Below are positions 1-64,000 of a stretch of DNA of 64,000 bases, in pieces. How positions within the stretch are numbered: position 1 is the first letter of the stretch; each line of letters starts with the position of its first letter. The stretch comes from a bacterium M00.F.Ca.ET.205.01.1.1 (GTDB lineage Bacteria; Pseudomonadota; Alphaproteobacteria; Rhizobiales; Rhizobiaceae): positions 527,050-591,049 of the forward strand of contig SRUQ01000002.1 in NCBI GenBank assembly GCA_004791255.1. The letters run 5' to 3'. The notes under the pieces were generated by a model. It saw only the letters and a program-made list of their open reading frames with translations. It did no database searches and was not told where the DNA came from. A program made the position numbers and the translations under genes.

Positions 1-577
1 CAACCGGCCTTCCGACGCTCTCGGCTTTGCGCAGCGCGTCGAAAGCCGCGACATCCGTCTCGATCAGGTCGAACAACCCCGCCGGCGACGGCAGCCGGTC
101 GTTCATCGGCTCCAGATTGGTGACACCATCAGGTTCGCCCGTCAGATGTGCCCGGGCGCTCGACCAGGGCCAGTCCGCCGCCTGCTTCACGAGTCCGGCG
201 CGTACCGGATTGAGCCCGACATAGCGCACCGCCGACAGAAGGTGATCCTCATCCATGGCAACAGTGCCGAAGCGGCCTTGCCAGAAGTGTCCGGTTTTCT
301 TCTGCCGGGCATGGATGATGCCCGCATAAGCGCGATGAACCTTGGCTAGCGCTCGCCGGAGGCCGTCGGGGTCGGCCGGCGTCAGGATGAGATGTACGTG
401 GTTCGGCATCAGGCACCATGCCCAGATGCGGACATCGGCGGCGCGGCAATGCTCGACCAGCAGGCTCTTGCAGAGCGCGTAATCGTCCGACGTGAAAAAT
501 ACCGTGGCGCGCCCATTGCCGCGTTGCGTGACGTGGTGCGGCAGGCCGGGAACGACAATGCGGGCAAGGCGAGCCAT
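1..577 (-). CDS. REP-associated tyrosine transposase (RAYT, IS200-like), copy A, truncated by window edge
   Basis: Y1/HUH-superfamily transposase of the REP-associated type, expected to nick and rejoin single-stranded DNA at palindromic ends. Translated from the ATG at 577 it begins MARLARIVVPGLPHHVTQRG and runs on in the frame ATVFFTSDDYAL. It contains the metal-binding HUH stretch MPNHVHLIL and the downstream block GHFWQGRFGTVAMDEDHLLSAVRYVGLNP. The frame is open to the first base of the window, so the C-terminus is missing only because of the edge. It is nearly identical to copy B (1964-2642) but lacks B's 2-bp deletion, so this is the intact copy. The right terminal repeat is at 627-643. 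Confidence 0.85.
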   Translation of the reverse strand, partial: MARLARIVVPGLPHHVTQRGNGRATVFFTSDDYALCKSLLVEHCRAADVRIWAWCLMPNHVHLILTPADPDGLRRALAKVHRAYAGIIHARQKKTGHFWQGRFGTVAMDEDHLLSAVRYVGLNPVRAGLVKQAADWPWSSARAHLTGEPDGVTNLEPMNDRLPSPAGLFDLIETDVAAFDALRKAESVGRPV

Positions 578-626
578 TGGGATTGCCGAGGGGACGTGGT
601 TCGGCGGCGACGATAGCGGCCAATTA

Positions 627-643
627 GTGCACTGTCACCGTAA
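627..643. repeat. Right terminal inverted repeat of RAYT element A
   Basis: GTGCACTGTCACCGTAA, identical to the right end of element B (2692-2708) and the reverse complement of B's left end (1964-1980). It marks the outer boundary of element A, 50 bp upstream of the transposase start. The other end of A lies outside the window. Confidence 0.8.
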
Positions 644-660
644 TTCCGCGCAATTCAAAA

Positions 661-1392
661 CTACAATTTCCAAGACATTATTTCATTTAGCGTCAATCCA
701 GTAATAGATAAATAATTTCCAAGGTCCATAAAATTGTGACTGCGTGTGTCGCAATACTCGAAGTTTGAATCAAAATTTATCTCAACCACAGCGTATATAA
801 TTTTCCCAAAAATCTCCCAATCGCTTACATTGCAAATAAGCGTTCCATTCTTTGAGAAAATCCCAATGCTAAATCGCATTCTCCAGCCGTATTTTATCCT
901 AATGTCAAATGTCAATCTAACGTCAATTTCAGTGAGAAATTTATTTCCGCGCCAAGTTAAATATCCGCTATCTTTATTCGATGAAACATTTTTTAGATCT
1001 AAGCTTTCAAAATAATCTTTAGTCATGGATGAAATAATTTTGACATCGGATCCATCTGGTGTTTCGCGGCTAGGAAAATTTTCGTCATGGTTATAAAGGT
1101 ATCCGGTCCGATCCTTCCATCGGCCGACATCTTCAATAATGTTGTGAAGCTGATGCTCCTCTATGGAGCTCATTGCCGCGGATAGTGGCATCGCCTGCTG
1201 GAAACGCCGCGCCATGAACGTGGCCTCCGCCTGGAATCGATCTATATTGCTTTCCCTTATTGCAGGCTCATCGAAAATATCCTTATAACTAGTATATTTA
1301 AGCTTTGAGAATGCTCCTTGCCGATTATCAATCGAGCGAAAAAGTACCTCAAGATTTTGTCTAACCAACTTTCTAAGGTTAGCGTCCACCAT
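661..1392 (-). CDS. Hypothetical protein, AT-rich orphan 1
   Basis: 243-residue soluble protein with no signal peptide or membrane segment and no family I recognise. It starts at ATG 1392 with an AGGAG about 11 bases upstream, which supports a real gene. The N-terminal half is helical and charged. The C-terminal half is rich in aromatic and beta-forming residues (for example RIKYGWRMRFSIGIFSKNG), which could form a beta-sandwich. Base composition is visibly AT-richer than the neighbouring core genes. It sits between RAYT element A and a degraded RAYT end. An immunity or effector-accessory role is a guess from context only. Confidence 0.6.
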   Translation of the reverse strand: MVDANLRKLVRQNLEVLFRSIDNRQGAFSKLKYTSYKDIFDEPAIRESNIDRFQAEATFMARRFQQAMPLSAAMSSIEEHQLHNIIEDVGRWKDRTGYLYNHDENFPSRETPDGSDVKIISSMTKDYFESLDLKNVSSNKDSGYLTWRGNKFLTEIDVRLTFDIRIKYGWRMRFSIGIFSKNGTLICNVSDWEIFGKIIYAVVEINFDSNFEYCDTRSHNFMDLGNYLSITGLTLNEIMSWKL

Positions 1393-1447
1393 ATCTATCT
1401 ATACTCCTAGAGTGCAAGCGCAGCTATTCCAGCAGCTATAGCCCCAA

Positions 1448-1587
1448 GCAAAGCGAGACATTGCGATTGAGCCGAGGGGAGTGGTTCGGCGGCGACGGTT
1501 GCGACCAACTAGGTGCACCGACGCCGCAATTCGATGCCCAAGCGTCGATGGCAACAATAGTGGATAACTGGTGCACAGTTACCGCAA
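1448..1587 (-). repeat. Degraded 5' end of a RAYT element
   Basis: Bases 1448-1518 align with the region around the transposase start of copies A and B (GCGAGACATTG...GCCGAGGGGA...GTGGTTCGGCGGCGACG) but with indels and substitutions. 1571-1587 is a decayed copy of the right terminal repeat, matching 14 of 17 bases. The rest of the element is absent. This is an older insertion or recombination scar in the same orientation as A and B. Confidence 0.65.
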
Positions 1588-1636
1588 TCCAAGTCACCAC
1601 CACATATCTTACTTTAAATTCAAAATATATTTCAAC

Positions 1637-1909
1637 TCACCTTGTTTTTTGTCGTTTCGCATGCCTAAGAATTTGTTCGATGTCTTGTTCGCACCCATGG
1701 CGCTTCGCTTTCGACAGTATCTCAGCCTCTATGGCCTCCGGCTCCTCGAACGCAGATATTTTCGCTGGAACATTGTGAAATATGTCAGCAACAATCTGTG
1801 CCTCCTCCAAGCTGGCGCTGGCTCGCATTTCAACCAGCGCAACCCCCAGCACATACAAGATCTCAGCATAGCGTTTTGGCGAAATAGTGTTTTCCATTCC
1901 CATGACCAT
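1637..1909 (-). CDS. Hypothetical protein, AT-rich orphan 2
   Basis: 90 residues at most. Three in-frame ATGs at 1909, 1903 and 1897 make the start uncertain, and the core probably begins MENTISPKRYAEIL. It is predicted to be almost wholly helical, with two amphipathic stretches (YAEILYVLGVALVEMRAS and EPEAIEAEILSKAKRHG) and a basic C-terminus. No family recognised. It lies immediately upstream, in its own reading direction, of the degraded RAYT end, and its 5' end is separated from RAYT element B by about 55 bp. It shares low GC and strand with orphans 1 and 3. Confidence 0.5.
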   Translation of the reverse strand: MVMGMENTISPKRYAEILYVLGVALVEMRASASLEEAQIVADIFHNVPAKISAFEEPEAIEAEILSKAKRHGCEQDIEQILRHAKRQKTR

Positions 1910-1963
1910 CGTCCGTTCATGATTGACAGCAGCGTAGCGCTAGGTATCGGTTCTATTTGCGAA

Positions 1964-2642
1964 TTACGGTGACAGTGCACTATTTGCCTGCTGTCGCCTG
2001 CCGCGCTTTCCCGGTTTTACGACCCTCCCGGTCTGTTCGGCGATCCGGCCCTGAAACGCCTCGCCGCCAACCGGCCCGCCGACGCTCTCGGCTTTGCGCA
2101 GTGCGTCGAAAGCCGCGACATCCGTCTCGATCAGGTCGAACAGCCCCGCCGGCGATGGCAGCCGGTCCTGCATCGGCTTCAGATCCGTGACACCGTCGGG
2201 TTCGCCCGTCAGATGTGCCCGGGCGCTCGACCAGGGCCAGTCCGCGGCCTGCTTCACCAGCCCGGCGCGCACAGGATTGAGCCCGACATAGCGCACCGCC
2301 GACAGAAGGTGATCCTCATCCATGGCAACAGTGCCGAAGCGGCCTTGCCAGAAGTGTCCGGTTTTCTTCTGCCGGGCATGGATGATGCCCGCATAAGCGC
2401 GATGAACCTTGGCTAGCGCTCGCCGGAGGCCGTCGGGGTCGGCCGGCGTCAGGATGAGATGTACGTGGTTCGGCATCAGGCACCATGCCCAGATGCGGAC
2501 ATCGGCGGCGCGGCAATGCTCGACCAGCAGGCTCTTGTAGAGCGCGTAATCGTCCGACGTGAAAAATACCGTGGCGCCCATTGCCGCGTTGCGTGACGTG
2601 GTGCGGCAGGCCGGGAACGACAATGCGGGCAAGGCGAGACAT
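1964..2642 (-). pseudogene. REP-associated tyrosine transposase, copy B, frameshifted
   Basis: Near-identical to copy A. From the homologous start at 2642 it reads MSRLARIVVPGLPHHVTQRGNGR, then a 2-bp deletion near 2574-2576 (GTGGCGCCC where copy A has GTGGCGCGCCC) shifts the frame. Everything downstream, including MPNHVHLIL and the block ending at the 1964 stop, is intact in the next frame and could be read from an internal ATG at 2581 (MGATVFFTSDD). The conserved N-terminal strand would then be missing, so it is probably inactive. The last residues (SALSP) and the TAA stop are encoded by the left terminal repeat. Confidence 0.85.
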
Positions 2643-2708
2643 TGGGATTGCCGAGGGGACGTGGTTCGGCGGCGACGATAGCGGCCAATTAGTGCACTGT
2701 CACCGTAA
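1964..2708 (-). mobile_element. RAYT element B, complete with terminal inverted repeats
   Basis: 745-bp unit bounded by perfect 17-bp inverted repeats: TTACGGTGACAGTGCAC at 1964-1980 and its reverse complement at 2692-2708. It contains only the frameshifted transposase. No obvious target-site duplication is visible at the ends, as expected for Y1-type single-strand transposition. Elements A and B share orientation, and fragment C at 3374 carries another left end. Confidence 0.75.
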
Positions 2709-2819
2709 ATCCTTAACGAAGTTACCCAAAACGAATGCAACAACTACATCAAAGCGCTGGATATAAGCCAACCTAAATGCGAAATGCTCCATGTCCTCAA
2801 GTCAATTTTTTGTCTGCAG

Positions 2820-3248
2820 TTAAAATGACATAGATAAAACTATCTCTCTGGCCTCACTTAGTTCATCGGCCAATATATTGACATCATCACTTATGCCCAC
2901 ATAGGTTACGAATACAATGTCCCTGCCGTTTGATAGGTACCATGCACTCAGCAATTTGTCGGCTGCTTCTGACAAAACGCCCGCGTAAGTCATTCCGCTT
3001 TTACTTCCGGAAAAAATATTTTTAATGTCTATTGAGTTTCTTTGGCAGAATTCGATTGTAAATGACTTAACGTCGCCCAGATTTATGTTCGGCATTTCGC
3101 CGCTACGATATTTTGCAATTGAAAATTGGACAGCGCTAGCGCCGGATGCCTTAGACATGGTCGGCGGCGACCCATCTGGGAGGCTTGCGGTTATATCTTG
3201 CCATCCATTAGGTGCGTCAAACGTGATGCCGTAGAATTCCACAATCAT
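2820..3248 (-). CDS. Hypothetical protein, AT-rich orphan 3 (immunity-like or DcrB-like)
   Basis: 142-residue soluble protein starting at ATG 3248 with a good GGAGG about 5 bases upstream. The opening MIVEFYGITFDAPNGWQDI followed by alternating beta strands is reminiscent of small single-domain proteins of the DcrB/PsbP-like or polymorphic-toxin immunity sort (for example 'F.AP.GW.D'), but I cannot assign it firmly. No signal peptide, so cytoplasmic. It lies between RAYT element B and fragment C and is AT-richer than flanking genes. Confidence 0.6.
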   Translation of the reverse strand: MIVEFYGITFDAPNGWQDITASLPDGSPPTMSKASGASAVQFSIAKYRSGEMPNINLGDVKSFTIEFCQRNSIDIKNIFSGSKSGMTYAGVLSEAADKLLSAWYLSNGRDIVFVTYVGISDDVNILADELSEAREIVLSMSF

Positions 3249-3373
3249 TGCGCCTCCGTTGTATCTGATGAATTACCAGAGGCGTCACCGCCTTCAGGTT
3301 TGTTCTGGTTGTCATCTTTTAAGTGTCCCGTATGTGGATCATATTCTAATTTATACGCGAGCTCTTGCCGGAA

Positions 3374-3472
3374 TTACCGTGACAGTGCACTATTTGCCTG
3401 CCGTCGCCTGCCGCGCTTCCCCGGTTTTACGACCCTCCCGGTTTGTTCGGCAATCCAGTCCTGAAACGCACC
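3374..3472 (-). repeat. RAYT element fragment C (3' end only)
   Basis: Left terminal repeat TTACCGTGACAGTGCAC (one mismatch to B's 1964-1980) followed by about 80 bases matching the last codons of the transposase gene. The match ends near 3470, just before the core gene at 3495. This is the scar that closes the accessory region on this side. Confidence 0.75.
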
Positions 3473-3494
3473 GCCCCCCGCTACCCGCCGATCC

Positions 3495-4568
3495 CTAATC
3501 CGCGTCGGCCATCATCTGCCGCCCGCCGCCGCCGGCCCAGGCGCGCCATTGCCGCTCGTCGCCGTGGAAGACGTTGAGGTCGATGCGGCCGGTCACGCCG
3601 TGCGAGAGGCCGGAACCCGAATACTGCCAGAACAGCCATTTGCGGTCGGGGTAGACCTTTGAGGGATGTCGCGCCACGGCGCGCAGCCAGAATGGATAGT
3701 CCGGGAATTCGCCGCGCAGATTGTCGCGGTAGAAGTCGGGCGAGGTGTAGATGATCGGACGCTGGCCGTAGTGACGCTCCAGCTTGTCCATGAATACCTG
3801 CATCTTCTCCAGCACTTTTTCGCGCGACGGGCGCCGCTTGCAGGAGGAGTCGCCGTTCCACTCGACGTCGATGACCGGCGGCAGCGCGCCGTCGACCCTG
3901 GGCACGTTGCGGATGAACCAGTCGGCCTGTTCGCCGGCGGTGCGGCACCAGTAGAAGAAGTGATAGGCGCCGCGCTTCAGCCCGGCGGCATCGGCGTTGC
4001 GCCAGTTTTTCATAAACATCGGGTCGAGATGGTCGCCGCCATCGGTCGCCTTGATGTAGGCGAAGTTGGCGCCCTGGGCGCGCAGCTTGTCCCAGTTCAC
4101 ATTGCCTTGCCAGCGCGACACGTCGACACCGTGCACGGCAAGATGGCGCGGCGAGGAGCGGCCGAAATTGATCGGCTTGGCGTCGCGAAAACCATAGCGT
4201 GTGACGGGTCCGGCGAGCATGGCGGGGGCTGCCCGCGACAACAGCTTCGGCGGCGACACCAAAGCGGCCTCCTCGACCGGCGGCTCGACATTGCCGGGCA
4301 AGTCAGGCGCCGGGAATGCAACCGTTTCCTCTTCCGCCAGGCCGAAGGGTTGGGCGGGCTCGTCCACCGGCGCGGCATCGGCCAGCTTGCGCGCATTGCC
4401 CGGCCTGGCCATCGGCACGGAGGCGATCGGCGCGCTCGGCCGCACCACCGAGCTGGTGGTCTCGTTCGACGGCTTCTGCATGTCGAGCGCGTCCATGCCC
4501 GATGTCGACGAGCAGCCGGCAAGGCACAGCGATGCGAAGACGAAACTGACGATGCCCGGTAGCCGCAT
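3495..4568 (-). CDS. GH25-family muramidase, predicted lipoprotein
   Basis: 357-residue secreted glycoside hydrolase of the Chalaropsis/GH25 lysozyme family, which cleaves the MurNAc-GlcNAc bond of peptidoglycan. The start at ATG 4568 is chosen because MRLPGIVSFVFASLCLAGC is a clean lipoprotein signal with lipobox LAGC (Cys19); the frame extends 17 codons further but that would spoil the signal. A proline/alanine-rich linker fills about residues 25-140. The catalytic domain then starts with GVDVSRWQG (Asp149) and has the DxE motif in PVIDVEW (Asp234, Glu236). Probably a periplasmic wall-remodelling enzyme rather than a phage endolysin, as there are no phage genes nearby. Confidence 0.88.
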   Translation of the reverse strand: MRLPGIVSFVFASLCLAGCSSTSGMDALDMQKPSNETTSSVVRPSAPIASVPMARPGNARKLADAAPVDEPAQPFGLAEEETVAFPAPDLPGNVEPPVEEAALVSPPKLLSRAAPAMLAGPVTRYGFRDAKPINFGRSSPRHLAVHGVDVSRWQGNVNWDKLRAQGANFAYIKATDGGDHLDPMFMKNWRNADAAGLKRGAYHFFYWCRTAGEQADWFIRNVPRVDGALPPVIDVEWNGDSSCKRRPSREKVLEKMQVFMDKLERHYGQRPIIYTSPDFYRDNLRGEFPDYPFWLRAVARHPSKVYPDRKWLFWQYSGSGLSHGVTGRIDLNVFHGDERQWRAWAGGGGRQMMADAD

Positions 4569-4784
4569 CTGGACCTGTACTCGAAACACAACAGACCGGT
4601 GGCGACAGCCAGCGGACAACAGAGACAGTTATGAACGAGAAATTACCAATAAAGTTTGAATCAAGTTCTTAAGCATGTTTTTGCGGGCTGTCGGTCGGCC
4701 TCCCCGGCGCGAGGTCGTGCGGGCGCGCCTGTTGTTCCACCGCAATGGCAAGCGAACCGCGCGAGCCTGGATCGGCTTGGGCAA

Positions 4785-4835
4785 TTGCGGACGCAAAGCC
4801 GCTGCGCACTTTTGCTGGAATTGCTTTAGCCGCCC
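4785..4835. repeat. Short dispersed intergenic repeat
   Basis: The string around CAAAGCCGCTGCGCACTTTTG...GGAATTGCTTTAG recurs in near-identical form at about 33700-33742 (AAAACCGCTGCGCACCTTTCC...GGAATTGCTCTAG). It is a rhizobial intergenic repeat at the 3' flank of the gene at 4826-5617. No other feature is evident between 4569 and 4825. Confidence 0.6.
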
Positions 4836-5617
4836 GTCCTGAACACCCCGATCATCGGCCCCAGATTCCAGTAGTCGTCGTTGCGGCCGATGGCCGGCGC
4901 CAGCAGGCTCGAGATCGTGCCGTCGAGAAACAGCGCATTGTCGCAGCCGAGCGCATCGCGAAACAGGCGGGCGAATTCGTGGAACGTCACCGTGCCGTTC
5001 GAGATGGCGAAGACAACGACGCCATCCCCGCGCACGCCGACACCGTCACGGGTCTTGCGCGAGGTCCTGTCGGGCTGGAATTTCGGATGCAGCTGGCCGT
5101 CGATCACCAGCATCGGTCCCGATTGCGTCGCATAGTCGGACGCTGGCCGCTTCCTGACGAAATCGCTGGTCGCGCGCACCGCGGCCTTGCCGCCGCTGAG
5201 GTAGAAGATGCCGTTCGGCTGCAGCGAGAAATTCCCGGTGCCCGAGCCGGTCTTGACGGTGGCCATTTCCTGGCCGCGCTCGACATAGAGGCCGACCGGC
5301 GCGAGGTCGGGATGATACATGCCGGCATTGATGGCAAACAGCATGGTGCGGCCGGCCGCGCGCTGGGCGTTGTCGAGATTGTGCAGCGACTGAAATGGTT
5401 TGCCGGTAGCATCCTTCCAGAACAGCTCGATCGAATAGCGCTTCGGATCGACCTCGCAGACCAGAAAGCTGCCCGCCTCGAAGACAAAATCCCGGCATGG
5501 CGGCAGCGATGCGAGCCACTGGCCGAGCCCCATGCCTACCGCTGCCACCGAAGGCAGCGCCGCCTTGACCAGTGCGAGGAGCAAGGGGGCCGATTGCAGA
5601 AAGGTCAAGAAATCCAT
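4826..5617 (-). CDS. Phosphodiester glycosidase family protein (NAGPA/DUF2233-like)
   Basis: 263 residues from ATG 5617 (a GTG at 5656 is the longest alternative). The hydrophobic N-terminus (LTFLQSAPLLLALVKAALPSVAAVGMGLG) suggests membrane anchoring or export. The core shows family hallmarks: MLFAINAGMYHPDLAPVGLYVERG, the NGIFYL segment, TQSGPMLVIDG, and the C-terminal LFLDGTISSLLAP. Relatives include the mammalian mannose-6-phosphate uncovering enzyme and bacterial exopolysaccharide-related proteins, so it probably hydrolyses a sugar phosphodiester in the envelope. Substrate unknown. Confidence 0.82.
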   Translation of the reverse strand: MDFLTFLQSAPLLLALVKAALPSVAAVGMGLGQWLASLPPCRDFVFEAGSFLVCEVDPKRYSIELFWKDATGKPFQSLHNLDNAQRAAGRTMLFAINAGMYHPDLAPVGLYVERGQEMATVKTGSGTGNFSLQPNGIFYLSGGKAAVRATSDFVRKRPASDYATQSGPMLVIDGQLHPKFQPDRTSRKTRDGVGVRGDGVVVFAISNGTVTFHEFARLFRDALGCDNALFLDGTISSLLAPAIGRNDDYWNLGPMIGVFRTGG

Positions 5618-5737
5618 GCGCGGCCCTGCATTGGGGATCGCACCGCCCGCCGTCACGACGAGACGTCTGCTCGCGGAAGGAGGACCATGCGGCCGAGGTC
5701 GAAATGAGGCGATGCCGATGCGAGAGGATGGGCGGGA

Positions 5738-6364
5738 TTACTTGACCGAACTGACCAGCCGCTCGTCGCCGCCCAGGATCGAGACCCAATGGCCGGTGTT
5801 GTCGCTCGCCTGTCTTTTCAGGTAGCGATAGCCCGTCTGGTTCCAGGGGCGGACGCTGTCGGTGAGATTGTCGAGGATGAAGTCGCCCTTGTCGGTCCGC
5901 ACCGTCAGCACGGCATGGCCTTCGCCGTCCGGCTTGCGCACCACCGTCATCAGCAGATTGGCCACGGCGACGCCGGCGGCCTGGAGCTCGCGCTGCTTTT
6001 CAAGCGCATAGTCCTCGCAATCGCCGAAACCATTGTCCGGATAGGCCCACCATTCGTCCTTGCCGTAATTGTCCATGTCGCTCATCGGCTTGACGTGCGT
6101 GTTGACCGACTGGTTCACCGCCGAAATCTGCCGCAGCAGCTTGCCGGTCATGTGTTCGGGCACATTATCGGGCGAGCGGACAGAGCATTCGGCAACATGG
6201 ATCTTGCAGAAATCATAGTGGCCGATCGGCTGCGAAGTCTGGCCGCCGATGGTCATGGAAAGCTGCGCCGCATCAGCGGCACCCGCCGCCGAACACGCCA
6301 TCACCAGGGCAACAGCAAGCCCCAACCCCCTCGCCTCGCAACGCCAACCCATCGAGGATGCCAT
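5738..6364 (-). CDS. Bacterial transglutaminase-like cysteine peptidase (BTLCP)
   Basis: 208 residues with an N-terminal signal peptide (GLGLAVALVMACSAAGAADA). The catalytic triad of the BTLCP family is visible: Cys in FGDCEDYALEK, His in GEGHAVLTVRTD, and Asp in FILDNLTD. These periplasmic enzymes are common in rhizobia; characterised relatives (LapG) process adhesins. No LapD partner is seen nearby, so the substrate is open. Confidence 0.85.
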   Translation of the reverse strand: MASSMGWRCEARGLGLAVALVMACSAAGAADAAQLSMTIGGQTSQPIGHYDFCKIHVAECSVRSPDNVPEHMTGKLLRQISAVNQSVNTHVKPMSDMDNYGKDEWWAYPDNGFGDCEDYALEKQRELQAAGVAVANLLMTVVRKPDGEGHAVLTVRTDKGDFILDNLTDSVRPWNQTGYRYLKRQASDNTGHWVSILGGDERLVSSVK

Positions 6365-6504
6365 GCCGCCCCGCCCATCTGTTTTGTTAACAGAACGTTA
6401 AGGGCGGAGTTTGCCGGAAGTCAATCAACGCCATCGATCACATCTGTGGCGGGCGAATCATGCCCGCGCGGGGTTGCGCCCGGGCAACACTGCAGCCGAC
6501 GAAC

Positions 6505-7377
6505 TTAGGCGAGCCATCCCATCGCCAGGCCCAGCAGCAGGACGACGCCGAGCAGTCCGCGATAAATGACGAAGGGCCAGGCGGAGAAGCGTTCCAGCAC
6601 ACGCATCAGGCCCCAGATGGCGAAGAAGGCCGAGATCGAGGCCACGACCAGGCCAACGGCGAGGATCGACCAGCCATGCGCGTCGAGCTGCGCCTTGTGC
6701 AGTTCCCACAGCTCCTTCAGACCCGCGAGCGCGATGGCCGGCAGTCCGAGCAGGAATGAGAAGCGCGCCGCCTCCTCCCGCTTGAAACCGAGACCAAGTG
6801 CGGCCGTCAGGGTCGAGCCGGAACGCGAGACGCCGGGGATCAGCGCGCCGATCTGCGCGAGGCCGACAAGCAGCGCATCGGCCAGCGAGGCTTCCGCAAC
6901 AGTGCGACGGTGGCGGGCAAACATTTCGGCCAGGGCGAGCAGGAGCGCCATGGCGATGCAGGCCCAGGCAATGACGCCGAGGCTGCGCAACGGCGAATTG
7001 CAGGCGTTGAGCGCACCGGACAAGGCCACGCCGGCGATGACGATCGGGATCGTCGCCAAGACGATCCAGAGCGCCAGCCGAAAATGCCGGTCGCCGAAAT
7101 CGCGCCGCGTGACAGCATCCAGCGAGCCGAACACGATGTCCCGGACGTCGCTCCAGAAATAACTGATCACCGCGGCCAGTGCGGCAAGCTGCATGGCGGC
7201 GGAAAAGGCCGAGCCGGGATCCTGCCAGCCAAGCACCGCCGGCACGATGCGCATATGCGCCGTCGACGAGATCGGCAGCAATTCGGTGATGCCTTGAACG
7301 ATGCCGAGAAATGCCACCTTGGCATAACCCAGGCCGACAAAGCCGGTGTCCAGTCCCTGCGTGCAGATGTCGGTCAT
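6505..7377 (-). CDS. uppP: Undecaprenyl-diphosphatase UppP/BacA
   Basis: 290-residue polytopic membrane enzyme that recycles undecaprenyl pyrophosphate to the monophosphate lipid carrier for peptidoglycan and polysaccharide synthesis; overexpression gives bacitracin resistance. Start ATG 7377 with AAGGA upstream is preferred to the longer frame from 7467. Diagnostic motifs are GITELLPISSTAHM near residue 30 and PGVSRSGSTL in the middle, and several hydrophobic helices span the length. Confidence 0.95.
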   Translation of the reverse strand: MTDICTQGLDTGFVGLGYAKVAFLGIVQGITELLPISSTAHMRIVPAVLGWQDPGSAFSAAMQLAALAAVISYFWSDVRDIVFGSLDAVTRRDFGDRHFRLALWIVLATIPIVIAGVALSGALNACNSPLRSLGVIAWACIAMALLLALAEMFARHRRTVAEASLADALLVGLAQIGALIPGVSRSGSTLTAALGLGFKREEAARFSFLLGLPAIALAGLKELWELHKAQLDAHGWSILAVGLVVASISAFFAIWGLMRVLERFSAWPFVIYRGLLGVVLLLGLAMGWLA

Positions 7378-7494
7378 CCCAGTCCTTTTCCCGGTGCGAC
7401 GTGAACCGTTATTCGAAAAGCCCCTCAAGGAGAGGCTTAACCGCGCGATACCGGGAATCCAACTCACGGATTTGTAAGGTGACGCTAATCCTGC

Positions 7495-7522
7495 TTGACA
7501 ACAGGCGTGGTCATATTATTCT
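7495..7522 (+). promoter_or_regulatory. Predicted sigma-70-type promoter for the GNAT gene
   Basis: TTGACA at 7495-7500 and TATTCT at 7517-7522 with 16-bp spacing, 42 bases upstream of the start codon at 7565. It sits in the 187-bp divergent gap between uppP and the GNAT gene. Confidence 0.5.
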
Positions 7523-7530
7523 CCACTAAT

Positions 7531-7543
7531 CTTACACTGTAAG
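7531..7543. promoter_or_regulatory. Palindromic operator candidate (CTTACACTGTAAG)
   Basis: Inverted repeat CTTAC-ACT-GTAAG placed just downstream of the predicted -10, where a bound repressor would block transcription. The shape resembles TetR-family operators. The regulator is not encoded next to it. Confidence 0.45.
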
Positions 7544-7564
7544 GCAAATCGGAGGAGGACCACC

Positions 7565-8479
7565 ATGTCGACCGCCGCCCTGTCGGAGCTGGAGCCAGTA
7601 GTGCCGCCGGAACTGCACGTTCCCGCAATCGCGATCGAAGAGGTCTCGCATGATCTGAGCCGCGCCATCGAGCGCGCCGAGGTCGCCGCCTGGCTGGACC
7701 TCTATGACGCGGCGCCCGCGGACTTCGCCGCGCGACACGGTCTGTCCATCGCTCGCGATGGCGATCTCGTCTGGACCATTTGCACGACGATCCCGTTCAT
7801 CCATTTCAACTGCGTGAAGAACATCGGCGTCGACGGTCCGGCCTCGGAGGCCCAGGTCGATGCACTGCTGACGCATTATCGCGCGGCCGGCATTCTGCGG
7901 CCGTGGTTCTATACCAGCCCGCACACCGAGCCGTCGCGGTTGAGATGCTGGCTGGAGGCCCGAGGACTGCAGCATCAGAGCGGCTGGGAACGCATCTTCC
8001 GCGACGCGACGCCGCTGTCGGCCGAACCGTTGTTCCAGGTGGACGGTGTATCGGTCGAGGAAGTCACACCCAAGACTGCCGCGCAATGGGCAGGCTTCAT
8101 CGACAGCCAGTACAGGCTTCCCACCTCGCCCTGGCTCACGGCGCTGGTCGGCCGCAGGGGCTGGCATCACTACATGCTGAAACGGGACGGCGCGGTAATT
8201 GCCGTGCGCTCATTGTTCATCGGCGCCGACGGCGCCGCCTGGAGCGGCATCGACGCGCCGGTGCCGGGGATCATGGCGCCGAGTTTCGATCTCGACGCCA
8301 TGCTTGGCGAAAGGCTGGTGCGCGATGGCATTGCCGCCGGCGCGAAACTGTTCGTCGCCGATATCGAGGCGCCGCACCCGGAACGCGATGGCCCGGCCTA
8401 CCGCAACTATGCGCGGCTCGGCTTCAGCATTGCTTATTTGCGCAGCCATTACAGCTACATGCCGGCCTATTCGAGCTGA
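7565..8479 (+). CDS. GNAT-like acetyltransferase domain protein
   Basis: 304 residues with a strong GGAGGAGG ribosome-binding site. The protein resembles tandem GNAT proteins. The N-terminal half is a degenerate acyltransferase-like domain, and the C-terminal half ends in the typical AYRNYARLGFSIAYLRSHYSYM (cf. 'Y...GF.....Y'). The acetyl-CoA loop (usually Q/RxxGxG/A) is not obvious, so catalytic competence is uncertain. Single-gene unit behind its own promoter and palindrome. Substrate unknown. Confidence 0.65.
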   Translation: MSTAALSELEPVVPPELHVPAIAIEEVSHDLSRAIERAEVAAWLDLYDAAPADFAARHGLSIARDGDLVWTICTTIPFIHFNCVKNIGVDGPASEAQVDALLTHYRAAGILRPWFYTSPHTEPSRLRCWLEARGLQHQSGWERIFRDATPLSAEPLFQVDGVSVEEVTPKTAAQWAGFIDSQYRLPTSPWLTALVGRRGWHHYMLKRDGAVIAVRSLFIGADGAAWSGIDAPVPGIMAPSFDLDAMLGERLVRDGIAAGAKLFVADIEAPHPERDGPAYRNYARLGFSIAYLRSHYSYMPAYSS

Positions 8480-8504
8480 GTCGCGTCTGTTTTCCCTGCG
8501 CAAT

Positions 8505-8717
8505 TCAGCGGGTCAGCCATTGCCTGAGGCAGCTTCTCGCCACGACATGCGCCGGGGGTAGCATCGGCTGATCGGCACGGGAATCGTCGACAGCCTTGTC
8601 GCGAGCCCTTTCCAGCAACATGCGAAGCTCGGTCGGGCGCACGCGGTCGCGCTCCATCACAAGCATGACCATCGGGTCGTTCAAAAGCTCGTCCAGCGTG
8701 TTGATGCGCTCGCTCAT
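8505..8717 (-). CDS. Small hypothetical protein
   Basis: 70 residues beginning MSERINTLDELLNDPMVMLVMERDRV, a pattern typical of short rhizobial proteins of unknown function. The central helix DPMVMLVMERDRVRPTELRMLLERARDKA is amphipathic. The longer frame from 8750 adds an arginine-rich tail that is less likely. Faces the GNAT gene convergently. Confidence 0.55.
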   Translation of the reverse strand: MSERINTLDELLNDPMVMLVMERDRVRPTELRMLLERARDKAVDDSRADQPMLPPAHVVARSCLRQWLTR

Positions 8718-8858
8718 CCGTCGCCTCCTCGATGCCTTCCCGCGCAGCATAAATAGGGAGACAATGATGGCCCGCCAATGACGCTTTGCCGGCTATCTCG
8801 TGAATCAAAGATGAAATTATTGTGCAGGCCTGCGTCGAAATGAGTCAGGCCAAATTGG

Positions 8859-9254
8859 TCAAGGCGGCGGCGCGCCTTCATATTGCGGCAGCCCGTCATC
8901 GAGCACCAACCAAGGCTGCTTCGAAGCGGTGAAAATGTGCATCTGCGGCCTGAAGCCCGTGGGATCATCAAGCGAGCCGGTGGTGATGCCGATGATGCCG
9001 GCGGAATCGCGCCGCGAGAACATCGTCGTGCCGCAACTCGGGCAAAACCCGCGCTTGAGATCTGGCGAGGTGTTCACGGTCGCCAGGGGCCCCTCGATCG
9101 TCACCTCGTCGATGCGAAACAACACGCGCGCATTGAAGGCCGCGCCGATCGCCTTCTGGCAAAGCCGGCAATGGCAAATGCGTTCGTTGATGGGGGCCGC
9201 GTCGGCACGGTAACGCACCGCGCCGCACAGGCACCCGCCCTGATGTTTAGCCAT
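8859..9254 (-). CDS. GFA family protein (glutathione-dependent formaldehyde-activating-like)
   Basis: 131-residue zinc protein of the GFA/CENP-V fold. The Cys pattern is complete: GGCLCGAVRY at the N-terminus, CHCRLCQKA about residue 28, and FCPSCGTTMF about residue 70. Most members of this large family have no proven substrate, so the formaldehyde label should be taken as a family name only. Monocistronic. Confidence 0.85.
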   Translation of the reverse strand: MAKHQGGCLCGAVRYRADAAPINERICHCRLCQKAIGAAFNARVLFRIDEVTIEGPLATVNTSPDLKRGFCPSCGTTMFSRRDSAGIIGITTGSLDDPTGFRPQMHIFTASKQPWLVLDDGLPQYEGAPPP

Positions 9255-9370
9255 GACTGTAATCCATGATGAGGAGAGTGTACCGCCAAGGTAATGACGG
9301 CACCGATTGGGTCAATTGAAAAGCTTTGATACAATTTCATCGATTACCGTGATGCGGCGAGATTTTGGCC

Positions 9371-10399
9371 ATGACGCAAGACATCGAGACCATCGGCATT
9401 GCGGATCTGTTCGGGCCAGCCTCGTCCGGCCGCGACCGCGCCGACGCCAGCATCATGGCCGCCGCCGCGGGGATAGGCTTCATGGCGGTTCGGGACTTTC
9501 CCGGCGACGACTGGCTGACGCCGGAGAAGCGAGCGCAGTTGCTGCGCATCTTTTCACTGCCCGACGCCGAGAAGCAGAAATTGCTGCGCTGGAATTTCGA
9601 CCGCACCAGGAAGAACGTTTATCGCGGCTGGTTCCCGCTGCAGCCGACGGCCATTTCCTACAAGGAAGGCATCGACATGGGACCAGATCTCGCCGATCCG
9701 GCGGACGTACCGGTCTCCGGCGATCCGCTGTGCGAGCCGACACCCTTGCCAAGCGAAGATGTCCTGCCCGGCTGGCGCGCGGCGGCGGCAGATTACTACC
9801 GCGCCATGGGGACGGTCGGCAACGCGCTGATGCGGTCGATTGCGCGCGGCCTTGGCCTGCCGGAAACGATCTTCGACAGCTATTTCGACAACGGCGTCTC
9901 GACGCTGCGCCTGATCCGTTATCCCTTGCGCGACGCCAACAGCGGCGTCGATCTGAGCGGGCCGGAATTTGCCGTCGTCCACAAAGGCGAGACGCGCACC
10001 ATCATCGGGCGCGAGCATGCCGATTCCGGCTTCGTCACCTTGCTGGCGCAGGATGGCGTCGAGGGCCTGCAGGCAAAGAATCTGGCTGGCGATTGGATCG
10101 ACGTGCCGCCTGCCGACGGCACGCTGGCAGTCAATTTCGGCCAATTGCTGGAACGCTGGACCGGCGGACGTGTCCGGGCGACGCGACACCGGGTGATTGC
10201 CCCGAAGACGGCGCGGTTCTCGATCCCTTTCTTCTACGAACCACGCGTCGACGCCGAGATCGCGCCATTGCCGTTGAGCGGCGCCGAGGCCTTCGAGCCG
10301 TTCCTCTACGGCGACTACCTCTGGGAGTCGGCGACGAATTTCGTCGAGATGAGCGGCATCAAGCATCTGAGGCAGCCGCGCCGCGCCAAGGCTTCATAA
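9371..10399 (+). CDS. 2-oxoglutarate/Fe(II)-dependent oxygenase, isopenicillin-N-synthase family
   Basis: 342 residues from ATG 9371 (TTG 9365 is alternative). DIOX_N-like N-terminus (IGFMAVRDFPGDDWLTPEKR), then the jelly-roll core. The iron facial triad is His and Asp of REHADSGFVTLL plus the distal His of RATRHRVIAP; the 2-oxoglutarate-binding Arg-x-Ser is in ARFSIPFFYEP. Likely hydroxylates or oxidises a small metabolite. No pathway partner is adjacent. Confidence 0.88.
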   Translation: MTQDIETIGIADLFGPASSGRDRADASIMAAAAGIGFMAVRDFPGDDWLTPEKRAQLLRIFSLPDAEKQKLLRWNFDRTRKNVYRGWFPLQPTAISYKEGIDMGPDLADPADVPVSGDPLCEPTPLPSEDVLPGWRAAAADYYRAMGTVGNALMRSIARGLGLPETIFDSYFDNGVSTLRLIRYPLRDANSGVDLSGPEFAVVHKGETRTIIGREHADSGFVTLLAQDGVEGLQAKNLAGDWIDVPPADGTLAVNFGQLLERWTGGRVRATRHRVIAPKTARFSIPFFYEPRVDAEIAPLPLSGAEAFEPFLYGDYLWESATNFVEMSGIKHLRQPRRAKAS

Positions 10400-10485
10400 A
10401 GCGAACCGCCGGCGATCTGGTCAGGGACCGCCGGCCGGGATTTGGTCAGGAGGTGTGGCATCATCCGATCCACAACTCCTGGCAG

Positions 10486-11439
10486 TCATTGTGCTTCGCT
10501 GACCAACTCGTCCCAGGTCTTGACCTTGGTCTCGCCGTTGAGGAACGGCAGTGCCACAGCCGTCAGTTCCGGGGCGAAGAAGGTGTCGTAATGGGTGCGG
10601 TTGGGCAGGATGGCCAACCGGTTCTGCGACAGGTTCTCGCGCATCCAGCCGGCGTCCTTCAGGCCGCCGCCGAGCATCTGGTAGAACTTGATCTCATGCT
10701 CGGGCTTGTACATGTCGCTGTCGCCATAGGCGAGCATGACCGGCATCTTCAGCTTGGCCACGTCGGCGGAGTAGTCAAAGTCCTTGCGCATGAAGTTGCC
10801 GAGCGTGTCGAGCAGTTTTGGGAAATCCTGCGGCCGCGGCGCCACGGCGACGTAGGACTTGTACATCGGCGTGTCCTTCATGAATTCCGCCGCCGCCGCG
10901 CTCACCTGCGCCTGCTGCGGGCGCATCTCGTCGTAGAAGCCGTTGCTGGCATAGCCGGCCGACACCAGCACCAGCCGGCGCACCGTCTCGGGATGCTGCA
11001 CGGCCATACGGAAGGCAACGCCGCCGCCCAGCGAATAGCCCATGGCGTCGACCTTCTCGTAACCGAGCGCCTTGACGATAGCAGCCATGTCGTCGCCCAT
11101 CGCCTCCAGTCCGAACGGACGCTCGCCAAGCGCGGTGCGGCCATGTCCCTGCAGGTCCACGACGATAACGCTGCGGTTTTCGGCGAGCTTCGGCAGGATC
11201 GGCGCGAACATGTCAGACGTGCCGAGGCCACCATGCAAAAGCAGCATCGGTTCGCCCTTGCCGTAGACGGCGTAATAGTAGTTCAGCCCGTCTATCGGCA
11301 GCAGGCCGGATTTGACGTTAGGCATTGCGTTGGTTTCGGTCGTCATGGCTGGCTTTGTCTCCTCTGCATTGGTTGGGCCGGGTGCTGCCCACAAGGCTGC
11401 AACCGAGGCAAGAATGGCGAAAAAATTTGATCTGGACAT
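10486..11439 (-). CDS. Secreted alpha/beta hydrolase
   Basis: 317 residues from ATG 11439 (ribosome-binding site GGAGGAGA); the longer frame from 11520 is disfavoured because MSRSNFFAILASVAALWAAPGPTNA is a clean Sec signal. Core motifs are MLLLHGGLGTSDMF (oxyanion loop), the nucleophile elbow GYSLGGG, and a C-terminal His in LPNRTHYDTFF. Periplasmic esterase or related hydrolase of unknown substrate. Confidence 0.85.
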   Translation of the reverse strand: MSRSNFFAILASVAALWAAPGPTNAEETKPAMTTETNAMPNVKSGLLPIDGLNYYYAVYGKGEPMLLLHGGLGTSDMFAPILPKLAENRSVIVVDLQGHGRTALGERPFGLEAMGDDMAAIVKALGYEKVDAMGYSLGGGVAFRMAVQHPETVRRLVLVSAGYASNGFYDEMRPQQAQVSAAAAEFMKDTPMYKSYVAVAPRPQDFPKLLDTLGNFMRKDFDYSADVAKLKMPVMLAYGDSDMYKPEHEIKFYQMLGGGLKDAGWMRENLSQNRLAILPNRTHYDTFFAPELTAVALPFLNGETKVKTWDELVSEAQ

Positions 11440-11559
11440 GTCGTCTCCTCCGGCTCTGCTCCAAGGACGAGCGAGCACTGCGCGGGCCGACATGGTTCCG
11501 CGAAAAATTTGCCCGGGCACGATCGGCCGGCCGTTGTCCCGTCGATAGAAGAATGCTCT

Positions 11560-11808
11560 TCAGTGGCGCTTGGCTTGCACCAGATAGGCGTCGATCTCTG
11601 TCTCGCCGAGCCATTTGGCCGCTTCCAGCCGGTGCAGGCCTTCGACAAGGATATGGCGCTTGCCGTCATGGCGGACCTGGATCGGCGTCTTCATGCCGTT
11701 CTCCAATATGTCTTCGGCGAGATGGCGTACGGTCTCGGGATGCAGCGTCTTCTTGCGCGCTGTCGGCACATAGATGTCGTCGACCTTGACCCGTTGGACT
11801 CTAAGCAT
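11560..11808 (-). CDS. Small ParB N-terminal/sulfiredoxin-like domain protein
   Basis: 82 residues consisting essentially of one ParB/Srx-type nucleotidase domain: VKVDDIYVPTARKKTLHPETVRHLAEDILENG followed by ILVEGLHRLEAAKWLGETEI, matching the 'G.HR..A...LG' signature. It lacks the helix-turn-helix of true ParB and is far from any parS-like context, so chromosome partitioning is unlikely; perhaps a CTP-binding or nuclease-related regulator. It diverges from the operon that starts at 11962. Confidence 0.75.
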   Translation of the reverse strand: MLRVQRVKVDDIYVPTARKKTLHPETVRHLAEDILENGMKTPIQVRHDGKRHILVEGLHRLEAAKWLGETEIDAYLVQAKRH

Positions 11809-11961
11809 TTCGATTCCTCGCGGCGAACACCCTCGTTTGGATAAGCTGTTTGCCTGGCAAGGCCAAGGGCGGCGCAAGGCGGGCGACGCTGGCCTGATCG
11901 TTTCCATTTGACGGTTGGCTGGTAGCCGGTCGAAATGGCGGCCTCACTGTTTCTGGGTTTC

Positions 11962-13602
11962 ATGATCAAGCTGCCGACCGAATTTCCCGATTTCGGACTG
12001 ACGCCCGAGCAGCGCCGGCACGCGGTGCGCGGCCACTATTATGAATGGCCCGGCATGGATGGAGAGCGCGGCGAGATCTGGTGCTACAGCGACCGCTTTT
12101 CCTATCGCGCCGGCGAAATGGTGACGCTGCATGTCAGTTCGACGGCGCCGTCCCTAGGCATGACGATCGTTCGTGACGGTGGCACAGAAACGAAAGTGTT
12201 CGAGAGGTCGGGCATCGCGGCGCGCTGGCAGGACACGCCGGACCAATGCTCTGTCGAAGGCTGCGGTTGGGAAGCCTCCTTCGATTTCCGCGTTGGGACG
12301 GACTGGCCGTCCGGCGCCTATCTGATAACGCTGACCGCGGACGGTCGCGACGGCAAGCCGATCCAGAGCCACCACATTTTCATCGTCTCTCCCCAACCCG
12401 GCAGGAAACCCGGCCGTGTGCTGCAGGTGGCGGCGACGGGCACCTGGCTCGCCTACAACACCTGGGGTGGCTCCAACCACTACCAGGGCATCACCGGGCT
12501 GGATCGAAACCAGTATTCGCCGATCGTATCGACACAGCGCCCCTGGTGCCGTGGCTTCGTCACGCTGCCCAAGGACGCGCCGCGCGTGCCGTTGGAAGTC
12601 GCGGTGCCGCCGAAGACGATACCGCGCTATCCGCACATGGAATGGGCGCTCGCCACCGGCCATTCCAAGAAATACGCCTCATCGGGCTGGGCGAGTTACG
12701 ACAGCCATTTTTTCCGTTTCGCCGAGCGGGCCGGCTATACCGTCGACCTCGCCAGCCAGCACGATTTGCATGTCTCGCCTGAGATTCTCGATGGCTATGA
12801 CTGCGTGGTTTTCGTCGGCCACGACGAGTACTGGACCTGGGAGATGCGCGACGCCGTCGACTTCTATGTCGAACGCGGCGGCCATGCGGCGCGCTTTGCC
12901 GGCAACTTCATGTGGCAGACCAGGCTGGAGGACGAGGGCCGCCGGCAGGTCTGCTACAAATACCGCGCTCGCGCCGAAGATCCGGCGTATCGCGGCGGCG
13001 ATGTCAGCCGCGCCACCAACTCCTGGGAAGCGCCGGAGATCGGCAGGCCGGGTTCGGCGACATTCGGGCTCAACGCCACGCGTGGCGTCTATGCCGGCTG
13101 GGGCGGCTGCGCGCCGCGCGGCGTGCGCGGTTTTCCGGTCTATCGGCCCGAGCACTGGGCGTTCGCCGGCACCGGCATCTACTATGGCGACCTGCTCGGC
13201 GCCGACAGCCATGTCTATGGCTATGAGGTGGACGGGCTCGATTTCGAAATTCGCGGCGGCCTGCCCTACCCCACCGCCACCAGCGGCGCGCCTGACGGCT
13301 TGCAGGTACTCGCGGTCGGCATGGCCAGCCAGGTCGAGGAAAGCGCCGATATCCCGATCGAGGACCAGTTCCTCACCGACGAGGATGGCCGCTTCACCGC
13401 CGAGACGCTGTTCGGGGAGCCGAGCGACGCGAACCTCGAAAAGGTCAAACGCGGCAGCGGCATGATCGCTAATTTCCCGCGCGGCAAGGGCGAGGTGTTC
13501 CACGCCGGAAGCTGCGAATGGGTTGCCGGCCTGCTAAGACAGGACCCGATGGTCGAGCGCGTCACCCGAAATGTCCTCGATCGCTATCTCGGAAAGTCCT
13601 GA
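11962..13602 (+). CDS. N,N-dimethylformamidase beta-subunit-like amidohydrolase
   Basis: 546 residues from ATG 11962 (ATG 11935 possible). It belongs to the DMFase large-subunit-like family: an N-terminal beta-sandwich (RGEIWCYSDRFSYRAGEMVTLHVSS) and a glutamine-amidotransferase-like core with GTWLAYNTWGGSNHY and the conserved VVFVGHDEYWTWEMRDAV. In Paracoccus DMFase the iron ligands are two Tyr and one Glu, and Tyr/Glu candidates lie in this block. No small subunit gene is present. First gene of a six-gene operon; the aminotransferase ATG follows its stop by one base. It probably cleaves an amide or forms one in the pathway encoded downstream. Confidence 0.78.
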   Translation: MIKLPTEFPDFGLTPEQRRHAVRGHYYEWPGMDGERGEIWCYSDRFSYRAGEMVTLHVSSTAPSLGMTIVRDGGTETKVFERSGIAARWQDTPDQCSVEGCGWEASFDFRVGTDWPSGAYLITLTADGRDGKPIQSHHIFIVSPQPGRKPGRVLQVAATGTWLAYNTWGGSNHYQGITGLDRNQYSPIVSTQRPWCRGFVTLPKDAPRVPLEVAVPPKTIPRYPHMEWALATGHSKKYASSGWASYDSHFFRFAERAGYTVDLASQHDLHVSPEILDGYDCVVFVGHDEYWTWEMRDAVDFYVERGGHAARFAGNFMWQTRLEDEGRRQVCYKYRARAEDPAYRGGDVSRATNSWEAPEIGRPGSATFGLNATRGVYAGWGGCAPRGVRGFPVYRPEHWAFAGTGIYYGDLLGADSHVYGYEVDGLDFEIRGGLPYPTATSGAPDGLQVLAVGMASQVEESADIPIEDQFLTDEDGRFTAETLFGEPSDANLEKVKRGSGMIANFPRGKGEVFHAGSCEWVAGLLRQDPMVERVTRNVLDRYLGKS

Positions 13603-13603
13603 C

Positions 13604-14989
13604 ATGTCGAAAGTCCAGACCGCCGCTGCCGATGCCGACACCCGCCGGCCATCGCATCTGTTTTATCTGTCCAGCCTGCGCCGGCCGCTCGTCGACCGCG
13701 CCGAGGGCATCTATTTCTGGACGCAGGACGGCCGCCGCTTCATCGACGGATCGAGCGGGCCGATGGTGGCCAATATCGGCCATTCCAACCGCAATGTGCT
13801 CGACGCCATGAAGCGGCAGATGGACAAGACCACTTTTGCCTACCGGCTGCATTTCGAAAACGAGCCGGCCGAGGAACTGGCGCGGGAACTGGCGGGAAAG
13901 CTGCCTGAAGGCATGGACCGTATCTTCTTCGTCTCGGGCGGCTCCGAGGCAACGGAATCCTGCATCAAGCTGGCGCGGCAATGGGCTGTCGCAACCGGCC
14001 AGCCCAAGCGCTGGAAAGTGATCACGCGCTTTCCCTCCTATCATGGCGGCACGCTGGGTTCGCTGTCGGTCACCGGCGACGATGCCCTGGCCGAGACTTT
14101 TGCGCCGATGATGCAGGTGATGCCGACCGTGCCGGCGCCGATCGCGTGGCGCGACCGCGACAACCTTTCGATGGAACAGCGCGGCATCCGCTATGCCGAC
14201 ATGCTGGAGGAGAAGATCCTGACCGAAGGCCCGGAGACCGTGCTTGCCTTCATCATGGAGCCGATCGGCGGAGCGGCTACGTCGGCTCTCGTGGCGCCCG
14301 ACAGCTATTATGCGCGCATCCGCGAAATCTGCGACCGCTCCGGCATCCTGCTCATCCATGACGAAGTGATGAGCGGCGCCGGCCGCACGGGCAAATTCCT
14401 TGGCGGCGACCACTGGAACTGCAAGCCCGACATCGTCGCGCTGTCGAAGGGGCTGGGCTCCGGCTACGCACCGCTCGGCGCGCTGGCGGCGCCGATGCGG
14501 CTGGTCGAGCCATTGCTGGCGTCCGGCGGCTTCCAGCATGGCCACACCTATGCCGGCAATCCGCTCGCCTGCGCCGCCGGCCTTGCCGTGCTCGGCGAAA
14601 TGGACCGGCTCGACCTGATCGCCAATGCGGCAGCCATGGGCGACGTACTGATGGACGGATTGAAGGGACTGGCGAAACGATTTCCGTTCATCGCCGACGT
14701 GCGCGGCAAGGGCCTGCTCACCGGCGCCGAGATGGTTGCCGATCCCGAGACACTGCGGCCAATCGACCAGGGCAGGAAAGCCACCCAGCGCCTGCTCGAC
14801 CTTGCCTACGAGCGCGGGCTGATCATCTACGGCCGCAAGGTCAAGGGCGGTGTCGACGGCGACAATTTCATGGTCGCGCCCCCGATGATCGTCACCAGCG
14901 AACAGCTCGGCGAGATCATCTCCATCATCGGCGATTCGCTGGAGGTTCTGGCCTCCGAACTCGACCTGCCGATCGAAGGCCGGGAGTAA
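13604..14989 (+). CDS. Class III PLP-dependent aminotransferase
   Basis: 461 residues, fold-type I omega-aminotransferase. The PLP lysine is Lys282 in IVALSKGLGSG, the cofactor-contacting Asp253 is in LLIHDEVMSGAGRTGK, and the phosphate-binding SGGSEATES is at 111-118. The ATG at 13604 comes one base after the upstream stop, implying coupled translation. Members convert beta- or omega-amino acids, or diamines, to oxo compounds. Next to a BKACE enzyme this suggests production of a beta-keto acid. Confidence 0.92.
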   Translation: MSKVQTAAADADTRRPSHLFYLSSLRRPLVDRAEGIYFWTQDGRRFIDGSSGPMVANIGHSNRNVLDAMKRQMDKTTFAYRLHFENEPAEELARELAGKLPEGMDRIFFVSGGSEATESCIKLARQWAVATGQPKRWKVITRFPSYHGGTLGSLSVTGDDALAETFAPMMQVMPTVPAPIAWRDRDNLSMEQRGIRYADMLEEKILTEGPETVLAFIMEPIGGAATSALVAPDSYYARIREICDRSGILLIHDEVMSGAGRTGKFLGGDHWNCKPDIVALSKGLGSGYAPLGALAAPMRLVEPLLASGGFQHGHTYAGNPLACAAGLAVLGEMDRLDLIANAAAMGDVLMDGLKGLAKRFPFIADVRGKGLLTGAEMVADPETLRPIDQGRKATQRLLDLAYERGLIIYGRKVKGGVDGDNFMVAPPMIVTSEQLGEIISIIGDSLEVLASELDLPIEGRE

Positions 14990-14993
14990 AGGA

Positions 14994-15923
14994 ATGGCGC
15001 CGCGAAAAGTCATCATCACCTGCGCCGTCACCGGTTCGGTGCACACGCCGTCGATGTCGCCCTATCTGCCGGTGACGCCGGACCAGATCGCGACGGATGC
15101 GATCGCGGCCGCCGAAGCCGGCGCCTCGATCCTGCATCTGCACGCCCGCGACCCCAGGGATGGCCGGCCGACCGCCGACCCTGACGTGTTCATGCAGTTC
15201 CTGCCGCGCATCAAGCAGGCAACCGATGCAGTCATCAACATCACCACCGGTGGTTCGTCGCTGATGACGCTCGACCAGCGATTGGCCGCGCCGCTCAGGG
15301 CGGAGCCCGAAATGTGCTCGCTCAACATGGGTTCAATGAATTTCGGGCTGTTTCCGATGCTCGACAAGCCGCGGGAATGGCAGCACGAATGGGAGCCGAA
15401 GCTGCTCGAAGCCACGCGCGACACCATCTTCAAGAACACCTTCGCCGACATTGAGGGGGTCCTAGAGCGGCTTGGTAAGGGCTGCGGTACCCGCTTCGAG
15501 TTCGAATGCTACGATGTCGGCCACCTCTATTCGCTGGCGCATTTCCGCGACCGGGGCCTCGTATCCGGACCGCTGTTCATCCAGTTCGTGCTCGGCATTC
15601 TGGGCGGTATCGGCGCCGACCCGGACAATCTCATCCATATGAAAAGGATTGCCGACAAGCTGTTCGGCGACAGTTACCAGTTCTCGGTACTGGCCGCCGG
15701 CCGCCATCAGATGCCGCTGATCTCGATCGCCGCCGCCATGGGCGGCAATGTCCGCGTCGGGCTGGAAGACAGTCTCTATGATGGGCGGCAGCTGACGAAA
15801 TCCAATGCCGACCAGGTGCGCAGGATCCGAGCTATTCTCGACGGGCTGTCGCTGGACGTTGCAACGCCGTCCGAGGCACGTGAGATGCTGGCGCTGAAGG
15901 GTGGCGACCGGGTGGCTTTCTAG
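14994..15923 (+). CDS. BKACE family beta-keto acid cleavage enzyme (DUF849)
   Basis: 309 residues. The family (prototype 3-keto-5-aminohexanoate cleavage enzyme, Kce) condenses a beta-keto acid with acetyl-CoA to give acetoacetate and a CoA ester. Zinc ligands are visible as His48 and His50 in ILHLHARDP, with the conserved Glu in NVRVGLEDSLYDG; TGSVHTPSMSPYLPVTP near the N-terminus is typical. AAGGA overlaps the aminotransferase stop four bases upstream. The side-chain specificity that separates BKACE subfamilies cannot be read with certainty here. Confidence 0.92.
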   Translation: MAPRKVIITCAVTGSVHTPSMSPYLPVTPDQIATDAIAAAEAGASILHLHARDPRDGRPTADPDVFMQFLPRIKQATDAVINITTGGSSLMTLDQRLAAPLRAEPEMCSLNMGSMNFGLFPMLDKPREWQHEWEPKLLEATRDTIFKNTFADIEGVLERLGKGCGTRFEFECYDVGHLYSLAHFRDRGLVSGPLFIQFVLGILGGIGADPDNLIHMKRIADKLFGDSYQFSVLAAGRHQMPLISIAAAMGGNVRVGLEDSLYDGRQLTKSNADQVRRIRAILDGLSLDVATPSEAREMLALKGGDRVAF

Positions 15924-15943
15924 AAGCGAGGGAGGAGACTGAT

Positions 15944-16447
15944 ATGGAAAGGGTTCTCGTTTCCGCCTGCCTGCTCGGCAGCCATGTCCGCTATAACGGC
16001 TCCTATCGCCTGAACGACCATCCCGTCCTGACACGCTGGCAGGCGGAAGGTCGGGTCGTGCAAATCTGTCCGGAGGTTGCCGCGGGCTTCTCCACGCCGC
16101 GTCCAGCCGCAGAAATTCACGGCACAGCCGGCTCTGTGCTCCACGGCCAAGGTCAAGTGGTCGAGCAGACGGGAAGCGATGTGACCGCACTTTATCTCGA
16201 AGCCGGGCAGCTTGCGCTCGAACTCGCTCGAGAAACTGGATGCCGCTATGCCGTTCTTACCGACGGCAGTCCGTCCTGCGGCAGCAGCTTCGTTTTTGAT
16301 GGTAGTTTTTCAGGCAAGCGCGTTGCCGGTCGCGGCACCACCACCGCTTTATTGGAAGCCAATGGCATTCGCGTCTTCTCGGAAGACAATATCGGCGACC
16401 TTGACGATCTCCTGACCAAGCCCGGCTCAGCCGAAAACGCGGCCTGA
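15944..16447 (+). CDS. DUF523 family protein
   Basis: 167 residues with all three conserved Cys motifs of DUF523: VSACLLGSHVRYNG, QICPEVAAG and LTDGSPSCGSS. The cysteines could bind a metal or iron-sulfur cluster, but no function is established for the family. Good GGAGG ribosome-binding site, 20 bases after the BKACE stop, so in the operon. Confidence 0.88.
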   Translation: MERVLVSACLLGSHVRYNGSYRLNDHPVLTRWQAEGRVVQICPEVAAGFSTPRPAAEIHGTAGSVLHGQGQVVEQTGSDVTALYLEAGQLALELARETGCRYAVLTDGSPSCGSSFVFDGSFSGKRVAGRGTTTALLEANGIRVFSEDNIGDLDDLLTKPGSAENAA

Positions 16448-16450
16448 TCC

Positions 16451-16978
16451 ATGGCAGACGAGATCCAGCCCGACACCAGCGATACCGTCATCCGCCACGG
16501 CACAATCGACGACGCCGAAACCATCCATGCAGCGCTTCTCAAACTCGGCACCCACATCGGCGCCCATCAGGAGATCACGTCGACTGTCGATGATCTCCGA
16601 AGTTATGGCTTTGGCGAAAAACCTGCCTTCTCCACCCTGATCGCCGAAGTCGGTGGCGAATTCGCCGGACTTTGTCTGCACTTCCCGATCTTTTCCACCT
16701 GGATGGGGCGGCCCGGCGTGTATGTGCAGGACCTCTATGTCGAGGACCGCTTTCGCGGCCGCAAGATCGGCGAGCGCCTGTTGCGACGGGTGGCGGCCGA
16801 GTGCCGCAGGGATGGCGGTGTCTATCTCAGGCTGTCCGTCGACACCGACAATGAGAGCGCCAAGGCTTTTTACGAGAGGCTGGGCATCGCCTGGTCGAAT
16901 TACGAGCAGACGCAGAAGATCATGGGCGACGCCTTTTTTGCCTTTGCCGACGCGCCGGGAAATGGGGAACAGGAATGA
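16451..16978 (+). CDS. GNAT N-acetyltransferase
   Basis: 175 residues with a full GNAT core: GRPGVYVQDLYVEDRFRGRKIGERLLRRVA contains the acetyl-CoA loop RxxKIG, and the C-terminal ESAKAFYERLGIAW is the canonical beta6-beta7 segment. Close in type to spermidine/diamine acetyltransferase-like GNATs. Three bases after DUF523, and it overlaps the deacetylase start by four bases (ATGA). Acetylation and deacetylation functions encoded side by side suggest a protected amine intermediate. Confidence 0.88.
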   Translation: MADEIQPDTSDTVIRHGTIDDAETIHAALLKLGTHIGAHQEITSTVDDLRSYGFGEKPAFSTLIAEVGGEFAGLCLHFPIFSTWMGRPGVYVQDLYVEDRFRGRKIGERLLRRVAAECRRDGGVYLRLSVDTDNESAKAFYERLGIAWSNYEQTQKIMGDAFFAFADAPGNGEQE

Positions 16979-18003
16979 AAGCCTTCTATGCGCAGGAACA
17001 GAAGCGCCACGACCCCAAGGCCTTTCTCTCCAGTGGCGCGGCGCAGCCCAATCCGGAAAAACCGGAGCGCGTCGAGAGATTGTTAGCCGGCGCAATATAT
17101 GCCGGCTGCACCATCGAAAGACCGGGGAATCATGGGCTTGGCCCGGTTGCTGCCGTGCATACGCCCGAATATCTCGACTTCCTCGAACATATTTTCCAGC
17201 GCTGGCAGCGGATCGAAGGCGCCTCGGCGGAGGTGATCCCCAACATCCACCCAATCGCACGCGGCGGATCCTATCCGGCCTCCGCCGTCGGCCAGGCCGG
17301 CTACCACATGGCCGATACGGCTTGTCCCATCTCGGGCGAAACCTGGCAAAGCGCGCTATGGAGCGCCTGGAGCGCGGTCGAGGCGGCTGAAACCGTCATG
17401 GCCGGTGCCCCGGCAGCATATGCACTTTGCCGGCCGCCAGGCCACCATGCCTTTGCCGATGTCGCCGGCGGCTTCTGTTTCATCAACAATTCAGCCGTTG
17501 CGGCCCAGCTTCTGCGCAGGCAGGCGGCGCGCGTGGCGATCCTCGACGTCGACCTGCACCACGGCAACGGCACGCAAGGCATTTTCTATGCCCGGCCCGA
17601 CGTGCTCACCGTCTCGCTGCATGCCGATCCGGTGCGCTTCTATCCGTTCTTCTGGGGCCATGCCGACGAACGCGGCGAAGGTCCGGGCCTCGGCTACAAT
17701 TTCAACCTGCCATTGCCGCGCAAATCCGCGGACGCGGCGTTTCTGGAAGCGCTTGGCGTGGCGTTCCAGCGCATCCGCGCCTTTTCGCCTGATGCCCTGG
17801 TCGTCGCGCTCGGCCTCGACGCGTTCGAGGGCGATCCGTTCGGCGGGCTTTCAGTGACGACGCCAGGCTTCTCGCGCATCGGCGAGGCGATCGCCGCGCT
17901 TGGCCTGCCGACCGTCATCGTCCAGGAAGGCGGCTATCTCTGCGACGCGCTCAGCGACAACCTCACCGCATTCCTCACCGGCTTCGGCGGCAAGGCGCGG
18001 TAA
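16975..18003 (+). CDS. Histone-deacetylase-fold amidohydrolase, acetylpolyamine amidohydrolase type
   Basis: 342 residues, class II deacetylase fold. Active-site His157-His158 in RPPGHHAF; zinc ligands Asp193 and His195 in ILDVDLHHGNG and Asp282 in GLDAFEGDP; catalytic Tyr321 in QEGGYLCD. The spacing is within about two residues of that reported for the Mycoplana ramosa enzyme, which removes acetyl groups from polyamines. Last gene of the operon, overlapping the GNAT gene. Confidence 0.9.
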   Translation: MKAFYAQEQKRHDPKAFLSSGAAQPNPEKPERVERLLAGAIYAGCTIERPGNHGLGPVAAVHTPEYLDFLEHIFQRWQRIEGASAEVIPNIHPIARGGSYPASAVGQAGYHMADTACPISGETWQSALWSAWSAVEAAETVMAGAPAAYALCRPPGHHAFADVAGGFCFINNSAVAAQLLRRQAARVAILDVDLHHGNGTQGIFYARPDVLTVSLHADPVRFYPFFWGHADERGEGPGLGYNFNLPLPRKSADAAFLEALGVAFQRIRAFSPDALVVALGLDAFEGDPFGGLSVTTPGFSRIGEAIAALGLPTVIVQEGGYLCDALSDNLTAFLTGFGGKAR

Positions 18004-18018
18004 GCGCTTAGTCTAAGG

Positions 18019-19284
18019 TCAGGACCGTTGCTGCCTGAGCATGGCGATGACGCGATGCACGCTCTCCAGCGTCTCGTCGATCTCGGCTGACGTGTTGTAG
18101 TGCGCGATGCCGATGCGCACGACACCCTGCTCGGCCGGAATGCCGAGTTGATGGACGATCTCCCAGGCGTAGTTATGGCCGGACCACAGGAAGATGTTTT
18201 CGGCGTTCATCTGCCGCACGATCGTCTCCGGTACGATGCCGTCGACGGTGAACGACACGGTCGGCACACGTTCATGGATGCGCGCGGGGTCGGTGATGCC
18301 GTAGATCGTCAGCCCAGAAATATCGGACAGGCCGTCGATCAGCCGCTGCGCCAACGGGTTTTCGTAGGCGATGGATACGTCGAATGCCCTGGCTATCTTC
18401 GCGCGTCGCGACCCGCCCTCGCCGGCTGCCGCGCCAAGGCCGGCAAAATAGTCGACGGCAGCGGTAAGGCCGGCCATCAACTCGATCTGCGGCGTGCCGA
18501 GTTCGAACCGTTCCGGCAACCCATTCGACGAACAGCGGCATTTGTACGCTTTCAGACCGTCGATGAGATCGCGCCGGCCCCAGAGGATGCCCATATGCGG
18601 GCCGAAGAATTTGTAGGCCGAGCAGATCAGGAAGTCGCAGCCGATATCCTGCACATCGACCAGGCCATGCGGCGCGAACTGCACGGCGTCGACATAGACC
18701 AGCGCGCCGGCTTGTTTTGCGAGATGTGTCAGGGCCTTAACACGATTGATCGAACCAGTAAGATTGCTGGCATAGTTCAACGCCACCAGCCTTGTCCTGG
18801 CGGACAACAGCCCGGCCAGTGTCGCCTCTTCGATCTGCCAGGTCTTTTCGTCGAACGGCAGCCAGCGCACGACGAGGCCAAGATCCTCCGCCAGTTGCAG
18901 CCAGGGCGAGACATTGCCCTCATGATCCATACGGGTGAGGATGATCTCGTCGCCTGATTTCAGCGTGCGGCCGAGGGTGCGCGACATGTGATAGGTCAGC
19001 GTCGTCATGTTGGCGCCGATGATGATTTCCTCGGCAGTTGTGGCGCCGAGAAAATCCGCCATTGCCGCGTGCGCTTCGTCGACGACAGCTTGAGCGGCAA
19101 TCGTCGTTTCGAAGAAACCACCCAGATTGGCGTTAGTGGTCAGCAGGCAGTGCGCCACCGCATCGGCGACCGCCTGCGGGACCTGCGTGCCGGCGGGGTT
19201 GTCGAGATAGATACGGCGGCGGCCCTTGTCGGTGAGAGCAAGTGCCGGAAATTTCGCCCGCACCTCGTCAATCTGAAATGTCAT
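18019..19284 (-). CDS. Cysteine-desulfurase-like PLP enzyme (class V aminotransferase fold)
   Basis: 421 residues from ATG 19284 with GGGAGGGACC upstream; the frame runs further 5' into the neighbouring gene but that is not coding. Recognised by IYLDNPAGTQVPQAV, the PLP lysine in FLICSAYKFFGPHMG, and VALNYASNLTG. It belongs to the desulfurase-like branch whose members often lack true sulfur-transfer activity, and no cysteine loop of the IscS type is evident. It is 28 bases downstream of the aldo/keto reductase, hence co-transcribed, and convergent with the deacetylase operon. Confidence 0.85.
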   Translation of the reverse strand: MTFQIDEVRAKFPALALTDKGRRRIYLDNPAGTQVPQAVADAVAHCLLTTNANLGGFFETTIAAQAVVDEAHAAMADFLGATTAEEIIIGANMTTLTYHMSRTLGRTLKSGDEIILTRMDHEGNVSPWLQLAEDLGLVVRWLPFDEKTWQIEEATLAGLLSARTRLVALNYASNLTGSINRVKALTHLAKQAGALVYVDAVQFAPHGLVDVQDIGCDFLICSAYKFFGPHMGILWGRRDLIDGLKAYKCRCSSNGLPERFELGTPQIELMAGLTAAVDYFAGLGAAAGEGGSRRAKIARAFDVSIAYENPLAQRLIDGLSDISGLTIYGITDPARIHERVPTVSFTVDGIVPETIVRQMNAENIFLWSGHNYAWEIVHQLGIPAEQGVVRIGIAHYNTSAEIDETLESVHRVIAMLRQQRS

Positions 19285-19312
19285 TGGTCCCTCCCCGTAC
19301 TGCTGTGCCTGC

Positions 19313-20380
19313 TCAAGGACACGGATTGCCGTTGCGCTGATGGATGGCATCAACCGCCTTCTGCATCTCCTCGGTCCAGGCAATTTCCGCCGAGGACAGC
19401 GCCATATCGAGCTGCGCGACACTGGTGGCGCCGACGATGTTCGAGGTGACGAAGGGCCGGCTCGATACATAGGCATTGGCGAACAAGGCCGGCTCCAGGC
19501 CGAAGGAGCGCGCCAGTTCATTGTATTCCAGCAGCACCTCGGCGGCATTCGGCGTCTCGTAGCGCTGGCCGCGGTTGAACAGCTGCGAGCGCGAGCCCTG
19601 CGGGCGCGCGCCATGGTCGTATTTGCCGGTCAGATAGCCCTGCGCCAGCGGCGAATAGGCGAGCAACGACACCTCTTCGCGTTCGCAGACTTCAGCGAGG
19701 TTCACCTCGAAGGTGCGATTGACGAGATTGTAGGCGTTCTGGATCGAAGCAACGCGCGGACCGGCGCCTTTGTCTGCTTCGGCAAGGTAGCGCATCGTAC
19801 CCCAGGAGCTCTCGTTCGAGAGGCCAAAGTGACGAATCTTGCCCAGCCTCACCAGGTCCTCAAAGACAGCAAGCGTTTCGGCGATGGGCGTTTCATTGGA
19901 CGGTGCGCCTTCCGCATCGGCGCGCCGCCCCACTGCTCCGACACGCGTCGGGTTGGCCCCCCAGGGAATGTCGCGTTCGGGCCAATGAATCTGGTAGAGA
20001 TCGAGATAGTCGGTTCCGAGCTTGGCCAATGACTTGTCGATGGCATCGAAAATATCGGCGCGCACCAATTGCGAGGGCCTGTCACCGCGAAACCAGGTGT
20101 TGGCGGTGCGGCCGACAACCTTGGAGGCGAGGATCACCTTGTCGCGATTGCCCTTGGCCTTCATCCAGCTGCCGATGATCTTTTCGGTCCGTCCTTGCGT
20201 CTCCGCCTTGGGCGGGATCGAGTAGAGCTCCGCGGTGTCGATGAAATTGACGCCGCGCGAGAAGGCCAGGTCCATCTGGGCGTGCCCCTCAGCCTCGGTG
20301 TTCTGCTGCCCCCAGGTCATCGAGCCCAGGCAAATCTGGGTAACAAGAAGGTCGGTCCGGCCAAGACGGCGTTTATGCAT
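19313..20380 (-). CDS. Aldo/keto reductase (Tas/YajO type)
   Basis: 355 residues of the NADPH-dependent AKR superfamily. Catalytic residues are visible: Asp and Tyr in FIDTAELYS, Lys in VILASKVVG, His in DLYQIHWPERD. The N-terminal KRRLGRTDLLVTQICLGSMTWG is typical. Starts at ATG 20380 behind GGAG, upstream of the PLP enzyme in one unit. Physiological substrate unknown. Confidence 0.9.
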   Translation of the reverse strand: MHKRRLGRTDLLVTQICLGSMTWGQQNTEAEGHAQMDLAFSRGVNFIDTAELYSIPPKAETQGRTEKIIGSWMKAKGNRDKVILASKVVGRTANTWFRGDRPSQLVRADIFDAIDKSLAKLGTDYLDLYQIHWPERDIPWGANPTRVGAVGRRADAEGAPSNETPIAETLAVFEDLVRLGKIRHFGLSNESSWGTMRYLAEADKGAGPRVASIQNAYNLVNRTFEVNLAEVCEREEVSLLAYSPLAQGYLTGKYDHGARPQGSRSQLFNRGQRYETPNAAEVLLEYNELARSFGLEPALFANAYVSSRPFVTSNIVGATSVAQLDMALSSAEIAWTEEMQKAVDAIHQRNGNPCP

Positions 20381-20498
20381 GGAATTCTGCTCCGGAGGGA
20401 AGACGGCGCGGCTGCGCGGGAGGGAAGTCCATATCCTACAGGAAAGCCGGGCTGCTCTCCAACCCTTGGCACAGCGACTTTTACGTGAATGACGGTGT

Positions 20499-20990
20499 TT
20501 ACCGCCGCGCGCCGGCCAAAGCGCGGCGCTTGGCCTCGTCGATCAGCATGTTTGCCACCTGCATGCGGATCATGGCGCGCTGGCGCAGATGCGGGGCGAC
20601 ACGGTCCGGATGGTTGGCAAAGGCGAAGCTGCGGCGCATGCGGCCCAGGTCGGCATTGCCCTTCGGCTGGTCCAGTCCCAGTTCGACCGCGATCGACTCA
20701 GGATCGATCGGCGGCAATTTTTCCTCGGGCTTTGGCTCTTCGCCCGACAGAGCCAGCTTGGCGTGCTCCAGCAGGGCGGCGAATTCAGCCGCCAGATCGC
20801 CAGCCTCACGGTACTCGCTGGCCGAAACCTTGATGCGGCCGGAATGGAGTTCATCGGCAACGGAGAGGTAGTCGAACGGGATGGACGGACGAGCGCCGGT
20901 CTCTTCGCCCTCGATTCCATCACCCTTGTCGGAGGCAACGAAGAGGTCGTCGAGCAACGAAGCGAAATCGCGCTTGGCGCTGGTAGCGAT
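20499..20990 (-). CDS. J-domain-like (HPD) small protein with apparent AUC start
   Basis: The C-terminal part carries LRRSFAFANHPDRVAPHLRQRAMIRMQVANMLIDEAKRRAL, matching the HPD motif and helix III of DnaJ J-domains, so it may contact a Hsp70 chaperone. The N-terminal half is acidic and unassigned. The first conventional start in frame is TTG 20957, but coding-like sequence (ATSAKRDFASLLDD) continues 11 codons further to an ATC at 20990, with a near-perfect AAGGGGAGG five bases upstream of it. No in-frame ATG, GTG or TTG lies upstream of 20957. Feature drawn to the ATC. Confidence 0.6.
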   Translation of the reverse strand: MATSAKRDFASLLDDLFVASDKGDGIEGEETGARPSIPFDYLSVADELHSGRIKVSASEYREAGDLAAEFAALLEHAKLALSGEEPKPEEKLPPIDPESIAVELGLDQPKGNADLGRMRRSFAFANHPDRVAPHLRQRAMIRMQVANMLIDEAKRRALAGARR

Positions 20991-21114
20991 GTCAGCCTCC
21001 CCTTGCTCGACTATGCAGGTTACCCCAGCATAGGACCGGGCTCGTTAAAAATACATGCCATCTATCTCTGGGAATTTAGCCTTCGCAGGGATTGCCGCCG
21101 AGGATCTTTGCCCC

Positions 21115-21150
21115 AAACAAAAAGCCGGACTGCACTTTCATGCAGCCCGG
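21115..21150 (-). terminator. Rho-independent terminator reading leftward
   Basis: Stem CCGG(A)CTGCA / TGCAG(C)CCGG at 21125-21134 and 21141-21150 with a 6-base loop; read on the minus strand it is followed by GCTTTTTGTTTGG. No minus-strand coding gene precedes it, so it may end a small RNA started between about 21150 and 21340 or act as a leader attenuator for the J-domain-like gene. The rest of 20991-21350 shows no convincing gene. Confidence 0.6.
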
Positions 21151-21350
21151 AATTCGCCAGGAGTGGCGAGGAAAAACCGGCCATGTGCCAGCACCAGGCA
21201 TACGGTCCGTGCGAGGCAGAAGTTTCACTCGGTTGCCAAAAAATATGAAAATGATCGGCACATGGCAGCCATGCAAATGCTGCACTGCACAATCGTCACG
21301 ATTCACCTATATTAGCAGATGTGGAGGACCAACCAGGAGCCTTGAATCAT

Positions 21351-21515
21351 ATGGGTTTCTTCACGGAAATGTTTGCCAGGCCTCGCCCGCAGGAGCATCT
21401 GCGCTACCGCGCGGCACTCGCGCTGCTCCACTCCATGAGCAATACCGACCGCGCCGACATCGGCATCAAGCCAGCCGATTTTCCACGCATCGCCCGCGAA
21501 ATGTCCGTCCGATAA
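21351..21515 (+). CDS. Small DUF1127-like protein
   Basis: 54 residues (MGFFTEMFARPRPQEHLRYRAALALLHSMSNTDRADIGIKP...) with the DUF1127-like ending 'L..M...DRADIGI'. Start at ATG 21351 behind CAGGAGC; TATATT at 21308-21313 could be its -10. DUF1127 proteins are small arginine-rich regulators in Alphaproteobacteria, in some cases affecting RNA turnover. Assignment by pattern only. Confidence 0.6.
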   Translation: MGFFTEMFARPRPQEHLRYRAALALLHSMSNTDRADIGIKPADFPRIAREMSVR

Positions 21516-21570
21516 CAGCTGACCGGCGCTATCCCGGTCAGGACCGGGATAGCCTGGATGGCGAAATCCC

Positions 21571-22077
21571 TCAGCGCGATCCCAGGAATGTCGACTTGCC
21601 CAGCGGCACGCCATTGTGGCGCAGGATGTCGTAGGCGGTGGTGAGGTGGAAATAGAAATTGGGCATGGCCACATGCAGGAGATACTGCATGCCCGGCAGG
21701 GTGGTTTCACGCCCACCGAGCTTCAACTCGATCGTCTTGTCGTCGGAGCCGTCGATGTCGCCGGCCGAGAAGGTCGCCAGATGCGCCAGCGTCTTGGCGA
21801 TCCTCGCCTCCAGATCGGCAAAGCTTGCTTCATTGTCTTCGTATCTCGGCACTTCGCGGCCGGCGAGCCTTGACGGCGCGCCCTTGGCGTGGTCGGTGGC
21901 GATCTGCACCTGCCTGGTCAGCGCGAACATGTCAGGCGCCAGCCGTGCCGTCAGGAACACCTGCGGGTCGATCTTACGGTCAAGCGCATTCTGTTCCGCC
22001 GTCGCCAGCACGTTTGAAAGTGCTTTCAGCCTGGTGGCAAACACAGGCACTGAGGCCTCGAACATCGATATGGTCAT
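21571..22077 (-). CDS. DUF1993 family protein
   Basis: 168 residues from ATG 22077. Four-helix DinB-like fold typical of DUF1993: MTISMFEASVPVFATRLKALSNVL at the N-terminus and MQYLLHVAMPNFYFHLTTAYDILRHNGVPLGKSTFLG at the C-terminus. Function not established. Monocistronic. Confidence 0.88.
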   Translation of the reverse strand: MTISMFEASVPVFATRLKALSNVLATAEQNALDRKIDPQVFLTARLAPDMFALTRQVQIATDHAKGAPSRLAGREVPRYEDNEASFADLEARIAKTLAHLATFSAGDIDGSDDKTIELKLGGRETTLPGMQYLLHVAMPNFYFHLTTAYDILRHNGVPLGKSTFLGSR

Positions 22078-22217
22078 ATCAAATCTCCCGTCTGGCCGGA
22101 ATGCCAACGGCGGCACGTAGCGCTTTCACACACGATTCTTCAAGTAACGGCAGCAACGCGTCACCACGCCGCCGCAATCGCTGTGGTAGAATCTTTGTTA
22201 CCAGGCGGAGATTCTCG

Positions 22218-23267
22218 ATGAAACGCGTCTTTCTTGCAGCGACTGCCCTTCTGTCTCTTGCCATGTCTGGCCAGACCGTTCAGGCCGACGACACACCCGA
22301 AGCGCCCTATGTCGACGATCGGTCGAGCGCCGAGGCGGTCATCCAGTCACTTTACAGCGCCATCAATCGCCATGAGTTCACCCGTGCCTGGGGCTACTAT
22401 GGTGAAACCAAGCCGGCCAAGGATTTCGACGCGTTCGTCAAGGGCTATGACGGCACCGACAAGGTCGAAGTCGCGACCGGCGCGGTGTCTGACGACGGTG
22501 CCGCCGGCAGCATTTTCTACAGCGTCCCTGTCGCCATCCGCGCCACGGACAAGTCTGGCGAAGAGAAGGTTTTCGCCGGCTGCTACACATTGCGCCAGGT
22601 GAATGCCCAGAACCAGGCAGCGCCGCCCTTCGATCCGATCCACATCGAAAAAGGCGCGCTGAAACCCTCCACCGCCGATTTCGAGGAGGCCGTGCCGGCA
22701 AGCTGCGGCGACGGACCGCCGCCGCCGAAGAAGGACACGGCGCTGGAGCAAGCCAAGAAAGCCTTTCTGGCGACCTATGGCAGCCAGTGCGACAAGCAAT
22801 TCCTGGCCGACGATCCCGAGGTATTTTCGATCAAATACAAGGACAAGGATGCGCAGCCCGGCGATGCCGAAAAAGAAACGCGCCTGTTCCACTTCTCATG
22901 CTCGGCGGCCGCCTACAATGAAAGTTCGGTCTACTACATGACTGACGGACTGTCGGAAGTGCAGCAATTGCAGTTCGCCGAACCCAAGATGGATATCCGC
23001 TACGAGAAAAATGACAGCGATGGCAAATTGCTGGGCATGAGCATCGTCGGCTTTGATACGACAGGCTGGGCCGTCAATTCCGACTATGACCCGGACACCC
23101 ACACAATCACCACCTTCAACAAATGGCGAGGCGTCGGCGATGCATCCGACGCGGGCACCTATCTGTTCCGCGATGGTGATTTTTCATTGGTGCAGTACGA
23201 CGTCGATGCGTCCTATGACGGCGAGGAAAATCCGCAGACGGTTGTCGATTACAACACGGCGCCCTGA
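22218..23267 (+). CDS. Secreted DUF1176-like protein
   Basis: 349 residues from ATG 22218 (GGCGGAG upstream). Signal peptide MKRVFLAATALLSLAMSGQTVQA. The first part (SSAEAVIQSLYSAINRHEFTRAWGYYGE) looks like a small solute-binding or NTF2-like module; the C-terminal part (ATYGSQCDKQFLADD...TYLFRDGDFSLVQYDVDAS) resembles DUF1176. Two cysteines, Cys in AGCYTL and ASCGD, may pair. Periplasmic; role unknown. Confidence 0.75.
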   Translation: MKRVFLAATALLSLAMSGQTVQADDTPEAPYVDDRSSAEAVIQSLYSAINRHEFTRAWGYYGETKPAKDFDAFVKGYDGTDKVEVATGAVSDDGAAGSIFYSVPVAIRATDKSGEEKVFAGCYTLRQVNAQNQAAPPFDPIHIEKGALKPSTADFEEAVPASCGDGPPPPKKDTALEQAKKAFLATYGSQCDKQFLADDPEVFSIKYKDKDAQPGDAEKETRLFHFSCSAAAYNESSVYYMTDGLSEVQQLQFAEPKMDIRYEKNDSDGKLLGMSIVGFDTTGWAVNSDYDPDTHTITTFNKWRGVGDASDAGTYLFRDGDFSLVQYDVDASYDGEENPQTVVDYNTAP

Positions 23268-23295
23268 GCGGCAGACGGGTTGAGCCGGCGCTTGA

Positions 23296-24195
23296 TCAGG
23301 GCGCCTTCGACAGCATCCAGTTCAGCGTGCCACGCCAGTCGACCATGCGGATCGGCGTGCCATGCGTGCCGGTCTCGAAGCGGACGAAATGGGTTGGATA
23401 GGGGTAGGCTTTCGATTTGGCGATGATAGAGCGGAAGAAGGCTTCCTGGTCCGCCACGGGAAAGACCACGTCGTGGCTGCCCTGGCCGAAAAACACCGGC
23501 ACATGGCGCCGGAAGGCCGGGCTGGCGAGAAAGCTGTCGTCCCACAACGAGCCGAGCAGCAACAGCCCGTCGAGTCGCCGGCCGGTGTCGTTGCGGGCAG
23601 CGAGCTTCCAGCACAGCGCACCGCCCATCGAGCCGCAGGCGACGAAGATCTTCGCCGTCGGCGACTGTTCGGCATAGTGATCGATCAGGGCTGCGACCTG
23701 CGCCGCGCCCTTGTCGCCGAAATCGGTGAAATCCGGGCTGAGATAGAGGCCGCCATTGCCGGCCATCAGATTCTTAAGGCGGTTGAAGTTGCCGCCGAAG
23801 GTGAAGTCGTCGACCCCTTGCTTGCGGCTGCCGCCCTGCCCGTGCAGGTAAAGCACAATGATGCCGGCGCCCTGCGTCTTGCCGACCGCGATGTGCCTGA
23901 CGTCGCCGACATCGGTTTTCAGCAGCAGGTCCTGCTGAACCTTGCGGACCCCCGTATCGGTGTATTGCGCATGAACACGCTTTTCCGGCACCTCGTCGCG
24001 CTGGTTGATGTCGCGCATTTCGCGATAGTCGATGACCGTGTAAGCGCCATTGCTGTCGGATGACAGCGTTGCCGGATAGGCGAAGAGATCATCCTTGAAG
24101 GGTTTTAGCTCGAGAGCATTGGCGTGACCGGCAACGCAAAGAACAAATGTTGCGGCCAGAAGCGCGTGGAGAGGAGAAAGGGAACGAATAGCCAT
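23296..24195 (-). CDS. Secreted alpha/beta hydrolase (phospholipase/carboxylesterase-like)
   Basis: 299 residues from ATG 24195, with signal peptide ending near AGHANA. Oxyanion loop YLHGQGGSRKQG, nucleophile elbow ACGSMGGALCW (GxSxGG), catalytic Asp around GSHDVVFP and His in ETGTHGTPI. 32 bases downstream of the MoeA/MocA-like gene on the same strand, though probably unrelated in function. Confidence 0.82.
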   Translation of the reverse strand: MAIRSLSPLHALLAATFVLCVAGHANALELKPFKDDLFAYPATLSSDSNGAYTVIDYREMRDINQRDEVPEKRVHAQYTDTGVRKVQQDLLLKTDVGDVRHIAVGKTQGAGIIVLYLHGQGGSRKQGVDDFTFGGNFNRLKNLMAGNGGLYLSPDFTDFGDKGAAQVAALIDHYAEQSPTAKIFVACGSMGGALCWKLAARNDTGRRLDGLLLLGSLWDDSFLASPAFRRHVPVFFGQGSHDVVFPVADQEAFFRSIIAKSKAYPYPTHFVRFETGTHGTPIRMVDWRGTLNWMLSKAP

Positions 24196-24227
24196 GCCGC
24201 AGGCATGCGTAATTCGGCGCGGGTTTG

Positions 24228-25838
24228 TCAATCCTGCAGCACGCCGCCCGCCCCTTCGAGCGCCTCGCGCGTGTCGACATCGACGAACGCGCCTTCGCCG
24301 ATCTCGACATCGATGACATCGAGCCCACCAGATTCGACCAGATGGCGCGCGCCGGTGTCGCCTTCGAGATGAGCGATCGCGGCAAACAGCGCCCGCGGCA
24401 ACAGCACCGGGTTGCCGCGCTTGCCCTGATGCGATGCGCGGACAACCGAAGAGCCTCCAGCCTTGCGGAAGGCCGCGATCAGCCTGTCGAGATCGGCCGG
24501 TGATACACCGGGCATGTCGCCAAGCACAATCATCGCTCCGGCGGCATCGGCCGCAACCCGGGCGATGCCCGCCCTCAGCGAGGAAGACAGGCCCTCGGCA
24601 AAATCCGGATTGTCGGCGAAAATCATGTCGAGACCGGACAACGCGGCGTGTACCCGCTCGCGCTGATGGCCGGTGACGACGATGGTGTGCGCCGCCTTCG
24701 AGGCGACGGCACGTTCGGCGGCGCGACGCACCAGCGGCTTGCCGTCGAACAGCGCCATGAGCTTGTTCGGCCCTCCCATGCGGCTGGAGCGGCCGGCGGC
24801 CAGGAGCACGATGTCGACCTTTGGTTCAACCCGTGCCGGTGCTGGTTCGCGCGGCTGCGGCCGCGTCGGGATTTCCATCAGCAGGCCGCCAACGCCCATG
24901 CCGGCAATGTCGCCCGCCGTCACGTCGAGACCAGCGATCAACCGGTCCAGCACCCAGTCGAAACCGTTTTCCCTGGGGCTGCGGGCGCAGCCCGGCGCGC
25001 CGATGATGCGCTTGCCGTCCAGCGTGCCCAGCACCAGAAGATTGCCGGGATCGACCGGCATGCCGGCGCGGATCAGCGTCCCGCCGGCCGCCTCGATAGC
25101 GGCTGGAACGACATCGGCGAAATCGCTCATGGCCGAAGCCCCGAAGATCACCACCATATCGTTGTCGCGTGCCAGCGCGGCTGCCGCCTGCGCCACCGCT
25201 GCGCTCTCATGCGGCGTGCGCCGCTCCGCCGCCACCCGGCCGCCCGAACGTGCCAGCCGGGCCTCGGTGACGCGCAAAGTCTTGTCGAGCACGCTCGGTT
25301 TGATACCTGGCAAGACCGTCTGGATGACGCCGACAGTGACTGGCCGGTAGGCGTTGACGGCAAAAATCTCGCCACTGGCGCAGATTTTCGCCACCTGGTC
25401 GACCAGGGCCGATCCGACCGCGAACGGAATGATCTTCACCGTCGCCACCATCTGACCTGTCTCGACCGGCGCATGTTGCGCCAACGTGGCGATGGTGATG
25501 GCCGGATCGACGGCGTTGATGGCATCGATCATCCCGGCGTCGACCGTGAAGATGCCGGCGGTTTCGGCATGGAGATTGACGCGGCCGGTCGCGGCGGGTT
25601 TCGCCTGGATGTTGCGATGGCTCATCGCGGCGGCGATAGTCGCGGCCGCGGCATCCTCGCCGAGATCATCGGAGGCCAGCACCGCCGCCACGACCTCGGT
25701 TATGCCGGCCGCCTTCAGCGCCGCGATGTCGTCCCGGCCGAGCCGATGCGCCTTGCGCAATCGCCGCTCGCCGGCGGTCATCGCATGCGCCAGCACCGCG
25801 CCTTCGGCCTGATCGATTGGAACGGAGCCGAATTTCAC
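24228..25838 (-). CDS. Molybdopterin-binding/NTP-transferase fusion (MoeA-like plus MocA/MobA-like)
   Basis: 536 residues, GTG start at 25838. The N-terminal 320 residues contain a MoeA-type molybdopterin-binding domain (VIFGASAMSDFADVVPAAIEAAGG). The C-terminal 200 residues are a nucleotidyltransferase of the MocA/MobA kind with LLAAGRSSRMGGPNKLMALFDGKPL and IVLGDMPGVSP. Such fusions are thought to finish the cytidylylated molybdenum cofactor for xanthine-oxidase-family enzymes. The start overlaps the stop of the XdhC gene by four bases (GTGA). Confidence 0.9.
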   Translation of the reverse strand: MKFGSVPIDQAEGAVLAHAMTAGERRLRKAHRLGRDDIAALKAAGITEVVAAVLASDDLGEDAAAATIAAAMSHRNIQAKPAATGRVNLHAETAGIFTVDAGMIDAINAVDPAITIATLAQHAPVETGQMVATVKIIPFAVGSALVDQVAKICASGEIFAVNAYRPVTVGVIQTVLPGIKPSVLDKTLRVTEARLARSGGRVAAERRTPHESAAVAQAAAALARDNDMVVIFGASAMSDFADVVPAAIEAAGGTLIRAGMPVDPGNLLVLGTLDGKRIIGAPGCARSPRENGFDWVLDRLIAGLDVTAGDIAGMGVGGLLMEIPTRPQPREPAPARVEPKVDIVLLAAGRSSRMGGPNKLMALFDGKPLVRRAAERAVASKAAHTIVVTGHQRERVHAALSGLDMIFADNPDFAEGLSSSLRAGIARVAADAAGAMIVLGDMPGVSPADLDRLIAAFRKAGGSSVVRASHQGKRGNPVLLPRALFAAIAHLEGDTGARHLVESGGLDVIDVEIGEGAFVDVDTREALEGAGGVLQD

Positions 25839-26539
25839 GCCACCGCGCCCTTTGCTTCGAGGCCGCGCGAGCGGAAGGCATGGATCGTCTGCGCCAGAAT
25901 GGCGACGGCGATCTCCGCCGGGCTCGCCGCGCCGATGTCCAGCCCGATCGGTGCGTGAATCCGGGCAACCTGATCAGCGCTCGCGCCCAGCGCCAGCAGC
26001 CGCTCAACGCGCTTGGCGTGGGTTTTCCTGCTGCCAAGCGCGCCTATATAGAAGCAGTTGGCGTCGAGTGCCGCCTTCAGCGCGAAATCGTCGATCTTCG
26101 GGTCATGCGTGACGGCGGCAAGCGCGGTGTAGCTGTCGAGCGGCTGGCGCTGCAGCACATCTTGCGGCCATTCGGCATGCAAGGCGACGTCGGGAAAGCG
26201 GTCCGGCGTGGCGAAAGCGGTGCGCGGATCGATGATCTCCAGGGGATAGCCTGATATCCTGGCCATCGGCGCCAGCGCCTGGCTGATATGGACGGCGCCG
26301 ATCACCACGAGGCGCGGCTGCGGCAGATGCGCGTTGAGGAAGAAGGTCCGCCCTTCCGCCTCGACGGAACCGGAATTTCCCGACCGGAAAGCCTTCGCGA
26401 TCGCGGCTCCCAGATCGCCGGCGACCTGATCGCCTTCGCGCACGATGCGGTCGCGGCCATCACCGAGATCGGTGACGAGGATCGCCGCGCGGCGGGCGCG
26501 ACGCTCGGCATTGAGCGTCTTTAGCGCGTACGGATCCAT
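25835..26539 (-). CDS. XdhC Rossmann-domain protein (cofactor insertion chaperone, C-terminal half)
   Basis: 234 residues with the XdhC_C Rossmann fold (LVVIGAVHISQALAPMARISGYPLEIIDPR and IGALGSRKTHAKRVERL). XdhC binds and protects Moco, promotes its sulfuration and hands it to molybdenum hydroxylases. Here the protein is the C-terminal module only; the N-terminal module is encoded separately two bases upstream (26542-26880). Confidence 0.9.
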   Translation of the reverse strand: MDPYALKTLNAERRARRAAILVTDLGDGRDRIVREGDQVAGDLGAAIAKAFRSGNSGSVEAEGRTFFLNAHLPQPRLVVIGAVHISQALAPMARISGYPLEIIDPRTAFATPDRFPDVALHAEWPQDVLQRQPLDSYTALAAVTHDPKIDDFALKAALDANCFYIGALGSRKTHAKRVERLLALGASADQVARIHAPIGLDIGAASPAEIAVAILAQTIHAFRSRGLEAKGAVA

Positions 26540-26541
26540 TG

Positions 26542-26880
<339 letters not shown>

Positions 26881-26938
26881 CGTTGCTTCTCTCAGAGTCT
26901 GTTTTTCCAGACAAACCGGAAAAACTTAAAACATATGG

Positions 26939-28189
26939 TCATGCGGCGTGTTTCGCGCCAGCCTCGATCCATCGCCGCGGATCGACGGCATGTTCGGGTT
27001 TCCTGTCCAGCGACGCGCAGAGGTCGGCGAGCGCGTCGAGATTGTGCACCGCGCGGAATTCGTCGACATGCGGCAGCATCGCCTTGACGCCACGGGCGCG
27101 CGCCTGGAAGCCGTCGAAGCGCAACAGGGGGTTCAGCCAGATCAGCCGCCGGCAGGATTTGTGCAGGCGCTCCATTTCCTCCGACAGGCCGTCGACATCG
27201 TCGCGCTCGAGCCCGTCGGTGATCAAAAGCACCACCGCTCCCTGCCCCAGCACGCGGCGCGACCATATCCGGTTGAACTCGGCCAGCGTATCGCCGATCC
27301 GCGTGCCGCCGGACCAGTCCTTGACCGCCGCCGAACAGTCGGCAAGGGCTGCATCGGGGTCGCGATGGCGCATCTGGCGGGTCAGGTTGGTCAGCCTGGT
27401 GCCGAAGACGAAAGTGTGCACACGCCGGCGCTTTTCGGTCAACGCATGCAGGAAATGCAGGAAGATGCGCGTGTACTGGCTCATCGAGCCGGAAATGTCG
27501 GCAAGTACCACCAGCGGCGGATGAACTTCGCGCGGTGAGCGGAATTTCGGCAGGATCAGTTCACCGCCGGTGCGGGCGGCCGCGCGCATCATGGCGCGCG
27601 GATCGATGCGGCGGCCATGCGCGTCGGCCTTGAAGCGGCGTGTGCGGACCATATCGAAGGGCAGCCGGAGCTCGGCTATCGCCTTTTTGGCGTCAGCCAT
27701 CTCGGCGGCGCTCATCTGCGCGAAATCCTTGCCCCGCAGCACTTCATTGCCCGAGAAGGTGAAGCGCGCATCGACCTCGATCTCGGGGATTTCCTGCGCC
27801 GGCTGGTTCTTCCGGTGGCCCTCGAACATCGCCTGGGTTACCCTGTTCTCGGCGGCGCGCGGCTTTTGCTTTTCCCTGGCGTCGGGCGCCACCGGAGAAA
27901 ACATCGCCAGCATCTTTTCGATCAGTTCGCGCGATTTCCAGAACAGCCGGAAGGCCTCGTCGAAGGTGGCGTGGTCCTCATGACGCGACACCAGCACGGC
28001 ATGCAGGGTCCAGTAGAAATCGTCGCGCGAGCCGATCCCGGCGGCAAGCACCGCCTCGATGGCGTCCTTGACCGAGGCCGGCCCGACCCGCATGCCGGAT
28101 TTGCGCAAGGCGCGGGCGAAATAGACAATGTTGTCGGCGAGCCGCCCATCCGCGGTCGCTTCCCTGGGTTCGACGCGAGGCGCGGCCAC
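26939..28189 (-). CDS. CoxE-like VWA domain protein
   Basis: 416 residues, GTG start 28189. The C-terminal half is a von Willebrand A domain with the MIDAS DISGSMSQYTRIF and the LLITDGLERDD segment; the N-terminal half is typical of CoxE (VYFARALRKSGMRVGPASVKDAIEAV, and FEGHRKNQPAQEIPEIEVDARFTFSGNE). In Oligotropha CoxE works with the AAA+ protein CoxD to assemble the CuSMoO2 centre of CO dehydrogenase. Four bases after the MoxR stop. Confidence 0.9.
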   Translation of the reverse strand: MAAPRVEPREATADGRLADNIVYFARALRKSGMRVGPASVKDAIEAVLAAGIGSRDDFYWTLHAVLVSRHEDHATFDEAFRLFWKSRELIEKMLAMFSPVAPDAREKQKPRAAENRVTQAMFEGHRKNQPAQEIPEIEVDARFTFSGNEVLRGKDFAQMSAAEMADAKKAIAELRLPFDMVRTRRFKADAHGRRIDPRAMMRAAARTGGELILPKFRSPREVHPPLVVLADISGSMSQYTRIFLHFLHALTEKRRRVHTFVFGTRLTNLTRQMRHRDPDAALADCSAAVKDWSGGTRIGDTLAEFNRIWSRRVLGQGAVVLLITDGLERDDVDGLSEEMERLHKSCRRLIWLNPLLRFDGFQARARGVKAMLPHVDEFRAVHNLDALADLCASLDRKPEHAVDPRRWIEAGAKHAA

Positions 28190-28193
28190 GGCG

Positions 28194-29119
<926 letters not shown>

Positions 29120-29123
<4 letters not shown>

Positions 29124-29647
29124 TCGTTCTCCGCGGGTGCCGCAGCCCCACTATCCAGAATGTGGTAGGCGCGGGCATGATAGATCAGCGGCCGCAAATT
29201 ATCGCCCATGCGCAGGCCTGTCACCTTGCCAAAAAGCACACGATGGGTGGCCAGGTCCTTGGTGTCGATCAGTTCGCAGTCGAACACGGCGAGCGCGCCC
29301 TTCAGCGTCGGCGCGCCGGTGGAAATCACGTCCCATTCGCCGAGCGCGAAGCGCTCTTCGACCGGCAGGCCGGTCATGCCGGAAAAACCGATGGACAGCG
29401 GCTCCTGGTGCGAAGCCAGCGTGTTGAGGGCAAACCGGCCATTCTTCACGAACGGCTCATTCTTGGGATTTTCGCGGTTAAGGCAGACCAGAATGGTCGG
29501 CGGCGTATCCGACACCGAGCAGGCCGCGATCACCGTCGCGCCGCGCTTGCCCGCCGGCCCGTCGGTGGTGACCACATGGACGTGGCCGGCAAAATGGCTC
29601 ATCGCGTCGCGATAGGCCTGCGGCCCAATGTCATTCTTCTTCAGCAC
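29120..29647 (-). CDS. Flavin reductase family protein (HpaC-like)
   Basis: 175 residues with the FMN-binding split-barrel features FAGHVHVVTTDGPAGKRGATVIAACSVSDTPPTILVCLNREN and LIYHARAYHIL. These reductases supply reduced flavin to two-component monooxygenases. Its position at the head of the Mo-enzyme maturation operon suggests it may deliver reducing power there, but this is inference. Confidence 0.85.
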
Positions 29648-29829
29648 CTGAGATTTTCCACAGCCAGAACCCTGTCGCTATATATGGCTAGATATGACAT
29701 GCCACAAGCGAAGTGCCTGATCGACATCCGTTAAATTCGCGTGTTGCACCAAAGCCGGGCAGCCTTTAGGTCTTGGCGGACATGGCGCCCGGACCCATCC
29801 GGCCCGGCTTGGAGGATGTCTTCGACAGG

Positions 29830-30903
29830 ATGCGACCCGGGGCAACGATATCCGCCATGGTAGCCTGGCTGCTCCTGGCCGGCACCGCTGGCGCCCAGAC
29901 GCTCACGGTCGGCGTCGCCGCACCGCTCTCGGGACCATCCGCTCTCCTCGGCAGGCAGATCGAGGCGGGCTCCAGCCTGGCGGCGGCAGCCGACGGCGTC
30001 GAGCTCAAACCCGTCGATGATGCCTGCACCGCCGATGGCGGTGCGGCGGCGGCAAGGGAATTTGCCACGGCCAAGGTCAACATCGTCATCGGTTTTCTCT
30101 GCACCGATGCGATCGAGGCTGCCCTGCCGATCCTGAAGGACGCCAATATTCCTGTCATCACCGTCGGCGTACGCACCGAAAGCCTGACCGACCGCCGCGC
30201 CAAGACGGGCTGGCCGGTCTATCGGCTCGGACCGCGCGGCGATGATGAGCGCAACGCCGTCGCCGCCACCCTCACCCGTCTGTGGCAGAACGAATTGTTC
30301 GCCATCATCGATGATGGCACCATCTATGGCCGCGAGATGGCCGAGACGTTGCGGGCGGCGGCAGAGCAGGCGGCGCTGAAGCCTGTCTTCGTCGATACGT
30401 TCCGGCCGCAGCTCGACAACCAGATCGGGCTGGTCGGCCGCTTGAAGAAGGCCGGCGCCACGCATGTTTTTGCCGGCGGCGACGGCGACGATATCGCCAT
30501 CATGGGCCGCGATGCCGGCCAGCTCGATGCCGGCATCGTCTTTGCCGGCGGCGAAAACCTGCGAACACCGCCCGGTGATGTGCCCTATGCCGCGGGTACA
30601 CTGATGATCGCGCCGCCGGAATGGGCCGATATCGCCACGCCCAAGGTGCTGCAGGACTTTGCCGATCGGAAGATCGTGCCGGGCGGCTATGCGCTGCCGG
30701 CCTATGCAGCGGTCGAGATCGCCAAGGCGGCGACAGCGGAAGCGGCAAACGCAAGCAAGCCACTTGCCGACGTGCTGACCGGGCATGATTTTGCCACGGC
30801 AATCGGGACGGTTCGCTTCGACGCCAAGGGCGACCTCGCCCAGAGCCCTTATCGCGTCTTCCGCTTCGATGGCACCCGCTTCGTGCCACTGGAAAGCAAC
30901 TGA
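29830..30903 (+). CDS. ABC-transporter periplasmic substrate-binding protein (branched-chain amino acid type)
   Basis: 357 residues from ATG 29830, chosen because it gives a clean signal peptide (ISAMVAWLLLAGTAGAQ) behind GGAGG; ATG 29782 and TTG 29773 are possible. Leu/Ile/Val-binding-protein fold: TLTVGVAAPLSGPSALLGRQIEAG, VNIVIGFLCTDA, NIPVITVG. No permease or ATPase genes adjacent, so an orphan binding protein. Stop overlaps the next start by one base (TGATG). Confidence 0.85.
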   Translation: MRPGATISAMVAWLLLAGTAGAQTLTVGVAAPLSGPSALLGRQIEAGSSLAAAADGVELKPVDDACTADGGAAAAREFATAKVNIVIGFLCTDAIEAALPILKDANIPVITVGVRTESLTDRRAKTGWPVYRLGPRGDDERNAVAATLTRLWQNELFAIIDDGTIYGREMAETLRAAAEQAALKPVFVDTFRPQLDNQIGLVGRLKKAGATHVFAGGDGDDIAIMGRDAGQLDAGIVFAGGENLRTPPGDVPYAAGTLMIAPPEWADIATPKVLQDFADRKIVPGGYALPAYAAVEIAKAATAEAANASKPLADVLTGHDFATAIGTVRFDAKGDLAQSPYRVFRFDGTRFVPLESN

Positions 30904-31922
30904 TGTTCCGCACCGGCCCGCGCAACCTGATCACGGACGTTGCCGGCCTCAGCGTCGGCAATGCTTCCGACGCCAGGCTGAAATCCGGCGTGACGGCAAT
31001 CCTGTGCGAGGAACCCGCCGTGGCCGGTGTCCAGATCCTGGGCGGTGCGCCCGGCACCCGCGAGACGGACCTGCTCGAGCCGCACAACTCGATCGAAACG
31101 GTGCACGCCGTGGTGCTTTCGGGCGGTTCGGCTTTCGGCCTCGACGCCGCATCGGGCGTACAGGCGGCGCTACGCGAGCGCGGCATCGGTGTCGAGGTCG
31201 GCGGCTTTCGCGTGCCGATCGTGCCGGCGGCGATCCTGTTCGACCTGCGCAATGGCGGCGACAAGGACTGGGGCCGCTATCCGCCCTATCGCGACCTCGG
31301 TTATGAGGCGGTACAATCGGCCGTCGCCGATTTTTTGCTCGGCACGGCCGGCGCCGGCACCGGCGCGCTGACATCGGGTCTGAAGGGCGGTCTCGGCTCG
31401 GCATCGACGCTCATGGACAATGGCATCACCATCGGTGCGCTGGCCGCCGTCAACCCGACCGGCTCGGTGACCATCAGCCGAAGCCGCCATTTCTGGGCGG
31501 CCCCGTTCGAGATCGGCGATGAATTCGGCGGGCTCGGCTACCCCTCGCCTATGCCGGACGACGCAAAACGAATTTTGCTGAAATATCGCGACAAGCATAT
31601 CGGCGGCCAGATGGCGACCGGCGGCAACACCACGATCGCCGTCATCGCCACCGACGCCGTTCTGACCAAGGCGGCGGCCAAGCGCCTGGCGATTTGTGCC
31701 CACGATGGCTTCGTGCGCGCCATCTGGCCGACGCACACGCCGGCCGACGGCGATCTGGTTTTCGCGCTGGCGACCGGGAAAAGCGGTATCCAGCTCGACC
31801 CCGACGCGGCAATCGACCTCTATGCCGCGGCAGGCGCCACCATGGCGCGCGCCATCAGCCGCGGCGTTTTTGCGGCGACGCCCTCGGAGAACGATCTGTT
31901 TCCGGTCTGGGCGTCGCGCTGA
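30903..31922 (+). CDS. P1 (DmpA-like) family N-terminal nucleophile peptidase
   Basis: 339 residues of the DmpA/BapA type, which self-cleave to expose a Ser/Thr nucleophile and hydrolyse N-terminal residues or beta-peptides. Recognised by NLITDVAGLSVGNASD, ETVHAVVLSGGSAFGLDAASGVQ, the central GALTSGLKGGLGSAS and GALAAVNPTGSV, and GGNTTIAVIATDA. Exact cleavage site not assigned. Translationally coupled to the binding-protein gene, which may import its peptide substrate. Confidence 0.88.
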   Translation: MFRTGPRNLITDVAGLSVGNASDARLKSGVTAILCEEPAVAGVQILGGAPGTRETDLLEPHNSIETVHAVVLSGGSAFGLDAASGVQAALRERGIGVEVGGFRVPIVPAAILFDLRNGGDKDWGRYPPYRDLGYEAVQSAVADFLLGTAGAGTGALTSGLKGGLGSASTLMDNGITIGALAAVNPTGSVTISRSRHFWAAPFEIGDEFGGLGYPSPMPDDAKRILLKYRDKHIGGQMATGGNTTIAVIATDAVLTKAAAKRLAICAHDGFVRAIWPTHTPADGDLVFALATGKSGIQLDPDAAIDLYAAAGATMARAISRGVFAATPSENDLFPVWASR

Positions 31923-31933
31923 CGATGTGCCGG

Positions 31934-32185
31934 TCAGGTAGGATCGGACTTCTCTTCCTCGAAGGTGACCGCGACGTCGGAATTGGCCGACAGCCAGACC
32001 TTTTCGTCGACTTCGCCGACAAGGCTGAGGGGTATGTAGTGGTGATGCCCCCTGTGCTTGCCCATGCCGCTGTCGGCCTTGGTCAGCTTGATGCGCTGGC
32101 CGTCGACCTTGTCGACGGTGCCGACATGCACGCCATCGGCGCCGACGACTTCCATATGTTCACGAATTTTACTGGTGTCGGTCAT
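31934..32185 (-). CDS. DUF2171 family protein
   Basis: 83 residues from ATG 32185: IREHMEVVGADGVHVGTVDKVDGQRIKLTKAD, a PRC-barrel-like beta fold typical of DUF2171, then HHHYIPLSLVGEVDEKVWL. Stress-associated in related genera. Convergent with the P1 peptidase gene, 11 bases apart. Confidence 0.85.
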   Translation of the reverse strand: MTDTSKIREHMEVVGADGVHVGTVDKVDGQRIKLTKADSGMGKHRGHHHYIPLSLVGEVDEKVWLSANSDVAVTFEEEKSDPT

Positions 32186-32355
32186 GGTGGTTCTCCATTG
32201 GGCGGTTCTCCCTTGGACTGCCGACAATAACTGCTGACACCGCGATTGGATGCATTGCGTTTGCTTGGCAGGACGTTTGCTTTCCCGACAGGGCGACGCC
32301 GACGCATCGCCATGATAGAAAATGGCCGGATCTTGGTCGGCTCGGCGGAAACCCC

Positions 32356-33081
32356 ATGCGAATCCTGCTTCTGTTTGCGATTTCCCTGTGTGCGCAGTTT
32401 TGCGCTGTTATCACCGCCAGTGCCGGTGATGTCGCCGAGCTCGAAATCCTCGGCTTCAGCAAGGACGGCGGCGTCTTTGCGTTCGAGGAATATGGCGTGC
32501 AGGACGGGTCGGGATTTCCCTATGCCAACCGCTACTACATCGACACCAGCGACGACAGCTTTCTCAAGGGAACGCCGATCCGCGTCCGTCTCGACGACGA
32601 GAACGCCACGCTCGACGCGGCGCGCGTAAAAGCCCGGCAGAACGGCGAAGCGATCGTCAAACAGGCCGAACTGAGCGCGAACAAAGGCATCACCGCCGGT
32701 TTCAACCCGGTGACGGAGCTATCGGCCGATCCGCACCGGATGGCGGTCAATCCACGGCCGATCTTCTCTCCGGTCGACCCGCCGCTCGAGTTCCGGCTCG
32801 ACGAAATCGGCATGAACAACACCGAGGGCTGCGAGAGCCAGGGCGAGATCAACGGCTTCCGGCTGCTGCGCATAGAGGCGCAGGATGGCGGTGCAACCAG
32901 GCTGCTGCATGAGGACAAGTCGATCCCCAAGAGCCGGGGCTGCCCGAACGGCTACCGCATTGGAGCGGTGCAGACCTTCTCGATGGACAGCCTCAGCGCC
33001 TATGCCGTCCTCATCGCCGTGCGCCAATACGGCTTCGAAGGGCCGGACTTTCGCTGGATCGCTGTGACCGGCCGCCTGTGA
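32356..33081 (+). CDS. DUF2259 secreted protein
   Basis: 241 residues, signal peptide ending ITASA. Typical DUF2259 opening GDVAELEILGFSKDGGVFAFEEYGVQDGSGFPYANRYYID and the ending DFRWIAVTGRL. Cysteines in GCESQG and GCPNGY suggest a periplasmic disulfide. Function unknown. Overlaps the next gene by four bases (GTGA). Confidence 0.85.
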   Translation: MRILLLFAISLCAQFCAVITASAGDVAELEILGFSKDGGVFAFEEYGVQDGSGFPYANRYYIDTSDDSFLKGTPIRVRLDDENATLDAARVKARQNGEAIVKQAELSANKGITAGFNPVTELSADPHRMAVNPRPIFSPVDPPLEFRLDEIGMNNTEGCESQGEINGFRLLRIEAQDGGATRLLHEDKSIPKSRGCPNGYRIGAVQTFSMDSLSAYAVLIAVRQYGFEGPDFRWIAVTGRL

Positions 33082-33602
33082 CACCGATCGGTCAACCCGC
33101 CAGGCGCAATCGGGTGCTGAGCCGCCTTCGCCGCGCCATGCCGACACCTCGCACGGCGCTGCTGGGCGCTCTGCTGTGGGCCGTCATCATGGGTGCCAGC
33201 GCGCTCATCAACCTGTCGCTGGACGATTGGGCGGTGCCGGAGAAAATCCGCATCGTGTCGCTGCTGTTTGCGGGCGGCGCGGCAATTGCCTTCCCGATTG
33301 GCCTGTTTGCGGCGCGGCTGTTCTCGCTCGAAAGGGGCTGTGAAGTCGCCTTCGCCGCGGCGATCGTATGCCTCGCCGCCGCGACGGTCTGCATGACCGC
33401 CGTGATGTTCGCCCTGCAATACCGGTCATACTATGCCGAATGGCATGCACCCCTCTTCACCCTTACCTGGGGCTTCCAGCTCGCCTTCACGATGGCGGTG
33501 GCCTTCTACCAGTTCGTGGTGCTGGGCATCCGGCTTTATTTTCCGCTTGGTTTCATTGCCCTGCTTGGCGCGAGCCTCTGGTTTGCGCGCCAGCAGCGTT
33601 GA
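33078..33602 (+). CDS. Four-helix inner-membrane protein, unknown
   Basis: 174 residues from GTG 33078 (ATG 33138 is alternative). Four hydrophobic segments: ALLGALLWAVIMGASALIN, LLFAGGAAIAFPIGLFAA, AAIVCLAAATVCMTAVMFAL and MAVAFYQFVVLGIRLYFPLG. No recognised family. Coupled to the DUF2259 gene, which may be its periplasmic partner. Confidence 0.7.
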   Translation: MTPIGQPARRNRVLSRLRRAMPTPRTALLGALLWAVIMGASALINLSLDDWAVPEKIRIVSLLFAGGAAIAFPIGLFAARLFSLERGCEVAFAAAIVCLAAATVCMTAVMFALQYRSYYAEWHAPLFTLTWGFQLAFTMAVAFYQFVVLGIRLYFPLGFIALLGASLWFARQQR

Positions 33603-33654
33603 GCATTTTGTCTGCCTCTGTTAGGAGGCGGGCTAACCTGGAGCGGTTCAGCGT

Positions 33655-33745
33655 TTGATAGTATCGCCGACCCGCTCTGACTCTTTCTTTTTTGCGATTC
33701 CGGGCGGAAAACCGCTGCGCACCTTTCCAGGAATTGCTCTAGACA
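33655..33745. repeat. Dispersed intergenic repeat upstream of purB
   Basis: Contains AAAACCGCTGCGCACCTTTCC and GGAATTGCTCTAG, close to the copy at 4785-4835. It occupies most of the 158-bp gap before purB, so purB's promoter must lie within or next to it. Confidence 0.6.
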
Positions 33746-33760
33746 CATCAGGATTGACCG

Positions 33761-35068
<1,308 letters not shown>

Positions 35069-35072
35069 TCTT

Positions 35073-35100
35073 TCCTTCTCCCCGTTCACGGGGAGAAGGA
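35073..35100. terminator. Bidirectional hairpin between purB and the VOC gene
   Basis: Perfect stem with arms TCCTTCTCCCCGT and ACGGGGAGAAGGA around a short TC loop. No long T-run, but it sits exactly between two convergent stops and can serve both strands. The motif is a frequent rhizobial intergenic palindrome. Confidence 0.6.
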
Positions 35101-35118
35101 AGCTATGCTACCACCCAA

Positions 35119-35931
35119 TCACGCCTTGCCGGGAACGGTCCTGATCACCGTGCCCCAGGGATCCTCGCGGACCGTTTCACTGGCAACATTGTCCGAACGC
35201 ATCTCAACCCAGGCCAGGCCCGAGCGGGCCGGATCGCGGCGGCCGGCGCCGGCGCTCTGCCAGGCGTTGGCGCCGATGTGGTGGTGATAGTGGCCCGACG
35301 ACAGGAACACCGCCTGCCCGCCATACTTGGCTACGGTGTCGAAGCCGAATTCCTGGTTCCACCAGGCCTCGGCGTCTTCCGGCCTGCCGACGCGCAGATG
35401 GACGTGGCCGACAATGCTGTTTTCAGGGGCGCCCTGCCAGCCGGCATCTCCGGCCGGCACGCTGGCGACCACCGCCGGAATGTTCATCCGCTCGGTCGCC
35501 ATGGCGATCTTGTCGCCGTTCCACTTCCACTCCTGCGGCTGGCGATCGGCATAGATTTCGATGCCATTGCCCTCGGGATCGGTCAGATACAGCGCCTCGC
35601 TGACCAGATGATCTGACGCGCCCTCGATCCGGATCTGGTTGGCGGCGGCATGGCCGATCCAGCGGCCGAGATCGGCACGCGAAGGCAGCAGGAATGCGGT
35701 GTGGAACAGGCCGGCGCTACGCGGATCGTCCGGCTTGGCCGAAGCATCCGATTCCAGCACCAGCAGCGGGCGGTTGGCGGCGCCGAGCGTAATCGCGCCA
35801 TCGGCACGGCTCAGTTCCTGCAGGCCGACAACGGCACGATAATAGGCGGCGAGGCTCTCGGCGTCGCGCGCCTTCAGGCCGACGCGCGAAACGCTGACCG
35901 GCGTGGTCGCGGCAAAAGGCAATTCACTCAT
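35119..35931 (-). CDS. VOC-family dioxygenase-like protein (CatE type)
   Basis: 270 residues made of two vicinal-oxygen-chelate modules: VSRVGLKARDAESLAAYYRAVVGLQEL at the N-terminus and GHVHLRVGRPEDAEAWWNQEFGFDTV in the second half. Metal ligands would be His in LFHTAFLL, His in VGHVHLRV and Glu in GNGIEIYADR / WVEMRSD. Resembles CatE-like extradiol dioxygenases; may equally be a lyase or resistance protein. Confidence 0.82.
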   Translation of the reverse strand: MSELPFAATTPVSVSRVGLKARDAESLAAYYRAVVGLQELSRADGAITLGAANRPLLVLESDASAKPDDPRSAGLFHTAFLLPSRADLGRWIGHAAANQIRIEGASDHLVSEALYLTDPEGNGIEIYADRQPQEWKWNGDKIAMATERMNIPAVVASVPAGDAGWQGAPENSIVGHVHLRVGRPEDAEAWWNQEFGFDTVAKYGGQAVFLSSGHYHHHIGANAWQSAGAGRRDPARSGLAWVEMRSDNVASETVREDPWGTVIRTVPGKA

Positions 35932-36168
35932 GGCAGTCTCCGTTCGTGCCGCGCCCTTTGGCCAATCGAGGGGCCTGCGCCGGCAAATGACTTGCGTCGT
36001 TTCAGTCCCAAATCCAGGCCTGACACGGCTGTTCTCTTCTCACGATAGATCGTCCATCACCATCGTTCACACAAGACGCAAAGAATCGAACACGTTGTTC
36101 ACAATTGCGACGCGCCCCCATCCGTCGAGACGGTTGCACGAAGCAAAGCCGCTCGCTATTTGAGCGCG

Positions 36169-36723
36169 ATGAAGGTCAAAGACGCAGATATCCTCATTAT
36201 TCCCGGCTACACCAATTCCGGACCGGAGCACTGGCAGACCCGCTGGCAGGCGAAGCTGTCGACCGCGCGGCGCGTCGAACAGGCGGAGTGGTCGAAACCG
36301 GTACGCGAGGACTGGACGGCGAGCGTGGCCACTGCGGTCAACGAAGCCGAGCGACCGGTGGTTCTGGTCGCGCATTCGCTGGGGGTCGCGGCGGCGGTGC
36401 AGGCCATCCCGCAATTCCGCAAGCCGGTCGCAGGCGCGTTCTTCGTGGCGCCGCCCGATGTCGCCAACGCCGAGATAAGGCCGAGGCACCTGATGACTTT
36501 CGGCCCCTATCCGCGCGAGCCCCTGCCCTTTCCCTCGATCGTGATCGCCAGCCGCAACGACCCGTTCTGCGCCTTCGATGTCGCCGAGGACATTGCGGGA
36601 GCATGGGGATCGCTGTTCATCGATGCCGGCGAAACCGGCCATCTAAGCGAGGATTCGGGCTTCGGACCCTGGCCCGAGGGGTCGATGACCTTCGCCAAAT
36701 TCCTGACCGACCTGAAGGCCTGA
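36169..36723 (+). CDS. RBBP9/YdeN-family serine hydrolase
   Basis: 184 residues from ATG 36169. LIIPGYTNSGPEHWQTRWQ opening, nucleophile elbow VAHSLGVAAAVQ, Asp near SRNDPFCAF and His in ETGHLSEDSGFGPWPEG, all characteristic of the RBBP9 family. Cytoplasmic. Confidence 0.9.
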   Translation: MKVKDADILIIPGYTNSGPEHWQTRWQAKLSTARRVEQAEWSKPVREDWTASVATAVNEAERPVVLVAHSLGVAAAVQAIPQFRKPVAGAFFVAPPDVANAEIRPRHLMTFGPYPREPLPFPSIVIASRNDPFCAFDVAEDIAGAWGSLFIDAGETGHLSEDSGFGPWPEGSMTFAKFLTDLKA

Positions 36724-36728
36724 GCGCG

Positions 36729-37502
36729 TCAGGCGCCGATCGAAGCCTTGATGTCTTTCAGCAAACTCTTGGCGCCCAGCGAAATCAGCGAATGTTCCGA
36801 TCCGGTGGCGAGCAAGCGATAGCCCATCGAGACGACGCGGCCGGCAATAGCCGGTTCGATGACGTAGATCGCGGCATGCTTGCCGGCCTTGCGGGTGCGC
36901 TCGGCGATCGAAGCGACGGTTTCCATCATGCTTTCCAGCGTCGAATTGATGGTCGCACCGTTGGACCAGGCGATCGAGAAATCCGACGGCCCGAGGAAGA
37001 TGCCGTCGATGCCTGGCGTGTCGAGGATGCCGTCGAGCGCGTCGAGCGCGGCACGCGTCTCGACCATGGCGAAAGCCATGGTGCGATCGTTAGTGTCGCG
37101 CAGCCATTCGGCATAGTCGCCCTTGCCGTGGCGCGGAAACGCATAGGTCGGACCCCAGGAGCGCTCGCCCAGCGGCGGATACTTCATTGCGGCTGCAAAC
37201 AGCCTGGCGTCCGCCACCGAATTGACCATCGGCGCAATAACCGCCTCCGCGCCGAAATCGAGCGCCCGGCTGGCCATGTCGAAACGGCCGACGGGGATGC
37301 GCACCAGCGCAGGCTTGCCGGTGGCGAGCACGGGGGCAAGACCACGCAACACGCTGTCTTCGTGATGCCCACCATGCTGCATGTCGAGCGTCACGGCATC
37401 GAAGCCCTGCCTGGCCACGATCTCGACGGTCAAGGCGTCCGGCACGCCCGACCAGGCGGTGACCAGCGTTTCGTCGGCGGCGAGGCGGGACTTGAGCGAC
37501 AT
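36729..37502 (-). CDS. HpcH/HpaI-family class II aldolase
   Basis: 257 residues. (beta/alpha)8 aldolase of the HpaI type that splits 2-keto-3-deoxy acids into pyruvate plus an aldehyde using a divalent metal. Motifs: AVTLDMQHGGHHEDSVL (general-base His), VETRAALDALDGILDTPGIDGIFLGPSDFS with the metal-binding Glu. Convergent with the RBBP9 gene, five bases apart. Confidence 0.9.
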   Translation of the reverse strand: MSLKSRLAADETLVTAWSGVPDALTVEIVARQGFDAVTLDMQHGGHHEDSVLRGLAPVLATGKPALVRIPVGRFDMASRALDFGAEAVIAPMVNSVADARLFAAAMKYPPLGERSWGPTYAFPRHGKGDYAEWLRDTNDRTMAFAMVETRAALDALDGILDTPGIDGIFLGPSDFSIAWSNGATINSTLESMMETVASIAERTRKAGKHAAIYVIEPAIAGRVVSMGYRLLATGSEHSLISLGAKSLLKDIKASIGA

Positions 37503-37526
37503 CTAATCTCTTTCCTTGTTAACATC

Positions 37527-37640
37527 GCATCGGCCCGAAAATCGGATCGATTTTCGGAAAGCACGATGCGAAAACGCTAATAGCGTTAGAGCGTACTTTG
37601 CGCGTCCAAAAGGACGCACGTCGCTCTAATGCAGTTTCAG
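37527..37640. repeat. Mosaic palindromic intergenic repeat (RIME-like)
   Basis: A chain of hairpins: CCGAAAATCG/CGATTTTCGG (37535-37544, 37548-37557), AACGCT/AGCGTT (37573-37578, 37582-37587) and GCGTCC/GGACGC (37602-37607, 37612-37617), inside GCATCG/CGATGC outer arms. The modular build matches Rhizobium intergenic mosaic elements. It fills most of the 268-bp gap 37503-37770. Confidence 0.65.
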
Positions 37641-37770
37641 CCGGAAACCGCGGCAAAGGCAAAGAAAAACCGCCCGGGCTAGCCAGGCGGTCGATTGGTC
37701 CAGCCATTCTTCGTCGCAGGGTCTGTCGCAAAACCGTGGGACACTTTTGCGGAACCTGCTTTGGCCCGGA

Positions 37771-38091
37771 TCAGGTGTTCTTAATCTGCTCGATTGCGTC
37801 CGCCATCAATTCGTCCATGGTGCGGCGGATCTGGTGATCGGACTGGGCGACGCCGGCGGCGTCGAAATCCTTGCGGATCTTGCGGAAGACGTCGTGGTCG
37901 CCGGCTTCCTCGATGTCGGCGACAACCACTTCCTTGGCATAGGCGTCGGCATCGGCGCCTGACTTTCCGAGCTTTTCGGCGGCCCACAGGCCGAGCGCCT
38001 TGTTGCGGCGGGCCGAGGCCTTGAACCGAAGCTCCTCGTCGAATGCGAATTTGCGCTCGAAGCCTTCTTCGCGGTCTTTCATGCTGCTCAT
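37771..38091 (-). CDS. DUF1476 protein, F1-ATPase inhibitor zeta-subunit type
   Basis: 106 residues from ATG 38091 behind GGAGGGA. Sequence MKDREEGFERKFAFDEELRFKASARRNKALGLWAAEKLG matches DUF1476, shown in Paracoccus to be the zeta subunit that blocks reverse ATP hydrolysis by F1Fo. Nearly all helical. Not linked to an atp operon here. Confidence 0.88.
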   Translation of the reverse strand: MSSMKDREEGFERKFAFDEELRFKASARRNKALGLWAAEKLGKSGADADAYAKEVVVADIEEAGDHDVFRKIRKDFDAAGVAQSDHQIRRTMDELMADAIEQIKNT

Positions 38092-38366
38092 GGCGTCCCT
38101 CCGGGTCAAATCCGATTCGTTGGCAGGTGAATATGTGTTGCCGAAGCACAAACCAAAAGGTCGCGGGCCGGTCAATACGCTTCATCGTATGCTGCGCTGC
38201 GGCATTTCAGTCTCTAAACCGGTTGATTGCAAGGATTTGCCGATTGAGCAAACGATGTGATTGGGATAGACCCGGCATTGAACCCCAACCGTCGCCGCAC
38301 TAATTTAGGCAGACGGACAGGAACTGGTCGCTTGCCGCCTGCCCGCAAATCCAGAGAAAAAATCAG

Positions 38367-39161
38367 ATGAAAAATCGCCGCCGCATTTATGAAGGCAAGG
38401 CCAAGATCCTCTATGAGGGACCGGAGCCGGGCACGTTGATCCAGTTCTTCAAGGACGACGCCACCGCTTTCAACAAGAAGAAGCACGAAGTGGTTGACGG
38501 CAAGGGCGTGCTCAACAACCGCATTTCCGAGCACATCTTCAACCACTTGAACCGCATGGGCATCCCGACCCACTTCATCCGCCGGCTCAACATGCGCGAG
38601 CAGCTGATCAAGGAAGTCGAGATCATCCCGCTCGAAGTGGTGGTGCGCAACGTCGCCGCCGGCTCGCTGTCGAAGCGCCTCGGCATCGATGAAGGCACCG
38701 TCCTGCCGCGCTCGATCATTGAATTCTATTACAAGGCCGACGCGCTCGACGACCCGATGGTGTCGGAAGAGCACATCACCGCCTTCGGCTGGGCGAGCCC
38801 GCAGGAGATCGACGACATCATGGCGCTAGCCATCCGCGTCAACGACTTCCTGTCCGGCCTGTTCATGGGCGTCGGCATCCAGCTCGTCGACTTCAAGATC
38901 GAATGCGGCCGCCTGTTCGAGGGCGACATGATGCGCATCGTCGTCGCCGACGAGATTTCGCCCGATTCGTGCCGGCTGTGGGACGTGGCGACGCAGGACA
39001 AGCTCGACAAGGACCGCTTCCGCCGCGACATGGGCGGCCTCGTCGAAGCCTATCAGGAAGTTGCCCGCCGCCTCGGCATCATGAATGAGAACGAGCCTGT
39101 GCGCCCCACCGGCCCGGTGCTGGTCGCCTCGACCGATGGCCTCAAAGGCAAGCCGCACTGA
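38367..39161 (+). CDS. purC: SAICAR synthetase (phosphoribosylaminoimidazole-succinocarboxamide synthase)
   Basis: 264 residues. Catalyses the ATP-dependent joining of CAIR and aspartate. [37 protein letters not shown] and the [10 protein letters not shown] / [11 protein letters not shown] blocks are diagnostic. Heads the purC-purS-purQ unit; a 35-bp gap to purS. Confidence 0.97.
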
Positions 39162-39196
39162 CAGCGGCTTGCGATCCAAGAAATTCGAACAGGAGC

Positions 39197-39448
39197 ATGT
39201 CCAGCGTGATCAAGGCCCGCATTACCGTCACCCTCAAGAACGGCGTGCTCGACCCGCAAGGCAAGGCGATCGAACACGCGCTGTCGGGGCTGGGCTTCGA
39301 CGGCGTCGGCCAGGTGCGCCAGGGCAAGGTGTTCGACGTCGAACTCGCCGGGACCGACAAGGCCAAGGCCGAGGCCGACCTCAAGACCATGTGCGACAAG
39401 CTGCTGGCGAACACGGTGATCGAGAACTTCGCGGTGGAGATCGCCTGA
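39197..39448 (+). CDS. purS: FGAM synthase subunit PurS
   Basis: 83 residues ([45 protein letters not shown]). Small structural subunit that bridges PurL and PurQ and guides ammonia in the split FGAM synthase. One-base gap to purQ. Confidence 0.95.
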
Positions 39449-39449
39449 T

Positions 39450-40118
39450 ATGAAATCCGCCGTCGTCCTCCTGCCTGGCCTCAACCGCGACCGCGACATG
39501 ATCGCGGCGCTGACCAAGATTTCCGGGCAGGCGCCGGCAACCGTCTGGCAGACCGACACTGAAATTCCCGATGTCGACCTGATCGCCATTCCCGGCGGCT
39601 TTTCCTTCGGCGACTATCTGCGCTGCGGCGCCATTGCGGCGCGCATGCCGGTCATGCGGGCGGTGGCCGAAAAGGCCGCCAAGGGCGTCATGGTCATCGG
39701 CGTCTGCAACGGCTTCCAGATCCTGGTCGAGGCCGGCCTGCTGCCGGGCGCCCTGATGCGCAACTCTTCGCTGAAATTCGTCTGCCGGCAGGTGAAGCTC
39801 GAGATCAGCAACGCCAACACCATGTTCACCCGCCGCTACCAGCCGGGCCAGATCATCCGCTCGCCGGTGGCGCACCATGACGGCAACTACTTTGCCGATG
39901 CCGAGACGCTTGCCAGGATCGAGGGCGAAGGCCAGGTCGTGTTCCGCTATGCCGAGGGCACCAATCCCAACGGTTCGATCAACGACATCGCCGGCATCAT
40001 CAGCGAGCGCGGCAATGTGCTCGGGCTGATGCCGCATCCCGAAAACTTGATCGAAGCGGCCCATGGCGGCAGCGACGGCCGGGCTCTGTTCGAAGGCGCT
40101 CTCGGCATCGCCGCCTGA
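39450..40118 (+). CDS. purQ: FGAM synthase glutaminase subunit PurQ
   Basis: 222 residues, class I glutamine amidotransferase. Nucleophile Cys86 in [11 protein letters not shown], oxyanion [13 protein letters not shown], and His/Glu in MPHPENL. Hydrolyses glutamine and passes ammonia to PurL (43164-45395). Confidence 0.97.
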
Positions 40119-40163
40119 TATTTCTCGAAAAAAATTCCTCCCGAACGCGCGAGCGGCCTGAGC

Positions 40164-40574
40164 ATGAGACTGACGATTGCCCGCCTTGTTCTCCTGGCTG
40201 CCGCAGGTGCGGCATTGGCGTCCTGCCAGTCCAGTCCGAAATCCGCGCCGGTGCCTTCGGGCAAAAGCGCTTCGTTGCTGGCCATGGAACAGGTGGCGAT
40301 ATCAGCGCACAAATGCTGGATCGCCAGCAAGGATCCGGCCTTCAAATCCTACCAGATGGCCAATGAACTGAATTCGTTCAGCGGCACGCCGCGCTTCCTG
40401 CTGGTGCCGGCCAAGCACTATGGCGGCAAGCCGTTGCTGGTGGTGCAGGCGCAAGGCGGTTCGAGCCGCGTCGACGTGTTCGGTCCGCTGACGAACGATC
40501 CGCTCGGCGCCCGCATCGGTTCGGATATCGCCCGCTGGCAGGCCGGCAACCCCTCCTGCACGGCTGCGGGGTAA
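40164..40574 (+). CDS. Small predicted lipoprotein
   Basis: 136 residues with signal and lipobox LASC (Cys about residue 21). The rest (EQVAISAHKCWIASKDPAFKSYQMANELNSFSGTPRFLLVPAKHYGGKPLLVVQAQ) is unassigned. A second and third Cys (HKCW, PSCT) may pair. Sits inside the purine block but unlikely to be part of the pathway. Confidence 0.75.
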   Translation: MRLTIARLVLLAAAGAALASCQSSPKSAPVPSGKSASLLAMEQVAISAHKCWIASKDPAFKSYQMANELNSFSGTPRFLLVPAKHYGGKPLLVVQAQGGSSRVDVFGPLTNDPLGARIGSDIARWQAGNPSCTAAG

Positions 40575-40581
40575 GCTTGCG

Positions 40582-41229
40582 ATGGGCCGGCTCCCGCAGG
40601 TAGCGGGACTGGCCGTCGGGGTGATCGCCCTTGTCCTGCAGTTCGCGATCACCATACCCGCATCGATGGAAGCCGGCCGCAACCTGCCTGGCTCCATCAT
40701 CTTCCTATTCAGCTACTTCACCATCCTGACCAATATCGGCGCGGTGCTCGTCCACGCCTCGCTGCTGTCTTCCACCGGCTACGCCTGGCTGCCTGCCTTC
40801 GCCGGGCCGCGCATGCGGGCGGGGGTCGCGGTTTCGATCACCATGGTGTCGATCATCTATATCACAGTGCTGGCCGGGCTCGTGCAGATGCAGGGCCTGT
40901 TCCTGCTCTGCGACGTGCTGCTGCACTATGTGATGCCGGCGCTGTTCGTGCTGTGGTGGCTGGTGACCGGCGCCGATGGGTCAACGCGCTGGAGCGACAT
41001 CTCCTGGTGGATGGTCTATCCGCTCAGCTATCTGGCCTATGTCCTGGTGCGCGCGCCAATCGCCGGCGAAGTGCCCTACCCGTTCCTCGACGTGGCGAAG
41101 AACGGCGCGGCCAGCGTCGCCTGGTCGGCGCTGGTCACGACCGGGCTGTTCGTCGTGCTGTGCGTGATCGCCGTATTCGTCGACCATGGCGTCGCCCGGT
41201 TGCGGAAATCGCCTCTCCCAACGAGGTAG
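40582..41229 (+). CDS. Pr6Pr-family membrane protein
   Basis: 215 residues with six hydrophobic spans, including VIALVLQFAITIPASM, GSIIFLFSYFTILTNIGAVLVH, VSIIYITVLAGL and LVTTGLFVVLCVIAVFVDH. FSYFTILTNI and the W-rich WSDISWWMVYPLSYLAYVLVR are typical of the Pr6Pr (FAR-17a/AIG1-like) family. Function unknown. Confidence 0.82.
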   Translation: MGRLPQVAGLAVGVIALVLQFAITIPASMEAGRNLPGSIIFLFSYFTILTNIGAVLVHASLLSSTGYAWLPAFAGPRMRAGVAVSITMVSIIYITVLAGLVQMQGLFLLCDVLLHYVMPALFVLWWLVTGADGSTRWSDISWWMVYPLSYLAYVLVRAPIAGEVPYPFLDVAKNGAASVAWSALVTTGLFVVLCVIAVFVDHGVARLRKSPLPTR

Positions 41230-41250
41230 GAACAGCAGATCGGGGCAGGA

Positions 41251-41502
41251 TCAGTCCCAGAACGGCCTGATGCCTTCGCGGTGGGCGTCGCAGCGCGTGA
41301 CACCGATATCCTTGAGCTGCTCGTCCGTCATCTCCAGCAGCACCAATCGGCTGCGGCGGCGCTCCAGCAAATGGTCGAGCCAGCGCGCCAGCGACGTGAT
41401 AACGCGCACCCAGCGGCTGACAAAGCCGCGCTGCACTGATGGACGCTGGGACCGCACCTGAAAATCGGGGGTTGCGTGGAGAATTGTCTCGATTGTATCC
41501 AT
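41251..41502 (-). CDS. DUF1127 (YjiS-like) protein
   Basis: 83 residues from ATG 41502. C-terminal DUF1127 module: ARWLDHLLERRRSRLVLLEMTDEQLKDIGVTRCDAHREG. Shares a 94-bp divergent intergenic region with the MocR regulator at 41597, which contains two palindromes, so the two may be co-regulated. Confidence 0.85.
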   Translation of the reverse strand: MDTIETILHATPDFQVRSQRPSVQRGFVSRWVRVITSLARWLDHLLERRRSRLVLLEMTDEQLKDIGVTRCDAHREGIRPFWD

Positions 41503-41523
41503 TTTTCTTCTGCCAAAAGCTTC

Positions 41524-41549
41524 GAATTGCACCGTTTCTGATGCAATTC
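41524..41549. promoter_or_regulatory. Inverted repeat near the DUF1127 start
   Basis: Arms GAATTGCA and TGCAATTC (8 bp, perfect) separated by 10 bases, just upstream of the DUF1127 ATG. Candidate operator or 5' hairpin. Confidence 0.45.
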
Positions 41550-41565
41550 TCATATGTATTGACTC

Positions 41566-41580
41566 ATTGTGCGGCACAAT
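41566..41580. promoter_or_regulatory. Operator candidate ATTGTGC-G-GCACAAT
   Basis: Perfect 7-bp arms around one base, directly downstream of TTGACT (41559-41564) and 17 bases before the MocR start. A further pair, ACAAT/ATTGT, overlaps it at 41576-41592. The placement fits autoregulation by the MocR/GntR protein. Confidence 0.5.
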
Positions 41581-41596
41581 ATAGAAAATTGTCACC

Positions 41597-43009
41597 ATGA
41601 CAAATTGGCTCCCCGACCTCGCCGCCGGCACCGGTCCGCTCTATCAGCGGCTTGCCGACACCATCGAGTCCGACATCGACAAGGGCGTCATCGGCGCCGG
41701 AGCGAAGCTGCCGCCGCAGCGCGACCTCGCCTACGACATCGGCGCAACCGTCGGCACCGTCGGCCGGGCCTACCAGCTGCTGCGCGAGCGCGGGCTGGTC
41801 AGCGGCGAGGTCGGGCGTGGCACCTATGTCCTCGGCCATCGTGCCGATGGCGTTAAGCCCGACGCTCCCGATGTCGGCGTGGAAGGCACGCGCCACGTCG
41901 ATGCGCCCAAAGGCAAGTTGCGTTTCGACAGCACGGCGGCGCCGGACACCGACCAGGGCACCATCGTCGCCGACGTCCTGTCGCGCGTGGCACAAGACCA
42001 TCCGCATGAGATTTCCAGCTACACGCGCGATTTTCCCCAACGCTGGTATGAGGCCGGCGCCCGCTGGCTGTCGCGCAATTCATTTCGACCAGCCGCCGAC
42101 GCCATTGTGCCGACGCTTGGCACCCATGCCGCGGTGATAGCGGCGATCGCGGCACTGACAACGCCCGGCGATTATGTTGCCTTCGAGCACCTCACCTACT
42201 CGCAGATTTCGCGCAGCGCCGGCCTGATCGGTCGCCGCACAGCACTTGTGGCATCGGATCAAGAAGGCATCGATCCTGACGACTTCGAGCGTGTCTGTGC
42301 GCAGAAGCATCCAAAAATGATGTTCCTGATGCCGGCGGTCCAGAACCCGACGCTGACGATCCTGCCGGCAGAGCGACGCCAGGCCATCGCCCGGATCGCG
42401 CGCGAATACAATGTCGTGCTCATCGAGGACGACCTCTATGGCGGGCTGACCGACGAGGCCACGCCGCTACTGGCCGAATATGCGCCCGAGCGCACCATCG
42501 TTGCCGGCGGCCTGTCGAAATCGGTTGCCGCCGGGGTTCGCGGCGGCTGGCTGTCTTGCCCGCCCGCCTATCGCCATCGCATCCGCGTCGCCCACAAGAT
42601 GATGACCGGCGGCATGCCGTTCCTGCTGGCCGAGGTGAATGCCCGGCTGGTGCTGTCCGGCCAGGCGAGCGACATCCGCAAGCGCAGCATCGCCGAAATC
42701 GGCGCCCGCATCGCCATCGTACGGCAGACTTTGGCCGGCTTCGACTTCAAATCGAATGACAGGGTGCCCTTCGTCTGGCTCACTTTGCCCGATCCCTGGC
42801 TTTCCGGCACCTTCAAGAACGCCTGTCTGGAACATGGCGTGCTGATCGACGACGAGGACGAGTTCAAGGCCGGGCGCTCCGAACAGGTGTTCCATGGCGT
42901 GCGTTTCGGCGTTTCGCAGCCGAGGCAGCGCGGGGATGTCGCCGAAGGCGTCGCGGTGATCCGGCGGCTGCTCGAAGAAGGCCGTGCCGGTTACGACAGC
43001 TTTTCCTGA
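41597..43009 (+). CDS. MocR-type GntR regulator with PLP aminotransferase domain
   Basis: 470 residues. N-terminal winged helix (PLYQRLADTIESDIDKGVIGAGAKLPPQRDLAYDIGATVGTVGRAYQLLRERGLV) and a fold-type I aminotransferase domain with the PLP lysine in VAGGLSKSVAAGVRGGW and FLMPAVQNPTLTILPAERR. MocR proteins sense PLP or an amine and act on adjacent genes, so the divergent DUF1127 gene is the obvious target besides itself. Confidence 0.92.
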   Translation: MTNWLPDLAAGTGPLYQRLADTIESDIDKGVIGAGAKLPPQRDLAYDIGATVGTVGRAYQLLRERGLVSGEVGRGTYVLGHRADGVKPDAPDVGVEGTRHVDAPKGKLRFDSTAAPDTDQGTIVADVLSRVAQDHPHEISSYTRDFPQRWYEAGARWLSRNSFRPAADAIVPTLGTHAAVIAAIAALTTPGDYVAFEHLTYSQISRSAGLIGRRTALVASDQEGIDPDDFERVCAQKHPKMMFLMPAVQNPTLTILPAERRQAIARIAREYNVVLIEDDLYGGLTDEATPLLAEYAPERTIVAGGLSKSVAAGVRGGWLSCPPAYRHRIRVAHKMMTGGMPFLLAEVNARLVLSGQASDIRKRSIAEIGARIAIVRQTLAGFDFKSNDRVPFVWLTLPDPWLSGTFKNACLEHGVLIDDEDEFKAGRSEQVFHGVRFGVSQPRQRGDVAEGVAVIRRLLEEGRAGYDSFS

Positions 43010-43163
43010 GCCGCGAGGACCCTCGCCTGGGAATGCGCGACATTGCCTTGTGGCTTTGTCCTGTTTTCGAGCGTTTTTCGTCATTCCATGGGTGTATCGG
43101 CCTGCCGGCTTGCGATAAGAGGGGACTCAAAATCCCAGCTCCCACGGATAAAAATCGCTGCCC

Positions 43164-45395
43164 ATGACCATTTCCAATTCCGTGCCGATCACCCCGGAAC
43201 TCATCGCCGCGCACGGGCTGAAGCCCGACGAATACCAGCGCATCCTCGACCTTGTCGGACGCGAACCGAGCTTCACCGAACTCGGCATCTTCTCGGCGAT
43301 GTGGAACGAGCACTGCTCCTATAAATCCTCGAAGAAATGGCTGCGCACGCTGCCGACCACCGGTCCGCAGGTCATCCAGGGCCCGGGCGAGAATGCCGGC
43401 GTGGTCGACATCGGCGATGGCGACTGCGTCGTCTTCAAGATGGAAAGCCACAACCACCCCTCTTTCATCGAGCCCTACCAGGGTGCCGCGACCGGCGTCG
43501 GCGGCATTTTGCGCGACGTCTTCACCATGGGCGCACGGCCGATCGCCGCCATGAACGCGCTACGCTTCGGTGCGCCCGACCATGCCAAGACCCGTCATCT
43601 GGTCGCCGGCGTCGTTTCCGGCGTCGGCGGCTACGGCAACGCCTTCGGCGTGCCGACAGTTGGCGGCGAGGTCAATTTCGACGCCCGCTACAACGGCAAC
43701 ATCCTGGTCAACGCGTTTGCGGCGGGCCTGGCCAAGACCAATGCCATCTTCCTGTCCGAGGCCAAGGGCGTTGGCCTGCCGGTTGTCTATCTCGGCGCCA
43801 AGACCGGCCGCGACGGCGTCGGCGGCGCCACCATGGCCTCGGCCGAATTCGACGACAAGATCGACGAGAAGCGCCCGACCGTGCAGGTCGGCGACCCCTT
43901 CACCGAAAAATGCCTGCTGGAAGCCAGCCTCGAACTGATGGCCTCGGGCGCGGTCATCGCTATACAGGACATGGGCGCGGCCGGCCTCACCTGCTCCGCC
44001 GTCGAGATGGGCGCCAAGGGCGACCTCGGCATCGAGCTCGACCTCGACAAGGTGCCGGTGCGCGAAGAGCGCATGAGCGCCTATGAGATGATGCTGTCGG
44101 AAAGCCAGGAGCGCATGCTGATGGTGCTGCGCCCCGAAAAAGAGAAGGAAGCCGAGGCGATCTTCCACAAATGGGGGCTCGACTTCGCCATCGTCGGCAA
44201 GACCACCGACGATCTGCGCTTCCGCGTGCTGCACCAGGGTGACCAGGTCGCCGACCTGCCGATCAAGGATCTCGGCGACAAGGCGCCGGAATATGACCGC
44301 CCCTGGATCGAGCCGAAGAAGCCGGCGCCGCTTGCCGCCAATGACGTGCCGCAGGCCGATGTCGCCGATGCGCTGCTGAAGCTGCTCGGCGGACCCGACC
44401 TTTCGTCGCGGCGCTGGGTGTGGGAACAGTACGACACGCTGATCCAGGGCAATTCGCTGCAGCTTCCCGGTGGCGACGCAGGCGTGGTGCGGGTCGAGGG
44501 CCATCCGACCAAGGCGCTGGCCTTTTCCTCCGACGTGACGCCGCGTTATTGCGAGGCCGACCCCTATGAAGGCGGCAAGCAGGCGGTGGCCGAATGCTGG
44601 CGCAACCTGACCGCCACCGGCGCGCTGCCGCTGGCCGCCACCGACAATCTCAATTTCGGCAACCCCGAGCGGCCCGAAATCATGGGCCAGCTGATAGGCG
44701 CGGTGAAGGGCATCGGCGACGCCTGCCGGGCGCTCGGCTTCCCGATCGTGTCGGGCAATGTCTCGCTCTACAACGAGACCAATGGCCAGGGGATCCTGCC
44801 GACACCGACCATCGGCGGCGTCGGTTTGATCGACGACTGGTCGAAAATGGTGCGGACCGGCTTTGCGGCGCAAGGCCAGATGATCCTGCTCGTCGGCGCA
44901 CCCGCCTCCTGGGGCACGCATCTCGGGCAGTCGGTCTATATGCGCGATATCCACAGCCGTGCCGACGGCCCGCCGCCGCCGGTCGACCTCGCGCATGAGA
45001 AGCGCGTCGGCGACCATGTGCGCGCGCTGATCGCGTCCGGCATCGTCACGGCGGCGCACGACGTCTCCGATGGCGGCATTGCGGTGGCGCTGGCCGAAAT
45101 GGCGATGGCGTCCGGCATCGGCGCGACCGTTCCCGGGCTTGTCGGCACCGATCCGATCCCGGTCTGGTTCGGCGAGGACCAGGGCCGCTATCTCCTGACG
45201 CTGTCGATCGATCCGCATGGCGAGGCGTGGGATGCCATCCGCAAGCAGCAGGGCGAACTCGGTATCTTCGCGCCGTGGGTCGGCTCGACCGGCGGCAACA
45301 CGCTGAAGCTTGGCGATGCCAGGGCGATCCCGGTCAGCGACCTGAGCGCCGCCCACGAAGGCTGGTTCCCCCGCTTCATGGACCAGGCCAGTTGA
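43164..45395 (+). CDS. purL: FGAM synthase large subunit PurL
   Basis: 743 residues, the short PurL that needs PurS and Pur[57 protein letters not shown] and [15 protein letters not shown] are diagnostic ATP-grasp-like PurM-fold motifs. 154 bp of leader separates it from the MocR gene, so it probably has its own promoter. Confidence 0.97.
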
Positions 45396-45402
45396 CGAGA
45401 GC

Positions 45403-45975
45403 ATGATCCCGAAAAGTGGAAACCGGTTTTCGGAAAAGATCCTGCTCAATCATAAGAAACTGGCTGTCAGAGCGCTGCTTGCAGTCGTTTTCTGGCCGTC
45501 GCTGTTCTTCTTCTGGTGCCTCGGCCCGTTCGTCTTCTTCCTGCTGTCGACGACGTCGAGCGAGGTCTGCCCGCGCCTGGAAACGCGCACAGATTTTCTT
45601 GCCGCGGCCAACGGCACGCTGCCGACGCTCGCCCTGCAGAACCTGATCTATGCGGTTCCGATCGTCTGCCTGGTACTTTGGAACCGGCTTCTACCGGAGC
45701 CGGCGCGGGCAAGACGTATCATCACCTGCATCAAGCTTTTCATTGCCGCGGCCGTCATCGGCGCGCTGTGGGAATACGGCTCTTCGCTTGTCTGCGACGG
45801 CTACGGCCAGCAGTTCTTCTCGCCGGCGTGGCAGATGAGCAGCTACCTGCCGATCGCCAATTTGGTGCTCAACATCCCGCTCTATGTGCTGGTCTTCAGC
45901 CTCGGCCGCGCCTTTTCGATGCGCGAGGATGATCCCGCGAACGATGCAATCCATCCGGACGGGATGACCTCGTAA
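45403..45975 (+). CDS. Membrane protein, unknown, with repeat-derived N-terminus
   Basis: 190 residues. Three or four hydrophobic spans (LLAVVFWPSLFFFWCLGPFVFFLL, LIYAVPIVCLVLW, LFIAAAVIGALWEYG, LVLNIPLYVLVFSLG). The first 13 codons, MIPKSGNRFSEKI, are translated from a dispersed rhizobial repeat (45405-45440). No other in-frame ATG precedes the first transmembrane segment. No family recognised. Confidence 0.65.
   Translation: MIPKSGNRFSEKILLNHKKLAVRALLAVVFWPSLFFFWCLGPFVFFLLSTTSSEVCPRLETRTDFLAAANGTLPTLALQNLIYAVPIVCLVLWNRLLPEPARARRIITCIKLFIAAAVIGALWEYGSSLVCDGYGQQFFSPAWQMSSYLPIANLVLNIPLYVLVFSLGRAFSMREDDPANDAIHPDGMTS
45405..45440. repeat. Dispersed palindromic repeat inside the start of a CDS
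   Basis: CATGATCCCGAAAAGTGG followed by AACCGGTTTTCGGAAAAG; the inner arms CCGAAAA and TTTTCGG form a hairpin. The module is common in rhizobial intergenic DNA. Confidence 0.65.
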
Positions 45976-46095
45976 ACCCAATCGGCCTGGCTGTGGACGG
46001 AACCGCTTCAATCCCGACCGGAAAGGCTTTAGGTTTAGGCGACTCTCATCGCACGGGCGGCCACGCCGCCGCCCGCCCGAAACAGGAATTCCCTC

Positions 46096-46329
46096 ATGGC
46101 AATGGACGCCCACGACATCGAAAAACTGATCAAGGACGGCATCCCCGACGCCAGGGTGACGATCCGCGATCTTGCCGGCGACGGCGACCACTACGCGGCC
46201 GAAGTCGTAGCCGAGAGCTTTCGCGGCAAGAGCCGCGTCCAGCAGCACCAGATGGTCTACGACGCGCTAAAGGGCAATATGGGCGGCGTGCTGCACGCCC
46301 TTGCCCTGCAGACCAGCGTTCCCGACTGA
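46096..46329 (+). CDS. BolA-family protein
   Basis: 77 residues, class II KH-like BolA fold: IEKLIKDGIPDARVTIRDLAGDGDHYAAEVVAESFRGKSRVQQHQMVYDAL. BolA proteins form [2Fe-2S] complexes with CGFS glutaredoxins, and the partner gene grxD lies just downstream. Confidence 0.92.
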   Translation: MAMDAHDIEKLIKDGIPDARVTIRDLAGDGDHYAAEVVAESFRGKSRVQQHQMVYDALKGNMGGVLHALALQTSVPD

Positions 46330-46504
46330 GATAGTTCGCCAAATCGCCAGCGAAATGGTGGCAGCGTAGCCGCTTGGCCCAATTGGGCCTATCCTTTGCG
46401 CCATTTCGGCCGTCTCGCGGCTAATGTCTTGTTTCGGGCAACCTATGGGTTTATTTGAAGGATATGCTTCGAGCCTGACTCCCACAGGCATGAAAGGATA
46501 TTCC

Positions 46505-46840
46505 ATGAGCGGCATCAACGACTACATCGACAACGAAGTGAAGGGCAACGACGTCGTCCTTTTCATGAAGGGCACGCCCGGCTTCCCGCAGTGCGGTTTT
46601 TCCGGCCAGGTCGTCCAGATCCTCGACTATATCGGCGCCGACTACAAAGGCGTGAACGTGCTGGACTCGGCTGAGTTGCGCCAGGGCATCAAGGAATATT
46701 CCAACTGGCCAACGATCCCGCAGCTCTACGTCAAGGGCGAATTCGTCGGCGGTTGCGACATCGTGCGCGAGATGTTCCAGGCCGGTGAGTTGCAGGATTT
46801 TCTCGTCGAAAAGGGCGTCGGCGTCAAAGGCGCCGCCTGA
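46505..46840 (+). CDS. grxD: Monothiol glutaredoxin Grx4
   Basis: 111 residues from ATG 46505; the frame is open from 46424 but the upstream part is not coding. CGFS active site at Cys30 (GFPQCGFSG), [18 protein letters not shown] for glutathione binding. Cluster carrier acting with BolA. Its 3' side carries a 24-bp perfect palindrome at 46850-46873. Confidence 0.95.
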
Positions 46841-46849
46841 CTTCGGTTT

Positions 46850-46873
46850 GTGCATCTCGATATCGAGATGCAC
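46850..46873. repeat. 24-bp perfect palindrome after grxD
   Basis: Arms GTGCATCTCGAT and its exact reverse complement with no spacer, 10 bases past the grxD stop. There is no T-run in either direction, so it is not a canonical terminator. Could be a protein-binding site or a cruciform/hairpin processing site. Confidence 0.6.
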
Positions 46874-46981
46874 GCAACACCGAGGCAGCCCCACCTCGGC
46901 AACTATGTCCTGGCAGCCGGGACCGAGACGAGCCAATGCGCCGCCCGCCGGCGCATTTTCGTTTGAGAGATCGGACTTGCC

Positions 46982-48250
46982 GTGGATCAGCAATCAAAAG
47001 CGCCGCAGTTGGCAATCAAACTGCCTATTCCGCGCTGGGAGTTCATAGCGCTGTGCGCGGCGCTGATGGCTCTGAATTCGCTGGCCATCGACATCATGCT
47101 GCCGGCGCTGCAGCAGATCGGCGCCTCGCTTGGCGTGGAGAACGAGAACCACCGCCAATATGTGATCACCGCCTATATCCTCGGCTTCGGTGGCGGACAG
47201 CTCTTCTTCGGTCCGGTCTCGGACCGCTTCGGGCGCCGCTCGCCACTTGTCGCAGGCCTGATCATTTATGTGGCAGCAGCCGCCGCGGCCGCCATTGCGC
47301 CAAGCTTTGAAACGCTTCTCCTATGCCGGGCCGTACAGGGCGTCGGCGCCGCCGCGACCCGCGTCATCGCGGTCTCGATCGTGCGCGACACTTTCGAGGG
47401 CCGGCGCATGGCCGAAGTGATGTCGCTGATCTTCATGGTGTTCATGGCCATTCCGGTCGTGGCGCCCGGGATCGGCCAGTTCATCATGCTGTTCGCGACC
47501 TGGCACTGGATTTTCGTCACCATGGCGGTCGGCGCGCTGATCGTCTCGGCGTGGTCGCTGCTGCGTCTGCCCGAAACGCTGCACTCGGAATATCGCCGGC
47601 CACTGACGGTCTCCTCCATCGTCGGCGGCTTCCGCATCGTGCTCACCAACCGCATCGCGCTCTGCTATGCCTTTGCCAGCACCTTCATTTTCGGCGCCAT
47701 GTTCGGCTTCATCGCCTCGGCGCAGCAAATCTACGTCAATATCTTCAACGTCGGTGAGTTGTTCCCGGTCATCTTCGCCGGCGTCGCCGGCGTGCTCGCC
47801 TTCTCCAACTTTCTCAATGCGCGGCTGGTCGGCCGCATCGGCATGCGCCGCCTGTCGCAAGGCGCGCTGCTGCTGTTTCTGGTCATCAGCCTGGCCTGGC
47901 TGGTGGTTTCGTTGGAAATGAAGATGCCGCTCTGGCTGTTCGTGACCTTCTTTGCCGGCGCCATGCTGCCATTTGGCTGCCTCGGCGCGAATTTCAACGC
48001 GCTCGCCATGGAGCCGCTCGGCCAACTGGCCGGCACGGCATCGTCCATTCTCGGCTTCATGCAGACTTTTCTTGGCGGCATTCTGGGCACGCTGATCGGC
48101 CAGGCCTTCAACGGTACGGTGACGCCGCTTGCCGCCGGCTTCTGCACCGTCTCGGTCGCGGCGCTGCTGATGATCCTCATTGCCGAGCGCGGCAAAATGT
48201 TCCAGCCGCAGAACGCACCCGTTTCAGGGCACGTCACCGACCTGCACTGA
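46982..48250 (+). CDS. Bcr/CflA-type multidrug efflux MFS transporter
   Basis: 422 residues, GTG start at 46982. Twelve hydrophobic segments; MFS motif A GPVSDRFGRRSPLVAG after TM2 and RAVQGVGAAATRVI in TM4 identify the Bcr/CflA (drug:H+ antiporter) group. Substrate not predictable. Confidence 0.9.
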   Translation: MDQQSKAPQLAIKLPIPRWEFIALCAALMALNSLAIDIMLPALQQIGASLGVENENHRQYVITAYILGFGGGQLFFGPVSDRFGRRSPLVAGLIIYVAAAAAAAIAPSFETLLLCRAVQGVGAAATRVIAVSIVRDTFEGRRMAEVMSLIFMVFMAIPVVAPGIGQFIMLFATWHWIFVTMAVGALIVSAWSLLRLPETLHSEYRRPLTVSSIVGGFRIVLTNRIALCYAFASTFIFGAMFGFIASAQQIYVNIFNVGELFPVIFAGVAGVLAFSNFLNARLVGRIGMRRLSQGALLLFLVISLAWLVVSLEMKMPLWLFVTFFAGAMLPFGCLGANFNALAMEPLGQLAGTASSILGFMQTFLGGILGTLIGQAFNGTVTPLAAGFCTVSVAALLMILIAERGKMFQPQNAPVSGHVTDLH

Positions 48251-48270
48251 ATTGTCGTTTGCGGGCAGCT

Positions 48271-48678
48271 TCAGGATGAGCCTTGAAGCGTTGACGTGAA
48301 GCGGGGAGAAAGCATCTCCCCCGCGATCGCTCCGCCCATGCCGTCCGTAAAGGGCAAAGGCAGAGCCTCGTCGAGTGCCTTGAGGATGGAGGCCACGAAA
48401 GCCTGGCTGAGCTGGGAATCAGTTCCCAGGTCGGAATGGGTGGCACGAGGCTTGCCGATCAGCGTGCCGTTGCGGCGAAGTGAGAACCGCAGCGTCAAGG
48501 ACATGCCCGCGGTTCCGGGCGGCGGCTTCCAGCACGCGTAGATGGCGTCCGACATCTCCTTGATCGTGTCGATGGGATCGGTGCTGTGGCAGGGCCGCTC
48601 TTGCGAGAACGCCCCGTCGCTGCTCGCAAACAAGACGACGGCAAGAGCCGCCGCAAGAATTGCGAACCGACGTTTCAT
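48271..48678 (-). CDS. Secreted small protein, TonB-C-like
   Basis: 135 residues from ATG 48678 (GGAGG upstream). Signal peptide ends at GAFSQ. SLTLRFSLRRNGTLIGKPRATHSDLG followed by FVASILKALDEALPLPFTDGMGGAIAGEMLSPRFTS resembles the periplasmic C-terminal domain of TonB/TolA. Two Cys (PCHST, YACW) may pair. Convergent with the MFS gene. Confidence 0.7.
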   Translation of the reverse strand: MKRRFAILAAALAVVLFASSDGAFSQERPCHSTDPIDTIKEMSDAIYACWKPPPGTAGMSLTLRFSLRRNGTLIGKPRATHSDLGTDSQLSQAFVASILKALDEALPLPFTDGMGGAIAGEMLSPRFTSTLQGSS

Positions 48679-48749
48679 TCGAGAGCCTCCGCCAGAGAAC
48701 ACCGAGTCTCGACCGCACGACCCGGCGGTTCAAGCCACAGGACTTGATC

Positions 48750-49577
48750 CTATTGCGCCCACAGCTCCCGGCGCAATTCCTGCCAGCTTTCCTTGTCGGG
48801 CGCGACCAGCAGACCGCCGCCGACATGCGACGGCAAATAGGCGGTGCCATCGAAACGCGCGGCATGGCCGCCGGCTTCGGCATGGATCAGCACGCCGGCG
48901 AGATGGTCCCACGGCATCAGCTTGTTGTAGACGACGAAATGGCCATGGCCGCTCGCCAGCAAGCGATATTCATGGGCGGCGCAGCGATAGTTGAACTGCG
49001 ACAGTGTCTTGGTCTGGTTGCAGGCCAGGCGCGTGCGGTCGGGCTCGCCCATATATTGCCAGGAGACCGCGCCGGTCATTTGCGAGATGGGTGCGCTCGC
49101 GGCAACCCGAACTGCCTCCAGGCTGCCATGCGCATGGCGGATATGGCTGCCCGCCCCCTTCGCGCCGATCAGCCAGTCCTTGCCTACCGGGTCATGGATG
49201 ATGCCGGCGACCGTCTCGCCCTTGACCACGACGCCAAGCATGACGCCGAACAACGGCACGCCGGAGGCGAAATTGAAGGTGCCGTCGACCGGGTCGATGA
49301 CGAAGGCAAGATCGGCATCGCCCAGGCCGTCGAGCAGTGCCGGATTGTCGGAACAGGCTTCCTCACCGACAACCATGGCCGAGGGATAGCGCTGGCGCAG
49401 CCTGGCGGTGATCAGCCGCTCGGCGTTGACATCCGCCTCGGTCACCAGATCCGCGGCGGAGGTCTTCTGCCTGACGTCGCCATCGCCCAGCCGGCGAAAG
49501 CGGGGCATGATCTCGGTGTCGGCCGCTTCGGCGAGCAAACGCGCCAGCCAGTCGATCGCGTTGTCGTCAAATGTCAT
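48750..49577 (-). CDS. Inositol-monophosphatase family phosphatase
   Basis: 275 residues. Metal-site motifs [24 protein letters not shown] and the C-terminal [17 protein letters not shown]. Possible substrates include inositol phosphate, histidinol phosphate or 3'-phosphoadenosine 5'-phosphate; this cannot be told apart here. Start overlaps the ttcA stop by 11 bases. Confidence 0.88.
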
Positions 49578-50463
49578 CGGAAGCGTCTTGTCCTGTGATG
49601 GGGGATTGGTTCAGAGCGGCGAAGTCGAACAGGTTTCTATCGAGCAGATGCGACGGCCTGGTGTTGGACAGCGCGCGGATCATCGTGTCCTTGCGGCTGG
49701 GCATGCGCTTTTCGATGTCCTCCAGCATCGCCTTCATGGCGTTGCGCTGCAGGCCTTCCTGGCTGCCGCAAAGATCGCAGGGAATGATCGGAAAGCGCAT
49801 GGCGTCGGCGAATTTTTCGAGATCGGTCTCAGCGCAATAGGCGAGCGGGCGAAGCACCATGACGTCGCCATCGTCATTGAGCAGTTTCGGCGGCATGGCG
49901 GCGAGACGGCCGCCATGGAACAGATTCATGAAGAAGGTTTCGAGAATGTCCTCGCGATGGTGGCCGAGCACCAGCGCCGAACAGCCCTCCTCGCGCGCGA
50001 TGCGGTAGAGGTGGCCGCGCCGCAGCCGCGAGCAGAGCGAGCAATAGGTGCTGCCTTGCGGCAACTTGTCGGTGACGATCGAATAGGTGTCCCGGTATTC
50101 GATGCGGTGGGCAATGCCGTTGGCATCGAGATAGTCGGGCAGGATGTGCTTGGGGAAGTTGGGCTGGCCCTGGTCCAGATTGCAGGCGAGCAGTTCGACC
50201 GGCAGCAGGCCGCGCCATTTGAGATCGAGCAACAGGGCCAGCAGGCCGTAGGAATCCTTGCCGCCCGACAGCGCCACCAGCCAGCGCTCGCCCGGTCTCA
50301 CCATGGAAAAATCGTCGATCGCCTGGCGCGTCAGCCTGAGCAGCCGCTTGCGCAGTTTGTTGAATTCGACCGAGGACGGGACGTCGGCGAACAGCGGATG
50401 AAACCCGCCTTCGGTTTCGTCGCCGGCCGGCTCAATTGATTTGGCGTCTGGCAGCATGTTCAT
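49567..50463 (-). CDS. ttcA: tRNA 2-thiocytidine(32) synthetase TtcA
   Basis: 298 residues from ATG 50463. PP-loop [17 protein letters not shown], and two CxxC pairs in [12 protein letters not shown] and [14 protein letters not shown] that hold the [4Fe-4S] cluster. Thiolates C32 of certain tRNAs. The frame stays open far upstream into rpsD, but that is antisense to no gene and not coding. Confidence 0.94.
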
Positions 50464-50560
50464 GGCGCTGTGCCCCACGGTCCCTCTTGCGCCCGGATTA
50501 TCGTATCGGTCCCAAAATCGAAATCGAATTCTGCGAGGCGACATGCACTGGGCGACAAAC

Positions 50561-50588
50561 AAAAAGGCCGCCCCGAGGGCGGCCTTCC
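50561..50588 (-). terminator. rpsD terminator
   Basis: Stem AAGGCCGCC / GGCGGCCTT (50564-50572, 50578-50586) with an A-run at 50561-50565, i.e. a U-run on the minus strand, 24 bases after the rpsD stop. Confidence 0.85.
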
Positions 50589-50611
50589 GATAGTCTTGCT
50601 GAACGCGCCGC

Positions 50612-51229
50612 TTAGCGCGAGTAGAATTCGACGACCAGGTTCGGTTCCATCTGCACGGCGAACGGAACGTCCGCCAGGCCGGGGATGCGCGAGAAGGTCG
50701 CGACCATCTTGTTGTGATCGGCTTCGATGTAGTCCGGCACGTCGCGCTCGGCGAGACCGACCGACTCAAGAACGATGACCAGCTGCTTCGACTTTTCGCG
50801 CACTTCGACGACGTCGCCCGGCTTGCAGCGGTACGAGCCGATGTTGACGCGCTTGCCGTTGACGTTGACGTGGCCATGGTTGACGAACTGGCGGGCGGCG
50901 AAAATGGTCGGCACGAACTTGGCGCGGTAGACGACCGCGTCCAAGCGCGACTCGAGCAGGCCGATCAGGTTCTCCGAGGTGTCGCCCTTGCGGCGGTCGG
51001 CCTCTTCATAGACCTTGCGGAACTGCTTTTCCGAAACGTCGCCATAGTGACCCTTCAGCTTCTGCTTGGCGCGCAGCTGCAGGCCGAAGTCGGAAAGCTT
51101 TCCCTTGCGGCGCTGGCCGTGCTGGCCGGGGCCGTATTCACGCTTGTTGACCGGGGACTTCGGGCGGCCCCAGATGTTTTCGCCGAGACGGCGGTCGATC
51201 TTGTATTTCGCGGATTCGCGCTTGCTCAT
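50612..51229 (-). CDS. rpsD: 30S ribosomal protein S4
   Basis: 205 residues. S4 RNA-binding domain [50 protein letters not shown]-terminal [40 protein letters not shown] lacks the zinc cysteines. Primary 16S-binding assembly protein. Monocistronic here, with a structured leader upstream. Confidence 0.98.
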
Positions 51230-51249
51230 CGCATTCCCTTTTCAAAAAC

Positions 51250-51358
51250 AACACACCCGGGACCCTCATGGTCCGGGTGAAGGAAACGCGCCCTCCTCTG
51301 GCCTCCGTTTTCGAGACCTGACAGGGTTTTCCCACGCAACGCGGCGGAAAACCCACGG
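51250..51358 (-). promoter_or_regulatory. Structured 5' leader of rpsD (candidate S4 autoregulatory element)
   Basis: Two hairpins in the 359-bp gap 51230-51588: a start-distal stem GGGTTTTCC/GGAAAACCC (51324-51332, 51346-51354) and a start-proximal stem ACCCGGGACC/GGTCCGGGT (51255-51264, 51270-51278). On the minus strand the proximal one is followed by GTGTTGTTTTTG and then the AAAAGGGA ribosome-binding site. The remainder of the gap shows nothing else recognisable. Confidence 0.45.
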
Positions 51359-51588
51359 GACACGTCAGTTCAAACAAGATCGGAAAGACCAAGCCGACCA
51401 ACCTTGCGCATACAAAACAAACACCGGACATCGCTGCCCGGCGTTGGCGGGGTGGTTAAACCGAGATTTAACCGGTGTCAAGCTTGTGAGTGGCGCGGCC
51501 GCGGGCAACCCGATAGCGTTTCGATGCCGGATGTGGCGGCAGGTCACGCCAACGGCATCAGGACTGGAGCCAGAGGAGCCCAATTCGC

Positions 51589-51786
51589 ATGAAGAAGTTC
51601 TTCCTTACCTTGGCAGGCGCGGCGGTACTCGCAGGGTCGATGGCGGTGGCGCCGGAACCGGCGATGGCGCGACACTGGCACGGACACAAGCAGGTCTGCC
51701 GCATCATCGTGAAGAAAAGAGTGGTGTGGCGGCACGGCCATCGCAAGGTGATCGTGACAAAGGTGCGCCGCTGCCACCGCTGGTAA
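51589..51786 (+). CDS. Small secreted basic His-rich protein
   Basis: 65 residues: signal peptide MKKFFLTLAGAAVLAGSMAVAPEPAMA, mature part of about 38 residues rich in His, Arg and Lys (RHWHGHKQVCRIIVKKRVVWRHGHRKVIVTKVRRCHRW) with two Cys. Similar small proteins occur in rhizobia; no function known. Followed by a clear terminator, which supports an expressed gene. Confidence 0.75.
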   Translation: MKKFFLTLAGAAVLAGSMAVAPEPAMARHWHGHKQVCRIIVKKRVVWRHGHRKVIVTKVRRCHRW

Positions 51787-51809
51787 GGCGGTCCCCAACC
51801 GGCAATACC

Positions 51810-51840
51810 AAGGGCCAGCGATTTGTCGCCGGCCCTTTTT
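51810..51840 (+). terminator. Rho-independent terminator of the small secreted protein gene
   Basis: Stem AAGGGCCaGCG / CGCcGGCCCTT around ATTTGT, ending in TTTTT. Confidence 0.85.
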
Positions 51841-51843
51841 CAT

Positions 51844-52032
51844 TCAGTCCTTGGATTTCTTCTCGGGCAGCCCCTTGCGCCTGGTCTCGGCGAACTCCTC
51901 GAGCTGCTTTTCACTCATCGATTCATACATGCTTTTGGAGGCGCCTTTGAGTTCGCTCTTTTTCGTCTCGCCGCGCTTGGCGGAGAGCGCGGCGCCGGCG
52001 GCTTTCTGCTGGGCTTTCGAGGTGGCAGGCAT
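51844..52032 (-). CDS. DUF3008 family protein
   Basis: 62 residues: MPATSKAQQKAAGAALSAKRGETKKSELKGASKSMYESMSEKQLEEFAETRRKGLPEKK, matching DUF3008 over its whole length. Small, charged, cytoplasmic, often stress-related. Function unknown. Confidence 0.9.
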   Translation of the reverse strand: MPATSKAQQKAAGAALSAKRGETKKSELKGASKSMYESMSEKQLEEFAETRRKGLPEKKSKD

Positions 52033-52197
52033 GGCGGGTTCTCCTTTGCTGTCAGGAGAAACGCCGCGCCTCGGCGGCAGTTCCAGCGCCAGCGGCTCGG
52101 TTCCCGGTCCGCTTGGGGCCAGCCCATCAGGCGACCGGCCTTGGCGACTTTCGCTGGTAGCCTTCCCGTGTCCGGAACCCCGGTGTAGGACGGCTGG

Positions 52198-53580
52198 ATG
52201 AAATCGCTAACCGATCCCTCACAGGCTCTCGCCACAGGCCTGGCGAAAATCCGCACCGAATTCCATGTGCCGGATGGATTTCCGGCTGATGTCATGGCCG
52301 CGGCGGAGGTGGCGGTCAGACGTGTGCCCAACCGGCATGCCGATCGAACTGATATGCCCTTCGTCACCCTCGATCCGGCGACCTCCACCGATCTTGACCA
52401 GGCGTTCTCGATCGAGGCGAGCGGCGGCGATCTTCTGCTGCACTATGCCATTGCCGACGTGGCCTGGTTCGTCGAGGACGGCGACGCTATAGATCACGAA
52501 GCCTGGACGCGAGGCGAGACGCTTTACCTGCCGGACGGCAAGGCCGGGCTCTACCCGCCGGTGATTGCCGAAGGCGCCGCGAGCCTGTTGCCGGATGGAC
52601 CGCGCCCATCTGTCATCTTCACGGTACGGGTCGCGCCCGACGGTGCGGTGAAGCTGGACGGCGCGGAGCGGTCAATCATTCAAAGCCGCGCGAAGCTCGC
52701 CTATGACAGCGTGCAGGCCTCCGACGTTCCGGCCGGCTTCGCGGAACTGGCGCGGCGCATGGCGGCGAACGAAGAACGTCGCGGCGCTTCCCGCGTCGAC
52801 CCACCCGAGCAGGAGGTCGAAAGGCTGGCCGATGGCACATTCCGGCTTGCGTTCAGACCGTTGCTGCAATCCGAGCAGGACAATGCAGCACTCTCGCTGG
52901 CCGCCAATATGGCGATTGCCGACGCCATGCTGGCGCATCATACCGGCTTGTTCCGGGTGATGTCGGACCCCGATGCCTTCAAGGTGCAAAGACTGCGCAA
53001 CGCGGCGCAGGCTCTCGGACTGTCCTGGCCGGCCTCCACCAGCTTGCGCGATTATCAGCGGACCCTCGACCCGAGCAACAAGCAGCAGGCGGCACTGATG
53101 CTGGAAATCCGCCATGCAAACAACGGCGCGTCTTATCAACCCTACAAGGATGGCGTTGTCCCCTGGCATGGGGCATTGGCTGCGACCTATGCCCATGCAA
53201 CCGCGCCACTCAGACGACTGGCCGATCGCTATGTCGTGCGCTGCGCACTGGCGATCGCCAGCGGCCAGCCCGTGCCCCAGGCCGTCACCGACGCGTTCGC
53301 TGGATTGCCGAAGGTGATGGGGCGTGCAGATGCCCGCGCTTCGCAGATCAACCACGCAGCCATCGATCTTGCCGAGGCGGTCATGCTCAGGGGACGCGAG
53401 GGTGAAACGTTCAAGGCCGTCGTCACCGACTTCGTCGACCATGGCGTGCGCGTTCAGCTTGCCGACATGGCTGTCGTTGCCAACGTAAAAGCCACCGGGC
53501 TCAAACAAGGTGACGATCTGACGCTAAGGCTAGCGTCGGCCGACCCGGATCAACGCAGCATCGTCTTCGAGCCCGCGTGA
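52198..53580 (+). CDS. RNB-domain ribonuclease (minimal RNase II/R type)
   Basis: 460 residues, much shorter than RNase R or II. The RNB catalytic aspartates are present in [20 protein letters not shown], with [11 protein letters not shown] and [18 protein letters not shown]. No separate cold-shock domain is evident and only a short C-terminal beta region ([27 protein letters not shown]) replaces S1. Probably a 3'-5' exoribonuclease. Its 3' end overlaps convergent murI by 31 bases. Confidence 0.88.
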
Positions 53581-54392
53581 ACGGCGGACATTTCCGTCAC
53601 AGTCTGGCGCACGGTCAGTCCAAAGCCCTGCATCAGGCGGCTGACGGCGAAATCCGCCTTGCCTGAGGTGAAGACCGCGATGTCGGGTTCGCTTTGCGGG
53701 CTCAAGCCATCGATTGGCGGCAGCAGCGAAAGGGCGCGGCGGGCGATCGCCTCCGCCGGATCGATCCAGTCGACCGGCCAGGGTGCCGTCTTGCGCATGC
53801 GGTTGGCCAGGAACGGGTAGTGCGTGCAGGCGAGCACGACGATATCGGTGCGCATCCCGTCCCGTTCGATGAAGCAAGGCGCGATCTCGGCACGCACGAC
53901 CTCCTCGTCGACGAAGCCCTCGCGCATATAGATCTCGGCCAGTCCGGCCAGCCTGTCGCTGCCGACCAGGCGGACGTGGCATTTCTGCGCCCATTTGCTG
54001 ATCAGGTCGCGGGTGTACTGGCGCTTGACGGTGCCAGGCGTCGCCAGCACCGAAACCAGCCCGGAGCGCGTGCGCTCCGCCGCCGGCTTGATCGCCGGCA
54101 CCATGCCGACAAAGGGATGCTGAGGAAATCTTTCGCGCAGCGCATCGATCACCAGCGTCGAGGCGGTGTTGCAGGCGATGACCGAAATGGACGGCGCAAA
54201 ACGGTCGAGCAATCTGGCGAACAAGTCGAGAATATGCGCTCTCAGCGCCGGTTCCTCCCAGGCGCCATAGGGGAAGGCGGCATCGTCGGCGACATAGATG
54301 AAACGCCTGTCGGGCATCAGCACGCGCGCCTCGCGCAGCACGGTGAGCCCGCCGACGCCGGAATCGAACATCAGGATCGGCCGCTCAGTCAT
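53550..54392 (-). CDS. murI: Glutamate racemase
   Basis: 280 residues from ATG 54392 (AAGGGA upstream); the longer frame is not coding. Makes D-glutamate for peptidoglycan. Catalytic Cys pair in [10 protein letters not shown] and [31 protein letters not shown] and [11 protein letters not shown] are diagnostic. Overlaps trmJ by eight bases on the same strand. Confidence 0.96.
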
Positions 54393-55305
54393 TGTCGGTT
54401 CCCTTGCCGCCCAGTGGCGGCGTGTCGGTATCGTCGCCATTGGCGTCGGGCGCCTGGCGACCCGCTTCCACCTTGCGAGCCCGCGCGACGGCCGCCGGCA
54501 AACGCCTGGGATCGTCGCCCGGGGAACCATCGCCGCGCGGCATCGCCGGCGAAAACCTGTCAATCGACGAGATGATGCCGCGCAGCACCTTGAGCTCCGG
54601 CTCCGCAAAGCCAGGGCGCGTCAGCACGGCGCGCAGATTGTCGACCATTTTCGGCTTCTTCGGCGCCGGCCGGAAATAGCCGCGCGCCTCAAGCGCGCCT
54701 TCCAGATAGGCGAAGAGGCCGTGCAATTCCTCCTTGCTGGCCGGCTTCATGTCCGGGCCGGAGAAATTGGTCCTGGTTTCATCCTCGAGCCCGGATTTCA
54801 TCCACTCATAGGACATCAGCAGCGCGGCCTGGGCGATGTTGAGCGAGGAGAAATCGGGATCGACCGGAAAGGTGACGATCTCGTCGGCGAGGCCGACCTC
54901 GTCATTGTAGAGGCCGAAGCGTTCGCGGCCGAACAGGATGCCGGTGCGCTGCCCCTTCGTGTGACGGGCACGCAGCACCCTGCCCGCCTCGACCGGCCCA
55001 CGCACGGACTTGAAACCATCGCGCTGCCTGGCCGTGGTGGCGAAAACGAAATTCAAATCGGCAAGCGCCGATGCCAGGTCGTCGAACACCTTCACCGCAT
55101 CGATGACATGGTCGGCACGGCTGGCGGCGGCGCGCGCCTTCTCGCTCGGCCAGCCGTCACGGGGATTGACCAGGCGCAGCTCGACCAAGCCGAAATTGGC
55201 CATGGCGCGGGCGACCATGCCGATGTTCTCGCCAAGCTGCGGCTCGACGAGGATAATGGCCGGACCTGCGGCGCTGGTGCTATCTGGATCTTTGGTGTCG
55301 GGCAT
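54385..55305 (-). CDS. trmJ: tRNA (cytidine/uridine-32 2'-O)-methyltransferase TrmJ
   Basis: 306 residues, SPOUT superfamily: [36 protein letters not shown] at the N-terminus and [46 protein letters not shown] with the knotted SAM site. The C-terminal tail of about 60 residues is charged. Interestingly it and TtcA (49567-50463) modify the same tRNA position 32. Confidence 0.92.
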
Positions 55306-55518
55306 GATTTGTCAATGAACTGCTGTTTGCGGCATTTCAGCGTCCCCTGCCATATTCGGCCGCGAAAATGAAGCATTCGCAAATGAGGCGGCCATCGGCT
55401 CCAATTCGTGACCGATCGGCGTTTGCGCGGCCAAAAGCGCTTTGATATACGGGCGCATCCCCGGCTACACGCCACACCGGCATGGCCGTTCCATCAGAAG
55501 CAACGAGGCATTCTTTCC

Positions 55519-56730
55519 ATGGCGAAGATCAAGGTGGCGAACCCGGTCGTCGAACTCGACGGCGACGAGATGACCCGCATCATCTGGCAGTTCATCAAGG
55601 ACAAGCTGATCCACCCTTATCTCGACCTCACGCTCGACTATTACGACCTCGGCGTCGAGCACCGCGACGCAACCAACGACCAGGTGACCATCGATTCGGC
55701 CAACGCCATCAAGAAATACGGCGTCGGCGTGAAATGCGCGACCATCACCCCCGACGAGCAGCGCGTCGAGGAATTCAAGCTGAAGAAGATGTGGAAGTCG
55801 CCGAACGGCACCATCCGCAACATCCTCGGCGGCACCATCTTCCGCGAACCGATCATCATGAAGAACGTGCCGCGGCTGGTGCCCGGCTGGACCAAGCCGA
55901 TCATCGTCGGCCGCCATGCCTTCGGCGACCAATACCGCGCCACCGACTTCCGTTTCCCCGGCAAGGGCAAGCTGACGATCAAGTTCGTCGGCGAGGACGG
56001 CCAGGTGATCGAGCATGACGTGTTCGACGCGCCCGGCGCCGGCGTCGCCATGGCCATGTACAATCTCGACGAGTCGATCCGCGAATTCGCCCGCGCCTCG
56101 CTGAACTACGGCCTGCTGCGCAACTATCCGGTCTATCTGTCGACCAAGAACACCATCCTCAAGGCCTATGACGGCCGCTTCAAGGACATCTTCCAGGAAG
56201 TCTACGAGGCCGAATTCGAGGCCGAATTCAAGTCGAAGAAGCTGTGGTACGAGCACCGCCTGATCGACGACATGGTGGCCTCCAGCCTGAAATGGTCGGG
56301 CGGCTATGTCTGGGCCTGCAAGAACTATGACGGCGACGTGCAGTCCGACACGGTGGCGCAAGGGTTCGGCTCGCTCGGCCTGATGACCTCGGTGCTGATG
56401 ACGCCGGACGGCAAGACGGTGGAAGCCGAAGCCGCGCACGGCACGGTCACCCGCCACTACCGCCAGCATCAGAAGGGCGAGGAAACCTCGACCAATTCGA
56501 TCGCCTCGATTTTCGCCTGGACGCGTGGCCTGGCGCACCGCGCCAAGCTCGACGACCACGCCGAATTGAAGCGCTTCGCCGAGACGCTGGAAAAGGTCTG
56601 CATCCAGACGGTGGAATCCGGCTTCATGACCAAGGACCTCTCGCTCCTGATCGGCCCCGACCAGCCCTGGCTGTCGACCACCGGCTTCCTCGACAAGATC
56701 GACGAGAATCTGCAGAAGGCGATGGCGTAA
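55519..56730 (+). CDS. icd: NADP-dependent isocitrate dehydrogenase
   Basis: 403 residues from ATG 55519; the frame is open further but upstream is not coding. Eukaryotic-like homodimeric class: [21 protein letters not shown], the substrate loop [19 protein letters not shown], and [28 protein letters not shown]-cycle enzyme. Followed by a strong terminator. Confidence 0.97.
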
Positions 56731-56748
56731 CCTCGATTTCTCGAATGC

Positions 56749-56779
56749 CGAAGGCTCCGAAAGGAGCCTTCGCTTTTTT
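56749..56779 (+). terminator. icd terminator
   Basis: Perfect 10-bp stem CGAAGGCTCC / GGAGCCTTCG (56749-56758, 56763-56772) with a GAAA loop and a run of six T's. Confidence 0.93.
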
Positions 56780-56808
56780 GTGAGACGACGCAAGCGAAGA
56801 GCCGATTT

Positions 56809-57423
56809 ATGTCCAAGCCAATTCTCTATGGTGCCGATTATAGCGTCTACGTTCGCATCGCGCGGATGGCGCTGGAGGAGAAAGGCGTCGGCTACGAACT
56901 CGTGCCGCTCGACATCTTCGCCGCCGACGGCATCCCCGCCTGGTACCTCGAACACCACCCGTTCGGCCGCATCCCGGCCTTCGAGCATGACGGGTTTCGG
57001 CTCTTCGAGACAAATGCGATTACGCGCTATGTCGACGAGGCTTTCGACGGGCCGGCGCTGCAGCCCGCCGACGCGCGCGGTCGAGCCAGGATGGGCCAGA
57101 TGACAGGCATGCTCGACGCCTATGGGTACCGCGCCATGGTCTGGGACGTCGCCGTCGAGCGGCTGGAAAAGGCTGAGCCGGATGAGGCGTTGATCGCCAA
57201 CGGGCTGCGCCAGGCCGAAACGGTGCTCAGGGTGCTCACCTCACTCAAAGTTTCTGGGCCGTGGCTGCTCGGCGAGCAACTCACGCTGGCCGACCTTCAT
57301 GCGGCGCCGATCATCGGCTATTTCCTGAAAGTTGCGGAAGGGCAGAAGCTGCTGGCCGCGTTCGCTGATATGCAGGCCTGGTGGGACCGGATCGCAAGTC
57401 GTTCGGGCCTGGCGATGGGCTGA
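56809..57423 (+). CDS. Glutathione S-transferase family protein
   Basis: 204 residues. N-terminal thioredoxin-like domain (ILYGADYSVYVRIARMALEEKGVGYELVPLDIF...HPFGRIPAFEHDGFRLFETNAITRYVDE) with the glutathione-contacting ESNAI-equivalent ETNAI; C-terminal helical domain to SGLAMG. Substrate unknown. Confidence 0.93.
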   Translation: MSKPILYGADYSVYVRIARMALEEKGVGYELVPLDIFAADGIPAWYLEHHPFGRIPAFEHDGFRLFETNAITRYVDEAFDGPALQPADARGRARMGQMTGMLDAYGYRAMVWDVAVERLEKAEPDEALIANGLRQAETVLRVLTSLKVSGPWLLGEQLTLADLHAAPIIGYFLKVAEGQKLLAAFADMQAWWDRIASRSGLAMG

Positions 57424-57442
57424 CAGGGATTTGGGTGCACTC

Positions 57443-58024
57443 ATGGCTGACCTTTCTCGCCAGGACGCACTCACCGTTGCCAGAATAGTCAGGGTCAACC
57501 ACGCCGGCGAGTTCGGCGCGATCAGAATCTATTCGGCACAGATTCTTGTCGCAAAGCGTTTTTGGCCAGACTGCGTGCCGTCCTTGTTGGAGATGCTCGG
57601 GCATGAGCGCAATCATTGCGCGATGTTCCGCGCCGCCATGCCGACGCGGCGGTCGCGACCATGCCGGATAATGCAGTTCTGGAGCTGGGGCGGCTGGCTG
57701 CTGGGCTTTCTGACCGCCCTGCTCGGCCCGCAAGGTATCTGGGCCTGTACGGCGGCGGTCGAAGGCGCGGTCCATCGCCATCTGGACGAACAGCTTTTCT
57801 TTCTGGCCAACCGTGATCGCGAACTGCACGGCGTCATCCTTGATATCCGCGAGGAAGAGCTTGCGCATCTCAATCACGCCGAAGAACAGCTGAAGTCGCC
57901 CGGCCCGGGGCTGAACCTTCTGCGGTCGCTGATTTCAATTGCCACCGACGTCTTGATCTGGCTGTCGACCTGGGGCGATTCCAGCAGAATGACACGTGCG
58001 CTGAAGGTGGCAAAGCAGGGTTAG
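57443..58024 (+). CDS. COQ7-type demethoxyubiquinone hydroxylase
   Basis: 193 residues from ATG 57443. Di-iron carboxylate protein with ligands in NHAGEFGAIRIY (Glu23), MLGHERNHCAMF (Glu55, His58), EGAVHRHLDEQ and EEELAHLNHAEE. Catalyses the C6 hydroxylation late in ubiquinone synthesis, associated with the membrane. 19 bases after the GST gene, so possibly co-transcribed. Confidence 0.9.
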   Translation: MADLSRQDALTVARIVRVNHAGEFGAIRIYSAQILVAKRFWPDCVPSLLEMLGHERNHCAMFRAAMPTRRSRPCRIMQFWSWGGWLLGFLTALLGPQGIWACTAAVEGAVHRHLDEQLFFLANRDRELHGVILDIREEELAHLNHAEEQLKSPGPGLNLLRSLISIATDVLIWLSTWGDSSRMTRALKVAKQG

Positions 58025-58030
58025 GCGAGC

Positions 58031-58510
58031 CTAAAGACCGATCGCCGGCCGGGTGACCATCAGCCAGAGGATGGCAAGCACGGCGGCGAAGGCCGGAAAG
58101 CCGCAAGCAAACCAGATGCGAAACAGGCGTTTTTCTTCTGCTGGCAGCGGCGCATTTTCGCTTGCTGCCTGCCGCGCCAGGTTGCGGATGCGAATCTGAA
58201 TCCAGACCACCGGCAGCCAGAACAGGCCGGTCACGACATAAAGCAGCAAGGACAGCACGACCCAGCCTTCGGAGAGCGGCCAGCCTATTGCCCGTGCCAG
58301 CAGCAAGCCGGTGCTCGGCTGCACGATGACGGCGGTTGCCGTGAAGACGGTGTCGGCGATGACGACGGTGCCGGCGACATGGGCGACGATCTCGGGCCGG
58401 CCGGTGCGCTGCGCCATGAGCATGAAGAAGGCGATGCCGACCCCGGTGCCGAACAGCACCGTGGCGCCGATCACATGCAGCCAGCGCAGAATATCGGCCC
58501 AGAGGATCAT
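58031..58510 (-). CDS. DUF2269 family membrane protein
   Basis: 159 residues from ATG 58510. Four transmembrane helices: LHVIGATVLFGTGVGIAFFMLM with the family's early His, TVVIADTVFTATAVIVQPSTGLLLA, VVLSLLLYVVTGLFWLPVVWIQ and FAAVLAILWLMV. Its ATG overlaps the ancestral stop of the SDR gene upstream (ATGA). Confidence 0.85.
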   Translation of the reverse strand: MILWADILRWLHVIGATVLFGTGVGIAFFMLMAQRTGRPEIVAHVAGTVVIADTVFTATAVIVQPSTGLLLARAIGWPLSEGWVVLSLLLYVVTGLFWLPVVWIQIRIRNLARQAASENAPLPAEEKRLFRIWFACGFPAFAAVLAILWLMVTRPAIGL

Positions 58511-59801
58511 CGCTCGTCCAGTATCGCCAGAGCTATAAGAACCAGGCAAAGCGCGGGCACGGTCTTGACCAGCGGCCCAAGCGGATCGAGCCAGAGATCG
58601 GCAGCAACACGGTCGCTGCCGCGAGGTAGAAGACGGTGATGGCCATCATCCCGATCAGCGCCCCCGCCGCGAGCGACCGCACCAGCACCGCGGCGCCGAC
58701 CAGCATGTCGGCCACGCTTCCCCCAAGAACCGCTGTGCGCGCCAAGTTCGGCGACAGGCCATGCGAGACGAGAATGTCTGCGGCTGCGTCCCACCTGACA
58801 AAGCCGACAATGCCGGATGCGAGCCAGAACACCGACAGGACGCCAAACACGAGCGGTTTCAGCAGCCACAGGCGCGCGAACCACCGCTCCTGGACATGCG
58901 CCGGCATAGCCGCCAGTGTCGCTTCGAGCGGCTGTAGCGGGTGGCCGGCAATCGCGGTCCAGGCCGTCGCATCGCCGGTGACACCCCGTTCCAGCGCGGC
59001 AAGTGCGGCACTTCGCAAGGGGGAGCGCCAGCCGAGCAGACCGAGCCCGTCAGCCACCAGGCCGGCAGCCCTGCCGAAGATCGCCGGCACCGCCACAACA
59101 GGTCTTTCGGCCAGGCCGAGCCAGGCGCGAAACGCAAGCAGAACGGCGGAAAGCGGTCTCGCCCGCTCCTCGACGAGGTCGATGACCTGCCCGCCTTCCA
59201 ACTGTCCGGCAACCGCGCGCGACACCGCTTCAGCAATCTCCGCCACCGATACGGTCTGGACCGGCCGGTCCGCGAACACCGCCGGAATAAACCCCGGTAC
59301 CGCCGCAAGCGCGCGCAGCAGTGCTGTTCCGCCATAGGCGGAGGGCGCGATGACCAGACCGGGCCGCAGGATCGTCCAGTCAAGCGACGAGATCGCAATG
59401 GCAGCGTCGCCCTCCGCCTTGGTGCGGAAGAAAGCACTCTCGGAAGCAAGGTCGGCGCCAATGGCTGATATCTGTACCAGCCGGCGCACGCCGGCCTCTT
59501 CGCAGCCGGTGACGAGTGCCGCGATCGATCCGCGGTGTATGGCGTCCAACTGGTCGCGCGGGCCGTCCTGCAGGGCGCCGGCAGCATTCACCACTGCTTC
59601 GACGCCGGCAAGCAAGGGCAGCCAGTCCGCTGCTGCCAGCAGACACGCCATGTCGGCCGCGATCCATTGGACATCGGGCTTGCGCCGCCGCGCCGGGCCG
59701 ACGTCGCGACCGAGCCCGAGAAGGTCATGGCCGTCCTCGACCAAGCGTCCGAGGACGGCTTCTCCGATCAGTCCATAGCCGCCAAGAACGAGGACCTTCA
59801 T
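58507..59801 (-). pseudogene. SDR/NAD(P)-binding protein with DoxX-like C-terminus, late frameshift
   Basis: N-terminal Rossmann domain (MKVLVLGGYGLIGEAVLGRLVEDGHDLLGLGRD) followed by a membrane domain of four helices resembling DoxX-like proteins (VFGVLSVFWLASGIVGFV, AVLGGSVADMLVGAAVLVR, ALIGMMAITVFYLAAATVLLP). As sequenced the frame ends at 58533 with an unlikely tail (ISGSIRLGRWSRPCPRF). One added base near 58598-58602 restores DLWLDPLGPLVKTVPALCLVLIALAILDER and a stop at 58507 that overlaps the DUF2269 start. Either a real 1-bp deletion or a sequencing error; the truncated protein may still work. Confidence 0.8.
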
Positions 59802-59805
59802 CGCG

Positions 59806-62472
59806 TCAGGCGGCTTCGAGCGCCGCCTTCACCGCCGCGATCGCGTCACTGGCCTTCGAAGCGTCGGGGCCACCGGCCTGCGCCATATCGGGGCGGCCGC
59901 CGCCGCCCTGCCCGCCCAATGCAGCGGAGGCGACGCGCACCAGGTCCACAGCGCTGAAGCGGCCGACAAGGTCATCGGTGACGGCAACGACGACGCTTGC
60001 CTTGTTGTCCTCGCCGGCGCCGACGAAGACGACAACGCCGGAGCCGAGCGAGCTCTTGCCGGCATCGGCGAGCGGCTTCAGATCCTTCGGCGAGACACCG
60101 GAGACCGACTTACCGAGGAAGCCGACGCCCGCGACCGTCTCATTCTCCGACGCCGCACCCGCCGCCGAGCCGCCGCCCAGCGCCAGCTTCTTGCGCGCTT
60201 CGCTCAGCTCCTTTTCGAGCTTCTTGCGCTCTTCGAGCAAGGTTTCGACGCGCGCCGGCACGTCCGCCGGCGAGATCTTCAGCGTGGCGGCCGTCGCCTT
60301 CAGCCGCCGATCCTGCTCGTCCAGATGCCTGCGCGCCGCCTCGCCCGTCAAGGCTTCGATGCGGCGCACGCCAGCGGCGACCGCACCGTCCGAGACGATA
60401 CGCACAAGGCCGATATCGCCGGTCGACCGGACATGGGTGCCGCCGCAAAGCTCGACCGAGTAGGGCCGGTTGGCCTTGGCGCCATGCAAGCCGGTGCCCA
60501 TCGACACGACACGCACCTCATCGCCATACTTCTCGCCGAACAGCGCCATGGCGCCTTCGGCAATGGCGTCGTCGACCGACATCAGGCGCGTGGCGACCGG
60601 GCTGTTCTGCACGACGATTTCGTTCGCCATGCGCTCGACCTCCTCGAGCTCTTCCGCCGAGATCGGCTTGTTGTGCGATATGTCGAAGCGCAGGCGCTCG
60701 GGCGCCACCAGCGAGCCCTTCTGCGCGACATGGGTGCCCAGCACCTCGCGCAGCGCCTCGTGGATCAGGTGCGTCGCCGAATGGTTGGCGCGCAGCCTGG
60801 TGCGCCTGTAGTGATCGACCTTGAGCTCGACGGGTGCACCCGGCTTGACCGTGCCGCTCGCTACCTTGCCGAGATGCACAAACAGCCCGTCAGCCTTCTT
60901 CTGCGTGTCGGAGATTTCGATCGAGAACCCCTCACCCGAAATGACGCCGGTGTCGCCCATCTGGCCGCCGGATTCGCCATAGAACGGCGTCTGGTTGACG
61001 ACGACCGCCACCGTATCGCCCATGCCGGCGCTGTCGACGGTCTTGCCGTCCTTGATCAGCGCCTGGACGAGGCCTTCGGCCTGTTCGGTCTCATAGCCGA
61101 GAAATTCGGTCGCGCCGGTCTTCTCGCGCACCGCGAACCAGACCGTCTCGGTCGCGGCCTCGCCGGAGCCGGCCCAATGCTTGCGCGCCTCGGCCTTCTG
61201 CCGCTCCATCGCATTGGTGAAGCCGGCAAGATCGACCGAGATGCTGCGCTGGCGAAGCGCGTCCTGCGTCAAGTCGAGCGGGAAGCCATAAGTGTCGTAG
61301 AGCTTGAAGGCGGTCTCGCCATCCAGCATGTCGCCGCCATGGAGCGTTTCCGTCGCCTCCGAGAGCAGGCCGAGACCGCGCACCAGCGTCTTGCGGAATC
61401 TGGTTTCCTCAAGCTTCAGCGTCTCTGATATCAGTTGCTCGCCGCGTACGAGTTCGGGATAGGCTTGGCCCATCTCGCGCACCAGCGCCGGCACCAGTTT
61501 CCACATCAACGGCTCCTTGGCGCCGAGCAGCTGCGCATGGCGCATGGCGCGGCGCATGATGCGGCGCAGCACGTAGCCGCGGCCTTCATTGGAGGGCAGC
61601 ACGCCATCGGCCACCAGGAAGGACGACGAACGCAGATGATCCGCGATGACGCGGAAGGACGCGACTGTCTCCTTGTCGGGACCATGCCCGAGCGCGGAGG
61701 ATGCGGCGTCGATCAGATGACGGAACAGATCGGTTTCGAAGACGCTTTCCACCCCTTGCAGGATGGAGGCCATGCGCTCCAGACCCATGCCGGTGTCGAT
61801 CGACGGGCGCGGCAGGTCTATGCGCTCTTCCTTGGTGACCTGCTCATACTGCATGAACACCAGGTTCCAGAATTCGAGGAACCGGTCGCCGTCTTCCTCC
61901 GGGCTGCCGGGCGGGCCGCCCCAGATATGCTCACCACGGTCGATGAAGATTTCCGAGCACGGCCCGCATGGGCCGGTGTCGCCCATCGCCCAGAAATTGT
62001 CCGAGGTCGGGATGCGGATGATGCGGTCGTCGGAGAAGCCGGCGATCTTCTTCCAGTAGCCGGCCGCTTCGTCATCGGTGTGATAGACGGTGACCAGCAA
62101 CTTGTCCTTCTTCAGCCCGAACTCCCTGGTGATCAGGTTCCAGGCAAGCTCGATGGCGCGCTCCTTGAAATAGTCGCCGAACGAGAAATTGCCGAGCATC
62201 TCGAAGAAGGTCAGGTGGCGCGCGGTGTAGCCGACATTGTCGAGATCGTTGTGCTTGCCGCCGGCGCGAACGCTCTTCTGGGCGGTGGTGGCACGCGAAT
62301 AGGACCGCTTCTCCAAACCGGTGAAGACGTTCTTGAACTGCACCATGCCGGCATTGGTGAACATCAGTGTCGGATCGTTGCGCGGCACGAGCGGGCTCGA
62401 GGCCACGACCTCGTGGCCTTCCTTGCGGAAATAGTCGAGGAATGTCGACCGGATCTCGTTCACGCCACTCAT
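59806..62472 (-). CDS. alaS: Alanyl-tRNA synthetase
   Basis: 888 residues from ATG 62472. Class II core: [53 protein letters not shown]; editing-domain zinc motifs [11 protein letters not shown] and CGGTHV; C-Ala domain [16 protein letters not shown] at the end. Complete. Charges tRNA-Ala and clears mischarged Ser/Gly. Confidence 0.98.
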
Positions 62473-62604
62473 GACTGCTGCCTTTTCCAGGAAAACCGCC
62501 GGCAACCCGGCGGAAATGGGCTTTCGTATTTCAGAAGGTGGATTGGCCTTTTAGCGGTAGCTCTTGACCCTGTCCAGAAACACGGAATTGGGCCAATTCG
62601 CTTA

Positions 62605-62704
62605 AAGCGCGTCGCGTTGAAACGGATTCATACGACGCGCTTCAAGTTTTTGTTTTCATGCATGTCGTTCTCCCAAAACCGAGGCCACTTTTGGGCGACA
62701 TGCA
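62605..62704. repeat. RIME-like double-hairpin repeat between alaS and recA
   Basis: Two tandem stem-loops: AAGCGCGTCG/CGACGCGCTT (62605-62614, 62633-62642) and TGCATGTCG/CGACATGCA (62659-62667, 62696-62704). The architecture (about 100 bp, two palindromes) matches Rhizobium intergenic mosaic elements. It lies in the 371-bp gap 62473-62843, whose only other feature is the recA terminator. Confidence 0.7.
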
Positions 62705-62735
62705 TTGGTCCGTCAGCGCTTGAACGGGCCGCAAA

Positions 62736-62764
62736 CAAAAACCGCCGGCCCGAAGGCCGGCGGT
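62736..62764 (-). terminator. recA terminator
   Basis: Perfect stem ACCGCCGGCC / GGCCGGCGGT (62741-62750, 62755-62764) with CGAA loop; the A-run at 62736-62741 gives U's on the minus strand. About 80 bases past the recA stop. Confidence 0.88.
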
Positions 62765-62843
62765 TTGAACTCGGTACTACAGAACTCGGTTACTTAAGCC
62801 AGGGATAATGGACCGCGATTATGGCCGAACTCCGGCGAACGGC

Positions 62844-63941
<1,098 letters not shown>

Positions 63942-64000
63942 GATACATCACCCCTTGGTCGTCAATGAAGGCCGGACAATCCGTAATCCCTGATGATTTG

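Follow-up and report, generated by a model that had tools for sequence, protein, structure and literature searches.

A conserved gene unit around a BKACE in a Rhizobiaceae genome and its proposed role in the catabolism of beta-lysine or a closely related beta-amino acid

Results and discussion

Layout and conservation of the locus

We analyzed a stretch of 64,000 nucleotides (the window) from contig SRUQ01000002.1 of a Rhizobiaceae bacterium of soil and root nodules, which contains the following genes:

11962-13602, + strand: gene A, DMFase-like (Pfam PF20254, DMFA2_C, 234 bits); an alternative in-frame ATG lies at 11935
13604-14989, + strand: gene B, class III aminotransferase (PF00202, 310 bits); a possible upstream ATG lies at 13571
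14994-15923, + strand: gene C, BKACE (PF05853, 355.1 bits, cut-off 24.8, profile positions 1-274 of 274)
15944-16447, + strand: gene D, DUF523/2-thiouracil desulfurase family (PF04463, 133 bits)
16451-16978, + strand: gene E, GNAT (PF00583, 56 bits)
16975-18003, + strand: gene F, histone-deacetylase-like/acetylpolyamine amidohydrolase-like (PF00850, 250 bits)

All Pfam scores for A to F exceed the curated cut-offs. According to the ORF coordinates, the gaps are 1 (A-B), 4 (B-C), 20 (C-D), 3 (D-E) and -4 bases (E-F), so that ORFs and Pfam together bear out the original prediction of six genes on a single strand with gaps of -4 to 20 bases. Scans of the window for tRNAs and Rfam families returned nothing informative for the operon, and no published account of it was recognized in a literature search, whose reach excluded most subscription journals.

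Conservation was assessed in the best 80 of at least 588 confirmed BKACE relatives from other genomes. We found a contiguous ABC(D)EF arrangement in 50 of these 80 loci, which argues that it did not arise by chance, and a partial operon in 20; A, B, E and F are all missing in the remaining 10. Median gaps in the contiguous loci are -4 (A-B), 9 (B-C) and -4 bases (E-F), and the median C-E gap is 53.5 bases in the 48 contiguous loci without a called D. Because D occurs in just three of the 80 loci (L016, L024 and L026, all Mesorhizobium), we regard it as an accessory insertion and reject it as a pathway enzyme. The conserved unit is thus the five genes A, B, C, E and F. The unit predicted originally had six; its order is indeed kept among relatives, but DUF523, which had been counted as part of the operon and described as lacking a known function, falls outside it and belongs to a family that Pfam now names 2-thiouracil desulfurase.

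Among the 80 loci, a polar amino-acid ABC importer lies directly upstream in 17, a LysR gene is present in 27 and a hotdog thioesterase gene in 16. The top models for one importer binding protein were cystine and Lys/Arg/Orn, both below cut-off. Neither the operon-type importer nor the operon-type LysR was found in the window's genome (best matches 35% and 31%, respectively), so the earlier view of a complete catabolic pathway holds for a single unit of kept order but not for these two components. Four loci (L037, L038, L047 and L060) have no B in the operon and nothing above 40% identity elsewhere in the genome; L037, L038 and L047 also have no E in the operon, yet carry a homologue of 45-47% identity elsewhere. 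The notion of variants needing neither gene is therefore weakened for E, while it stands for B.

The BKACE and its pocket signature

Gene C scores 524.6 bits with the NCBIfam model NF053538 (3,5-dioxohexanoate:acetyl-CoA enzyme; cut-off 430), and a further membership score was 226.5 bits against a cut-off of 382. Two other names for C were discarded: the lysine-fermentation KCE was ruled out by profile score, and the place of the carnitine BKACE is taken by a separate BKACE copy in the window's genome. The residue of C in the comparison with 2y7d is probably Val16, as placed by offset. Operon-linked and unlinked BKACEs fall on separate sides of one branch and show fixed pocket differences. F198 and F230 (C numbering) are present in all 71 operon-linked rows, as compared to T and W in the 10 unlinked ones; T and W also occupy these positions in BKACE15 and 3e49, and C and L in 3e02. 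By alignment, C thus does not carry the BKACE15 signature at positions 198 and 230, which probably line the substrate pocket. Assignment of the BKACE subfamily from active-site residues, proposed earlier as a check, hence marks off the operon-linked group by F198 and F230, a signature that names no substrate.

Read literally, the NCBIfam name would make the operon a route for degradation of 3,5-dioxohexanoate (triacetate). This is consistent with the score of C above the NF053538 cut-off and with the related BKACE15, whose substrates include, besides 3,5-dioxohexanoate, further beta-keto acids of C5-C6 length (PMC11961710). We nevertheless consider it extremely improbable: NF053538 fits operon-linked and unlinked BKACEs alike (5/5 tested), yet their pocket residues differ; an aminotransferase, a GNAT and a deacetylase would be superfluous for triacetate; and a phloroglucinol-type cluster like that described in PMC10470551 was not seen at the operon.

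Aminotransferase, acetyltransferase and deacetylase

Neither of the top NCBIfam models for B, PRK07483 (419.5 bits) and PRK06917 (414.9 bits), reached its cut-off; the next model scored 358 bits, and the best match of B among solved structures was 3i4j. B is 38% identical over 416 amino acids to the aminotransferase of an operon with ablA and ablB in a member of the Bacillaceae (Cytobacillus spongiae, L131), which itself belongs to PRK06917 (626.8 bits). The L131 enzyme scores 274 bits with B and 283 and 280 bits with two aminotransferases of ectoine-like rhizobial clusters.

The best solved relatives of E are thialysine acetyltransferase 12jc, 2fe7 and diamine acetyltransferase 2. Four rhizobial plasmids with a lysine-2,3-aminomutase-like gene also encode GNATs that are 40-44% identical to E. 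The 10 NCBIfam families that E matched (E ≤ 0.001) do not include AblB (TIGR03827), and the GNAT of a Sinorhizobium medicae plasmid likewise did not match the AblB model; E would accordingly be a non-orthologous counterpart of AblB. The closest solved relatives of F belong to the acetylpolyamine amidohydrolase group (3men, 355.6 bits; 9gkz, 291.4 bits; 6phr, 286.8 bits).

With such relatives, E and F might act in acetylation and deacetylation of polyamines or diamines, the BKACE serving a separate beta-keto acid. We judge this highly improbable, since the annotated neighbours that were examined include no polyamine gene, a futile acetylation cycle would leave B and C unexplained, and the Zavarzinia locus L062 swaps F for an M20 deacylase of the ArgE/DapE type, a type of enzyme that acts on acyl-amino acids. 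Of the initial description of F as an acetylpolyamine deacetylase, the fold group stands, whereas the neighbourhood contains no pointer to polyamines.

Enzyme replacement and the link to beta-lysine

The main support for a pathway of the beta-lysine type comes from a pattern of enzyme replacement. At L062, B, C and E are followed by the M20 deacylase in the place of F, and this deacylase is 50% identical to that of the S. medicae plasmid. There, an A homologue (75%) lies with genes for a LysR, a GNAT, a CoA-transferase, a thiolase, an M20 deacylase and an aminotransferase. The LysR of the plasmid and that of the L004 operon share 51% identity, as close as the operon LysRs of L004 and L065 are to each other (50.6%), the GNAT is 40% identical to E, and the best solved relatives of the aminotransferase are the beta-transaminase 2yku and the beta-phenylalanine aminotransferase 4ao9. 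CoA-transferase and thiolase would stand in for the BKACE on this plasmid, which is what one would expect with a beta-keto acid. That function is kept despite enzyme exchange in the plasmid set supports the original idea that the aminotransferase supplies the BKACE with a beta-keto acid. The same holds for the suggestion that GNAT and deacetylase form a protecting-group pair, both functions being retained at L062 and on the plasmid while the enzyme was swapped.

Two gene associations point to lysine. A paralogue resembling lysine-2,3-aminomutase (78-100% within its clade) is present on all nine plasmid records with a GNAT of the S. medicae clade (at least 71%), although these records are not independent, as five of them come from S. 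meliloti and do not differ in GNAT identity. In the paralogue, the residues corresponding to D293, D330 and K337 of 2a5h are retained; its clade is related (73%) to a gene on the chromosome that is annotated next to genX/epmA, which leaves activity on the free amino acid uncertain. At L124 it adjoins CoA-transferase, deacylase, thiolase and GNAT genes. In the window's genome the paralogue was not found (best match 46%). Furthermore, the operon at L131 brings ablA and ablB (the latter at 285.6 bits against a cut-off of 205.1) together with genes for an aminotransferase, CoA-transferase A/B and an M20 peptidase. Scanning of long ORFs in the low-GC regions L146 and L147 yielded an L-amino-acid ligase domain and no clear beta-lysine cluster.

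At S. meliloti L123, the related-clade GNAT gene is preceded by genes for an aspartate-semialdehyde dehydrogenase (ASADH) and a kinase, an arrangement that would also fit 2,4-diaminobutyrate. In an ectoine-like pathway of this kind, E would be the acetyltransferase, the M20 enzyme or F the acetyl-diaminobutyrate deacetylase and B the diaminobutyrate aminotransferase; an A homologue (71%) beside ectoine-utilization-like genes in Rhizobium CCGE532 and a score of 19.9 bits between E and EctA agree with it. However, the EctA score is far under the cut-off of 120.6, and transamination of either amine yields no beta-keto acid, which would leave the BKACE, or CoA-transferase and thiolase, without a substrate. 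Diaminobutyrate is thus very unlikely.

Proposed pathway

Taken together, we lean, with moderate confidence, towards a protecting-group route as the function of the operon, by which beta-lysine (3,6-diaminohexanoate), or an omega-amino beta-amino acid very similar to it, would be broken down. A would probably free the beta-amino acid from an amide ahead of the other steps. E is proposed to acetylate beta-lysine at its terminal (N6) amine, which would keep the later 3-keto-6-amino acid from ring closure, and B, the proposed N6-acetyl-beta-lysine aminotransferase, would convert the 3-amino group to give 3-keto-6-acetamidohexanoate. C, as the proposed cleavage enzyme for this keto acid, would act with acetyl-CoA to form acetoacetate and 4-acetamidobutyryl-CoA, from which the hotdog thioesterase of the fuller loci and F, the putative deacetylase for 4-acetamidobutyrate, either free or as the CoA ester, would strip CoA and acetyl to leave 4-aminobutyrate (GABA). 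For this scheme, gene content, order, conservation, homology and the replacement pattern were computed, and from these we infer the substrate and every reaction, what A does and whether thioesterase or deacetylase acts first. The substrate had originally been left open; the replacement pattern, together with the links to the aminomutase-like gene and ablA-ablB, now makes beta-lysine, an unusual amino acid present in some antibiotics, a specific candidate.

The same chemistry would also accommodate another beta-amino acid with a second amine, such as 3,5-diaminopentanoate, beta-lysine with a hydroxyl group or a beta-amino acid that A releases from a conjugate. Chain length is less tightly constrained by the replacement pattern than the chemistry (beta-keto acid, N-acetyl), and the F198/F230 signature singles out no substrate. 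In view of the aminomutase-like gene with its related GNAT and of the ablA-ablB operon, both of which indicate lysine, we regard these compounds as rather unlikely.

Relation to known systems

The proposed beta-lysine route resembles a pathway reportedly described by the Barker group for a Pseudomonas growing on L-beta-lysine, in which N6-acetylation and transamination lead to 3-keto-6-acetamidohexanoate, cleavage of this keto acid gives 4-acetamidobutyryl-CoA, and deacetylation and thioester hydrolysis end at GABA. This work is said to have been enzymology without genes, and no paper on a pathway of this type was found in our literature search, which covered few subscription journals. There is one candidate gene for each of these steps, with E, B, C and F in the window and the thioesterase at loci of relatives. 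Our case differs in that it concerns other organisms, includes an additional DMFase-like gene and is known from genes alone.

The L131 operon, which presumably corresponds to kamA-yodPQRST of B. subtilis, shares with the operon studied here a class III aminotransferase, a (here proposed) beta-lysine acetyltransferase and a deacylase of a family sister to that of L062. In contrast, it makes beta-lysine itself (ablA), uses a CoA-transferase instead of a BKACE and an M20 enzyme instead of F, and contains no DMFase-like gene. In a 2019 survey, the physiological role of KamA is given as undetermined and YodT as uncharacterized (PMC6522883). In the carnitine-type pathway (dehydrocarnitine cleavage), an upstream enzyme likewise makes a beta-keto acid, on which a BKACE acts with acetyl-CoA, followed by a hotdog thioesterase; the operon thioesterase weakly matches the model for carnitine 3-dehydrogenase over the C-terminal portion of that model (24.1 bits, cut-off 592). 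Unlike that pathway, the operon would make its keto acid with an aminotransferase. The second BKACE in the window's genome, 32% identical to C, lies beside an apparent carnitine 3-dehydrogenase gene, as read from the sequence.

A shares its C-terminal domain family with the large subunit of Paracoccus DMFase (6lvb/6lvd) but has 546 residues compared to 775, and no match extends over the N-terminal portion of the chain. Residues Y165, E289, H287 and N315 align with Y399, E521, H519 and N547 of 6lvd and are invariant across 20 homologues. According to PMC7686228, the iron ligands of the Paracoccus subunit include Y399 and E521. A counterpart of the second iron tyrosine (Y440 of 6lvd) could not be placed in A, for which an AlphaFold model based on 20 sequences reached a mean pLDDT of just 54.5. 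It is plausible that A is an amide hydrolase that releases a beta-amino acid from an amide.

A possible exchange in nodules

We also considered that the operon family might supply the catabolic side of an exchange of a beta-lysine amide in nodules, similar to that of rhizopines, which appears unlikely. Bacteroids would make the amide through the aminomutase-like enzyme and an ATP-grasp amino-acid ligase expressed from copies of the nifH promoter; free-living kin would import it, open it with A and burn beta-lysine with E-B-C-F or the CoA-transferase/thiolase version. At S. meliloti L123, ATP-grasp, ATP-grasp/aminomutase and ASADH/kinase/GNAT genes are preceded by three perfect matches to TGGCAC-N5-TTGC(A), which lie in stretches that share about 90% identity with upstream regions of nifH. 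Sites of this type also precede ATP-grasp genes in L122, L125 and L129 and an ASADH/kinase/ATP-grasp run in L128. The aminomutase regions of both S. medicae (locus L133) and S. americanum (locus L132) were found to lack a nifH-type site, and no fitting one was found at L124. An operon-type BKACE is present in 5 of 13 plasmid records carrying A at 60% identity or more; of the other eight, six are among the 60 ATP-grasp records listed (87 further ones are unlisted), and one of these six has only a fragment of A. The window's genome has four copies of the ATP-grasp ligase, which occurs in 11/19 genomes of its genus and 0/12 others. The operon is also found in non-nodulating bacteria, and the missing aminomutase paralogue in the window's genome likewise speaks against such an exchange.

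The aminotransferase for N6-acetyl-beta-lysine and the deacetylase for 4-acetamidobutyryl-CoA were reportedly purified decades ago without genes. If the proposed beta-lysine pathway is correct, the operon would provide candidate genes for both activities and a natural role for a BKACE clade whose database name derives from another substrate. It would also suggest a purpose for the ablA-ablB/yod operon of Bacillus and constitute the first pathway for a DMFase-like enzyme outside solvent degradation. Finally, it would raise the concrete question of beta-lysine compounds in legume nodules.

Conservation of the operon

The six open reading frames (A, DMFase-like; B, class III aminotransferase; C, BKACE; D, DUF523; E, GNAT; F, acetylpolyamine-deacetylase-like) were confirmed at the predicted positions on the + strand, with gaps of 1, 4, 20, 3, and -4 bases, and all six products exceed their own Pfam cut-offs. 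The window represents G000:C177:527050-591049 within a 6.9 Mb assembly, which, judged from its closest relatives, is a Mesorhizobium. Using gene C to scan one genome per species, we obtained at least 588 confirmed relatives and analyzed the best 80, in which neighboring genes were assigned by phmmer on open reading frames and by a codon-usage gene call. Conservation of the gene neighborhood, on which the original prediction depended, was evident: the order ABC(D)EF is contiguous in 50 of these best 80 loci, and rows labeled Phyllobacteriaceae, Rhizobiaceae, and Brucellaceae are among the 50. A partial operon was found in 20 of the 80, some on cut contigs, and A, B, E, and F were all missing from 10.

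A binding protein, one or two permeases, and an ATPase are encoded immediately upstream in 17 of the best 80 loci, LysR was detected in 27, and 16 have a hotdog thioesterase; these counts are only approximate because the queries came from two loci of other genomes (L042 and L038) and we chose the score thresholds ourselves. Annotated operon neighbors on plasmids are an amino-acid ABC transporter, LysR, and a thioesterase or acyl-CoA thioesterase. In one annotated locus, a LysR gene precedes A-B-C-E-F, and one further plasmid carries B-C-E-F and lacks A, an importer, and an annotated thioesterase. Neither the importer binding protein (best match 35%) nor the operon LysR (best match 31%) of the type seen at L004, a locus of another genome, was found in the window's own genome. 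Additional features of the window are:

window 9365-10399, + strand, 2-oxoglutarate/Fe(II) oxygenase, upstream of the operon
window 18022-19368, - strand, cysteine-desulfurase-like protein (TIGR01976, 601.9 bits)
window 19313-20380, - strand, aldo/keto reductase, judged from sequence
window 62572-62714, - strand, match to Brucella sRNA CI27 family RF02600, 67.2 bits versus a gathering score of 59.8

The oxygenase had no match in an NCBIfam scan and falls outside the conserved unit of the loci examined. Genes like the desulfurase-like and reductase pair also lie 3' of the operon in L004.

Assignment of the individual enzymes

Pfam and NCBIfam profiles as well as relatives of solved structure identify C as a BKACE. 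In a maximum-likelihood tree of 81 rows, a single branch (99/92; recovered in 99% of 200 bootstrap trees) separates the 10 BKACEs unlinked to A, B, E, and F from the rest. The midpoint-rooted drawing places one linked row, L080 (B, another ORF, C, F), as sister to these 10, so the tree does not establish the linked rows as a clade. All 71 linked rows have F198 and F230, and all 10 unlinked rows have T and W at these positions of C. BKACE15 of Paracoccus, which takes C5-C6 beta-keto acids and 3,5-dioxohexanoate according to an excerpt of PMC11961710, also has T and W there. The model with the curated NCBIfam name, 3,5-dioxohexanoate enzyme, matched both groups alike in the five BKACEs tested, and the name is no guide to the role of C. 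A second BKACE of the window's genome (G000:C254) is 32% identical to C, with 3c6c as nearest solved structure.

B is a class III aminotransferase, for which the top NCBIfam models (PRK07483, PRK06917) are clear of the others yet under cut-off. The nearest solved relatives are thialysine and diamine acetyltransferases for E, which the AblB model did not match in the NCBIfam scan, and acetylpolyamine amidohydrolases for F. A is a member of the DMFase C-terminal family, and four of the five DMFase catalytic positions named in an excerpt of PMC7686228 are invariant across 20 homologues. It is missing from the B-C-E-F loci L041, L055, L056, L065, and L069 and from four BKACE plasmid loci inspected by annotation or gene table, and present in another. 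Homologues also adjoin ectoine-utilization-like genes, and A-like genes of 42-50% identity occur in unrelated catabolic surroundings. These absences and other settings suggest that A is an optional feeder of the pathway. On Dinoroseobacter and Shinella plasmids (L088, L094), an A-like gene of ~50% identity lies directly 3' of a CoA-transferase gene.

Enzyme replacement in related loci

At the Zavarzinia locus L062, the gene 3' of B, C, and E encodes an M20 deacylase rather than F, and this deacylase shares 50% identity with the ArgE/DapE-type enzyme encoded on a plasmid of Sinorhizobium medicae. Thalassospira (L076) has F (415 bits) together with B and C, and a gene further along encodes an M20 deacylase with 48% identity to the S. 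medicae enzyme. The order on the S. medicae plasmid is an amino-acid ABC importer, A, then LysR, CoA-transferase A and B, deacylase, thiolase, GNAT, and aminotransferase. Its A homologue is 75% identical to that of the window, its LysR 51% to that of L004, and its GNAT 40% to E. The aminotransferase shares just 25% identity with B (nearest, beta-transaminase 2yku and beta-phenylalanine aminotransferase 4ao9), and the importer is of a different type (binding protein 26% to that of L004). In S. terangae, CoA-transferase, thiolase, and amino-acid permeases lie within 10 kb of A. From these exchanged enzymes, we read the operon and the S. medicae-type loci as one pathway with swapped parts. A beta-amino acid would be the substrate class, an N-acetyl group would be added and later removed, and the beta-keto acid would be cleaved by BKACE or else by CoA-transferase and thiolase. 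The catabolic pathway originally proposed for the six genes was largely right in shape. D is present in just 3 of the best 80 loci.

Beta-lysine as candidate substrate

Pointing to beta-lysine, all nine plasmid records of the S. medicae-type GNAT clade (71% identity or more) also carry a lysine-2,3-aminomutase-like gene from a single clade, which itself spans 13 records (78% or more); five of the nine are from S. meliloti and share one identity value. The aminomutase-like gene of Rhizobium C104 is immediately 5' of CoA-transferase-deacylase-thiolase-GNAT. The CoA-transferase A/B-deacylase-thiolase-GNAT set is present in four of five annotated records examined (L085, L122, L124, L125) and was not found in the 24 kb that make up S. 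meliloti L123. Against beta-lysine, the GNAT of L123 lies 3' of aspartate-semialdehyde dehydrogenase (ASADH) and a kinase, an order that also fits diaminobutyrate metabolism. A further point against it is that the operon lacks B in L037, L038, L047, and L060, in whose genomes no aminotransferase above 40% to B was found and the S. medicae-type aminotransferase reached at best 36%; the E homologue of the first three is located elsewhere in the genome.

The aminomutase-like protein passes TIGR03822 (555.9 bits, cut-off 396.25), and is not AblA proper (290.9 bits, cut-off 525.4). Together with a 73% relative annotated next to genX, this suggests that it may derive from the EF-P modifying enzyme. 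A Bacillaceae operon consecutively encodes an aminotransferase (38% identical to B), CoA-transferase A/B, an M20 peptidase (36% identical to the L062 deacylase), ablB, and ablA. The Bacillaceae aminotransferase does not match B alone, and it scores slightly better with those of ectoine-like rhizobial clusters. A different aminotransferase near a Deinococcus KamA gene is 33% identical to B.

Promoter copies and ATP-grasp ligases

On rhizobial plasmids, copies of the nifH promoter precede ATP-grasp ligase genes that are accompanied by aminomutase-like or ectoine-synthase genes. Those in L123 (S. meliloti ml46 pSymA) are:

918-933, - strand, nifH promoter copy
5275-5290, + strand, nifH promoter copy
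8954-8969, + strand, nifH promoter copy

These copies, like those in L128 and L129, include the start of nifH and are followed 3' by ATP-grasp ligase, aminomutase-like, ASADH/kinase/GNAT, or ATP-grasp plus ectoine-synthase genes, a layout similar to that of the rhizopine mos locus. The co-occurrence of A with ATP-grasp ligases on symbiotic plasmids makes ligase-built amides the most attractive candidate substrates of A. Four copies of the rhizobial ligase are present in the window's genome, including on G000:C143 and G000:C109; the one scanned has an L-amino-acid ligase C-terminal domain. Their regions have 58-59% GC and transposase-like genes, and the window has 63% GC. A single exact sigma-54-like site (TGGCAC-N5-TTGC; window 48441, + strand) could be a chance match.

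Unprotected, 3-keto-6-aminohexanoate should cyclize to a five-membered ring and 4-aminobutyryl-CoA to a lactam, and this expected ring closure would give a reason for the acetylation. Overall, beta-lysine catabolism is the best specific reading of the operon, and the operon would represent a new gene assembly for chemistry that has reportedly been described before.
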